A stretch of DNA of 41,431 nt from Thermoproteota archaeon (GCA_030549835.1 JAUQQR010000009.1:1-41431), one strand, 5' to 3'. Shown: positions 1-41,431, counted from the first letter of the stretch. Notes: generated from the sequence alone by a model not told the origin. Numbers and translations: made by a program.

Positions 1-1
1 C

Positions 2-1474
2 TATGCTAACCCAGTTATAGCAACAAATTATGGAGTGAAATTCATAGAGGTTCTAAAAGATACAACAAAAATACCCCTATTCATAGGTATAACAACTACT
101 ATAAATGAATCCTACATATATGCTGACTACATAGTCCCTGATACTACCTACCTAGAAACTGGGACTAGCGGTGTACAGTTCCTATTATCTAGTGGTGCTG
201 GAGTCGTACGTGCCGAGACTTGGAGAAGCCCAGCTATAATGCCTCTCACAGAGTATATAGGGAATTGTCCCTATGGACACCCGAGATACGCCTCATTCTG
301 GGAGTTCTTCATAGATGTTGGTAAAGCACTCAGAATGCCAGGTTATGGTGAAAACGCTATCCCCGGAGTTAAGGGTAGGAAGCATGAGGGTAAACTATTC
401 CCTCTACACTGCTACTGGGAGTATATTCTAATGTCATTTGCTAACGCAGCGCTACATGCTAAAGATTTAAAGATTATACCTGAAAGTATTCCAGCTGATG
501 AAATCGAGTTTGTTAATAGAAATTACCCAATAGCTAAATTCAGAGACATACTACCACCCGACGAGTGGCCTTATGTAGCCTATGGTCTAGCTAGGGGAGG
601 AGTCTTCACAAGCTATGAGGAGAGCTTTGATACTAAAGGTATATCTAAGAGAAGCGTACCTGGTGATAGAATTCTAAGATTCTGGTATGATAAGCTAGCT
701 AAGACTAGAAATAACGTAACAGGAGAGAAATTCTGGGGAGGACCCAGGTATCTACCACCAGCTACATATGCCCCAGTACCTGGCGTGAAACTTGAAGGAG
801 AAAAGATTAAGGGACTCCATGGAATCCCATTAAAGACCCTATATAAAGACTATACGTTCAGACTATACTTCTCAACAGGACCCCTACTAACTAAGCATAG
901 GAGTACATTCTATTACTGGATAAGGCAAGTTATACCAGAGAACTATGCAATAATACACCCAGATGACGCGAGGAAGCTAGGTATAGAGACTGGTGACGTA
1001 ATTAGAGTAATTACACCCACAGGATCAATAGAGGTTCCAGTAGTAGTTGAGCCTACAACAATACCCGGAACTATACATATACCATATGGGCTAGGTAGAT
1101 GGGCCGATACTATAGTATCAAAGCCTAAGTACTTTAACTTAAATGATGAGAGCCTAAAGAGGATTATAGAAGAGCTCCCAGAAAAGGTCGAGATTCCCGA
1201 GGATGCAGTAAATCCCGTTAGGGGCCTCCCAGAATTCGTTAAGAAAATACTATTCACCAAGAGTCCTAGAGAATACTATGAGAGAGGCTTAGCTATAGAT
1301 GAGTGGAGGTTTAATGGAGTTACTCCAAACGTAGTTGAAATGCCTGATCCATCACTTGGAGGATGGCCTATGCAGTCATGGCTTGGAGCAGGTCAAGCAT
1401 ACTTTAGTAACCCTGCTAAAATTGAGAAGACGGGGAAGAAGCATAAGTTTAAGACAGCATTTATAGTCTGGTAA
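2..1474 (+). CDS. Molybdopterin oxidoreductase catalytic subunit, 3' part (tetrathionate-reductase-like)
   Basis: This is the C-terminal part of a DMSO-reductase-superfamily enzyme. The frame is open from base 2, before the first internal ATG, so the gene starts outside the window. About 490 residues are visible. The last 200 residues hold the molybdopterin-dinucleotide-binding beta-barrel, recognisable by IHPDDARKLGIETGDVIRV and the following TPTGSIEVPV stretch (near bases 950-1050) and by IPYGLGRWA. The upstream DYIVPDTTYLETGTSG segment is the usual 'substrate must be considered for deletion' loop region of the family. The overall shape resembles the A subunits of tetrathionate or related sulfur-oxyanion reductases, but the substrate cannot be decided without the N-terminal half and the neighbouring electron-transfer subunits. 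A pyrimidine-rich tract follows the stop. Confidence 0.85.
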   Translation, partial: YANPVIATNYGVKFIEVLKDTTKIPLFIGITTTINESYIYADYIVPDTTYLETGTSGVQFLLSSGAGVVRAETWRSPAIMPLTEYIGNCPYGHPRYASFWEFFIDVGKALRMPGYGENAIPGVKGRKHEGKLFPLHCYWEYILMSFANAALHAKDLKIIPESIPADEIEFVNRNYPIAKFRDILPPDEWPYVAYGLARGGVFTSYEESFDTKGISKRSVPGDRILRFWYDKLAKTRNNVTGEKFWGGPRYLPPATYAPVPGVKLEGEKIKGLHGIPLKTLYKDYTFRLYFSTGPLLTKHRSTFYYWIRQVIPENYAIIHPDDARKLGIETGDVIRVITPTGSIEVPVVVEPTTIPGTIHIPYGLGRWADTIVSKPKYFNLNDESLKRIIEELPEKVEIPEDAVNPVRGLPEFVKKILFTKSPREYYERGLAIDEWRFNGVTPNVVEMPDPSLGGWPMQSWLGAGQAYFSNPAKIEKTGKKHKFKTAFIVW

Positions 1475-1479
1475 TCAAC

Positions 1480-1514
1480 ATCTACTTCCAATTCTTTCCC
1501 TCTCCTTTCTTTAG
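1480..1514 (+). terminator. Pyrimidine-rich tract, possible terminator
   Basis: Directly after the oxidoreductase stop codon lies a stretch made almost wholly of T and C, ending before the convergent PAN gene. Archaeal RNA polymerase commonly terminates at T-rich tracts without a hairpin. Position between two convergent genes fits. No stem-loop was seen. Confidence 0.35.
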
Positions 1515-1524
1515 ATTAAGCATT

Positions 1525-2697
1525 CTATAGAGTTATACTATTTAACTGGTTTAACCTAGAATATTTTCTCTTCATAACCTTCTTTAAGGCGTAGTTGAAG
1601 TCTTCTAGACTTACTACTTTAGAGTTTCTCCTGATTGCAGAGTATACTGCTTCTACTACTAGGATTCTAATATCTGCTCCGCTAAACCCCTCAGTTCTAC
1701 TAGCGATCTCTTCTAGGTCTACATCGTCACCTAATGGTACTTTTCTAGTATGTATTCTTAGTATCTCTACTCTCTCTATCTTATCCGGTAGTGGTAGTTC
1801 TATTATTCTATCAAATCTTCCAGGTCTTAGGAGTGCTGGGTCTAGTAGGTCTATTCTATTTGTTGCTGCTATTATCTTAACATTTGATAGTGGATTGAAT
1901 CCATCAATTTCTGCTAGTAATTGTAGCATTGTTCTCTGTACTTCTCTATCTCCGCTTGTACCTAGATCTAGCCTCTTAGCTCCTATAGCATCTATCTCAT
2001 CAATAAATAGTATGCTTGGAGCCTTCTCCCTAGCAAGTTTAAAGACTTCTCTAACTATCCTAGCACCCTCTCCTATAAACTTATTCACTAGCTCACTAGC
2101 AGTAATCTTTATGAATGTTACTTGACTCTCCCCAGCTAGAGCTCTAGCCAGTAAAGTCTTACCAGTACCTGGTGGTCCATGCAATAGTATACTTTTAGGA
2201 GGCTCTACCCCCATCTTAATAAATAACTCTGGGTTCTTAAGTGGGAGTATTACTATCTCGTAGAGCTCTCTAATCTGCTCTTTAAGACCACCTATATCAT
2301 TAAATGTAACTTTAGGCTTCTCCTCTACTACCATAGCCTTAACAGTTGTATCATAGTAGCTCGGTAGTATATCTACAATAGCTGATCCTCTACTATTAAG
2401 TGCTACTATAGTTCCAGGCTTAATCTTAGACTTATCAACTTTATCTGCTATAGTAACTATGAGGTTTGGTCCCGAGCTACTCTTAACAAGGTATCTATCA
2501 TTATCTAGGATATCTAAGACTACAGCTTCAATATGTGGAGGTGAGAGTAGCTTAGTAATCTCTTCCCTATAATATTCTAAGTCTCTCTCTAGGCTAACCT
2601 TAGCTTGAGTTAATAACTTAACTCTCTCTCTTAGAATCTTAACTTCAAGCTTATCATCGCTAGTATGAAGTTTATCGTTATAAGACACAACCTCCAC
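1525..2697 (-). CDS. pan: Proteasome-activating nucleotidase (PAN AAA+ ATPase)
   Basis: PAN forms a hexameric ring that unfolds substrates and feeds them to the 20S proteasome. The 390-residue protein has the family layout: an N-terminal coiled coil (about 17-50), an OB-fold (about 55-115) and an AAA+ module with Walker A GPPGTGKT (174-181), Walker B ILFIDEID (229-236) and arginine-finger region RPGRFDR (291-297). The start is GTG at 2697; a second GTG three codons later is also possible, neither has a well-spaced ribosome site. The gene is divergent from MBF1. Oddity: the C-terminus reads NQLNSITL and lacks the hydrophobic-Tyr-X tail that docks archaeal PAN and eukaryotic Rpt subunits into the 20S alpha ring. 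A Cdc48-type ATPase is less likely because there is one AAA domain and a coiled coil. Confidence 0.93.
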   Translation of the reverse strand: MEVVSYNDKLHTSDDKLEVKILRERVKLLTQAKVSLERDLEYYREEITKLLSPPHIEAVVLDILDNDRYLVKSSSGPNLIVTIADKVDKSKIKPGTIVALNSRGSAIVDILPSYYDTTVKAMVVEEKPKVTFNDIGGLKEQIRELYEIVILPLKNPELFIKMGVEPPKSILLHGPPGTGKTLLARALAGESQVTFIKITASELVNKFIGEGARIVREVFKLAREKAPSILFIDEIDAIGAKRLDLGTSGDREVQRTMLQLLAEIDGFNPLSNVKIIAATNRIDLLDPALLRPGRFDRIIELPLPDKIERVEILRIHTRKVPLGDDVDLEEIASRTEGFSGADIRILVVEAVYSAIRRNSKVVSLEDFNYALKKVMKRKYSRLNQLNSITL

Positions 2698-2786
2698 CGT
2701 CTACTCTATGAGCATAGTAAAGCTATAGGTAGGTAGGCTAGTTAATACTCTAGTAATCTCCTAAGCTTAACTCAACCATATGTACA

Positions 2787-2823
2787 TTTAAATCTCTAGT
2801 ACCCTAACTAGTACATTGGAGGA
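2787..2823 (+). promoter_or_regulatory. Box A promoter and ribosome site of the MBF1 operon
   Basis: A TTTAAAT box A at 2787-2793 would place transcription start near 2815. A perfect GGAGGA ribosome site lies at 2818-2823, five bases before the TTG start at 2829. This leader serves the five-gene operon that follows. Confidence 0.6.
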
Positions 2824-2828
2824 CAGTA

Positions 2829-3329
2829 TTGACTACTAGAGATGTACTCTACTGTGAAATATGTGGAGTTAAAGCAGAGAATCTCTACAGAGTATTAATT
2901 GATGAATCTGAATTCAATATATGTGCTAGGTGCCTTAGTAAGTTAGGCTCTAAAGCTATAATTATAACTCAGCAAGAGAGAAGAAGAGAAGAGAATAAAC
3001 CTAAAGCTAAAGCTAAGCCAGTTAAAACTTACCCTCCTGAAGGCTACGATTTAGTAGAGGATTTTGGTGAAAGAGTTAAGAGAGCTAGAGAAGAGAGGGG
3101 GTGGAGTGAGAAGGTTCTAGCACAGAAGCTTAGAGTAAGCATTGATGTTATTAGAAGGATAGAATCTGGTAAGTATAAGCCAACAATACATTTGGCTCGA
3201 AGCTTAGAGAATATACTTAAAATTAAACTCTTAACACCCACTGAGGAGGCTGAAGAGGAGGTTATATCAAAGCCTGATAAGGTTACTTTAGGAGATATTG
3301 TTGTTATTAGGAAGAGAGGTGAGAAGTAG
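2829..3329 (+). CDS. mbf1: Multiprotein bridging factor 1 homologue (zinc ribbon + Xre-type HTH)
   Basis: Archaeal MBF1 is a small protein associated with transcription and with the translating ribosome. The 166 residues show an N-terminal zinc ribbon with Cys9, Cys12, Cys32 and Cys35, a basic lysine-rich linker (about 50-68), and a helix-turn-helix domain (about 80-134) with the typical KLRVSIDVIRRIESGKYKP segment. TTG start at 2829 is fixed by GGAGGA five bases upstream. It is the first gene of an operon with HflX, Trm56, TFE and a DNA methyltransferase. Its TAG stop is followed immediately and in the same frame by the HflX coding sequence. Confidence 0.93.
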   Translation: MTTRDVLYCEICGVKAENLYRVLIDESEFNICARCLSKLGSKAIIITQQERRREENKPKAKAKPVKTYPPEGYDLVEDFGERVKRAREERGWSEKVLAQKLRVSIDVIRRIESGKYKPTIHLARSLENILKIKLLTPTEEAEEEVISKPDKVTLGDIVVIRKRGEK

Positions 3330-4445
3330 CTGGCTGACAAAGCATATCTCATAATACCTAGAAGTTTAGAAGATCAGCTAGAAGAAGCTAAAATACTAGC
3401 TGAGATAGCCGGCTATGAGGTAGTAAGAGTATGGAGGAGTAGGTATACCTGGAGGCTTGGTAGGGGACTTATAGAGGATATTGCTAAGGCTGTGAGAGAG
3501 GATAAGCCGAGCATAATAATATTCTATGGTGATTTAAAACCATCATCATCATTCCAGATCACCAAGAAAGCTATGGTTAGAGTTATAGATAGGGTTTTAT
3601 TAATACTAGAGATATTTACTAAACATGCTGGTACTAGGGAAGCACTACTCCAGATAGAAATGGCTAGAATAAAGCACGAGTTACCTCTCATTAGAGAGTT
3701 AATTAGGAGGAGTAAGCTAGGAGAGCTTCCAGGATTCCTAGGACCTGGAGGATACGCTATAGATAGCTACTATAAGCATCTAACTAGTAGACTCTCTAAG
3801 ATAAGAAGAGAGCTAGAGAAGCTTAGATTAACTAGGAGGTATAGGTTAGAGTCTAGGAGAGAGAAGGGGTTTCCCCACGTTGTCCTAGTAGGCTATGCGT
3901 CTGCAGGTAAAACATCAATATTCAATAAGCTTACAGGCGATCGTAGGATAGTTGGAGAAGAATATTTCACAACACTACACCCAAAACATACAGCTATAAA
4001 AGTCAATGGATTCAATATAATACTTATAGATACTATTGGATTTATTAGAGATATCCCCCCAGAGATTATTGAAGCTTTCCATATCGTATTAGAGGAGATT
4101 AAGTACTCTGATGCAATAATATTTGTTGTCGATATATCTGAAGACGACCATACTATTAGGGATAAGGTTAGGGCTGGGATTAAGACTTTAGCTAAGTTAG
4201 AAGCATTAGGTATACCCTTAATTATAGCAGCTAATAAGGTAGATAAGATTGAACCTAAGATACTAGAATATAGGCTTAATCTCTTATCTAATCTAGTAGA
4301 CAATCTCAAACCAAAACCTACGATAATACCTACATCAGCTACTCTAGGCTCTGGTTTAAACGAGCTGGTTGAGGCTATAGCTAAAACTCTGGGTTTAAGC
4401 ATGAGGAGGAGTGAAGTAGTTGAGCACGCTGAAAAACCCTTCTAG
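3330..4445 (+). CDS. hflX: HflX-family GTPase, apparently CTG-initiated
   Basis: HflX GTPases bind the ribosome and act in ribosome splitting or rescue. The gene is longer than its first internal GTG (3492) suggests: the frame is open back to the MBF1 stop at 3327-3329 and codes for the family's N-terminal domain ([20 protein letters not shown]). No ATG, GTG or TTG lies between that stop and 3492. The best start is CTG 3330, seven bases after GAGGTGA at 3316-3322, a close match to the archaeal anti-Shine-Dalgarno. That gives 371 residues, close to the usual archaeal size. GTPase motifs are G1 GYASAGKT (188-195), G2 region [10 protein letters not shown]3 DTIGF (234-238), G4 NKVD and G5 TSAT; GPGG precedes the helical linker. 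Read-through of the MBF1 stop is the alternative. Confidence 0.9.
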
Positions 4446-4986
4446 GATCTATGGTAAAGTCTATGTGCTAAGATTAGGTCATAGGGTAGGAAGGGATAAG
4501 AGGATTACTACTCATGTAGGACTTGTTGCTAGAGCTTTTGGAGCTAACGGCTTTATTATTGAAGGAATATGTGATGATAGTGTTATGAGCTCTATAGCTA
4601 AAGCTCTCAGTATATGGGGTGGGCATATGCTCCTAGACTGTGGTGTTCAAGGCTTAGAATATGTTAAGTCATGGAGAGAGAGTGGTGGAGAAGTTATCCA
4701 CTTAACTATGTATGGGCTTCCACTTGATGATATTATAGATTATATTAGAGTATCCCCTAAGCCCAAGCTAATAATAGTTGGTGCTGAGAAAGTAGAGAGG
4801 ATATATTATAATGTATCAGATTACAATATAGCAGTGGGGCATCAGCCTCATAGCGAAGTCTCAGCCCTAGCAATATTCCTTGATAGATTATTTAGGGGTC
4901 AGTGGACTAATATAGAGTTTGAGGGGGCAAAACTGAAGATAATACCTTCTATAAGGGGGAAGAGAGTGGTAAAGATTGAGTACTGA
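4420..4986 (+). CDS. trm56: tRNA (cytidine(56)-2'-O)-methyltransferase, SPOUT family
   Basis: aTrm56 methylates the 2'-OH of C56 in the T-loop of archaeal tRNAs using S-adenosylmethionine. The 188-residue protein shows both conserved ends of the family: [20 protein letters not shown] (about 16-35) and [18 protein letters not shown], part of the trefoil-knot cofactor site. The start is TTG at 4420, preceded by GAGGAGGA at 4403-4410. The gene overlaps the end of hflX by 26 bases and the start of tfe by 11, so translation is probably coupled. Length and motif spacing are normal. Confidence 0.93.
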
Positions 4987-5542
4987 AAAGATTATGAAGA
5001 GTCTAGAGAGGCTAGTAGAGTCTATAGCTAATAGTAATGAAGTTGATCCTCAGAAGGCGAAACACGTATTTAAGCTAGTCTTAGAGTATAGCCTTAGAGG
5101 AGGTAATGGATTAACCGATATTGAGCTAGAAGAGCTTACAGGCTATAAACAAGCTGAGATAAGGAGAATTCTTAGAATATTCTATGACGCAAAAATAATA
5201 ACTTATAATAAGAGTAAGCATCCAGAGCTCGATACTGTCAGGTACTACTGGAAGATAGACTTAGACTCTATGAATATGACTCTACTTAAAATGAAAAAAG
5301 CAGTATTAAGTAAGTTAAAACAAAGACTTGAATATGAGTATAATAATGAGTTCTATAAGTGCCCAGAAGATGGATCTAGGTATACTTTTAGTGAAGCTTT
5401 TAACCAAGAATTTAAATGCCCCAAATGCGGCGCAATACTTCAAAGAGAAGATAATAGTGAGATTATTAAGGAATTAAATAATGTTGTTAAGAGGCTTGAA
5501 GAGGAGATAAAGAGGGATGAGAGAAAAGTATATAGTAGTTGA
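4976..5542 (+). CDS. tfe: Transcription initiation factor E alpha subunit (TFE)
   Basis: TFE helps open promoter DNA and stabilises the RNA polymerase clamp. The 188-residue protein has an N-terminal winged helix (about 10-100; [20 protein letters not shown] is the recognition region) and a C-terminal zinc ribbon in which the second knuckle CPKCG is complete and the first is reduced to CPEDG. A charged coiled tail follows. TTG at 4976 overlaps the end of trm56; GGGGGA lies upstream in that gene. Its 3' end overlaps the methyltransferase gene by 26 bases. The neighbourhood with trm56 and hflX is an information-processing operon. Confidence 0.93.
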
Positions 5543-6530
5543 CCTATTCTCAGGTGGGGGTGGATACGCTAGAGGATTCGAAGAATCTGGCTTCAAAGTC
5601 ATAGCTGCTATAGACAACTATCCCCCAGCAGCTAAGACTTATAAAGCAAACTTCCCCCACGCGGCAATGATAGTAGAGGATATAAAAGATGTAACATATA
5701 GGGATATAGTAGATGTTACTGGCTATAATAGAGGAGACATTAATGTAGTCATAGCTAGCCCTCCATGCGAGCCTTTTACATCAGCTAACCCAAATAGAAT
5801 GAAAAACCCTATAGATAGGCTCTACAGCGACCCTATAGGTAATCTTTTCCTACACGCTATAAGGCTCATTGGAGAGTTTGAGCCAGAGGTTTTTGTTATA
5901 GAGAATGTTCCAGGTATTCTAGAAGAGCCTATAAAGAAAGCTATAAGGTATGAGTTAAAACGGATAGGTTACGACAAGGTATACTTTAATATACTTAAAG
6001 CTGAAGACTATGGTAGCCCTAGTGAGAGAGTCAGAGTATTTATATCAAATATTAAACTAAGCCCACCTAAGAATCCAGGTCCTACTGTAGAAGATTCCAT
6101 AAAAGATCTACCAGAGCCAGGCTCACCTTATCCTCCAAACCATGAGTATCCAGAAGAAGTGCCTAGAAGACATAAGAGGAGAGTAGCTAAATTAAAATGG
6201 GGAGAATCTCTAATATACTTCCAAGGTGCAGATAACAGTAAACATCCAAACTACATAAAACTACACCCTATGAGGAGAGCTCCAACAATAATGGGCTCAA
6301 CAAGGCTAATACACCCATATGAGCCTAGACTATTAACAGTAAGAGAGCAAGCAAGACTAATGGGATTCCCAGACTACCACATATTCCTAGGAGGCAGAGA
6401 CTCACAATACAATATGGTTGGAGAAGCAGTACCACCACCACTCGCAAAAGCCATAGCAGACTACATAGTACAAATGATAAGAAAAAGAATAGAGGGAGCA
6501 CAAACAGTTCCCCGCTCTAGGTCTTTGTAG
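5517..6530 (+). CDS. DNA (cytosine-5-)-methyltransferase, orphan
   Basis: A C5-methyltransferase that would transfer a methyl group from S-adenosylmethionine to cytosine. All core motifs are present in 337 residues: motif [21 protein letters not shown] (7-26), motif IV SPPCEPFT with catalytic Cys84, motif VI ENVPG (129-133), motif VIII PSERVRVF, and motif X GEAVPPPLAKAI (302-313). The target-recognition region (about 180-270) is short. ATG 5517 follows GGAG/GAGG sequences at 5502-5516 and overlaps tfe by 26 bases. No restriction endonuclease is nearby, so it is an orphan or housekeeping enzyme. PCE replaces the more usual PCQ. Some Dnmt2-like relatives act on tRNA, so an RNA substrate is not excluded; the tail GAQTVPRSRSL looks unconserved. 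Confidence 0.9.
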   Translation: MREKYIVVDLFSGGGGYARGFEESGFKVIAAIDNYPPAAKTYKANFPHAAMIVEDIKDVTYRDIVDVTGYNRGDINVVIASPPCEPFTSANPNRMKNPIDRLYSDPIGNLFLHAIRLIGEFEPEVFVIENVPGILEEPIKKAIRYELKRIGYDKVYFNILKAEDYGSPSERVRVFISNIKLSPPKNPGPTVEDSIKDLPEPGSPYPPNHEYPEEVPRRHKRRVAKLKWGESLIYFQGADNSKHPNYIKLHPMRRAPTIMGSTRLIHPYEPRLLTVREQARLMGFPDYHIFLGGRDSQYNMVGEAVPPPLAKAIADYIVQMIRKRIEGAQTVPRSRSL

Positions 6531-6589
6531 GTTTTCCTAGGGCTAATTATGCCTTTATCCTAAGCTTTATTAAGGCTACTAGTCACTCC

Positions 6590-6722
6590 ACCTGGAGATC
6601 ATGGGCACTCTCCCGGGCCTAACAACACTAGGCTCACATCTAGTCTTAGCCACCAGGCTCATCCTAGGATTAGAAATCATAGCTTATAAGCATTTCCTCA
6701 AACATAGAGAAGAAACAGCCCG
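6590..6722. repeat. Dispersed structured repeat, copy A (decayed)
   Basis: This stretch resembles part of 40846-41014. Shared blocks, in the same order, are a CTCCA/TGGAG-type hairpin followed by TCATGGG, then AACAACAC with a GGCTC.CATC block, then GATTAGAAATCA, GCTTATAAGCATTTCCTC and GAAGAAACAGCC. The GCTTATAAGC core is palindromic. Distances between blocks differ by about 35 bases, so both copies have lost or gained sequence. There is no open reading frame of note. It may be the end of a mobile element (for example of the TnpB class), but no transposase is visible. The rest of 6531-6769 holds only a weak GCCTT/AAGGC inverted repeat (6551-6576). Confidence 0.6.
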
Positions 6723-6769
6723 AGTATCATGCTAGCATTAATTGCAAAGAAAGCTTAGGCATAAGGTTA

Positions 6770-6858
6770 TGGCGCCGGGGGCGGGATTCGAACCCGCGCG
6801 CCCCCAGAGGGGCAACGGGTCTCAAGCCCGTCCCCTTAGTCCGCTCGGGCACCCCGGC
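6770..6858 (-). tRNA. tRNA-Ser (anticodon UGA), CCA encoded
   Basis: The minus strand folds as a type II tRNA: acceptor GCCGGGG/CCCCGGC (6852-6858 with 6774-6780), anticodon stem ACGGG/CCCGT with loop CTTGAGA giving anticodon TGA, a long variable arm CCCCTCTGGGG, and T-arm GCGGG-TTCGAAT-CCCGC. The discriminator is G at 6773, as expected for serine, and CCA is encoded at 6770-6772. Reading the loop with an offset would suggest leucine GAG, but the five-pair stem and G73 favour serine. It lies 78 bases downstream of rps10 in the same direction, an arrangement known for the crenarchaeal S7/EF-1alpha/S10 operon. Confidence 0.93.
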
Positions 6859-6873
6859 ACCATATGATATTTT

Positions 6874-6888
6874 AATATTAAAAGCTTA
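6874..6888 (-). promoter_or_regulatory. AT-rich box A in front of tRNA-Ser
   Basis: A symmetric TTTTAATATTAAAA element lies about 20-28 bases upstream of the tRNA 5' end on the minus strand, the right distance for a TATA-type promoter. The tRNA could therefore be made both from this promoter and by read-through from rps10. Confidence 0.5.
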
Positions 6889-6935
6889 TGGGGGTTATGT
6901 TTTCTCTTTTAAATTAACTTAGGGGTCTAGTATGG

Positions 6936-7250
6936 TTATCTTGTAAGTTGTTTTATCTCTATATATACGTCTTGTGGTACTTGTATTCTCATTAGTCTTC
7001 GTAGTACTCTTTCATCTGCTTCTATGTCTATTAGTCTCTTGTGTATTCTTAGTTCCCAGTGTTCCCAGTATTTTGATCCTTCTCCATGTGGTAGTTTGAA
7101 TGTTGGTATTTCAAGTCTTTTTGTTGGTAGTGGTACTGGACCTCTTATCCTTACTCCTGATTTTTCTGCTACATCTTTTATTTGTGCTACTACTTCTTCA
7201 AGGTTTTTAACATTTGTACTCCACAGCCATATTCTAATCTTAAATGGCAT
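6936..7250 (-). CDS. rps10: 30S ribosomal protein S10 (uS10)
   Basis: S10 is a head protein of the small ribosomal subunit. The 104-residue sequence shows the family pattern from [17 protein letters not shown] to [20 protein letters not shown] and the conserved [20 protein letters not shown] at 7250 lies six bases after GAGGTC. The gene follows EF-1alpha with a 22-base gap and precedes tRNA-Ser, so the three are probably one transcription unit. Confidence 0.97.
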
Positions 7251-7272
7251 TTGTTTGACCTCTTATTAGTGT

Positions 7273-8586
7273 TTATTTGGCTTTAACTTCTACTTTAGCT
7301 TTAGCAACATCTGTTACTATGCCAATACCTATTGTTCTATTCATATCTCTCATTGCGAATCTTCCTAATGCTGGAAACTCGCTGAACTTCTCTACAACTA
7401 GAGGCTTTATTGGCTTAAACTTTACTATTGCTGATTCTCCTGGTTTAAGGAATTGGGGCTTCTCCTCTAATACCTTACCTGTTCTCGGATCTAGCTTAGC
7501 TACTATCTCAGTCATCCTAGCACTTACACTAGCTGTATGTATATGTATTACTGGGGTATATCCAAGTGTTAGAGCACTTGGATGCCATACTACGAATAGT
7601 CTAGCTGTAAACTCTTCAGCTACAGTTGGTGGGCTATCGACACTACCTGCTACATCTCCGCGCTTAACCTCTTCTTTTGATACACCTCTAAGAGCAAAGC
7701 CTATGTTATCTCCTGGCTCTGCCTTAGGTAGATCTTGGTAGTGCATTTGTATACTTCTAACCTCAGCAACTATACCTGGAGGCATTACCGCTATCTTATC
7801 TCCGACTCTTAAGACTCCAGTCTCTACCCTACCAACAGGTACTGTACCGGCTCCAGGTATAGAGTATACTCCAGATATAGGTATTCTTAGAGGTTTATCA
7901 ATAGGCTTCTGGGGGACTTTAAGCTGATCTAAAGCCTCAACAATTGTAACTCCTGTATACCATGGCATATTAGGGCTTCTCTCTATAAGGTTCTCACCTA
8001 GCCACCCACTTGTTGGTATAAATGGGACTACATCTGGGTTATAGCCAATACTTTTCATAAACTTCTTTAATACAGCAGTTATCTCATCATACCTCTTCTT
8101 ATCGTAATTAACTTCTGAAGCATCCATCTTATTAATAGATACAATAACCTGATCTATACCTAGCGTCTTAGCTAGTAGCAAGTGCTCTCTAGTCTGACCT
8201 TCAGGGCTCATACCAGCCTCAAACTCGCCCCTCCTTGCTGATACTACTAGGAGAGCAGCGTCAGCCTGGCTTGCTCCCGTTATCATGTTCTTAACGAAGT
8301 CTCTATGACCGGGGGCATCTATGATAGTGAAATAGTATCTCTTAGTCTCGAATTTAACGAAAGCAGGATCTATTGTTATTCCTCTATCTCTCTCTTCCTT
8401 CATCTTATCTAGTATCCATGCAAACTTGTTATCTTCTTTACCTCTACTCTTTGCCAAATTTTCTATTTCCCTAAACTTCTTCTCATCAATAAATCCTAGC
8501 CTCCAGAGTAGATGACCTACTAGAGTACTCTTACCATGATCTACGTGACCTATTACTACTAGGTTTAAGTGAGGCTTTTCAGACAC
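7273..8586 (-). CDS. tuf: Translation elongation factor EF-1alpha (aEF1A)
   Basis: The GTPase that delivers aminoacyl-tRNA to the ribosome. The 437 residues carry GHVDHGKST (G1), DAPGHRDF (G3), NKMD (G4) and the two C-terminal beta-barrels (domain 2 starting near IPISGVYSIPGAGTVPVGRV). Length and motifs are standard. GTG at 8586 is fixed by a GGAGGTG ribosome site at about 8594-8600, in the gap after rps7, so EF-1alpha can be translated strongly from the shared transcript. It lies between rps7 and rps10. Confidence 0.98.
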   Translation of the reverse strand: MSEKPHLNLVVIGHVDHGKSTLVGHLLWRLGFIDEKKFREIENLAKSRGKEDNKFAWILDKMKEERDRGITIDPAFVKFETKRYYFTIIDAPGHRDFVKNMITGASQADAALLVVSARRGEFEAGMSPEGQTREHLLLAKTLGIDQVIVSINKMDASEVNYDKKRYDEITAVLKKFMKSIGYNPDVVPFIPTSGWLGENLIERSPNMPWYTGVTIVEALDQLKVPQKPIDKPLRIPISGVYSIPGAGTVPVGRVETGVLRVGDKIAVMPPGIVAEVRSIQMHYQDLPKAEPGDNIGFALRGVSKEEVKRGDVAGSVDSPPTVAEEFTARLFVVWHPSALTLGYTPVIHIHTASVSARMTEIVAKLDPRTGKVLEEKPQFLKPGESAIVKFKPIKPLVVEKFSEFPALGRFAMRDMNRTIGIGIVTDVAKAKVEVKAK

Positions 8587-8632
8587 TTAAACCACCTCCA
8601 AACATACCTATCTATCTCTAGGATTTTAAAGT

Positions 8633-9223
8633 TTACCTAGAGCTTAAAGCTATTCTCTCAATCTCCTCCTTTTGTCTTATAGAGTAGCTTTGAGGATCTC
8701 CCCTAGATGTTCTAATAATTTCTTCTGCTAAACACTCTTCTATAGGTCTAGGGTTATTAAATGCACATAGCCTAGCGCCTTCAGTTATGAACCTTAAAGC
8801 TAAGTCTACTCTTCTCTGAGGTGATACGTCTACTGAGACATGATATGTTATACCACCATACATTATCCTAGTAGTCTCCTCTCTAGGTGCAGCCTTCTCT
8901 ATAGCTCTAACAAGAATCTGTAGAGGGTTCTCACCTGTCTCTAGGTATATGAGGTCAAAAGCTGTCTTAACAATATTATAGGCTAGCTGTTTCTTACCAC
9001 CACTCCTACCAGGCCTCATAAGCTTATTAATAAGCCTCTCAACTAATGGAACCTCAGCTTTACCAAAGCGTCTATGCTCATGCCTACCTCCAGTATGTGG
9101 CAGTATGACTGGTTTAAGGCTAATATACTTCTTCAGGCTTAGATCCCTAACCTCAACCCCTATATAACTCCACTTTCCAAACAATAGTGGTAAATTAGGG
9201 TAAACATCTAATTTTTCAGACAT
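8633..9223 (-). CDS. rps7: 30S ribosomal protein S7 (uS7)
   Basis: S7 nucleates assembly of the 16S rRNA 3' domain. The 196-residue archaeal form is identified by [23 protein letters not shown], split here as [18 protein letters not shown], then [20 protein letters not shown] and the C-terminal [18 protein letters not shown] at 9223; a long AT-rich box A region lies just upstream. It is the first gene of the S7-EF1A-S10 unit; S12, which often precedes S7, is not in this window. Confidence 0.97.
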
Positions 9224-9242
9224 ACACGTACACCTACATGCA

Positions 9243-9257
9243 TTTATAAATATTTAA
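9243..9257 (-). promoter_or_regulatory. Box A promoter region of the S7 operon
   Basis: On the minus strand this reads TTTAAATATTTATAAA, two overlapping TATA-type elements 20-35 bases before the S7 ATG. Transcription would start close to the start codon, giving a short leader. Confidence 0.55.
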
Positions 9258-9341
9258 ACCCTAAAACTTTATAGGTTAAGTATTCTATGCTAGTATAGTG
9301 TAGCATTGTAGTGTGATTATTGAGGGATGAAGCAGAAGACT

Positions 9342-10076
9342 CTATTGTGTACTTTTCACTGCTCCCTTTCTTCTCCCAGTTCTTCTAGCTGCTATATGAC
9401 CTACTTTCCTACCTGGAGGAGCTCCTCTCGATACTGTTGATGGCTTACTCCTCCTCTTATGTCTTCCTCCGCCAAACGGGTGACTAGCTGCTACCATTGC
9501 TACACCTCTTGCTCTAGGCCATTTTCTAGCTTTTACTTTCCATTTATGATAAGCGTTTCCAGCCTTTAATAATGGCTTCTCTATTCTTCCAGCTCCTGCA
9601 GGTACTCCTATTGTAGCTCTACAGAGTGCTTGAAGTTCTTTCTGTTTACCGCTTGGGAGCTGAACTATGACTTTATCTCCAGCTTTACCTAGAATTATGG
9701 CATAGCTTCCAGCTTGTCTTGCTAGCTTGCCTCCATCTCCAGGTCTATGCTCAATATTGAATATAATTGCACCTTCAGGTATACTAGATAATGGTAGTAT
9801 GTTTCCAGATTCAGGCTTAGCTTGAGGTCCAATCTCTATGACTTGCCCTACATACGTCCCCTCAGCTGCTGGTGCTAGGAATTCTACACCATTCTCTAAT
9901 ACTATATGAGCTAGAGGAACATATCTACCTGGATCATGTATTAACTCTACGATTTTACCTTTAAGAGTCTCACTAGATAATGGCGGGTACTTCGCAGGCC
10001 CTGGATGTATATGGCCTGGGCTTCTAAATGTAGACGTTCCTCTCCCAGCTCTCTGCTGTATAAGACTCTTACCCAA
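9342..10076 (-). CDS. rpl2: 50S ribosomal protein L2 (uL2)
   Basis: L2 supports the peptidyl-transferase centre. The 244-residue protein shows the family's N-terminal AGRGTSTFRSPGHIHPG, the SH3-like barrel and the C-terminal HPFGGGRHKR segment with the conserved histidine, followed by basic GRKVGHIAARRTGR. Start is TTG at 10076 (GKSLIQQRAG). It stands alone: neither L23 nor S19, its usual neighbours in the S10-spc cluster, is adjacent; L23 lies 6 kb away on the same strand. A gap of about 120 bases separates it from S7. Confidence 0.97.
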   Translation of the reverse strand: MGKSLIQQRAGRGTSTFRSPGHIHPGPAKYPPLSSETLKGKIVELIHDPGRYVPLAHIVLENGVEFLAPAAEGTYVGQVIEIGPQAKPESGNILPLSSIPEGAIIFNIEHRPGDGGKLARQAGSYAIILGKAGDKVIVQLPSGKQKELQALCRATIGVPAGAGRIEKPLLKAGNAYHKWKVKARKWPRARGVAMVAASHPFGGGRHKRRSKPSTVSRGAPPGRKVGHIAARRTGRRKGAVKSTQ

Positions 10077-10158
10077 ACTCTAAACCCATAAATCTAACTC
10101 GGCTCTACACCTATTAAGCTTAAACTTTATTAAAGTGGAATACTAGACTAAACACTAA

Positions 10159-10168
10159 CTATAAAACC
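10159..10168 (+). promoter_or_regulatory. Box A promoter of tRNA-Gly
   Basis: CTATAAAACC sits about 27-34 bases before the first base of the mature tRNA, the usual distance of an archaeal TATA element from a tRNA transcription start. Confidence 0.55.
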
Positions 10169-10192
10169 TCTAATAATCAAGAGATTTATGGG

Positions 10193-10268
10193 GCGGCGGT
10201 CGTCTAGCCTGGACTAGGACGCCGGCCTTCCAAGCCGGCGATCCCGGGTTCAAATCCCGGCCGCCGCA
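10193..10268 (+). tRNA. tRNA-Gly (anticodon UCC)
   Basis: Cloverleaf read directly: acceptor GCGGCGG/CCGCCGC (10193-10199 with 10261-10267), anticodon stem CCGGC/GCCGG with loop CTTCCAA giving anticodon TCC, and T-arm TCCCGGG-TTCAAAT-CCCGG. The discriminator is A at 10268. CCA is not encoded, unlike the tRNA-Ser in this window. No intron is present. Confidence 0.95.
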
Positions 10269-10378
10269 CTAGTATGTATAGATACCTATTTATACTTCAA
10301 CCTACTGTTAGACTATTGTTTATTTAAACTTGTAGCTTTAAACTTTCCCTATTCTTAGAGGCTTACTGGTGTATTTAG

Positions 10379-11875
10379 TTGTTTGAAGATAAGCGGGTTG
10401 TAGAGGTTTTAGAGAAGTATAGGGCTTTGTGGTCTATTGAGCACGCGCTGAGTCTAATGGGTTGGGATTCTGAGACATATATGCCTAGTGAGGGTGTTAG
10501 AGGTAGGTCTATAGCATCAGCTGAGCTTGTATTATTACATAGGAGGCTTCTCTTAGATAATATAGCTCCTATAGTAGAGAAGCTTGTAGACTCTGAGACT
10601 CTCAACTTATACGAGAAAGCAATTGTAAGAGTATTATGGAGAGAGGTTGAGAAGATAAGGAAGGTCCCTGAGAGGATCCACTATGAGCTAGCTAAGCTTA
10701 GAGTTGAAGCCTCTAAGGTATGGCGTAATGCTAGACCTAAAGGCGAGTTTAATGTTTTTAAGCCATACTTAATTAGAATATTTGAGCTTAAGAGAGAGGA
10801 GGCTGAGCATTTAGGATACTATGACCACCCTTATGATGCCTTACTAGACTTATATGAGGAAGGTCTTAGAGATAAAGATGTGAAAGCGATATTCTCGAGT
10901 ATAGTACCAACTATTAAGCGTGTACTAGAGAGAGTATTAGGTGAAGGTTACTATCCTAGAGCACATATGCTTGAAAACATAGAGTATGATGTAGGTGAAT
11001 TAGAGAGAGTTAATAGAGAAATCCTTAATATACTAGGATTCCCGTGGAGTAAGGGTAGACTAGATGTTAGTGCACACCCCTTTACAACAGGATTATCCAT
11101 ATGGGATGTCAGAATAACTACTAGGTACGAAGGTAGAGACTTTAGGAGGAGTATGTTTGCAGTAATACATGAGTTCGGCCATGCACTATACGATCTCCAA
11201 GTAGACGAGAAATTTGCAATGACACCCCTAGAGGGAGGAGTGAGTCTAGGAGTTCATGAGAGTCAGAGTAGATTCTGGGAGAATATTATTGGTAGGAGCT
11301 TAGCATTTACTAAGATAGTAAAGCCTATAATAGATAAGCATCTAAAATTTACTAGAGACTTCGATATAGAGGAGATCTATAAGTATTTTAACATCGTGAG
11401 ACCTAGCCTTATTAGGGTTGATTCTGATGAAGTCACATACAACCTGCACATATACTTAAGGTATTCGCTTGAAAGGATGATTGTGGGCGGGGAGATTAGA
11501 ATAGATGATTTACCCGAGATATGGGATGATATGATGGAGGAGCTCTTAGGAATAAGACCATCTAACCCATCAGAAGGAGTCATGCAAGATATACACTGGT
11601 CTATAACAGCTATAGGTTACTTCCCAACATACACTATTGGTAATCTACTAGCAGCTCAAATAAAAGCTACATTAGACCGTGAAGTTGGTAAATTAAGTCA
11701 ATTAATTGAATCTAGCATGTTTGATTCTATTAGAAGCTTCCTAAGAGGAAAGATTCACATATATGGCAAGCTATATCCACCTAAAGATCTAATAGTTAAG
11801 AGTCTAGGCGAGCCTTTAAACCCAGAGTATTTCAATAAGTACCTCGAAGATAAATATGTCTATAAGGTTACTTAA
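10379..11875 (+). CDS. Thermostable metallocarboxypeptidase, M32 (Taq) family
   Basis: M32 carboxypeptidases remove C-terminal residues from peptides in the cytoplasm. The 498-residue, largely helical protein has the catalytic zinc motif HEFGH at 264-268 in the context FAVIHEFGHALYDLQ, the downstream glutamate region GVHESQSRFWENIIGRS and the C-terminal YFPTYTIGNLLAAQ that is characteristic of the family. No signal peptide. The start is given as TTG 10379; only a weak GAGG lies upstream (about 10360), so the start is uncertain by a few codons. The 3' end overlaps the convergent FAD oxidoreductase gene by four bases. Confidence 0.92.
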   Translation: MFEDKRVVEVLEKYRALWSIEHALSLMGWDSETYMPSEGVRGRSIASAELVLLHRRLLLDNIAPIVEKLVDSETLNLYEKAIVRVLWREVEKIRKVPERIHYELAKLRVEASKVWRNARPKGEFNVFKPYLIRIFELKREEAEHLGYYDHPYDALLDLYEEGLRDKDVKAIFSSIVPTIKRVLERVLGEGYYPRAHMLENIEYDVGELERVNREILNILGFPWSKGRLDVSAHPFTTGLSIWDVRITTRYEGRDFRRSMFAVIHEFGHALYDLQVDEKFAMTPLEGGVSLGVHESQSRFWENIIGRSLAFTKIVKPIIDKHLKFTRDFDIEEIYKYFNIVRPSLIRVDSDEVTYNLHIYLRYSLERMIVGGEIRIDDLPEIWDDMMEELLGIRPSNPSEGVMQDIHWSITAIGYFPTYTIGNLLAAQIKATLDREVGKLSQLIESSMFDSIRSFLRGKIHIYGKLYPPKDLIVKSLGEPLNPEYFNKYLEDKYVYKVT

Positions 11876-12921
11876 TCAATAGGCTCAATAGGCTCTCTAG
11901 AACTTATTTTCCTTAGCGGATCAGCTTCTAAAGGTAACTTTGAACCCTTATCTATGTAATCTACTAGCATACTAGCTAGAGCTGGGGCTATTGAGAAGCC
12001 GACACCATCAAATGCTGTTAGTATGTAGAGTCCCTCTCTCAGCCTGCCTACAAGCGGGTAAGAGTCCCCAGTTCCTACGCATGGTGCTGAGGCTATGTAA
12101 GCTATCTTATACTTGCTTATTAATCCTCTCTTTCTCGCTCTCTCTAACACCTCTATAGTGATACTATCGTCTGGTTTTAATGCTTCTTCTGGTCTGTTAA
12201 CTACTAGTTTAATACCATCTCCTAAGGCTATGGTATTATCGTATGCTTTATTTACATAGTAGCCTATAGTATCATCTATTACCATTACATTTATTCTAGG
12301 CTCTTCTAGTCTAACTGCTTGACACCTGTAGACTATGATGTTCTGGGTTTCAACTAGGTCTATAGACCAGGGGCCGGCAGCTACTATGATATCTCCCCTT
12401 ATAATATCGTTTCCTACTCTAACTCCTTCCATAGTTATATTACCCCATCTGCTCTTAACTTCAACATTTAGCTCTCTAATCTTAGTTATGAGTGTATCTA
12501 TAAGCCTCTTAATATTAATCCTATAACCTTCAATATGTACTATATTCTCGTCGTCAAATAATTTAATATTTCCTAGAAATTCTCTAGCATAATCTATACT
12601 AACATACTTAGCCTTAACTCCCTCTTCCAAGAGCTTATTGACTACGCTAGACATGAACATAAATTCTCTTGAGAACCATAAGCTATCAACAACTTCAATT
12701 ATACTATCTTCAAGTCTTAAATAGTATTTTAGTGTCTCAAAGGCCCAGCTAATGAATGGCTCAGGCATATGGTATGTTAGTATACCCGAAGAGCTACTAG
12801 CTACTATAGATGTAAGCTCTGGGATCCCGACTAAGGCAACCTTATAGCCTCTCTCAGCTAGCATATGAGAGACACTAAGCCCAGCTATCCCAGAACCAAC
12901 AACTACAAAATCATATCTCAT
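11872..12921 (-). CDS. FAD-dependent oxidoreductase, DAO/glycine-oxidase-like
   Basis: The 349-residue protein starts with an FAD-binding Rossmann motif, VVGSGIAGLSVSHMLAERGY (7-26), and ends with a second FAD contact region GLYILTAFDGVGFSIAPALA typical of D-amino-acid oxidase, glycine oxidase and sarcosine oxidase relatives. The substrate is unknown; an amino acid or opine is the usual guess for the family. ATG 12921 is well supported by GGTGAT six bases upstream. It is a single gene, convergent with the M32 carboxypeptidase, which may suggest use of released amino acids, but that is inference. Confidence 0.8.
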   Translation of the reverse strand: MRYDFVVVGSGIAGLSVSHMLAERGYKVALVGIPELTSIVASSSSGILTYHMPEPFISWAFETLKYYLRLEDSIIEVVDSLWFSREFMFMSSVVNKLLEEGVKAKYVSIDYAREFLGNIKLFDDENIVHIEGYRINIKRLIDTLITKIRELNVEVKSRWGNITMEGVRVGNDIIRGDIIVAAGPWSIDLVETQNIIVYRCQAVRLEEPRINVMVIDDTIGYYVNKAYDNTIALGDGIKLVVNRPEEALKPDDSITIEVLERARKRGLISKYKIAYIASAPCVGTGDSYPLVGRLREGLYILTAFDGVGFSIAPALASMLVDYIDKGSKLPLEADPLRKISSREPIEPID

Positions 12922-13107
12922 AACCGAATCACCCTATTCTTCAGATAATCACAGAGGATACTAAGACCCTATTATATATTCTATTCCAGACTTAAAAGCT
13001 TAATATGCAGAAACACCTATTAAAACACTAAAATAAAATTAAACAATTACATAAATTTAATGTAAACATTTAAGCTCTAATATAGTAATATATGTATGGT
13101 GATAATA

Positions 13108-13812
13108 GTGTCAGAGTTTAGTAGAGAAATTGATAGAATAATAGGTAAAGTTGAGGACGCCTATAGAGAAGCTATAGATGAGCTTGAAGAGCTTAGGGAA
13201 TCCATAACCAAGTGGTATGGATACATTAGGATTGGGAGGTTACATAAGAGGTTAGAAGATATAGTTGAAGATTTTGAAGAAGAACTACTAGAAGCTAAGA
13301 GGCGCCTGAGAGAAGTTAAGAGAGAAGCTGAAAAGAGAGGAGACGAAACTACACTTAGAAAAGTAGAAGAAGTAGATAAGCTTATAGGAGATAGAGTCAA
13401 AGAATTTACAAAGAAGTATGAGAGTATCATCAAGGATATAGAAGAGAATTATCCAGGAGCTAAAATTAGGAAAGGACCACACTGGGTAGCAATATCAATA
13501 CTACCCCAAAGATTAGCTAGCATTGTTAGTAGAGAAGTTGGAGAAGCTCTAAGAACAGCCATGGAAGAGATAAAAAGAGCTACTGAGAGTGTATCAACTA
13601 TAGTATCATCTATTAGGCTTAGAGAAGAAGATGCTAAGATAATAGATGAGCTCGTAGATTCAGGGATATTTAAGAGTAGGAGTGAAGCAGTAGCCTTCTT
13701 TACGAGAAAAGGTATAGAGGCTTCTAAAGAATGGCTTGAGAAAGTTAGAGAGAATATTGGGAAGATAAGAGAGCTCCAAGAAGAGGTTAGAAGAGAGCTT
13801 GAGAAAACCTAA
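13108..13812 (+). CDS. Coiled-coil protein with C-terminal ribbon-helix-helix-like segment
   Basis: Not a family I can name. The 234 residues are almost entirely charged heptad-like helix (about 5-115 and 205-234), interrupted by a short hydrophobic stretch GPHWVAISILPQRLASIVS. Near residues 165-200 is LREEDAKIIDELVDSGIFKS followed by RSEAVAFFTRKGIEAS, the pattern of a CopG-type ribbon-helix-helix protein (strand, helix, SRSEA turn, helix). An ATG at 13096 is in frame, but GTG 13108 has a perfect GGTGAT at 13098-13103, so I chose the latter. A TTTAAG box A lies at 13069-13074. It may be a DNA-associated or chromatin-type factor. Confidence 0.7.
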   Translation: MSEFSREIDRIIGKVEDAYREAIDELEELRESITKWYGYIRIGRLHKRLEDIVEDFEEELLEAKRRLREVKREAEKRGDETTLRKVEEVDKLIGDRVKEFTKKYESIIKDIEENYPGAKIRKGPHWVAISILPQRLASIVSREVGEALRTAMEEIKRATESVSTIVSSIRLREEDAKIIDELVDSGIFKSRSEAVAFFTRKGIEASKEWLEKVRENIGKIRELQEEVRRELEKT

Positions 13813-13831
13813 TCTAAATGAGGAAACTTTA

Positions 13832-15136
13832 CTAAATCCATGGTATGCAGGCTTCTAGTATTTTTCTCTGAGTATCCTCTTCTATATGTTTATATTTATG
13901 ATCTTCTAACCTTCTACAATCTATTCTTAGTCCATTAACATCTACTAGCCCGTGGCCTAGGTACTCTACGTTCTGTGCTGGTCCTTTACCCTTTAGCCTT
14001 AAAATGTCATAGCCTAGGTCTTTAGGGGGCGTCTTGAGCTTATATGATACTGAGGCTAGTTTAGCTGCTATTCTAGCTTCTCTAGTATTACCTCTAGCCT
14101 TATAACTCTCTTCTCCAACCATGACTATTGATACCCCGGCTTCAGTAGCAGCATAGATTAATAGTGCTGTTGAAGCATGGGTATCTATATCAGCCATCTC
14201 GATGGCATTATTCAAGCCCAACATTAATGGCGCGTTTATAGTCTTAGAAGCTTCTCTGGCTGTTATAAATGATTCTAGGACTCCAGGGTATATAGGTGGA
14301 TTTACTATGGGATCAATAATTACCATATTATATCCTAGGCTTACGGCTTTCTCGTAAGCCTTCCTAAGCTGTCCTAGTCTAGACCTCCAGCTACTAATCC
14401 TCTCAGGTATTATAACGTAGGCTGCTACATCTCTCAAATGTCTAGGTATATATTCTAGAGTTGAAGTGGTTAAACTCATAGCTATTGGAGCCCCCATTTC
14501 TACTGCTTCAATCAACGTATCAATCCTCCCAGGATCAGCTGCTATAGCTGCCTCAACATTATCCATTAGAGCTTCAAGTACTTTAAGGTATACCACCTTA
14601 TCAATACTAGGATTAGAGCTTAAAACTATAAAGTCTGCACCTTCAGAAACCCTATAGTTAGCTTCATCAACTAGGCTATCTACGCTTATATTCCCATCAT
14701 AGTATATGTCTGAGGCTACTAGTATAGGAGGAGGTCTTTTAGGGATCCTCAATCCTCCTATGGTGAATGTTCCAGTATAACTATCTATAATCTCATTATA
14801 AACTCTATCTATGATAAGCTTCATTTTATCTCCAAGTACTTTTTCAGCGTGAATCTTAGGGCTAAGATTATCTATACTTACAACACTCAATATGTATGGT
14901 AGAGTATATATTGATATAGGGCCTTTAACAACTCTTACATGAAGATTAGAGTAGTCGTAGGGGGAGGAACCTGGAATCACAGCATAATCAAACTCCATAT
15001 CTCCTAGTAGCCTAGCTATATTCTCTGGCCTAAAATCGCTAACTTTAATTACGCTAACGTTATATTTTAGCTCTTCAAGTTTCCTAAGCACCTCAACGTC
15101 TATATGCTTGAGATTAGTTAATAATACGAGATTCAA
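13832..15136 (-). CDS. Dihydropteroate-synthase-like protein (archaeal DHPS-related family)
   Basis: The 434-residue protein belongs to the archaeal family related to dihydropteroate synthase, with a pterin-binding-type TIM barrel in its middle: PPPILVASDIYYDGNISVDS (about 134-153), EGADFIVLSSNPS, and DPIVNPPIYPGV. The N-terminal 120 residues form a separate domain starting NLVLLTNLKHIDVEVL. Family members are linked to pterin or corrinoid-type chemistry, but the function of this archaeal clade is unsettled. Start TTG at 15136 has GGGGAT upstream. It is divergent from the Mrp gene and convergent with the coiled-coil gene. Confidence 0.8.
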   Translation of the reverse strand: MNLVLLTNLKHIDVEVLRKLEELKYNVSVIKVSDFRPENIARLLGDMEFDYAVIPGSSPYDYSNLHVRVVKGPISIYTLPYILSVVSIDNLSPKIHAEKVLGDKMKLIIDRVYNEIIDSYTGTFTIGGLRIPKRPPPILVASDIYYDGNISVDSLVDEANYRVSEGADFIVLSSNPSIDKVVYLKVLEALMDNVEAAIAADPGRIDTLIEAVEMGAPIAMSLTTSTLEYIPRHLRDVAAYVIIPERISSWRSRLGQLRKAYEKAVSLGYNMVIIDPIVNPPIYPGVLESFITAREASKTINAPLMLGLNNAIEMADIDTHASTALLIYAATEAGVSIVMVGEESYKARGNTREARIAAKLASVSYKLKTPPKDLGYDILRLKGKGPAQNVEYLGHGLVDVNGLRIDCRRLEDHKYKHIEEDTQRKILEACIPWI

Positions 15137-15192
15137 TAATAATCCCCAATTAGATTACATATGCGTGTATTTTAATACATAATATTAAAACC

Positions 15193-15200
15193 TTTAAATA
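15193..15200 (+). promoter_or_regulatory. Box A promoter of the Mrp gene
   Basis: TTTAAATA lies about 30 bases before ATG 15229, predicting transcription start near 15221. This argues against the in-frame TTG at 15211 as the translation start, because it would lie upstream of the transcript. Confidence 0.55.
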
Positions 15201-15228
15201 GCTTAAAGTATTGGGAGATGAATATAGC

Positions 15229-16182
15229 ATGGCAGATGATGAGAAGAGAAATCTAAGAATGGGTCATTATAAGAAGAGTGGGAGAGAAGGTGAGAGTAGC
15301 CAAGGGATGGGGAGCTATAGGGATGTAGCCGAGAGAATGAAAGAAGTTGCAAGGCAACAGAGTATGGCTACATCTAATATGATGAAGATTAGGTATAAGA
15401 TAGTTATTATGAGTAGTAAGGGGGGCGTTGGGAAGTCTCTTGTAACATCTAGCTTATCGGCAGCAATAGCTAGTATGGGTAGGAGTGTTGGAGTATTAGA
15501 TGCAGATTTTCATGGCCCATCAATACACAAGATGCTTGGAGTTCCTACAGGTTATGGAATGCTTGCTAGGATAGATGGAACAGTAGATCCTGTAGTTACA
15601 TCTATAGGAGTTAAAATAGCATCTATAGGATTACTAATACCTAAGGATGATGTAGCTTTGATATGGAGGGGTCCTATAAAAGCTAGTGCTATAAGAGAAC
15701 TCTTAGCATACGTTAACTGGGGCCCACTAGACTATATACTAGTAGATTTACCACCAGGTACTGGGGACGAGTCTTTAACAATAGTTCAATCGATACCTAG
15801 GGTATCTGGTCTTATCTTAGTTACAATTCCTAGTGAGGTATCCAAGTCTGTAGTTAAGAAGGCTATAGCATTTGCTAGTAAGCTTAAGACACCAATAATA
15901 GGTATAATAGAGAATATGAGCTACTATAGGTGTCCTCATGGGGAGGTTATACATATATTCGGTAAAGGTGTGGCTGAAGATCTAGCGAGAGAATATAATA
16001 TACCCTTCCTTGGAGCTATACCATTAGATCCTAGGATTAGGGAGTGTAACGATGAAGGTAAAATATTCTTCCTAGAGTATCCTGACTCAGAGGCGGCAGT
16101 CGTATTTAGAGAGATAGCTAAGAGGGTTATAGATATAGTTGAGAATGGTAAGGCGGTTATACCAGAGATTAGAGAAGATTAG
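15229..16182 (+). CDS. mrp: Mrp/Nbp35-type ATP-binding Fe-S cluster carrier
   Basis: Members of the Mrp/ApbC/Nbp35 group carry and deliver iron-sulfur clusters. The 317-residue protein has the deviant Walker A SSKGGVGKSL, the switch DADFHGPSIHKMLG, and LVDLPPGTGDESLT, all hallmarks of the family. The first 50 residues are hydrophilic and methionine-rich. Start chosen as ATG 15229: GGGAGATGA lies seven bases upstream, while TTG 15211, in frame, has no ribosome site and lies before the expected transcript start. Oddity: the cluster-binding CxxC near the C-terminus is reduced to CPHG (SYYRCPHGEV). Its stop overlaps the convergent L23 gene by four bases. Confidence 0.92.
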   Translation: MADDEKRNLRMGHYKKSGREGESSQGMGSYRDVAERMKEVARQQSMATSNMMKIRYKIVIMSSKGGVGKSLVTSSLSAAIASMGRSVGVLDADFHGPSIHKMLGVPTGYGMLARIDGTVDPVVTSIGVKIASIGLLIPKDDVALIWRGPIKASAIRELLAYVNWGPLDYILVDLPPGTGDESLTIVQSIPRVSGLILVTIPSEVSKSVVKKAIAFASKLKTPIIGIIENMSYYRCPHGEVIHIFGKGVAEDLAREYNIPFLGAIPLDPRIRECNDEGKIFFLEYPDSEAAVVFREIAKRVIDIVENGKAVIPEIRED

Positions 16183-16439
16183 ACTATGCCTAGCTTTGTA
16201 GCTAATTCTCTAGCATTATAGCCGGGGGCTAGTTTAATGTAGGCCTTCTTTTCTCCACGGCTAGTTATTAGTACTCTAATTTTTACTACTTTAACCTTAA
16301 ATGTTTCTTCAAAAAATCTCTTTATATCATGTTTAGTTGCTCTTCTATCTACTATAACTGATATGGTATTTTCTTCATCCATAAGCCTAGTAGCTTTCTC
16401 ACTAGTATGGGCTCTCAAGACAATACTCTCTTTACTCAA
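16179..16439 (-). CDS. rpl23: 50S ribosomal protein L23 (uL23)
   Basis: The 86-residue protein has the short archaeal L23 layout: TSEKATRLMDEENTISVIVD, the conserved ATKHDIKRFFEETFKVKV, and a C-terminal KKAYIKLAPGY strand. L23 lines the exit tunnel and binds signal recognition particle. TTG at 16439 overlaps the L4 stop by four bases (TTGA), with GGTGA seven bases upstream, so it is translationally coupled to L4. It is the last gene of the run; L2 does not follow. Confidence 0.97.
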   Translation of the reverse strand: MSKESIVLRAHTSEKATRLMDEENTISVIVDRRATKHDIKRFFEETFKVKVVKIRVLITSRGEKKAYIKLAPGYNARELATKLGIV

Positions 16440-17251
16440 TCTAGGCTCACCTTAAACCTATTAACTAAGATATCTATAGCTCCTACTGTTAGCAATGTTA
16501 ATCTACCAGGCACTCCCCCAGGGGCTAGGTGTATTACACTAACTATTGATGGTGTTACAACATCTACCCCAGGCAGATTCCTAACTGCTTTAGCAAATGG
16601 TGATTCATGGTCCTCAACTATAAAGAGTATGCTCTTAGGTTCCTTATATCTACGCCCCCTGCTTTTACCCTTCCCCGCTCTCCACCTAGTATTTTCTTGG
16701 GCTCTCTCAATATCGCTATATAAGCCTAGTTTCTCTAGTAATTCTACTGCCTGCCTAGTCTTAGTTATTGATTCAAGTACACTAGACTCTACTATTACGG
16801 GTAGGCTCTCGCACTTAAATCTATGACCCCTCTTTGTAACCATATCTATCATCGTTGTTGCTGATAGAGCACTTATTATTCCAATTATCTTCTCTTTCCT
16901 ATTAACTCTCTCCCGTATCCTAGCCTCTACTCTAGGGGGGAATGTAGCCATTCCTCCTTTAGCCGAGCCTATAAAGGCCGCTCTCCTACTACCCTTCACT
17001 CTAGGAACCCTAGCTATGCCATATCCTATGCCTAAGCTTTCAGCTGTAGTCCTCTTACCAGCTAGAGGATCTCTACCTTTAGGTTGTAGTCCCATTGTTA
17101 GCTCACTTATAAATACTCTTCTAATAATATCTGCTCTAATAGGGAATCTAAATATTTCTGGGAGCTCTATACTTGAAACCTTATCACCGCTAGAACTATA
17201 TATGGGTACCACTATGGATGGTCTAAGGTGTAATAGCATGTTTGTATACAT
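16436..17251 (-). CDS. rpl4: 50S ribosomal protein L4 (uL4)
   Basis: The 271-residue archaeal/eukaryotic-type L4 is marked by PLAGKRTTAESLGIGYGIAR, the extended tunnel loop KGSRRAAFIGSAKGGMATFP, and the RWRAGKGKSRGRRYK basic block. ATG at 17251 is preceded by GGGAGTGA. The gap to the L3 stop is 19 bases. Order L3-L4-L23 is the ancestral one. Confidence 0.97.
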   Translation of the reverse strand: MYTNMLLHLRPSIVVPIYSSSGDKVSSIELPEIFRFPIRADIIRRVFISELTMGLQPKGRDPLAGKRTTAESLGIGYGIARVPRVKGSRRAAFIGSAKGGMATFPPRVEARIRERVNRKEKIIGIISALSATTMIDMVTKRGHRFKCESLPVIVESSVLESITKTRQAVELLEKLGLYSDIERAQENTRWRAGKGKSRGRRYKEPKSILFIVEDHESPFAKAVRNLPGVDVVTPSIVSVIHLAPGGVPGRLTLLTVGAIDILVNRFKVSLD

Positions 17252-17270
17252 CTAGTCTCACTCCCTAGCC

Positions 17271-18302
17271 TCATTGCTTACTTTCTAAGCTAACGTATAG
17301 TATCTTAGGCTTTAGTGCCCCATGCCTTAAATACCATGATGGTGGCCTTATTGGCCACCTAATAACTATGGGTCTCTTAGTAGGTCCTGGTATACTACCA
17401 GCTAGTATAGCGTAGTGGCTATTTACCATCCCATAATGTAGGAAGCCGCCTGAGGGTGTTATACTATACCCATCCTCCCCTATTAATAGGATCCTCTTAT
17501 TATAGTCAGTTCTCCTATGGAATCCCGTCTGACCTGGCTGAGGAATCTCCCACCAAGATCCCGCAGTAGATCCTCTAGTGCCTGGGCCGCTCCTACTACC
17601 CTTCCTATGTTTATGCCATCTAGGTAGCTCCTTAACACCCCACCTCTTTATAACACCCTGGAATCCCTTACCTTTAGTTACACTAATAACATCTACTGGC
17701 TGCCCTACCTGGAATATTTCGCTAATAGAAACTTCTTTTCCAAGCTTACTAGTAGCGTATTCATAGAGTACCCTTATATCATTAACTCCTCCTACCTTAA
17801 CTTCTAGGATATCTGGAGTCTTCTTACTTAAACCTCCAGCTAGTTTAGGCTGTGTTGCTATTAAAACTCTCACATCACGGGCTATATCCAGGTTCTTCTC
17901 TAACTCTCTTAGCCTCGCTTCAGTATTAAATGAGCCTAATGTTGGAATTCTCCTATGGAGTTCTAAATACTCAGGAGGCTCAACCCAAGCTTCTCCAAGA
18001 GTATAGTAGCCTCTATTAGGATCATAGGCGTAGAGTCTTAGAGCTAAAACTATAACTGGAGGAGCCTCTATTATAGTTACTGGGACAAAAATCTCCCTGC
18101 CACTAGTCGGACTCTCTGGGATATCATCAATTATATAAACGTGAGACATTCCAACTTTATAGCCTAAAAATGCTAGTAGAGACGGCTTACCTAAATTAAT
18201 ATTAGGCCAAGATTTTATACGAGGTACTAGTCTTGAAGCTCTCTTCCTAGGCGAAAACCCTAAGCTTCCCCTCTTTGGCGCATGCTTTTTTCTAGCACCC
18301 AA
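17271..18302 (-). CDS. rpl3: 50S ribosomal protein L3 (uL3)
   Basis: The 343-residue protein shows the archaeal L3 signature from KRGSLGFSPRKRASRLVPRI through FLGYKVGMSHV to the conserved KGKGFQGVIKRWGVKELPRW and the loop with WEIPQPGQTGFHRRTDYNKR that reaches the peptidyl-transferase centre. Start is TTG 18302 with GGAGGGA (18310-18316) seven bases upstream and a TTATAA box A at 18341-18350, so the ribosomal genes have their own promoter within the longer co-directional run. Confidence 0.97.
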   Translation of the reverse strand: MGARKKHAPKRGSLGFSPRKRASRLVPRIKSWPNINLGKPSLLAFLGYKVGMSHVYIIDDIPESPTSGREIFVPVTIIEAPPVIVLALRLYAYDPNRGYYTLGEAWVEPPEYLELHRRIPTLGSFNTEARLRELEKNLDIARDVRVLIATQPKLAGGLSKKTPDILEVKVGGVNDIRVLYEYATSKLGKEVSISEIFQVGQPVDVISVTKGKGFQGVIKRWGVKELPRWHKHRKGSRSGPGTRGSTAGSWWEIPQPGQTGFHRRTDYNKRILLIGEDGYSITPSGGFLHYGMVNSHYAILAGSIPGPTKRPIVIRWPIRPPSWYLRHGALKPKILYVSLESKQ

Positions 18303-18309
18303 CTATGTA

Positions 18310-18350
18310 TCCCTCCTACGTCTAAAAGTATTTAGTAAATACTTATAAGC
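18310..18350 (-). promoter_or_regulatory. Promoter and ribosome site of the L3-L4-L23 operon
   Basis: Minus-strand box A GCTTATAAGT at 18341-18350 and ribosome site GGAGGGA at 18310-18316 serve the L3 TTG start. The rest of the gap between L3 and the SPOUT gene (to 18510) shows no reading frame or RNA fold that I can support. Confidence 0.6.
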
Positions 18351-18510
18351 TTAATTGAATTACCTTCTATCTTTCCTTCTGTACCTTAGGACTACTAATT
18401 GTCTATAGAAATTGCTATTCTCTATGGTAACTGTTAAGTTTAATGGTGTTAGAATTTTCTACTTAGGTTAAGAGATTCTAATTAGTATCTCTAAGAGTAA
18501 ACTTATGCTC

Positions 18511-19359
18511 TTAACTAAGTACGCTTAGATTTTCGAGAGCTGAGAGTGTAGCTATTAGCGCTTCTTCAGTCCTAACACTAATAGTACCTTGAGATGGTAT
18601 TGTATTAATTATGAAATCGTATAAGTCACTACTAGTGTACTCATAAGGGCATTTATAGGGACCTCCAAAGATTATGAGGGCTCCTCTAGATCCGCTAAGA
18701 TGTGCAAATATATTATTGGCTATATTACCAATCCATTCACCATACTTACTAGACAATATTATCGTATGACTTCTAGACTTATAGTAATTAATAATATCCT
18801 CTAACTTATATATTACTTTAACCCTAAACCCAGTATATATGTCACCCCATGATGATACTTGTAATATAATTTTAGAGTTTACTATAGACTTTACCTCAAC
18901 TGTTACAATACTCCCAGGCTTTACATAGTCTCTTAGAATACCGTAGCCAATCCTACCTAAGTAAACCTTACACTCACCTCCACTACACGACTCAACATAC
19001 CCATCTATCTTCACTCCTACTTCTACATTCTGGGGAATGTCATGTGGATATAGTCTTAGTGGTGGTAGTAGACCTACAGCTGAGAGATCACTAGTGATAG
19101 GGTAAGCTTTCCTCCTAATATGTGGGGGTGTAACCATATACTTTAGTAATAGTCTTAGAAGTTTTAAGTCTCTAATAGTAGTATCACTATCTCTAAATAG
19201 TAGTGCTTCATTGACCCTAAATATAGCTAGGCTCCTCCCCAGGAGTCCAGCTTTAATTGTTTTGAGCTCTAGAGTATCCTCTGTTACTAAAACACTACCA
19301 GGAAAGGCTATTATGAGCTTTTTCCTCCTCTTAGGAGGAGGCCATTTAAAGTAACTCAT
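18511..19359 (-). CDS. Putative SPOUT RNA methyltransferase (SPOUT1/C9orf114-like)
   Basis: The 282-residue protein matches the archaeal group related to human SPOUT1, which commonly sits before the L3 gene. Features are a basic N-terminus (PPPKRRKKLIIAFPGSVL), the block HIRRKAYPITSDLSAVGLLP followed by PLRLYPHD, an OB-like insert containing GYVESCSGGECKVYLGRIGY, and a C-terminal SPOUT knot with LIIFGGPYKCPYE and the ISVRTEEALIATLSALENL helix. The family is thought to methylate RNA, probably uridine in rRNA, but the target here is not known. ATG at 19359 overlaps the stop of the small upstream gene by one base (TAATG). Confidence 0.85.
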   Translation of the reverse strand: MSYFKWPPPKRRKKLIIAFPGSVLVTEDTLELKTIKAGLLGRSLAIFRVNEALLFRDSDTTIRDLKLLRLLLKYMVTPPHIRRKAYPITSDLSAVGLLPPLRLYPHDIPQNVEVGVKIDGYVESCSGGECKVYLGRIGYGILRDYVKPGSIVTVEVKSIVNSKIILQVSSWGDIYTGFRVKVIYKLEDIINYYKSRSHTIILSSKYGEWIGNIANNIFAHLSGSRGALIIFGGPYKCPYEYTSSDLYDFIINTIPSQGTISVRTEEALIATLSALENLSVLS

Positions 19360-19466
19360 TACTTCTTGCCCTTACTAGGCTGCTTCTTAACTTTACTCTT
19401 ACCCTCTTCTTCACTTGAAGTCTTCTCAGGTGTTATGAAGAGCGTAGTCTTCTGCCTACCACCCAT
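19359..19466 (-). CDS. Small basic protein of 35 residues, unknown
   Basis: A reading frame of 35 residues beginning MGGRQKTTLFITPE and ending in a lysine-rich tail (KSKVKKQPSKGKK). It is supported as a gene by GAGGTG eight bases before its ATG and by the TAATG overlap with the SPOUT gene, a sign of translational coupling. The composition, with glycine-rich start and basic C-terminus, looks ribosome-associated, and MGG-starts occur in S25e-type proteins, but it is far too short to be a full S25e. It follows the methylisocitrate-lyase-like gene with a 10-base gap. No function assigned. Confidence 0.65.
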   Translation of the reverse strand: MGGRQKTTLFITPEKTSSEEEGKSKVKKQPSKGKK

Positions 19467-19476
19467 AACTAACACC

Positions 19477-20445
19477 TCATATACTACCGTGTTTAGCTTC
19501 TCTTAAATATTTCTCTCTTATAACCTTATCTATCTCTGATGCTATTAGCTTATCTCTAATCTCATATTCTTGGTAGCCTATTAGGTTATAATATTCCTCT
19601 CTAGTCATCATTCTATTTAGTAGCTTCTTCTGAGTACCCTCTAGTTTAAGTACTCTTAGAGCTTCTCTAGCAGCTCCTAGAACTACTCTAAATACTGTAG
19701 CTGGAAATATAACTATCTTAACGTTAGCTTCTCTAAACTCATCAACAGTGATATAGGGTGTTTTCCCGAATTCAGTCATATTTGCTAGTATTGGCGCTTT
19801 AACTCTCTTTGTAAACTCTCTAAACTCTTCTATGCTCCTAAGAGCCTCAGGAAATACTATGTCAGCTCCCGCCTCTACATACAACTGTGCTCTCTCAATA
19901 GCGGACTCTAAGCCCTCAATATCTCTAGCATCTGTTCTAGCTACTATTAGTGTATCTCTTCTCCTAGCATTAACTGCTGCTCTAATCTTCTTCATCATAT
20001 CGTCAACACTAATAACACTCTTACCAGGTAGGTGCCCGCACTTCTTAGGCATTACTTGATCTTCTATCTGTATAGCTGCTGCTCCTGCCTCTTCTAAGTC
20101 TCTAATAGTTCTAGCTACATTTAATGCTTCGCCAAACCCGGTATCTGCATCTACTATAACTGGTATGGATACAACTCTAGTTATACTTCTAGTCATTGAT
20201 GTTAATTCACTAAGAGTTATTAAGCCTATATCTGGCATAGCATATAATCCTGTGAGAGACGCTCCAGATAAGTAGACAGCCTCAAACCCTATACTCTCAG
20301 CTAATAGAGCGAATATAGGTCCAAAAACGCCTGGAGCTACTACTATATCTCTCTCCCTAATAAGTCTTCTGAGAGTCTCACTAGGATTCTCTAGAGTACC
20401 TCTATATATGAAAGCCAAGCTACTCACCTTAGTGTAGGCTCTCAA
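19477..20445 (-). CDS. prpB: Methylisocitrate lyase / PEP-mutase family enzyme
   Basis: The protein (322 residues) belongs to the isocitrate lyase/PEP mutase superfamily. It has VDADTGFGEALNVARTIRDL with metal-binding aspartates, QIEDQ, and the KKCGH catalytic loop (about residues 132-136), which point to 2-methylisocitrate lyase (splits 2-methylisocitrate to pyruvate and succinate, propionate catabolism) rather than to PEP mutase. Start TTG 20445 lacks a ribosome site; an in-frame TTG at 20418 has GGTGAG just upstream and may be the true start. It lies seven bases after the coiled-coil gene of the Ced-like operon. No citrate synthase or PrpD gene is nearby. Confidence 0.85.
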   Translation of the reverse strand: MRAYTKVSSLAFIYRGTLENPSETLRRLIRERDIVVAPGVFGPIFALLAESIGFEAVYLSGASLTGLYAMPDIGLITLSELTSMTRSITRVVSIPVIVDADTGFGEALNVARTIRDLEEAGAAAIQIEDQVMPKKCGHLPGKSVISVDDMMKKIRAAVNARRRDTLIVARTDARDIEGLESAIERAQLYVEAGADIVFPEALRSIEEFREFTKRVKAPILANMTEFGKTPYITVDEFREANVKIVIFPATVFRVVLGAAREALRVLKLEGTQKKLLNRMMTREEYYNLIGYQEYEIRDKLIASEIDKVIREKYLREAKHGSI

Positions 20446-20452
20446 CCATTTA

Positions 20453-21037
20453 TTATATGATACGTAGGATACTTAAAACTTGTAGTAAGAGTAGAATCAA
20501 TACTATTATAAGTGTCAAATATACTACCTTACTAAGGAAACTTAAATTATTATTGACAGATTTAACTTTATTATCTAAGCCCATAATAAAGCTATCTATT
20601 CTAGCTATACTATCCTTAACGTTAGTCATGAAACTATTTAGAGCATCGTGTATTATAGTAATAGTGTCGTTAAACCTACTACTCAAACTAGGTATATTCT
20701 CAACTTGGCCTCTAAACTCTTTAACCTCATTTGATAAACCCCTTATTCTTAAGTCTATATTAGCTAAGTCATCTTTATAAACCATATTGGCTATTATGTT
20801 ACTTAATTGCTCTTTTACGTTACTCTCTACAGTTGTTATTAAACCCGTAATTTTCTTCTCAAACTCTACTAGATCAGATTTTGATACAACTTCTCTCATA
20901 ATAGCATGGACTATCGCCATTCTTAGATCCGGTTCTAGCATTAACTCAGCTATAAATACTTTAAAGAATCTTTTCCTAAGCTCAGCGTTCTTCTCAATCT
21001 CCTCTAAAACCTTAGCTGCTAGAGACAATTCTCTCAC
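20453..21037 (-). CDS. Tail-anchored coiled-coil protein next to CedB-like ATPase
   Basis: Unrecognised. The 194-residue protein has an N-terminal helical region (about 1-50) with a charged PDLRMAIVHAIMREVVSK stretch, a long amphipathic coiled coil (about 55-165), and one C-terminal transmembrane helix VVYLTLIIVLILLLLQVLSI followed by only a few residues, the layout of a tail-anchored membrane protein facing the cytoplasm. GTG 21037 overlaps the ATPase gene by 26 bases; TTG 21028 has GGTGAG upstream and may be the start. Overlap with the CedB-like gene suggests a partner role at the DNA-import complex, which is inference only. Confidence 0.75.
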   Translation of the reverse strand: MRELSLAAKVLEEIEKNAELRKRFFKVFIAELMLEPDLRMAIVHAIMREVVSKSDLVEFEKKITGLITTVESNVKEQLSNIIANMVYKDDLANIDLRIRGLSNEVKEFRGQVENIPSLSSRFNDTITIIHDALNSFMTNVKDSIARIDSFIMGLDNKVKSVNNNLSFLSKVVYLTLIIVLILLLLQVLSILRII

Positions 21038-22517
21038 CCTCTATGATATTCTTCTCTAACATACTTTTATAATTATATACTAGTACGTTAACCGGAGGCT
21101 TATCACCTATTCTTACTAAAGCCTCACCTACAGGGAGCTTTAATAAAGTGTCTCCATTTTCAAGGCCAAGTCTCCTAGCGAGCTCAACATAATTCTTAGT
21201 GAATCCACCGAAGGCAATAATAACTCTTGTATTATCTAGGATAGGCTGTGGAATATCTGAGGGAGACTGAGTAGCGTATACTATGTATACACCCTTACTC
21301 CTACCCTCTCTTAAAGCTATAATCATATGGTTAGCTGTACCTTGAGCTATCCTCCACGCCTCATCAATAACTATGACTATCCTCCCAGGTAATCCTTTCT
21401 CTGAGGCCTCTAAGACTATACTTGATAGTATTAGACTTGAAGCAACATTCCTATCCTCATTCGGGAGTTCTGATAAATCATACACTACTAGTCCTCTCTC
21501 TACTAGTGAACCTAGGCATGTCTCTACTCTACTCTCTCCCCAAGCCGTCTGTAGGCTTGATTTTATGAGCTCACTTGCTACTCCATCTAGTCTTGGGAGT
21601 CTTATACAGGTATCATTACCAATCTTAATAATCTTAGATGCTATATTTGATACTAGTGACTTCAGATCTCCTTTTGGATCTATAACTGCTACCATGTAGG
21701 GGTCGAGCCTAGAATCACTTATTAATCCTAGCTGTGCGGTTAGTCCAGCTAAGAGTACGGTTTTACCTTTACCTGTAGGTCCAAAGACTCCTATATGTGC
21801 TTCAAAGTCTCTAGGCCAATCTAGTACTAGAACATTATCTCCATCAATATACCTACCTATAACTACTCCTCTCTTATCACTAACATGCTTCTCAGATACT
21901 ATTACAGGTTTTGTATTTATAGCTGTATCTAGCTGTGGAGTAAACGATATTATTGAGCCTAGACTCCCATCACTACTAACACTCTTCAATATTATCCCAG
22001 TCTCAGCCTCAACTATACTTCTAAATGCTTCAACTATCCTAATATGATCTTCAGAGTCCTCTGGGATCCAGAGTATCATAGCTAGGGAGCCTAGATAAGG
22101 TCTATGATCTCTAATAGCTAGCTTATATAGGTCTTGGAGGAATTTAAGCCTCTCAGCGTATCTTATATGCTTAGTAGCAGTATATGCTAACTCAGTTTTC
22201 TTTATCTCATCATCTAGAAACCTTAAGAGTTTACCTCTATCAACTTTAAATATTGTTGATATAAATGTTATATTAACTCTCAGTGACCTAGCTAGCTCAA
22301 CTAACCTCTCATATACCTCATACTCACCTGATGGGACACTATCAGCTACTAGGGTATACCCTACTAGAGTAGCTCCTCCCATCTTAATTTTAACGCCACT
22401 ACCTTTCTTAAATCCAATTGGTATTTTTAGATCTCTTGTCACCATCATATTCCTAATTATTAGTAATAGTGAGATGACTGCTAAACCGATTATTAATACA
22501 TCTAGGATGTTAACCAT
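21012..22517 (-). CDS. cedB: CedB-like HerA/VirB4-family ATPase with membrane anchor
   Basis: The 501-residue protein has an N-terminal transmembrane helix (about 5-24), a middle domain of about 200 residues, and a HerA/FtsK/VirB4-type motor: Walker A GPTGKGKT (246-253), VIDPKGDLKS, Walker B IVIVIDEAWR (380-389) and a YATQSPSDIPQPILDN segment with the conserved glutamine. CedB is the motor of the crenarchaeal DNA-import (Ced) system described in Sulfolobus and seen in Aeropyrum. The assignment rests on architecture plus the two membrane-protein genes directly upstream (gap of one base to the CedA-like gene). A plain HerA helicase is less likely because HerA has no membrane helix and pairs with NurA. 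Confidence 0.8.
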   Translation of the reverse strand: MVNILDVLIIGLAVISLLLIIRNMMVTRDLKIPIGFKKGSGVKIKMGGATLVGYTLVADSVPSGEYEVYERLVELARSLRVNITFISTIFKVDRGKLLRFLDDEIKKTELAYTATKHIRYAERLKFLQDLYKLAIRDHRPYLGSLAMILWIPEDSEDHIRIVEAFRSIVEAETGIILKSVSSDGSLGSIISFTPQLDTAINTKPVIVSEKHVSDKRGVVIGRYIDGDNVLVLDWPRDFEAHIGVFGPTGKGKTVLLAGLTAQLGLISDSRLDPYMVAVIDPKGDLKSLVSNIASKIIKIGNDTCIRLPRLDGVASELIKSSLQTAWGESRVETCLGSLVERGLVVYDLSELPNEDRNVASSLILSSIVLEASEKGLPGRIVIVIDEAWRIAQGTANHMIIALREGRSKGVYIVYATQSPSDIPQPILDNTRVIIAFGGFTKNYVELARRLGLENGDTLLKLPVGEALVRIGDKPPVNVLVYNYKSMLEKNIIEGERIVSSS

Positions 22518-22518
22518 C

Positions 22519-23883
22519 TCAGGCTACCTTTATTGGGATTCTACCTTTACCGCCTAGTAGGCTTGCAATACCACTTGTTATGAGGAAGAGTATAAATACA
22601 TAGATAGCTGGAATTGTTAGGTAATATAGTATGAAAGCTTTAAGTATATTAATATCAAAAAAGCTTAGACTCCCAATAACCGTATCTATATAATCAATAG
22701 TATCCCCATAGTGTAGTGATACTGGAGTACAAGAGGATACTGTTATATTCATAGCATAATGACTTGGCTGTGAAGCTTCAATTCTATAAGCACTACCCTT
22801 AACACCCCTCCACTCCCACTCATAGGATTTAATACTACTATTTGAATTAACATTATTAATACATGAGCCTGGTACTCTAGCCTCAATATAGTCTCCAGCG
22901 TTAAGCCACACTACTATATTATAGCTATCTCCAGACTCTAAGATGTTGTATGTAGATGATGTAGTATAGACTAAAATTAACGGGTTCTTAAATATAATAG
23001 TATGCGGAGATTTCAACGTAATAGTGTCTCCGCCCTTATAATCGCCGATGTTAATAGGGTTAGGGTATAATGGGAGTAGTACTCCAGAGTATTCCAGGTA
23101 TGGGTATAGGGTATTACTGGGTACAGCTATGAATATGTGGTTAGCGTATTTAGACTTAGCGTAGCCATCACTACTTATAACATACGATGCTACTATGCTA
23201 CTATCAGGTCTTTTAAGTATGAGTATACCGTTAGATGCTGGGTGCTCGAGATTAGATACTACTCTAATAGCTACAAGCTTATAGTCTTGGTTCTCAACAT
23301 CAATATTAGGGTATGATGCTATGTTTAAAATAAATACTGGTAGTAGCTGTAACCCAATAGTGAATACTAATATGAATGATATAAGCCATGCCCCAGCACT
23401 TCTAGCTATCTTAAATGGTAGAGAGAATAATACCACACCTATGACCATAAGAGGTATTCCATAAACAAATACGAGTTCTCCTATACCACCTAAAGTTGTA
23501 AGAAATATTATTGTCAGTGTAGCAATTCTATCAAATGGAATTACTAGGGCACTAATGACATTAGAGAATACTAGAGAAGATGGAAAAGACTGGAGTATAC
23601 TAGTTATAACTTTAATAGATAAAGCTGTTGCCACAGAATTCCCATACCAATTAATGAATAACGCTTTAGACCCGCCAAGTAGAGATGCTAATCTAAAGCT
23701 AGCCTCGTATAATATACTATAAAGTAGTACAATTAGGAGCGCTAGCATAGAGTCCCAAATGAGTTCAGGACCCCACTTCTTAATTGAACGTATTGGTATC
23801 GGAAGTGAGTATATGAGTACGCCTAAGTAAAATGTTAATATTGATAGCTTAATAGCTAGTAACGCCATATAGCTAATATCCAT
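22519..23883 (-). CDS. cedA: CedA-like polytopic membrane protein
   Basis: The 454-residue protein has hydrophobic segments at about 6-27, 43-62, 120-153 (probably two helices) and 165-187, then a hydrophilic beta-rich domain of about 220 residues presumably outside the cell (with Asn-rich and Ser/Thr-rich stretches and Cys pairs SCINN and SSCTP), and a C-terminal hydrophobic region (about 410-442). This fits the channel-like CedA of the crenarchaeal DNA-import system, proposed to be VirB6-like. Sequence identity cannot be judged by eye; the call depends mainly on context between a CedA1-like pilin and a CedB-like ATPase. Confidence 0.7.
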   Translation of the reverse strand: MDISYMALLAIKLSILTFYLGVLIYSLPIPIRSIKKWGPELIWDSMLALLIVLLYSILYEASFRLASLLGGSKALFINWYGNSVATALSIKVITSILQSFPSSLVFSNVISALVIPFDRIATLTIIFLTTLGGIGELVFVYGIPLMVIGVVLFSLPFKIARSAGAWLISFILVFTIGLQLLPVFILNIASYPNIDVENQDYKLVAIRVVSNLEHPASNGILILKRPDSSIVASYVISSDGYAKSKYANHIFIAVPSNTLYPYLEYSGVLLPLYPNPINIGDYKGGDTITLKSPHTIIFKNPLILVYTTSSTYNILESGDSYNIVVWLNAGDYIEARVPGSCINNVNSNSSIKSYEWEWRGVKGSAYRIEASQPSHYAMNITVSSCTPVSLHYGDTIDYIDTVIGSLSFFDINILKAFILYYLTIPAIYVFILFLITSGIASLLGGKGRIPIKVA

Positions 23884-23893
23884 GCTATGTAAC

Positions 23894-24148
23894 CTACCCT
23901 AAAGCTCCAGCTACGAGGCTAGCTAAGTATGTTATGAATTTAAATATAGTAGCTCCTATAGCTAGCCAGAATGCAGCCCATATAGAGTCTTCAATTAAAC
24001 TTGCGCCAGCTCTCTTAACCTTACTAAATGGTATTGGAGCACCCCTAAGAGCCCAACCAATACTCCATGTTAGTAAGAATAGAGCCCAAGCTAGTGCAGT
24101 TATCCTAGTAGTCCACTCATCTATAACCTGAACCAGATCTACAGCCAT
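23894..24148 (-). CDS. cedA1: CedA1-like pilin subunit (two transmembrane helices)
   Basis: The 84-residue protein is two hydrophobic helices (about ITALAWALFLLTWSIGWAL and IWAAFWLAIGATIFKFITYL) joined by a basic loop, RGAPIPFSKVKRAGASL. This helix-loop-helix plan matches CedA1, the subunit of the crenarchaeal DNA-import pilus and a relative of bacterial VirB2 conjugative pilins. TTG 24154 is in frame, but ATG 24148 is better placed relative to GGGGT upstream. A box A (about 24211-24222, minus strand) lies in front. It begins the run cedA1-cedA-cedB-coiled-coil gene. A generic small membrane protein cannot be excluded from sequence alone. Confidence 0.75.
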   Translation of the reverse strand: MAVDLVQVIDEWTTRITALAWALFLLTWSIGWALRGAPIPFSKVKRAGASLIEDSIWAAFWLAIGATIFKFITYLASLVAGALG

Positions 24149-24210
24149 AAGCAACGACCCCAGTATATACTACTCAGAATATAGGAGGTACAGGGTAAAC
24201 CGGTAGTAAG

Positions 24211-24222
24211 ATATTATAAACT
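24211..24222 (-). promoter_or_regulatory. Box A promoter of the Ced-like operon
   Basis: The minus strand reads GTTTATAATAT, a TATA-type element that would start transcription near 24193, giving a leader of about 45 bases before the CedA1-like ATG. The divergent protease gene has its own CTATAATAG at 24271-24279. Confidence 0.5.
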
Positions 24223-24301
24223 GAAGCTTCACTGTTTCCCATTGAAAACTATATCTAATACTTACGTTGGCTATAATAGAGTAATAGTTAGTTAAAAGGT
24301 T

Positions 24302-24916
24302 TTGCATAGAGACCATTATTTGGTGTTTGATTTGCCTCTAGGAGAAAGACATTTTTCAGGTGAAGTTGAGGAGCCTCTATCATGGGTCTTAGCTATTATA
24401 GCTTTATCATTTGCATTTGGTGGATTAAGTGTTTTTAATTTAAGTTTCCTGTTATCACCCTACTTCATTGGTGTTTTCCTCGGCTTTGCTCTCCACGAGC
24501 TTGCTCATAGAGGTATTGCTAGAATGTATGGGATGCATGCTAGTTTTATAGCCTTTATACCTGGTCTCATAATAACTTTTATATCAGGCTTTCTGCCATT
24601 TGCTATAATAGCTCCAGGCTATGTGAGGGTGTTCCCTCTAGGTGGATGGGTTTGGGATAGGAATAGTATACTATATTCTATAGCTGCAGGTCCGGCAGCT
24701 AACATTATTTTATCTTTAGTTTCACTCTTACTATTAAATATGACAAATCTTCATTCTTTCAAGGTTATAGCCTTCATTAACTCGTGGATTGCCTTCTTCA
24801 ACTTACTACCAATACCTCCACTTGATGGATCTAAAATATTTAATTTAAACTTTACACTCTGGACTCTTATGATCTTATTATCTTTAGTACTACTCATGGT
24901 ATCTGGGTGGCTCTAG
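24302..24916 (+). CDS. Site-2-protease-like membrane metalloprotease, M50 family
   Basis: Intramembrane zinc proteases of this type cut membrane-bound regulators. The 204-residue protein has about five or six transmembrane helices, the catalytic HELAH (near residue 65, in GFALHELAHRG) and the C-terminal metal-ligand region NSWIAFFNLLPIPPLDGSKI. No PDZ domain is present; it is a minimal form. The TTG at 24302 lies about 25 bases after a CTATAATAG box, so the mRNA may be leaderless. It is divergent from the Ced-like operon and is followed by nadM after 21 bases. Confidence 0.88.
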   Translation: MHRDHYLVFDLPLGERHFSGEVEEPLSWVLAIIALSFAFGGLSVFNLSFLLSPYFIGVFLGFALHELAHRGIARMYGMHASFIAFIPGLIITFISGFLPFAIIAPGYVRVFPLGGWVWDRNSILYSIAAGPAANIILSLVSLLLLNMTNLHSFKVIAFINSWIAFFNLLPIPPLDGSKIFNLNFTLWTLMILLSLVLLMVSGWL

Positions 24917-24937
24917 ATATAGTATTGAGGGTCTTTT

Positions 24938-25465
24938 ATGGTTAGGAGAGCCCTACTCTTTGGTAGATTCCAGCCATTCCATAAGGGGCATGTTAGTATC
25001 GTTAAGTGGGCTTTATATGAGGTCGGGTTTGATGAAATAGTATTCTTAATTGGTATGGCGTCAGAGAACTATACGCCAAGGAATCCATTTACAGCTGGTG
25101 AGAGGATAGAGATGATTAGATTATCTCTTAAAGACTCTGGGATGCCATTAGATAAAGCTATAACAGCTACAATTATGACATTAGAAACTAGTATTGGTAG
25201 TGTTCACTATGTCCTCTCATATGTTCCACGTGTTGAAGCTATCCTAACAAGGAATCCTGTCATATCTAAGATATTCATAGATGCTGGGATTAAAGTTTTA
25301 CAACCACCATTATTTAATAGAGATGAGTGGAGAGGAGAGATTATAAGGCTAAAAATAGCTAGAGGTGATGAGAGCTGGAAGAATGCAGTAACACCCTCAA
25401 CAGCAAAATTCATTGAGGATATTGGAGGAGTTGAGAGGATTATGTGGATGTATGAGAGAGATTGA
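24938..25465 (+). CDS. nadM: Nicotinamide-nucleotide adenylyltransferase (NadM)
   Basis: Archaeal NMN adenylyltransferase joins NMN and ATP to make NAD. The 175-residue protein has the nucleotidyltransferase motif GRFQPFHKGH (8-17), ENYTPRNPFTAGERIEM, the HYVLSYVPRVEAILTRNP central block and the C-terminal VTPSTAKFI corresponding to the ISSTxxR-type end of the family. ATG 24938 has GAGGGT upstream. Probably co-transcribed with the M50 gene and convergent with aRF1. Confidence 0.95.
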   Translation: MVRRALLFGRFQPFHKGHVSIVKWALYEVGFDEIVFLIGMASENYTPRNPFTAGERIEMIRLSLKDSGMPLDKAITATIMTLETSIGSVHYVLSYVPRVEAILTRNPVISKIFIDAGIKVLQPPLFNRDEWRGEIIRLKIARGDESWKNAVTPSTAKFIEDIGGVERIMWMYERD

Positions 25466-25469
25466 GTAG

Positions 25470-26585
25470 CTATGATATAATCCATCTATACCTTAGAATC
25501 CCTGCTAGTCCATTAAATGTTTCTTTAAACCAGTCAGCTTCAGATAATCCTGAAGGAATTACAACTATTTTAGCCCCCCTATTCTCAGCCAACTCTCTCC
25601 ACTTATATAAATCCTCTCTACTCTGATGTACTATTAATGTTTTAACTACACCAGCTTCTAAGGCTAAGCTTACTTCTCTCTCACCATATATAGCTAAACC
25701 TGAAAGTTGTACTAGGTGGAGTTTGAACTCTTCAAGTGTCTCGATAGCTTCTTTATAGAGTTGGGCTTGAATAACACCCTGAGCTTTCATGATAGCCTCT
25801 TTTAAACCCTCATAGCCTTGATATGCTACATCTACTAGCTCCTTAGATACTATTTGCTGAAGTCTATAGTCAATGTAGCCTCCTTTATAGAAGTCTAGTT
25901 TAGCGTATCCAGGCCCAGCAACTATTATACTCTTAAGTACTCCTTTCTCGTAAAGTTGTAGAAAGTACCTGTTAGAAGCTTCTCCAACTCTCTTAAAGAA
26001 CTCGTCTACAAGCTGCTCAATAATCCTCTCATATCTCCTCTGACTCTGTCCTCCCTTCTCATGCTTTCCAGGAACATAGCCTTCAAGCTCTTCTAAGACT
26101 TCTATCTTACCACCCTTAAGTAAACCTATTGTTGCCTGATCTCTCTCAACTATAATAATACCTATAGCTTCTTTTTCTTCAAGCATATCTTCTAAGAATG
26201 AAGTTATGAATGTCTTTTCAGTCCTATAATAGAATATTGGAATCTTCTCTGGAGGCATGAACATCAGGCATATAAAATCTCCATTGTCAATATTCTCACC
26301 ACAAAAAACTGCTAGACCATTTGACGGTATCTTTGGTATCATTTGAATTCTCTCAATAGCTGCTGAGAGAGCCCTCTTAACAGCCTGCCTAGTCCTCTTA
26401 AGCTTAATATTATCAGTTATAGCATACTCTTGCCTCAAAAGCTGGAGAACATCACTCACAGGCCTACCAGGCGGTATATATAGACTTAGCAGTACTGTAG
26501 CAGGAGCACTCCACTTCTTAAGCTCTCTAACAATATTAGCTAGCTCTTCTCTAGATACCTTAAGCTTAACCTCAAGTTCTTCCAA
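25470..26585 (-). CDS. prf1: Peptide chain release factor aRF1
   Basis: aRF1 recognises all three stop codons and triggers peptide release. The 371-residue protein has domain 1 with the stop-codon loop, domain 2 with the catalytic GGQ (in GKHEKGGQSQRRYERIIE) and domain 3 with VSLALEAGVVKTLI. Oddity: the canonical NIKS tetrapeptide of domain 1 reads NIKL here (DNIKLKRTRQAV). Domain 3 appears complete, with a normal length overall. ATG at 26585. Confidence 0.95.
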   Translation of the reverse strand: MEELEVKLKVSREELANIVRELKKWSAPATVLLSLYIPPGRPVSDVLQLLRQEYAITDNIKLKRTRQAVKRALSAAIERIQMIPKIPSNGLAVFCGENIDNGDFICLMFMPPEKIPIFYYRTEKTFITSFLEDMLEEKEAIGIIIVERDQATIGLLKGGKIEVLEELEGYVPGKHEKGGQSQRRYERIIEQLVDEFFKRVGEASNRYFLQLYEKGVLKSIIVAGPGYAKLDFYKGGYIDYRLQQIVSKELVDVAYQGYEGLKEAIMKAQGVIQAQLYKEAIETLEEFKLHLVQLSGLAIYGEREVSLALEAGVVKTLIVHQSREDLYKWRELAENRGAKIVVIPSGLSEADWFKETFNGLAGILRYRWIIS

Positions 26586-26677
26586 CTAAACCCCTAGAGG
26601 TTCTAGTTATAATCAGGGTTTATTAACTATTCCTCCAACAGACTCTCTCATTGTAAAGATTAGGTACTCTAAGACTG

Positions 26678-27613
26678 TTATGGTATTAGTAGTGCTAGTA
26701 TAGCTTTCTGTATATGTAGCCTATTCTCAGCCTGATCCCATACTATGCTTTGAGGCCCATCTATTACGTCATCTGTTACCTCTTCACCTCTCTTAGCTGG
26801 GAGACAATGCATGAATAGTGCTCTAGATCCGGCTACGGACATTAGCTTAGAGTTGACCTGGTATGGCTTTAAGAGTTTAACCTTCTCTTCTCTCAGAGCT
26901 TCTTGACCCATACTAACCCAGACATCAGTGTATACTATATCAGCTCCTCTTACAGCCTCATAGGGGTCTTCAGTGAACTCGATAATAGCTCCAGTGTCTT
27001 TAGCTGTTTCTAGAGCATGTTTTAGTATATTCTCATCTGGTCTAAGCTGCCTTGGAGATGCTACAGTTATATGTAGGCCTAGTTTAGATCCAGATACTAG
27101 AAGGCTATTAAGAACATTATCTGAACCATCACCTATAAAAGCTAGCTTAACTCCTCTAAGTCTCCCCTTTTTCTCTAGAATACTCATCATATCGCCTAAG
27201 GCTTGAACAGGGTGACTTAAATCACTTAACCCATTAATAACAGGGATCGTAGCATATTTAGCTAGCTCAATAAGCTTCCAGTGTTCTTTAACCCTAGCAA
27301 CTATTCCATCAACATATCTTGATAGTGTTCTAGCAGTATCAGCTAGGCTCTCACCTCGAGCAAGCTGAAGCTCGCCCCAGCTTAAATAGATAGAACTAGC
27401 ACCAAGCTGCCTAGCAGCAACCTCAAAACTAACACGAGTCCTAGTACTAGGCTTCTCAAAAAGTAAAGCAATAACCCTACCTGGAAGAGCATTAATTACC
27501 CTCTCTCCAGTATAGAATCTCCTCTTAAACTCTAACCCAGACTCAATTATAAATAAAATCTCTTCAGGAGTATAATCAACGAGATCAATTAAATCCCTAC
27601 CCTTTAACCTCAA
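26678..27613 (-). CDS. argF: Ornithine carbamoyltransferase
   Basis: The enzyme makes citrulline from ornithine and carbamoyl phosphate. The 311 residues contain the carbamoyl-phosphate loop [12 protein letters not shown] (about 54-65), [18 protein letters not shown], the HPVQALGDM motif, and the ornithine-binding [11 protein letters not shown] with C-terminal [15 protein letters not shown]. These distinguish it from aspartate carbamoyltransferase. It stands between aRF1 and a small unknown gene on the same strand; no other arginine genes are visible. Confidence 0.95.
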
Positions 27614-27658
27614 AATTAAACCACCACTCTAGCTATACTCAAATAAAGGGTATAGAGG

Positions 27659-27937
27659 TTAAAGTCTAAGATTTACTTTATTCTTTAAAACCTCATCTAT
27701 ATTACTAAAAAGATCATCACTAACTTCAATATCATTCTCAAGTAGGAATGTAATAATATCGCTAATAGTTACATCATCTCGGAGAATAAACTTAGAAGCC
27801 TCATTCCAACTTTTAACCTTAATACCAAAATCTTCCCACAACCACTCCTTAACATCATCTAAGGTAATAGTCTCCTCTATCTTCTTAATTAAAGCTTTCT
27901 TAATAAGCTTAACTTTAATTCTATTTAAACTATGCAA
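27659..27937 (-). CDS. Hypothetical small protein
   Basis: A 92-residue, lysine- and acid-rich helical protein (LNRIKVKLIKKALIKKIEE at the start, VTISDIITFLLENDIEVSDD near the end). TTG 27937 is preceded by GGGTGG, a usable ribosome site. It lies 45 bases upstream of argF in the same direction and could share its transcript. No motif or membrane segment; function unknown. Confidence 0.6.
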   Translation of the reverse strand: MHSLNRIKVKLIKKALIKKIEETITLDDVKEWLWEDFGIKVKSWNEASKFILRDDVTISDIITFLLENDIEVSDDLFSNIDEVLKNKVNLRL

Positions 27938-28022
27938 TTAACCACCCGGTAAACCGATCAAAACCAAAACTTATATAGACTATAAAATCTTATAATTAAA
28001 CAAGTAAGAGAGTAAGGATATA

Positions 28023-28107
28023 GGGTTCAGCTCTGATATGGTTTCATTGCCTCATCTCTATCCCCCACATTGATCTCGGGCTTGCATCATCCTTAGGGGG
28101 CTTTCAG
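28023..28107 (-). ncRNA. Structured RNA element, copy 1 of a two-copy family
   Basis: The minus strand from 28107 to 28023 is about 80 percent identical by eye to 31089-31174 (plus). Identical blocks include CTGAAAG at the 5' end, GTGCAAGCCC-like ATGCAAGCCC, GGGGGA, GATGAG and TATCAGAGCTGAACCC at the 3' end. CCCCC pairs with GGGGG around an inner GAT/ATC stem. A TTTATA box A (28127-28134, minus) would start transcription at about 28105. No reading frame crosses it. The layout recalls the omega RNAs at TnpB 3' ends, but no TnpB is present. Nothing else was found in 27938-28223 apart from a box A for the next gene. Confidence 0.6.
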
Positions 28108-28223
28108 AACACTAGGAGAATGAATCTATAAAGGTCTCCTATAGGAATTACCCAGGGGAAGGCCTAAATAGGAGTGAGATTTTATCTTTGAATCCAGTAA
28201 TTAAATATGGGGTTTAAAGTTCT

Positions 28224-28712
28224 ATGGTTAAAGCTATAGTTAAGATTAGTGATGAAGGTATAGTTTTAGATAAGTGTATTGATAGCGAGTTTTGTTCTAA
28301 TCTAGGTAGGCTAGGATATATTAGAGATAATATTATCGAACCACTTGAAGTAGCTTACCAGGCATCTCTAGGTACTATAGAGTTTAATGGTTTAAGTGGG
28401 TGGGAGGCTTCACTACAAATCCTTAGTATGCTTAGAATAAGATTAAGCCTATTTTTAGTATATCATGATTTGAGAACTAAGGGTAAGAGGGTTAAGGCTA
28501 GAGTTAAAGATAATACGTTACTAATACCCTTAAGTCCCGGTAAAGTCTTAGAAATACTAGTCTTAGAAGAAGGTGTACATATGACTTTAGAAGGGTTAGC
28601 AGAGTGGAGTAGAGGTGTTCAAGCACTAAATCATATACCTATAATTGCTATAGTTGATAAAACTGGAGTAATAACATACTATGAAGCTAGAACTATGACA
28701 CAACTAATATAA
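28224..28712 (+). CDS. tRNA-splicing endonuclease, structural beta-like subunit
   Basis: Crenarchaeal tRNA-intron endonuclease is an (alpha beta)2 complex in which the beta subunit lacks the catalytic residues. The 162-residue protein shows the C-terminal fold of the family: FLVYHDLRTKGKRVKARVKD, a central strand LLIPLSPGKVLEILVLEEG, and PIIAIVDKTGVITYYEART. The catalytic His and final Lys of active subunits are not seen. ATG 28224 has GGGGTTT and a TTAAATATG box A upstream. The catalytic subunit is not in this window. Confidence 0.72.
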   Translation: MVKAIVKISDEGIVLDKCIDSEFCSNLGRLGYIRDNIIEPLEVAYQASLGTIEFNGLSGWEASLQILSMLRIRLSLFLVYHDLRTKGKRVKARVKDNTLLIPLSPGKVLEILVLEEGVHMTLEGLAEWSRGVQALNHIPIIAIVDKTGVITYYEARTMTQLI

Positions 28713-28720
28713 AAGTAATC

Positions 28721-29653
28721 TCATAATGGTACCATTACAACCATTCCATCCATAAGGTATCTATAAAGCTTTCTAACATTAGATTCCTTAATTTTAACCC
28801 TCTCTGCTACTGTAGATTGACTAATGTTCTCGTAGCCGTGGAGTCTAGCTACTAAGTAGACTATAGCTGCTGCTACTGTTTCAGGCTTCTTACCATATAG
28901 TGTCTTACCAGATTTTAGAGCCACCCTTAAGAACTCTAGTGCATCTTTTTTAACACTATCTTCTAACTTGAGATCACTTACCAATCTATTAATGTAAGTC
29001 TCAACTCTATCTACTAATCTCCTACTCCCTCCCTCAGTATATATGTGTCTATTAATTTTACTGAATACTCCTTTACTATAGAGCTTATTGGTAGCGTCCC
29101 ACACACATTCCTGGTCTACATCTAGTAATTCTAGAACTTCATTCTTAGTTATACATAGATTATATTTCTCAATTATCTTTAATATCACAGCAGCTACTAT
29201 ACACCTCTGTTCTTTAACTCCCGATATCTTCTCCTTATCTAGGTAACTATTTATTATATAGCCAATATCCTCTTTCGCGGTTTTAGATAGGGCTAGTATA
29301 CTAGCTATCTCATTAGCCTTTTTAAGTATTGAAACCTTATATATATCCTTCTTAGCTACACGTGCTTCCTTAATTCTCTTAGCTAATATACCCGATGTCC
29401 TCTTCAGTGGATTACTAGGCTTCTGTGGTCTAAGTGTAACACCTATCCCTAAATCGTGTTGAGTAAATGTTATGGGGTCTCCTACTCTAGAGACACTTCT
29501 ACCATCATCTCTAAACATCCTCTCAGGCTCGTCAGATATAATGTTAACGTCTAGAACCTCACCTGTACTACTACAGACTACATACCCCTCCTGTGTAATA
29601 ACAACTTCACCAGGGCATCTCTCTATACTATCATCTAATCCCCCAAGACTCAT
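28721..29653 (-). CDS. tfb: Transcription initiation factor B (TFB), divergent paralogue
   Basis: TFB bridges TBP-DNA and RNA polymerase. Starting at ATG 29653 the protein has 310 residues: a reduced zinc ribbon with two cysteines (CPGEVV...VVCSSTGEVLD, as in other crenarchaeal TFBs), a B-reader region DEPERMFRDDGRSVSRVGD, and two cyclin folds, the second with VAAAIVYLVARLHGYENISQ and a recognition helix. The B-reader and first cyclin fold differ clearly from canonical crenarchaeal TFB. The start is fixed by GGGGGAGGT five bases upstream; the frame extends to 29719, but that would overlap gar1 heavily. Only one base separates it from the gar1 stop, indicating coupled translation. Confidence 0.9.
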   Translation of the reverse strand: MSLGGLDDSIERCPGEVVITQEGYVVCSSTGEVLDVNIISDEPERMFRDDGRSVSRVGDPITFTQHDLGIGVTLRPQKPSNPLKRTSGILAKRIKEARVAKKDIYKVSILKKANEIASILALSKTAKEDIGYIINSYLDKEKISGVKEQRCIVAAVILKIIEKYNLCITKNEVLELLDVDQECVWDATNKLYSKGVFSKINRHIYTEGGSRRLVDRVETYINRLVSDLKLEDSVKKDALEFLRVALKSGKTLYGKKPETVAAAIVYLVARLHGYENISQSTVAERVKIKESNVRKLYRYLMDGMVVMVPL

Positions 29654-29654
29654 A

Positions 29655-29951
29655 CTACCTCCCCCTCGCTTTCCTAGGAGGCTTCCAAGGTTCATAGTAT
29701 AGGTCGCTAGAGCTCTCAATAGCTTGTACTAAATCTTTATCTTTAATCTTAACAACCGCGTAAGGCTTCTTCACATTACCAATAATATCTACTACTAAGC
29801 CAGCCTCTCTAAACTTCCCATATTCATCTTTAAAGTATACTTTAGAACCTATAGGTATAGGCTTCTCTCTAGCCATAGATATCACGATATAATTCATTGG
29901 AGTTATTGATTTAATAGAGCCGAGATATTTAATATTCTCAATTCTACCCAT
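29655..29951 (-). CDS. gar1: H/ACA RNP protein Gar1
   Basis: Gar1 is a core protein of H/ACA RNPs, which guide pseudouridylation of rRNA. The 98-residue protein has the small beta-barrel with PIPIGSKVYFKDEYGKFREA, GLVVDIIGNVKKPYAVVKI and a basic KPPRKARGR tail. ATG at 29951. It forms a two-gene unit with tfb, a pairing also found in other crenarchaea. Confidence 0.92.
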   Translation of the reverse strand: MGRIENIKYLGSIKSITPMNYIVISMAREKPIPIGSKVYFKDEYGKFREAGLVVDIIGNVKKPYAVVKIKDKDLVQAIESSSDLYYEPWKPPRKARGR

Positions 29952-30061
29952 CCCACTCGCCTCCCTCTAGCTTAACCCCTCACATTTTTAGCGAGCTATC
30001 AAGTATATAAATAGTTATGCTTAAGTTAAAGTCCCTAAAAATTTAAGTCGTAATGGTGCGG

Positions 30062-31000
30062 CTACCGCGTATATATGTTAGTATTATTTTTAACTTCTAC
30101 TCTCATCTTATCAAAGCTATTATTATTACAGGAGCTACACTTATCTGGGTGTAGTGAGAGTCCCCCGCAAACACTACAGGTATACCTTAGTTTTCTTAAT
30201 AAAGCTCCCCTTAGGAAGTCTATAGTTTTAACTGAGCTAAACTCTAATTCAGGGCCCTTAGGGCTTACAGAGTAGAATATTCTAGAAGCTTTAATTTTCT
30301 CATAGCTATCATCTAGGCAATAACCATTTAATCCAACTAGGAAAGCATAAGATATTATAGCCTCCGCCTCTATAGTTGATAGAGCATTAATAACGTTAAC
30401 ACTGTCTAATGTAAGCTTATCAACTACATCTCCTAGTAACTCTTCAGATCCAGATAGTAGAGCTTCTAGACCTAATATAGTGTAGTCTGTAATTGTTATA
30501 GGTAGTAGGATAGTATCATAGCCTAATATCTTAGCTAATATTATACTCCAAACTCTATCATACCTTAAAGTATCAACTATATTACTAAACCTATACCTAG
30601 GGCTAACATCAACAGATATAATACTAGTACTCCTAGCCAGAGTATCTATAGAGTATTGATCTAAGTAGACGCTACTAGGAATAGCAACTCTAATCTCCGA
30701 CTCATAACCCCTCTTAATAAAAGATGTTATATATGCTAAACCAAGTGATGCCATAGTATTATAACATGTTACAGGTACCAAGACTCTACCTCTAGGCTTA
30801 AGAGCTGCAAATTTGCCTAAATGCCTCCTAATACTCCTCTCTAGCATCCTCCCCAAACAAGAAATACATAGATAGTGACCACTAGAAGACCTATAATAGA
30901 CTGCCCTACCCTCACATAGACTACACGAAACTCCCAAATTACCCCCTAATGTTACAAAGAAAAACATAGCTTTAAAGGTAAGATTATAATTAATTAACAA
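30062..31000 (-). CDS. Degenerate Ncs6/TtcA-like (tRNA thiolation) protein lacking the PP-loop
   Basis: The ends match the Ncs6/TtcA group: an N-terminal zinc knuckle CSLCEGRAVYYRSSSGHYLC with ISCLGRMLERSIRRHL after it, and a C-terminal CSVCGG / CSSCNN pair. Ncs6 proteins adenylate tRNA uridine for thiolation by means of a SGGKDS PP-loop. Here the corresponding place reads PVTCYNTMASLGLAYI, so the ATP-pyrophosphatase motif is gone, and the middle is strongly diverged. The frame is intact over about 290 residues, so the gene is under selection or recently decayed. Start uncertain: ATG 30964 or TTG 30937 (just after GGGGGT) are better than 31000. Function unknown. Confidence 0.75.
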   Translation of the reverse strand: MLINYNLTFKAMFFFVTLGGNLGVSCSLCEGRAVYYRSSSGHYLCISCLGRMLERSIRRHLGKFAALKPRGRVLVPVTCYNTMASLGLAYITSFIKRGYESEIRVAIPSSVYLDQYSIDTLARSTSIISVDVSPRYRFSNIVDTLRYDRVWSIILAKILGYDTILLPITITDYTILGLEALLSGSEELLGDVVDKLTLDSVNVINALSTIEAEAIISYAFLVGLNGYCLDDSYEKIKASRIFYSVSPKGPELEFSSVKTIDFLRGALLRKLRYTCSVCGGLSLHPDKCSSCNNNSFDKMRVEVKNNTNIYTR

Positions 31001-31042
31001 TCAATATAGGATTATAGCTAAAATCCTCTAAAACATCGTGTA

Positions 31043-31053
31043 AGTTAAATATA
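31043..31053 (+). promoter_or_regulatory. Box A of RNA element copy 2
   Basis: GTTAAATATA lies about 26 bases before the predicted RNA 5' end near 31075. It does not serve any reading frame: the flanking genes point away or end elsewhere. Confidence 0.5.
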
Positions 31054-31074
31054 GGATAAGTTAAGATGTAGAGT

Positions 31075-31290
31075 GCCCGGAGATCGTCCTGAAAGTCTCT
31101 AACGGTGGTGCAAGCCCAAGACCAATATGGGGGAACAATGGATGAGACAGTGAACTTATATCAGAGCTGAACCCCTAATAAATGTTAATGCTCTAAGAGA
31201 CCCAGAGCTTAGCCCTTACATCTTCCTAGGACTTGGAATTTATTGGGGCTCTTGTAGGAGATCTATGAGGGAGTAGAAGTCTCTGGGTAT
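31075..31290 (+). ncRNA. Structured RNA element, copy 2, with extended 3' fold
   Basis: The core 31089-31174 is homologous to 28107-28023 (minus). Relative to copy 1, the inner stem changes from GAT/ATC to GGT/ACC, a compensatory change, and CCCCC/GGGGG changes to a wobble-compatible TCTCT/GGGGG. After the shared CTGAACCC end the sequences diverge. Further downstream, ACCCAGAG (about 31200) can pair with CTCTGGGT (about 31282), and AGCCC with GGGCT inside it, so this copy may continue to about 31290 or contain a second RNA. The gap 31001-31318 holds no credible protein gene. Confidence 0.55.
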
Positions 31291-31318
31291 GAGGATATTT
31301 AGGAGTATTTGTGAATAG

Positions 31319-32224
31319 TCATTCATTATCTATTTCTTCTCTGGTTTCTAAGTTAATATTCCAGAGATCTTTTCTTCTAGCTTCAAGTTGTTCTATAGGT
31401 TTACCTTCAAACTCTGCCGCTGTAACTAGTTTAATGTTTAATTCTCTAGCTATTCTTTGATGTTCTTCAATGTATACCATATAATTTAAATCTCTTAATA
31501 TATGATGATCTAAGACTAGAGTTTCAGGCTTGATGCTTCTTATAACCTCCATTACGCCCTGTAAGCCTTTATTGATTGTATCGCTAGAGATAATAGATCT
31601 AGAGAAGTATGTAGGTGGCCCTCCTAGTATTAGGAGTTTAGGTCTAGGATTAGACCATGACTTAAGAATTCTTAATGCTTCGGGATCAGCAGGACCCTGA
31701 ACATCGCTAGTGAATATTAAACTCTCATTATCACAGACTAATCTAACCATTAGGACTCTACCAACCTTACTATTAACCTCTCCATGCCATACGGGGTTTG
31801 AAAGTTCTATAATTAACCTATTAATTTTGAAGGTTCTCCCATCACCTACTACTATGTTGGCTTTATCTTCCAATCCAGACTTCTTAAGAAACCTGTAACC
31901 CCTCAGCTTCTGGCTAAAATTTATATCTCTCGTGATGTCTTTAACAATTAGCATTTTATCATAGTATAGCTCAGGCTCTCTACTAACATAGTGGTCGTAG
32001 TGGTAGTGAGTTATTATTATTATAGAGCTCTCTCTAATAAACTTCCTTACACTATCTAGAGATGATTCAAGCCTCTCTAACTCTAATGGATGGGGAGGTA
32101 AACCATAACGTCTAGGAGCTATAGCAACCCCGAGATCTAACCCAATACTATAACCACATAAGCTAACAAATGTAGCTAAACTCCTAACACCCATACTATC
32201 AGCTGCAATAATCCTAGCATACAA
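31319..32224 (-). CDS. Metallo-beta-lactamase-fold hydrolase, UPF0282 family
   Basis: The 301-residue protein has the metal motif IIITHYHYDHY (about residues 75-85), a downstream TSDVQGPADPEAL motif and LVLDHHILRD, the pattern of archaeal UPF0282 proteins. A zinc-dependent hydrolase of unknown substrate. TTG 32224 has GGTG six bases upstream. Neighbours give no clue: a two-copy RNA element downstream and a divergent disulfide oxidoreductase. Confidence 0.88.
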   Translation of the reverse strand: MYARIIAADSMGVRSLATFVSLCGYSIGLDLGVAIAPRRYGLPPHPLELERLESSLDSVRKFIRESSIIIITHYHYDHYVSREPELYYDKMLIVKDITRDINFSQKLRGYRFLKKSGLEDKANIVVGDGRTFKINRLIIELSNPVWHGEVNSKVGRVLMVRLVCDNESLIFTSDVQGPADPEALRILKSWSNPRPKLLILGGPPTYFSRSIISSDTINKGLQGVMEVIRSIKPETLVLDHHILRDLNYMVYIEEHQRIARELNIKLVTAAEFEGKPIEQLEARRKDLWNINLETREEIDNE

Positions 32225-32451
32225 TTAAAACACCAGGGAATACTATGATATCTAGCTGTTTAAACAGTTCTATCCTGGTTAGTATCTAAGCTAGGAAGAC
32301 CTTATCGTTTAAGACGAGAATGGAGGCTAATTGAGTCGATTCTAGGTTTAGTGGGGTGAGGTTGTGGGTGTTGACGAGATTCTAGGAGGACTATACATAT
32401 ACTAAAGGTTATTAAGGATTCTCTATAGATTTAATACACTAGGTGTATTTA

Positions 32452-33186
32452 ATGGCTAGGTTTTATATACTAGACTTATCTGATGAGTTTAAGCGTGATC
32501 TTGAAGATACACTAGCAACTATGGTTAACTCTGTGGATGTAGATGTCTTCATTGGTAGCCTCTGTGATGCGTGCTCTGATACTGTGGCTTTACTGAAGTT
32601 CTTTAGAGACGCTAGCCCTATTAGGGGTGGTTCTAGGATGTTAAATGTTAGAATCTACGACTATGAGAATAAGAGTCATAGAGAGGAGTTCTTAATTCAA
32701 AATGTTAGAAGAGTTCCTACAGTTAGCTTTATTAAGGGCTATGTTAGATGGACTGGTATACCTGCAGGGGAGGAGATTAGAGCACTAGTAGAGACAATTA
32801 TGAGGATAAGTGAGAATGAGTCAGGGCTAGAAGAAGAGACAAAGAAGATACTAAGAACACTTAAAGGAAAAGTTCACATAGAAACAATAGTAACACCATC
32901 ATGCCCATACTGCCCCTACGCCGTACTCCTAGCTCACATGATGGCTTATGAGGCATATAAACAGGGCAACCCGATCATACTTTCTGAAGCTGTAGAAGCA
33001 TATGAGAATCCAGATGTAGCTGATAAGTATGGAGTAATGAGTGTACCAGCAATAGCCATAAATGGTAGGCTAGTATTCGTTGGTGTACCCTACGAGGAAG
33101 ACTTCATAGAATATATTAAGGCAGCATCAGAGGGGAAGCTAGGTAGAGGAAAAAATAGAACACACGGTGAAGTTTCTGGAATATAA
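32452..33186 (+). CDS. pdo: Protein disulfide oxidoreductase (tandem thioredoxin folds)
   Basis: PDO makes and shuffles disulfides in the cytoplasm of hyperthermophiles. The 244-residue protein has two thioredoxin units: the first with CDAC (38-41, in IGSLCDACSDTVAL) and the second with CPYC (in VTPSCPYCPYAVLL), plus cis-proline sites VPTVSF and VPAIAI. Start ATG 32452 is chosen because AGGTG at 32441-32445 is correctly spaced; GTG 32443 is also in frame but lies in the ribosome site. CDAC in the first unit is unusual, since acidic/alanine replaces Pro-Tyr. The gap before it (32225-32451) holds a CTGTTTAAACAG palindrome but no gene. Confidence 0.92.
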   Translation: MARFYILDLSDEFKRDLEDTLATMVNSVDVDVFIGSLCDACSDTVALLKFFRDASPIRGGSRMLNVRIYDYENKSHREEFLIQNVRRVPTVSFIKGYVRWTGIPAGEEIRALVETIMRISENESGLEEETKKILRTLKGKVHIETIVTPSCPYCPYAVLLAHMMAYEAYKQGNPIILSEAVEAYENPDVADKYGVMSVPAIAINGRLVFVGVPYEEDFIEYIKAASEGKLGRGKNRTHGEVSGI

Positions 33187-33298
33187 TGATTACGCTAAAA
33201 TCCTTAATATGACCTAGCATTTAAAGATTATAGCAGTTCATGATTGAATTTAAACCTTGGATTATAACGTATTTATGTGGTTATCTAGCTGTTTAAGG

Positions 33299-33366
33299 CT
33301 ATTAGCGGATGAAGAAGCTTGCCCCCAAGGGATTAGATGACAGAATTACCGCGTCCTGACGCGTTA
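33299..33366 (+). ncRNA. Candidate C/D box guide RNA
   Basis: A C box ATGAAGA (33309-33315) and a D box CTGA (33356-33359) are 40 bases apart and flanked by GCG/CGC that can form the terminal stem. A C'-like GATGACA lies at 33336-33342; no clear D' box. The 12 bases before the D box are complementary, with one mismatch, to the universal 16S rRNA segment around GCCGCGGTAAT (530 loop). A TATTTAT box A at about 33270-33276 fits a start near 33299. The remainder of 33187-33393 carries only the hairpin below. Confidence 0.45.
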
Positions 33367-33370
33367 GATT

Positions 33371-33387
33371 CACCATATTATATGGTG
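33371..33387. terminator. Hairpin between sRNA candidate and pilus operon end
   Basis: CACCATA-TTA-TATGGTG is a perfect seven-pair inverted repeat followed by TTT on the plus strand and sits just after the stop of the convergent pilus platform gene. It may mark transcript ends for both sides. Confidence 0.4.
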
Positions 33388-33393
33388 TTTAGG

Positions 33394-34803
33394 CTATAGG
33401 ATTAGTAATACTAGTGTTTGTGCTAGTAGCGGGTAGACAGGCGTTATTAGCCATCCCCTCTGTAGTACTGATGCTGGGAGTGCTACTAGTGGTGCCGTAG
33501 ATGCTATTATCGTTGTTATCTCGTTTATGCTACTTACGTTTCCAAGCTGAGGCATTGATTGTATTGCTGATGCTAGTAGTTGTAGACTATATATTGCCAT
33601 GGGTACTGATGCTATTGATATTAATGCCAATATTGATGCCTGTACTGAGGCAGACTTAGCCTCTCTCCTAGCCTCATCTATTAGGCTGTATAGCTGTGTT
33701 AGTGCATCACTTAAGCCCATTGTTCCAGCTACTCTAGAGGCTGATATTATTGCTCTTATTACTCCTATAGCTGCTCTCTCAGCTCTAGATAGTCTCTCTT
33801 CTGGAATATATCCTAGCTTAGCCTCATCTATAGCTATTCTGAGCTCTTGGAATGCCCTATGGCTTAGGTTCCTATAGCCTATGGCTATACTCTCTACGAC
33901 AATAGTCATTCCTATTAGGTATGCTAAGCCTGCTTCTAGAGACACCTTAAAGTTTATTAGTACTGCTGTGAAGGGTACAGCTAGTGTTATGAGTGTCTCA
34001 AAGTATCCAAGCTTATACTCGCCTAGAGAAGGCCTAGTAGCTAGCATTGCAAGTGCTCCGGCAGGAGCTACTACTAGGGGAACTACTAGTATTAGAACTG
34101 ATAGAGATCCCCCAATTAATACTACTGGTGTTAGTGCTATAAGAGACACTATAGCTGCAATTATACCCTCAGCAACTATCTTACCAAAATCTATATGAGC
34201 TCTCCACTGCTCCCTTATAGAGTTTAAAGCATGGTTGAATAGTATTAGTGATAGCTGACTCCTAGATGCTCCTAGTATCTGAGCGTTAGTATAGTCTCTA
34301 AGAACGCTACTAAAACTCTTAGATGGAGTAGTCTCTGCTAGCTTCTTTAATGCTGCTAGCGGGTCTAAGCCAGAGTCTAGTAGAAACTTAAGCCTAGAGG
34401 ACTCAAACCTAAACCAGAAGAATCCCCTCTCATCCTTAAGCTTAACTATTAAGTCAGCTATATGTATGGGGCTCTTAGTGTAAACCATGAGGTATGCTAA
34501 GACAGCCGGGAGCTCCTTATCAACCCCGGACTTAACAATAAACCTCCAGAAGTATGGAGCTACTACCAGTACTACTACGGGTGCTACGCTTAAAATGAAG
34601 AGTAGGATATTAAAGCCTACTATTAAGGCATATACCACATTTATTAATAGGAATACTGGAGTCACAGTTAATACAATAATGGTAGCTATCCTCATAAATG
34701 AGATAAACTCTGGACCATAATAATCTATAGTCCAAAACCTGCTAGTATAGGTGTAGATTGATTCTACCATAGGAGATATTGTCTGTCTAGCTTTTAAGTT
34801 CAA
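33394..34803 (-). CDS. Type IV pilus / archaellum-type assembly platform protein (TadC/FlaJ-like)
   Basis: The 469-residue membrane protein has pairs of hydrophobic helices near the N-terminus (about 40-90), centre (about 210-300) and C-terminus (about 395-469), with cytoplasmic helical domains between, the GspF/TadC/FlaJ plan. It would form the membrane base on which the ATPase acts to extrude pilin. TTG 34803 overlaps the ATPase stop by four bases (TTGA), so the two are translationally coupled. It is the last gene of a pilin-ATPase-platform operon. Confidence 0.85.
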   Translation of the reverse strand: MNLKARQTISPMVESIYTYTSRFWTIDYYGPEFISFMRIATIIVLTVTPVFLLINVVYALIVGFNILLFILSVAPVVVLVVAPYFWRFIVKSGVDKELPAVLAYLMVYTKSPIHIADLIVKLKDERGFFWFRFESSRLKFLLDSGLDPLAALKKLAETTPSKSFSSVLRDYTNAQILGASRSQLSLILFNHALNSIREQWRAHIDFGKIVAEGIIAAIVSLIALTPVVLIGGSLSVLILVVPLVVAPAGALAMLATRPSLGEYKLGYFETLITLAVPFTAVLINFKVSLEAGLAYLIGMTIVVESIAIGYRNLSHRAFQELRIAIDEAKLGYIPEERLSRAERAAIGVIRAIISASRVAGTMGLSDALTQLYSLIDEARREAKSASVQASILALISIASVPMAIYSLQLLASAIQSMPQLGNVSSINEITTIIASTAPLVALPASVLQRGWLITPVYPLLAQTLVLLIL

Positions 34804-36230
34804 AGCTTAACAGCCTCCCCATACTCGCTAATATAGAACCTAGTTATGGCTTTGTAGAACTCTTCAGGATCTAAGCCTGCTAACTTCTCTAAGAGTATAG
34901 ATCTATTCTCAAGCTCTCTAATAAGCTCGTTATGGGGTACTCCAAGTTTACTCCAAGCCTCTTCTAACCTTACGCTAGCCTTAACTAGCTCACTAGCAGT
35001 ACTCGGGGTAAACTTATCCTCTAGGGGGTTCCACTTGAATACCGTTATAAGCTCATCCTCATTAACCTCTGATATACTATAGACTCTCCTCCTAACCTTA
35101 CCACCGTATACTGGAATCTTCCTAATGTGAACTATAGCTGATAGTAGTCTTAGGAATAGTTGTGGTAGGCTTATAGGCTCCATTTGGAGTCTAAGTATTG
35201 CTCCCTCAGCACTATCAGCATGGAATGTTGTCATTACACCATGTCCTAGTGCAGCTGCTTGTGCTAAAAGCCTAGCCTCTCTCCCTCTAACCTCACCTAC
35301 TATTACATACTCTGCTCTTCTTCTAAGAGCAAATTTTAGTAAATCTTCTAGGTTTACTTCTACTAATGCTTCACCAGGTAATGATGGTCTCGTTATTAGA
35401 GAATCCCAGTGTGGATTTAGTAGTCTTAACTCTGGTGTATCCTCTATAGTTATAACCCTATAATAGGGTGGTATTAGGCCTGCTAATGCTTGTAGCATTG
35501 TAGTCTTCCCAGCTCCCATACTACCTATTGTTAAGAGGAATAGTTGAGCCTCTACAAGTATCCACAGGTAAGCTGCCATTAGAGGTGATAAGACTCTACT
35601 AGCTATTAGATCAGCTATAGTATTAGGCTTCTCAGGATACTTTCTAAGAACAAAACTACTACCAAACCTTGAAACCTCCCTTGAGAATGTCACTGAAACT
35701 CTAAACCCCTCAGTAGTCTGACCCTCAGCGTACGGGACAGCTATACTAATAATCCTACCAGCTTTCCTAGCAAGCTGAACTACTAGAGAGTCAGCTGTAG
35801 CATTATCAATGACTAAATCAACCTCAACCCACCTAGCAGGGACAAGCTTATGAATAACAGATAAATTCCTCCCAGGAGTTTCTAAAGCTATCTCTTCAAT
35901 ATGAGGATCTATAATTAGGGGATAGAGGGAGCCGTAACCGCTTAAAGCCTTACTAGCATAATAAAACTCTATATCATTAGATGGCTTGGATAAGCCTGCA
36001 ATAATATCCTTAACCCTCTCACTACTCGGAGATGGGGGCTCAATAAATCTAAGCCTAGATAAACCTAAGTCATCAACGTATAAGTAGTAGTTAACAACGC
36101 CAACCCTATAGTGAGCTGTAATCCTCCACTCTTCAGGTGTAGATATTAGTCTAGGCTTCTCTATAACGACATTATAATCCCTACTAGTACCACCCCCTAA
36201 TTTAAACTTCTCTCTTAAGAGATTAAGCAT
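34800..36230 (-). CDS. Type II/IV secretion-type pilus assembly ATPase (GspE/FlaI/UpsE-like)
   Basis: The 476-residue protein powers pilin assembly. It has Walker A GSMGAGKTTM, Asp-box VITIEDTPELRLL, Walker B YVIVGEVRGREA and the His-box MTTFHADSAEGAILRLQ of the secretion ATPase superfamily. The N-terminal 230 residues form the variable domain. ATG 36230 follows GAGGGGT. A single ATPase and platform pair with one pilin points to an adhesion or Ups/Aap-like pilus rather than an archaellum, because no FlaG, FlaF, FlaH or FlaX-type genes are adjacent. Confidence 0.92.
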   Translation of the reverse strand: MLNLLREKFKLGGGTSRDYNVVIEKPRLISTPEEWRITAHYRVGVVNYYLYVDDLGLSRLRFIEPPSPSSERVKDIIAGLSKPSNDIEFYYASKALSGYGSLYPLIIDPHIEEIALETPGRNLSVIHKLVPARWVEVDLVIDNATADSLVVQLARKAGRIISIAVPYAEGQTTEGFRVSVTFSREVSRFGSSFVLRKYPEKPNTIADLIASRVLSPLMAAYLWILVEAQLFLLTIGSMGAGKTTMLQALAGLIPPYYRVITIEDTPELRLLNPHWDSLITRPSLPGEALVEVNLEDLLKFALRRRAEYVIVGEVRGREARLLAQAAALGHGVMTTFHADSAEGAILRLQMEPISLPQLFLRLLSAIVHIRKIPVYGGKVRRRVYSISEVNEDELITVFKWNPLEDKFTPSTASELVKASVRLEEAWSKLGVPHNELIRELENRSILLEKLAGLDPEEFYKAITRFYISEYGEAVKL

Positions 36231-36293
36231 TAAGCTACCCCTCTAATTATTAAAAATATTTTAGGGAGAGGAGGGTCTCTGCTGTATGTAAAC

Positions 36294-36713
36294 TTAGCTT
36301 AGTGGTATAGTTTTGCTTAATACTGAGCCTCTGACTTTATAATCAATAATTATTGCTTTAGTATTTATAGGTGCAGTGAGAATAGCCGTATATTTACCCC
36401 CAGGCTGGATATTATTCCCGCTCGTTTGAAGTGGAGTAATTGTGGAGACTGTAGTGAGGGCATCAGTTATAATCTTGAAACCCGTTATTGTTACATTTGT
36501 CCTATAATTATTTGTGACTTCGACGTATACTAAGTACCTAGACCCGTCTACATATGACTTGGATGCTGTTACTATTAGTTGCTCGCCTGAGCTCATTATA
36601 CCCTCTGATGTTTTTGTGAAGTACTCATATACTAGTATTCCCCCTATTACAGTGAAAGCTATTAATATTAGTGTAGCTACTAGTGGAGATAACCCTTTTC
36701 CTGGGTTTATCAC
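36294..36713 (-). CDS. Type IV pilin-like protein with class III signal peptide
   Basis: The 139-residue protein starts MINPGKG followed by LSPLVATLILIAFTVIGGIL: a short basic leader, Lys-Gly cleavage site for the archaeal prepilin peptidase, and a hydrophobic N-terminal helix that forms the pilus core. The rest is a beta-rich, Thr/Ser/Asn-rich domain, typical of an exposed and glycosylated pilin. GTG 36713 is fixed by GAGGTG six bases upstream. It is the first gene of the operon; a 63-base gap precedes the ATPase. No prepilin peptidase gene is in the window. Confidence 0.85.
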   Translation of the reverse strand: MINPGKGLSPLVATLILIAFTVIGGILVYEYFTKTSEGIMSSGEQLIVTASKSYVDGSRYLVYVEVTNNYRTNVTITGFKIITDALTTVSTITPLQTSGNNIQPGGKYTAILTAPINTKAIIIDYKVRGSVLSKTIPLS

Positions 36714-36823
36714 ACCTTACACCTCACTACTATAATGTGTTACTGTGCGGTGTTTGGTTTTTGATTTGTAAATATTTTTAAACTCTACTCTACTGGCTTA
36801 AGGTTTAAAGGTTATGGTGACTT

Positions 36824-37753
36824 ATGTTGAGCTTAGAACCCGTAACAGATATTAGAGTAAGTAGGAGTCTAACTGTTTGTAGCCTAGTAGAATTATATGG
36901 TTTAATGCATGGATTTACATCTTCTAGTATATATGAGGCTTTTAGGGTTCTAAGCGAAGGGTTAGAATCTAGTGATCTAAGAATAATATCATTTACCGGT
37001 AATCTTATAGCAACAGGGCTTCGAGGTGTTATATCACAGCTTATTAGCTCTAAGCTATTTAACGTAGTCTTCACTACGACTGGAGCTATAGATCATGATA
37101 TTGCTAGAAGTCTAGGAGGATTATATCTCAAAGGATACTTCGAAGTAGATGATAGTAAGCTTAGAGACTTAGGCTTCCAAAGATTAGGTAATGTATTTAT
37201 CCCAGTAGACTCTTACGGTCTTATAATTGAAAACTTCACTAGAAGACTTGTAGAAGAGGCTATAAGGATTAAGAGAGAATGGGGCATATACGAGATATTG
37301 AGATTAGCTGGGGATATGATTAAAGACGAGAATAGTATTCTTAGGAGTGCTTCTAAAGCTAAGGTAGATATATTCGTGCCAGGATGGCCTGACGGAGCTT
37401 TCGGGACATCACTATTCATGGAGAAGCAGAGAGGACAAGATATTATAGTAGACTACTTTATAGATATGAAGAGACTTTCAGACATATTCTTTACAGCTAA
37501 GAAAGCTACAGCCCTAATAATAGGTGGAGGTATAAGTAAACACCATGTACTATGGTGGTCTCAGTTTAGAGAAGGCTTAGACTACGCTATATACATAACA
37601 ACAGCACAAGAATATGATGGAAGCCTAAGTGGAGCTAAACCTAGAGAAGCTATTAGTTGGGGTAAGATTAGACAATCAGCTAAAACAGTAGTTATCTATG
37701 GAGATGCTACACTTATACTACCAATAATAACCTCGTGTATAGTAAAAGATTAA
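36824..37753 (+). CDS. dys: Deoxyhypusine synthase
   Basis: Deoxyhypusine synthase transfers aminobutyl from spermidine to a lysine of aIF5A. The 309-residue protein shows VVFTTTGAIDHDIARSLGG (NAD site), PGWPDGAFGTSLF and the active-site lysine in IIGGGISKHHVLWW, followed by AQEYDGSLSGAKPREAISWG. ATG 36824 has GGTGA three bases upstream; the following TTG 36827 is equally possible. It is divergent from the pilus operon. Confidence 0.96.
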   Translation: MLSLEPVTDIRVSRSLTVCSLVELYGLMHGFTSSSIYEAFRVLSEGLESSDLRIISFTGNLIATGLRGVISQLISSKLFNVVFTTTGAIDHDIARSLGGLYLKGYFEVDDSKLRDLGFQRLGNVFIPVDSYGLIIENFTRRLVEEAIRIKREWGIYEILRLAGDMIKDENSILRSASKAKVDIFVPGWPDGAFGTSLFMEKQRGQDIIVDYFIDMKRLSDIFFTAKKATALIIGGGISKHHVLWWSQFREGLDYAIYITTAQEYDGSLSGAKPREAISWGKIRQSAKTVVIYGDATLILPIITSCIVKD

Positions 37754-37905
37754 TGTACAGTATAGATTTCAGATAACACAAATACATTAAGAGAATACAT
37801 TAGCTTTTTATAAAAAGTTTTAAGGTTAAACCATAGATTATCATGTAGGGCTTCTAGCCTTAATAATCTATATTATATCTAATCTATAGCTGGCGGTGGG
37901 GGGTT

Positions 37906-39540
37906 GTGAGTAGACTTGAAAATTTTAGAGAGATGAGTGTTGCAGAGTTCTTTGCTAAATATAGGGAGGTCGCTGGGTTCTCTAATCCGGCTAGAGCTCT
38001 ATACCAGACAATTAGAGAACTTGTTGAGAATTCTCTTGACGCTACAGATGGTCACGGTATTCTACCTGAGATTAGAATATTTATTGAGAAAGTTAATAGT
38101 AGTAATGAGAAGAGCTTGTGTAGAGTTACTGTTGAAGATAATGGTATAGGCGTCCCCCCCACCGTTATGCCTGAAGCATTTGGTAAAGTCTTATTTAGTA
38201 GTAAGTATGTTATTAGGCAGACTAGAGGTATGTATGGTATTGGCGTTAAGGCTGCAGTCCTCTATGGTCAGGTTACTACAGGATCTTACGTTGAGGTTAT
38301 TTCTTCAACGAAGGGGTCTAGCTATATCTACATGAAGAGACTTTATATTGATATGAAAAGGAATGAGCCTGTAATAGTTGAAGAAGCACAGTGGAGGAAG
38401 CCTGGATTATGGCATGGGACTAGGGTCTCATTAGCTATAGAGTGTGATTGGCCTAGGGCGAAGAGTAGAGTATTAGAGTATGTAAAGAGAACAGCTATAA
38501 TAGCCCCATATGCTGATATTATACTCCAGACGCCGGAAGAGGAGATAATATACTTCCCTAGAACTACTAGGAAAATGCCTAAGCCTCCTAGAGAATCTAA
38601 ACCTCACCCTCACGGCATAGATGTTGAGACTTTAAAGCAGATGCTAACTAATACTAAGGCTAAGACAATGCTAGAATTTATGGAGGCAGAGTTCCAGAGT
38701 GTAGGTAAGATTACAGCATTAAAATTCTTGGAAACTATAGGATTAAAGCATAATATGAGGCCTAAGAAGTTATTAAAAGACAGTAATGGAGCTATACTTG
38801 CAAGAATTGTTGACTCAATGAGGTTATTTAAATTTAAACCTCCTAGAAGTGATTACCTAAGTCCTCTAGGTAAGGAATTAATAAAGATAGGTCTTACGAG
38901 AATGTATAGTCCTGAGTGGGTTGATGCTATAACTAGGCCTGCTAGAGTATACCAAGGGCACCCATTTATTGTAGAAGTAGGCTTAGCCTATGGAGGATCT
39001 ATCCCATCACTAGAAGAACCTATACTACTAAGATATGCTAATAAAATACCATTAATATATGAGGAGCGTGAAGATGTATCATATAAGGTTCTAAAGGATA
39101 TTAACTGGAAGAATTACGAGATTAACATGCCAGCTCCAATTGTAGTATTAGTTCATGTAGCAAGTACTAAAATACCCTATAGAGGTGTTGGTAAGGAGAG
39201 TATAAGTGATGTCCCCGAGCTAGAACAGGAGATAAGAGCCTGTATCCTAGAATTAGCTAGAAGACTTAGACGCTATCTCTCATATAAGGAGAGAGAAGCT
39301 GAGGCTATGAGGAAGGTAGTAGTCTTAGCCAAGTATATACCAGAGATTTCTAGGAGTTTAAAGATAATATCTAAGAGTCCAGATGAGTGGAAGCCTTTAG
39401 AGCCTAACGAGGAGAAGGATATTGTAGATGCTCTCATTAAACTTATTGCCAACTATATAGAGGTATCTAAACTTATTACAGGTAAGAGTAGTGTAGAGGA
39501 TATGATTAGAGATATAATTAGTGAGGTTAAAATATCCTAG
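37906..39540 (+). CDS. top6B: DNA topoisomerase VI subunit B
   Basis: Subunit B is the ATP-operated clamp of type IIB topoisomerase. The 544-residue protein has the GHKL ATPase motifs [13 protein letters not shown] (N-box), [10 protein letters not shown] and [15 protein letters not shown], an H2TH domain and the transducer domain. GTG 37906 follows GGTGGGGGG. It is followed after ten bases by subunit A, the usual order. Confidence 0.97.
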
Positions 39541-39550
39541 GTGTAATACC

Positions 39551-40714
39551 ATGACACATGTTAATATTGATAAGGTTGATGTAGATGCTAGGAGGAGAGC
39601 TGCTAACATTATGAGAGAGAGTATACTCCCCATTCTCAGAGATATTAGTAAACTTAAACCGCCAAAACTCGTAATACCTAAGAGGACACTATCTAATACA
39701 ATATTCGACCCTGAGAAGGGGATACTAGTATTAGGAGAGGAAGTACTAGAGAGGAACCTGTTAGACATAGGAGAGACTAGGAGATTCATGCAAACACTAC
39801 TAATGGCCTCAATAATATACCAGGCTCTCATAGAGAATGAGTACCCCACGATTAGAGACTTATACTATAGAGGAAAACACACAATAATATACAAGGATTT
39901 AACAAGACGCCATAAAGAGGAGAATACATGGGATGAGCAGAGTGAGAGTGACTCAGCACTAAGAGATCTCGAGGTCATGACGGGGCTACTGAGGGAGGAG
40001 ATGCTAATACTAAGTAAAGAGAAGGGTAAAGTAGTAGGAGATATGAGGATTAAGAGTGGCCCAGACGTCATAGACTTATCAAAGCTCGGTCACGGGGCTT
40101 ACGCTATAGAGTCAACCCCAGATTTAATAGAGTTTCTCGATGTAAATGCAGAGTTTGTCCTAGTAGTTGAGAAAGATGCTGTCTTCCAGCAGCTACATAG
40201 GATAGGCTTCTGGAAGCAGTATAAATGCATACTAATAACTGGGGCAGGGCAGCCCGATAGAGCTACTAGAAGATTCGTGAGGAGACTAAATGAGGAGCTA
40301 AACCTACCAGTATATATCCTAACAGATAGCGACCCTTACGGATGGAATATATACTCAGTATTTAAAGTTGGAAGCATAACTTTAAGCTATGAGAGTGAGA
40401 GGCTAGCAACACCAAAAGCCAAATTCCTAGGAGTATCAATGACAGACATATTTGGTGATAAGAATAAGAAACCATACATATCAGAATCTGAAAGGAAGAA
40501 CTTCATAATAAAAGCCAAAGAGAGAGACATAAAGAGAGCTAAAGAGCTAATGAACTACTCATGGTTCCAAACAGAGAAGTGGAGGAGAGAACTACAGTTA
40601 TTCTTAGAGAAAAAAGTTAAACTAGAGATAGAAGCACTCACAGGGAAAGGATTAAAATTCCTAGCACACCAGTATATCCCGGAAAAGATACAAACAAAAG
40701 ACTGGATAGATTAA
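39551..40714 (+). CDS. top6A: DNA topoisomerase VI subunit A (Spo11-like)
   Basis: Subunit A cuts DNA through an active-site tyrosine. The 387-residue protein has the CAP/5Y domain with IRDLYYRGKHTI (catalytic Tyr) and the Toprim domain with VVEKDAVFQQL and LTDSDPYGWNIYSVFK. Start ATG 39551 is preceded by AGGTG seven bases upstream; a GTG at 39521 in the same frame lies inside top6B and is less likely. With top6B it makes a complete topoisomerase VI. Confidence 0.97.
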   Translation: MTHVNIDKVDVDARRRAANIMRESILPILRDISKLKPPKLVIPKRTLSNTIFDPEKGILVLGEEVLERNLLDIGETRRFMQTLLMASIIYQALIENEYPTIRDLYYRGKHTIIYKDLTRRHKEENTWDEQSESDSALRDLEVMTGLLREEMLILSKEKGKVVGDMRIKSGPDVIDLSKLGHGAYAIESTPDLIEFLDVNAEFVLVVEKDAVFQQLHRIGFWKQYKCILITGAGQPDRATRRFVRRLNEELNLPVYILTDSDPYGWNIYSVFKVGSITLSYESERLATPKAKFLGVSMTDIFGDKNKKPYISESERKNFIIKAKERDIKRAKELMNYSWFQTEKWRRELQLFLEKKVKLEIEALTGKGLKFLAHQYIPEKIQTKDWID

Positions 40715-40801
40715 CGTGAATCACATAAATTCATATAGAGGTAAGACTCTCACGCATCTCATCCTACTCGGCTGAAAGAGCTCTCCAATCCATCTCCGTT
40801 T

Positions 40802-40834
40802 GTCCCTAGATGTTCCATGGTCACATCTAGGGAC
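40802..40834. repeat. Strong 12-pair hairpin
   Basis: GTCCCTAGATGT at 40802-40813 is exactly complementary to ACATCTAGGGAC at 40823-40834 across a nine-base loop (TCCATGGTC). It lies just before repeat copy B in a region with no protein gene. It may be the end of a mobile element, part of a structured RNA or a terminator for top6A. Confidence 0.6.
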
Positions 40835-40845
40835 TTCCACATCGC

Positions 40846-41014
40846 CCACGTGGAGTCATGGGTAGCTGTTGAGCTCAACAACACCGGGGCTCTCATCAAG
40901 TTTTAGCTCTGGGCGGCTTGGAGCATTGATCTCATCGCTTCCCATATTCCTCCGATAGATTAGAAATCAATGCTTATAAGCATTTCCTCGGAAAAGTTAA
41001 GAAGAAACAGCCTC
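40846..41014. repeat. Dispersed structured repeat, copy B
   Basis: Better preserved partner of 6590-6722. It contains CCACGTGG, TCATGGG, a perfect 14-base palindrome TGTTGAGCTCAACA, AACAACAC, GATTAGAAATCA, a perfect palindrome ATGCTTATAAGCAT, TTTCCTC and GAAGAAACAGCC. No open frame of any length. The stretch 40715-41431 as a whole is non-coding or decayed: hairpin, this repeat, a truncated gene and an eroded tail. Confidence 0.6.
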
Positions 41015-41083
41015 GTAGGCTCCTACACTTAGTTGTTATAGTTATTACTTTAGCTTCTCACCTGTATAGTTAGGGTTTAGTAT

Positions 41084-41224
41084 TTGAGGCCCTATGTCGT
41101 GATATTCTCTACTGAGACTATTGATGGTAGGATTGCTAGTAGAACTGGGTACTCTAAGCTGAGCTGTTTTGAGGATCTCAAGCTTCTTCACTCTTTTAGA
41201 GCTCATACGACTACTACGACATAG
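41084..41224 (+). pseudogene. Truncated RibD/ArfC-like reductase (5' fragment)
   Basis: From TTG 41084 the frame encodes 46 residues: LRPYVVIFSTETIDGRIAS, then RTGYSKLSCFEDLKLLHSFR, before ending in AHTTTT and a TAG. This is the N-terminus of the pyrimidine reductase of archaeal riboflavin synthesis (RibD C-terminal domain family: PYV, S, LDGR.A, S..S.EDL..LH.LRA). The full protein has about 220 residues, so only the first fifth remains. No continuation was found in other frames downstream. The fragment's ends form an inverted repeat CTATGTCGT/ACGACATAG. Confidence 0.65.
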
Positions 41225-41431
41225 TCAAAAATCCTAGAATACCATGGTGGATGAAGGAGAAGTAGAGAGAAATGAATGAGAAACGGAACTACAAACAATA
41301 GCATCATGGCTAGGAACACCCGAATGATATGTCAGGAGAGCGCGTTCGTTAAATGAGAAAAGAAAGCGACGCTTTGAAATGCCCATAGAGAACGTGATAG
41401 AAACTTTTGTAGTAAAAGAGGCTACATAAAT

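Follow-up and report, generated by a model that had tools for sequence, protein, structure and literature searches.

Two structured repeats in a Thermoproteota genome are probably decayed right ends of short, non-autonomous TnpB-derived transposons

The window, i.e. the whole 41,431-nt stretch of Thermoproteota DNA analysed here, carries two related repeats (W+ on the plus strand and W- on the minus strand) which very probably represent the eroded right ends of short non-autonomous transposons that arose from an archaeal element of TnpB, a CRISPR-like nuclease whose guide RNA the element also carries. They most likely represent fossils and not an RNA system of a new kind, and the window loci are in themselves ordinary. 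What is new is an RNA family absent from Rfam, which has expanded in Thermoproteota in the form of solo elements, also in genomes lacking an intact cognate TnpB; omegaRNAs, PATE-type derivatives which retain the tnpB tail and right end (PMC3119063, PMC7290912) and reRNAs with no TnpB next to them (PMC11061315) are already known.

The original prediction described an oppositely oriented pair about 80 percent identical, and this held, as 31089–31174(+) and 28107–28023(-) are 78% alike over ~89 nt (E = 9e-13). Both end in the common tract TATCAGAGCTGAACCC, with homology stopping directly after it, and the compensatory change claimed for the inner stem S2 is genuine and two-sided (GGT/ACC in W+, GAT/ATC in W-). 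A covariance model, R2, made without W+ and W-, recovered W+ at 31060–31174(+) with 85.9 bits (E = 5.3e-19) and W- at 28131–28023(-) with 68.5 bits (E = 8.7e-15), and no further match below E = 0.27 was present in the window. These R2 matches are driven mainly by sequence, and pair counts were taken from an independent MAFFT alignment (A3). The extent needed correction: the RNA begins at ~31060 in W+, 29 nt before 31089, and W- has lost its 5′ part. The features are as follows.

31060–31174, plus strand: W+, predicted omegaRNA scaffold and right end of a TnpB element, matching the covariance model over its full length.
31071–31089, plus strand: W+ stem-loop S0, 31071–31075 pairing with 31085–31089, four of five pairs kept.
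31096–31133, plus strand: W+ stem S1, 31096–31100 pairing with 31129–31133, five of five pairs kept.
31104–31123, plus strand: W+ inner stem S2, GGT (31104–31106) pairing with ACC (31121–31123).
31167–31175, plus strand: right boundary of W+, CTGAACCC, followed by an invariant C, the divergence point of all copies.
31176–31195, plus strand: would-be W+ guide, flanking DNA.
28023–28107, minus strand: W-, predicted omegaRNA truncated at its 5′ end, with S1, S2 and the 3′ boundary present, S0 and its loop gone.
28062–28100, minus strand: W- stem S1, 28100–28096 pairing with 28066–28062, every pair kept.
28072–28091, minus strand: W- inner stem S2, GAT (28091–28089) pairing with ATC (28074–28072).
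28003–28022, minus strand: would-be W- guide, flanking DNA.

The neighbours of the repeats are a tRNA-intron-endonuclease-like ORF (28224–28712, plus strand), a TFIIB-repeat ORF (28721–29719, minus strand) and a Gar1-like protein (29655–29951, minus strand). A scan of genome contigs with the tRNA-endonuclease-like ORF as query gave no match.

The pair had been taken for a two-copy family, which proved far too small: at least 24 copies occur in the window's own genome (1.42 Mb, 68 contigs), and the covariance-model search which the original prediction proposed detected the family in 31 of 147 related genomes. The relatives include Desulfurococcaceae, Ignisphaera, Nezhaarchaeota, Verstraetearchaeota and Bathyarchaeota bins. 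One single-contig genome (G074) holds at least 24 RNA copies with cognate tnpB as fragments only, some of these copies being tnpB remnants which carry stop codons. In another genome (G094), 16 RNA copies were observed and an intact cognate tnpB was not found. No Rfam model, RAGATH-18 included, matched the family at gathering or permissive thresholds, and the window region gave no match at E ≤ 5.

In the relatives, the RNA is linked to tnpB. Intact tnpB genes with the RNA at their 3′ end were found in seven genomes (G052, G127, G107, G118, G130, G078 and G032), with a 428-codon open frame in G052; these genes encode a RuvC region and a zinc domain. The intact autonomous elements measure ~1.45–1.51 kb and are ordered as left end, small opposite-strand ORF, tnpB and right end, the last ~120 nt of which are the scaffold. 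The RNA overlaps the conserved C-terminal codons of tnpB in these autonomous copies and ends at the right boundary CTGAACCC, followed by C and then by unrelated flank. TnpB itself matches the Pfam Cas12f1-like zinc domain and solved Cas12f and TnpB chains, and scores 99 bits against the NCBIfam guided-TnpB model, one bit short of the cut-off of 100. The small ORF of ~47 aa between the left end and tnpB (MARAEIVRCSVIKYRRGDHVLYPLGRDKEKIKHLHGKEVYTLIIAEE and relatives) is conserved in autonomous elements of G127, G078, G032, G118 and G107 (L162–L164, L182, L192, L195 and L196), with no match in Pfam or NCBIfam.

Since the RNA lies at the tnpB 3′ end, stops at the element boundary and is followed by variable flank, we take it, on sequence grounds, to be the right-end (omega) RNA of a Thermoproteota TnpB family unmatched in Rfam, which agrees with the TnpB-type omegaRNA originally suggested. 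It is hardly credible that the repeats are instead independent small-RNA genes with no relation to transposons (such as a C/D guide RNA, a riboswitch or a 6S-like RNA). They are indeed structured, covarying and intergenic as such genes would be, but all copies share one transposon boundary, the location at the tnpB 3′ end in relatives contradicts this reading, and it finds no support in the empty Rfam search of the window region.

The window was correctly said to contain no tnpB. Across the genome, in a 96%-complete assembly, the only cognate tnpB is a decayed remnant on contig C41 which terminates in the same RNA sequence, other tnpB matches not belonging to this family. The draft genome has 68 contigs, and the ~4% not covered by it might include an intact TnpB, although the single-contig G074 likewise has nothing more than cognate tnpB fragments. 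A cognate TnpB was not found on viral contigs either.

Covariation was assessed in a sequence-only alignment of 64 copies, with 13 scored pairs in stems S0, S1 and S2. Cells of the three stems were paired in 82.8% of cases vs 69.5% after shuffling, and two-sided changes were detected in 12 of the 13 pairs. The covariation score was 0.367 vs 0.179 for shuffled alignments, with none of 500 shuffles reaching the observed value and slid versions of the stems giving at most 0.191. Single-sequence folding of W+ and W- was no better than that of shuffles, therefore the structure rests on covariation. The inner stem S2 occurs in the registers CCCG/CGGG and GGT/ACC with pairing incomplete in 19 of the 64 copies, and in copies other than W+ it was also seen as CCCG/CGGG or GAT/ATC. 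The S0 loop reads GGGGT in 42 of 64 copies and could pair with the terminal ACCCC as a candidate pseudoknot, both sides of which hardly vary and give no covariation readout; in W+ the loop is GGAGAT, a degenerate counterpart.

The overlap with tnpB raises the question of whether the repeats are degenerate coding tails only, devoid of RNA function, and the original prediction had named homologues which all prove to be coding tails of a transposase as an outcome which would count against it. Such tails do exist, as the last tnpB codons are overlapped by the RNA in autonomous copies and as stop-containing tnpB remnants occur among the G074 copies. They leave unexplained, however, the dozens of solo copies without a tnpB gene and the stem changes, which are compensatory even where amino acids change. 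Indeed, the S2 swap from CCCG/CGGG to GGT/ACC in full elements turns the TnpB tail PKPDENPSG into PKGDANPRP yet keeps the pairing, which argues that RNA pairing may outrank the protein tail. We therefore consider coding tails without RNA function very improbable.

Short solo elements of 80–312 nt make up most copies in the window's own genome, as well as many of those in G127, G078 and G032. Their layout is a left end (of the CTGTTT..GTTTTTCAT type) followed by the omegaRNA right end, with a TATA-like box in many, and many also keep the first ~20 tnpB codons. Left and right ends are common to solo and full elements, and all 24 related elements with a script-located left end show NGCC on the left flank and CCC/C (the slash marking the junction) on the right. 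For one G032 solo, the corresponding intergenic position in two sister species lacks the element; the flanks there have diverged too far for an empty site to be defined to the exact nucleotide. Like PATEs (PMC3119063, PMC7290912), the solos are short, non-autonomous, core-deleted TnpB elements which have no transposase gene, carry TnpB-element ends, retain the right-end RNA and show no terminal inverted repeats. A comparable PATE-like element in Halanaerobium consists of a 28 nt left end, the last 58 nt of tnpB and the whole right end (PMC7290912). PATEs derive from IS605-type elements, whereas an IS607-type origin is likely here and the first tnpB codons are kept in many copies.

Two further features of the short elements were observed. 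The first ~20 tnpB codons fold into a hairpin (GAGAGCC..GGCTCTC), present in tnpB of L162–L164, L182 and L194–L196 and fused to the omegaRNA in solos L166–L175 and L183–L191 of several genomes; it is perhaps a mere deletion hot spot or perhaps a functional leader. An 80-nt miniature in the window's own genome (L043, C10:31383–31803 region) retains just the left end plus the final ~16 nt of the right end; should it have moved once the deletion had occurred, mobility would not require the omegaRNA.

The type of the parent element was approached through the C41 remnant, which also includes the N-terminal part of a serine recombinase of IS607 type (HTH_17/MerR plus IYARVS). The intact relatives inspected have tnpB without tnpA, and their TnpB scores about equally against IS200 and IS607 models, far below cut-off in both cases. 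A full IS607 element was not found in the relatives, where the tnpA fragment has homologues but a link to this tnpB family was not found. The parent TnpB element was probably of IS607 type, as one decayed copy (C41) and the C-C junction pattern suggest. Elsewhere in the same genome, an apparently intact IS607-type TnpA with a 224-aa open frame was observed (G000:C58:67222–67425, minus strand), which might supply transposase in trans.

Both window copies are eroded, with scores below nearly all other family copies. W+ is 78.4% identical to the consensus of the family in its own genome and keeps 12 of the 13 scored pairs, but its left end cannot be recognised. Its ancestral TATA is altered, reading ATCCTATAAA in the closest relative copy and ATCCTCTAAA in W+. 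Everything 5′ of 28107 is lost in W-, including the left end, the S0 stem-loop and its pseudoknot strand, and identity to the family consensus is 35% over the first 38 columns vs 84% over the remainder. The claim that each repeat is promoter-driven, behind its own box A, found no support: TTTATA occurs no more often in the window than expected (65 observed vs 76 expected), hence the box of W- is no evidence for a promoter, and it sits in sequence without homology to other copies.

The would-be guides of W+ and W- were likewise searched for targets, as had been proposed, and gave only self-matches below three mismatches in their own genome and no target in an exact search of IMG/VR. The covariance model returned no match in five same-genus genomes, a weak negative since the W+ synteny is not kept there, the flanking gene alone being present. 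The eroded window copies, targetless guides and lack of same-genus copies fit decay after nuclease loss; stem retention in W+ could also be explained by weak selection. Of the two labels first attached to the repeats, "orphan" applies in their own genome, where the cognate tnpB has decayed, and "domesticated" finds no support, as the copies are eroded, the same-genus search was empty, no guide targets were found and the cognate nuclease gene was seen in decayed form only.

A different view of the solos is that they are working trans-acting omegaRNA genes with their own TATA box, served by the TnpB of another element (or a nuclease-dead TnpB) and used for maintaining the element or for targeting genes. 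A TATA-like box and most or all of the S0/S1 pairs are retained in intact solos of G127, G078 and G032, whose RNAs share 80–96% identity with the omegaRNA found with the intact tnpB of their genome; this favours the view, as do the pairs preserved in W+. However, the omegaRNA part of solo families shows no clearly higher conservation than the remaining element sequence, the window copies have no left ends and no targets, W- lacks the 5′ stem-loop, and an intact cognate TnpB was not found in their own genome, hence we judge it improbable. A related and more tentative proposal, itself rather unlikely, is that in genomes with intact TnpB the solos are selfish guide-RNA genes (promoter, leader hairpin made of the tnpB start, and omegaRNA) that protect themselves and spread in trans, of which the window copies are late relics.

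The preferred reading remains that of decayed transposon ends. The short elements would have been derived from an archaeal TnpB element by internal deletion. For the steps which follow, we infer transcription, processing, guide use and mobilisation in trans from characterised TnpBs (PMC10711439, PMC11061315, PMC10640517). Read-through past CTGAACCC(C) would add flanking DNA as guide, and TnpB with its RNA would cut the empty donor site, beside the left-flank motif, after excision; repair of the cut site would then restore the element, favouring its re-copying. Solos without the protein, which keep both ends, the TATA box and the omegaRNA, could be both moved and maintained in trans where the genome has a TnpB. 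With the cognate TnpB dead in the window's own genome, the copies would be drifting, both window copies included.

The family is comparable to known TnpB right-end RNAs (omegaRNA or reRNA), which correspond to sotRNA in haloarchaea (Rfam RF02656/RF02657, PMC12558985). It shares with these the location at the tnpB 3′ end, the overlap with the coding tail, a scaffold ending at the element boundary, a variable flank, several stem-loops and a candidate pseudoknot with the 3′ end. It is unlike known omegaRNAs in that no Rfam model matches it, and its predicted flank motif is NGCC, whereas Sulfolobus elements have TTTAA/TTTAT (PMC10640517). Similarities to the IS607 TnpB/RAGATH-18 RNA (PMC11061315) and to the ISXfa1 reRNA, for which a loop/3′-end pseudoknot is reported (PMC10711439), include a fixed base after the boundary, stem-loops and a pseudoknot (a candidate here). 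RAGATH-18 reRNA is reported to be independent of the tnpB coding end, whereas the present RNA overlaps that end. Among 16,029 RAGATH-18 RNAs, 10,258 adjoin a TnpB and 36% are without an adjacent one (PMC11061315).

Our analysis adds an unregistered omegaRNA family of hot-spring Thermoproteota. A usable covariance model now exists for it, and several relatives have intact TnpB partners, which are presumably thermostable. It also provides a natural set of genomes without an intact cognate TnpB and with at least 24 leftover guide-RNA copies, which allow testing of the exploitation of TnpB in trans and of the rate of omegaRNA decay after nuclease loss. If the tentative proposal of selfish guide-RNA genes is true, the solos would represent a long-lived lineage in hot-spring Thermoproteota using TnpB made elsewhere.
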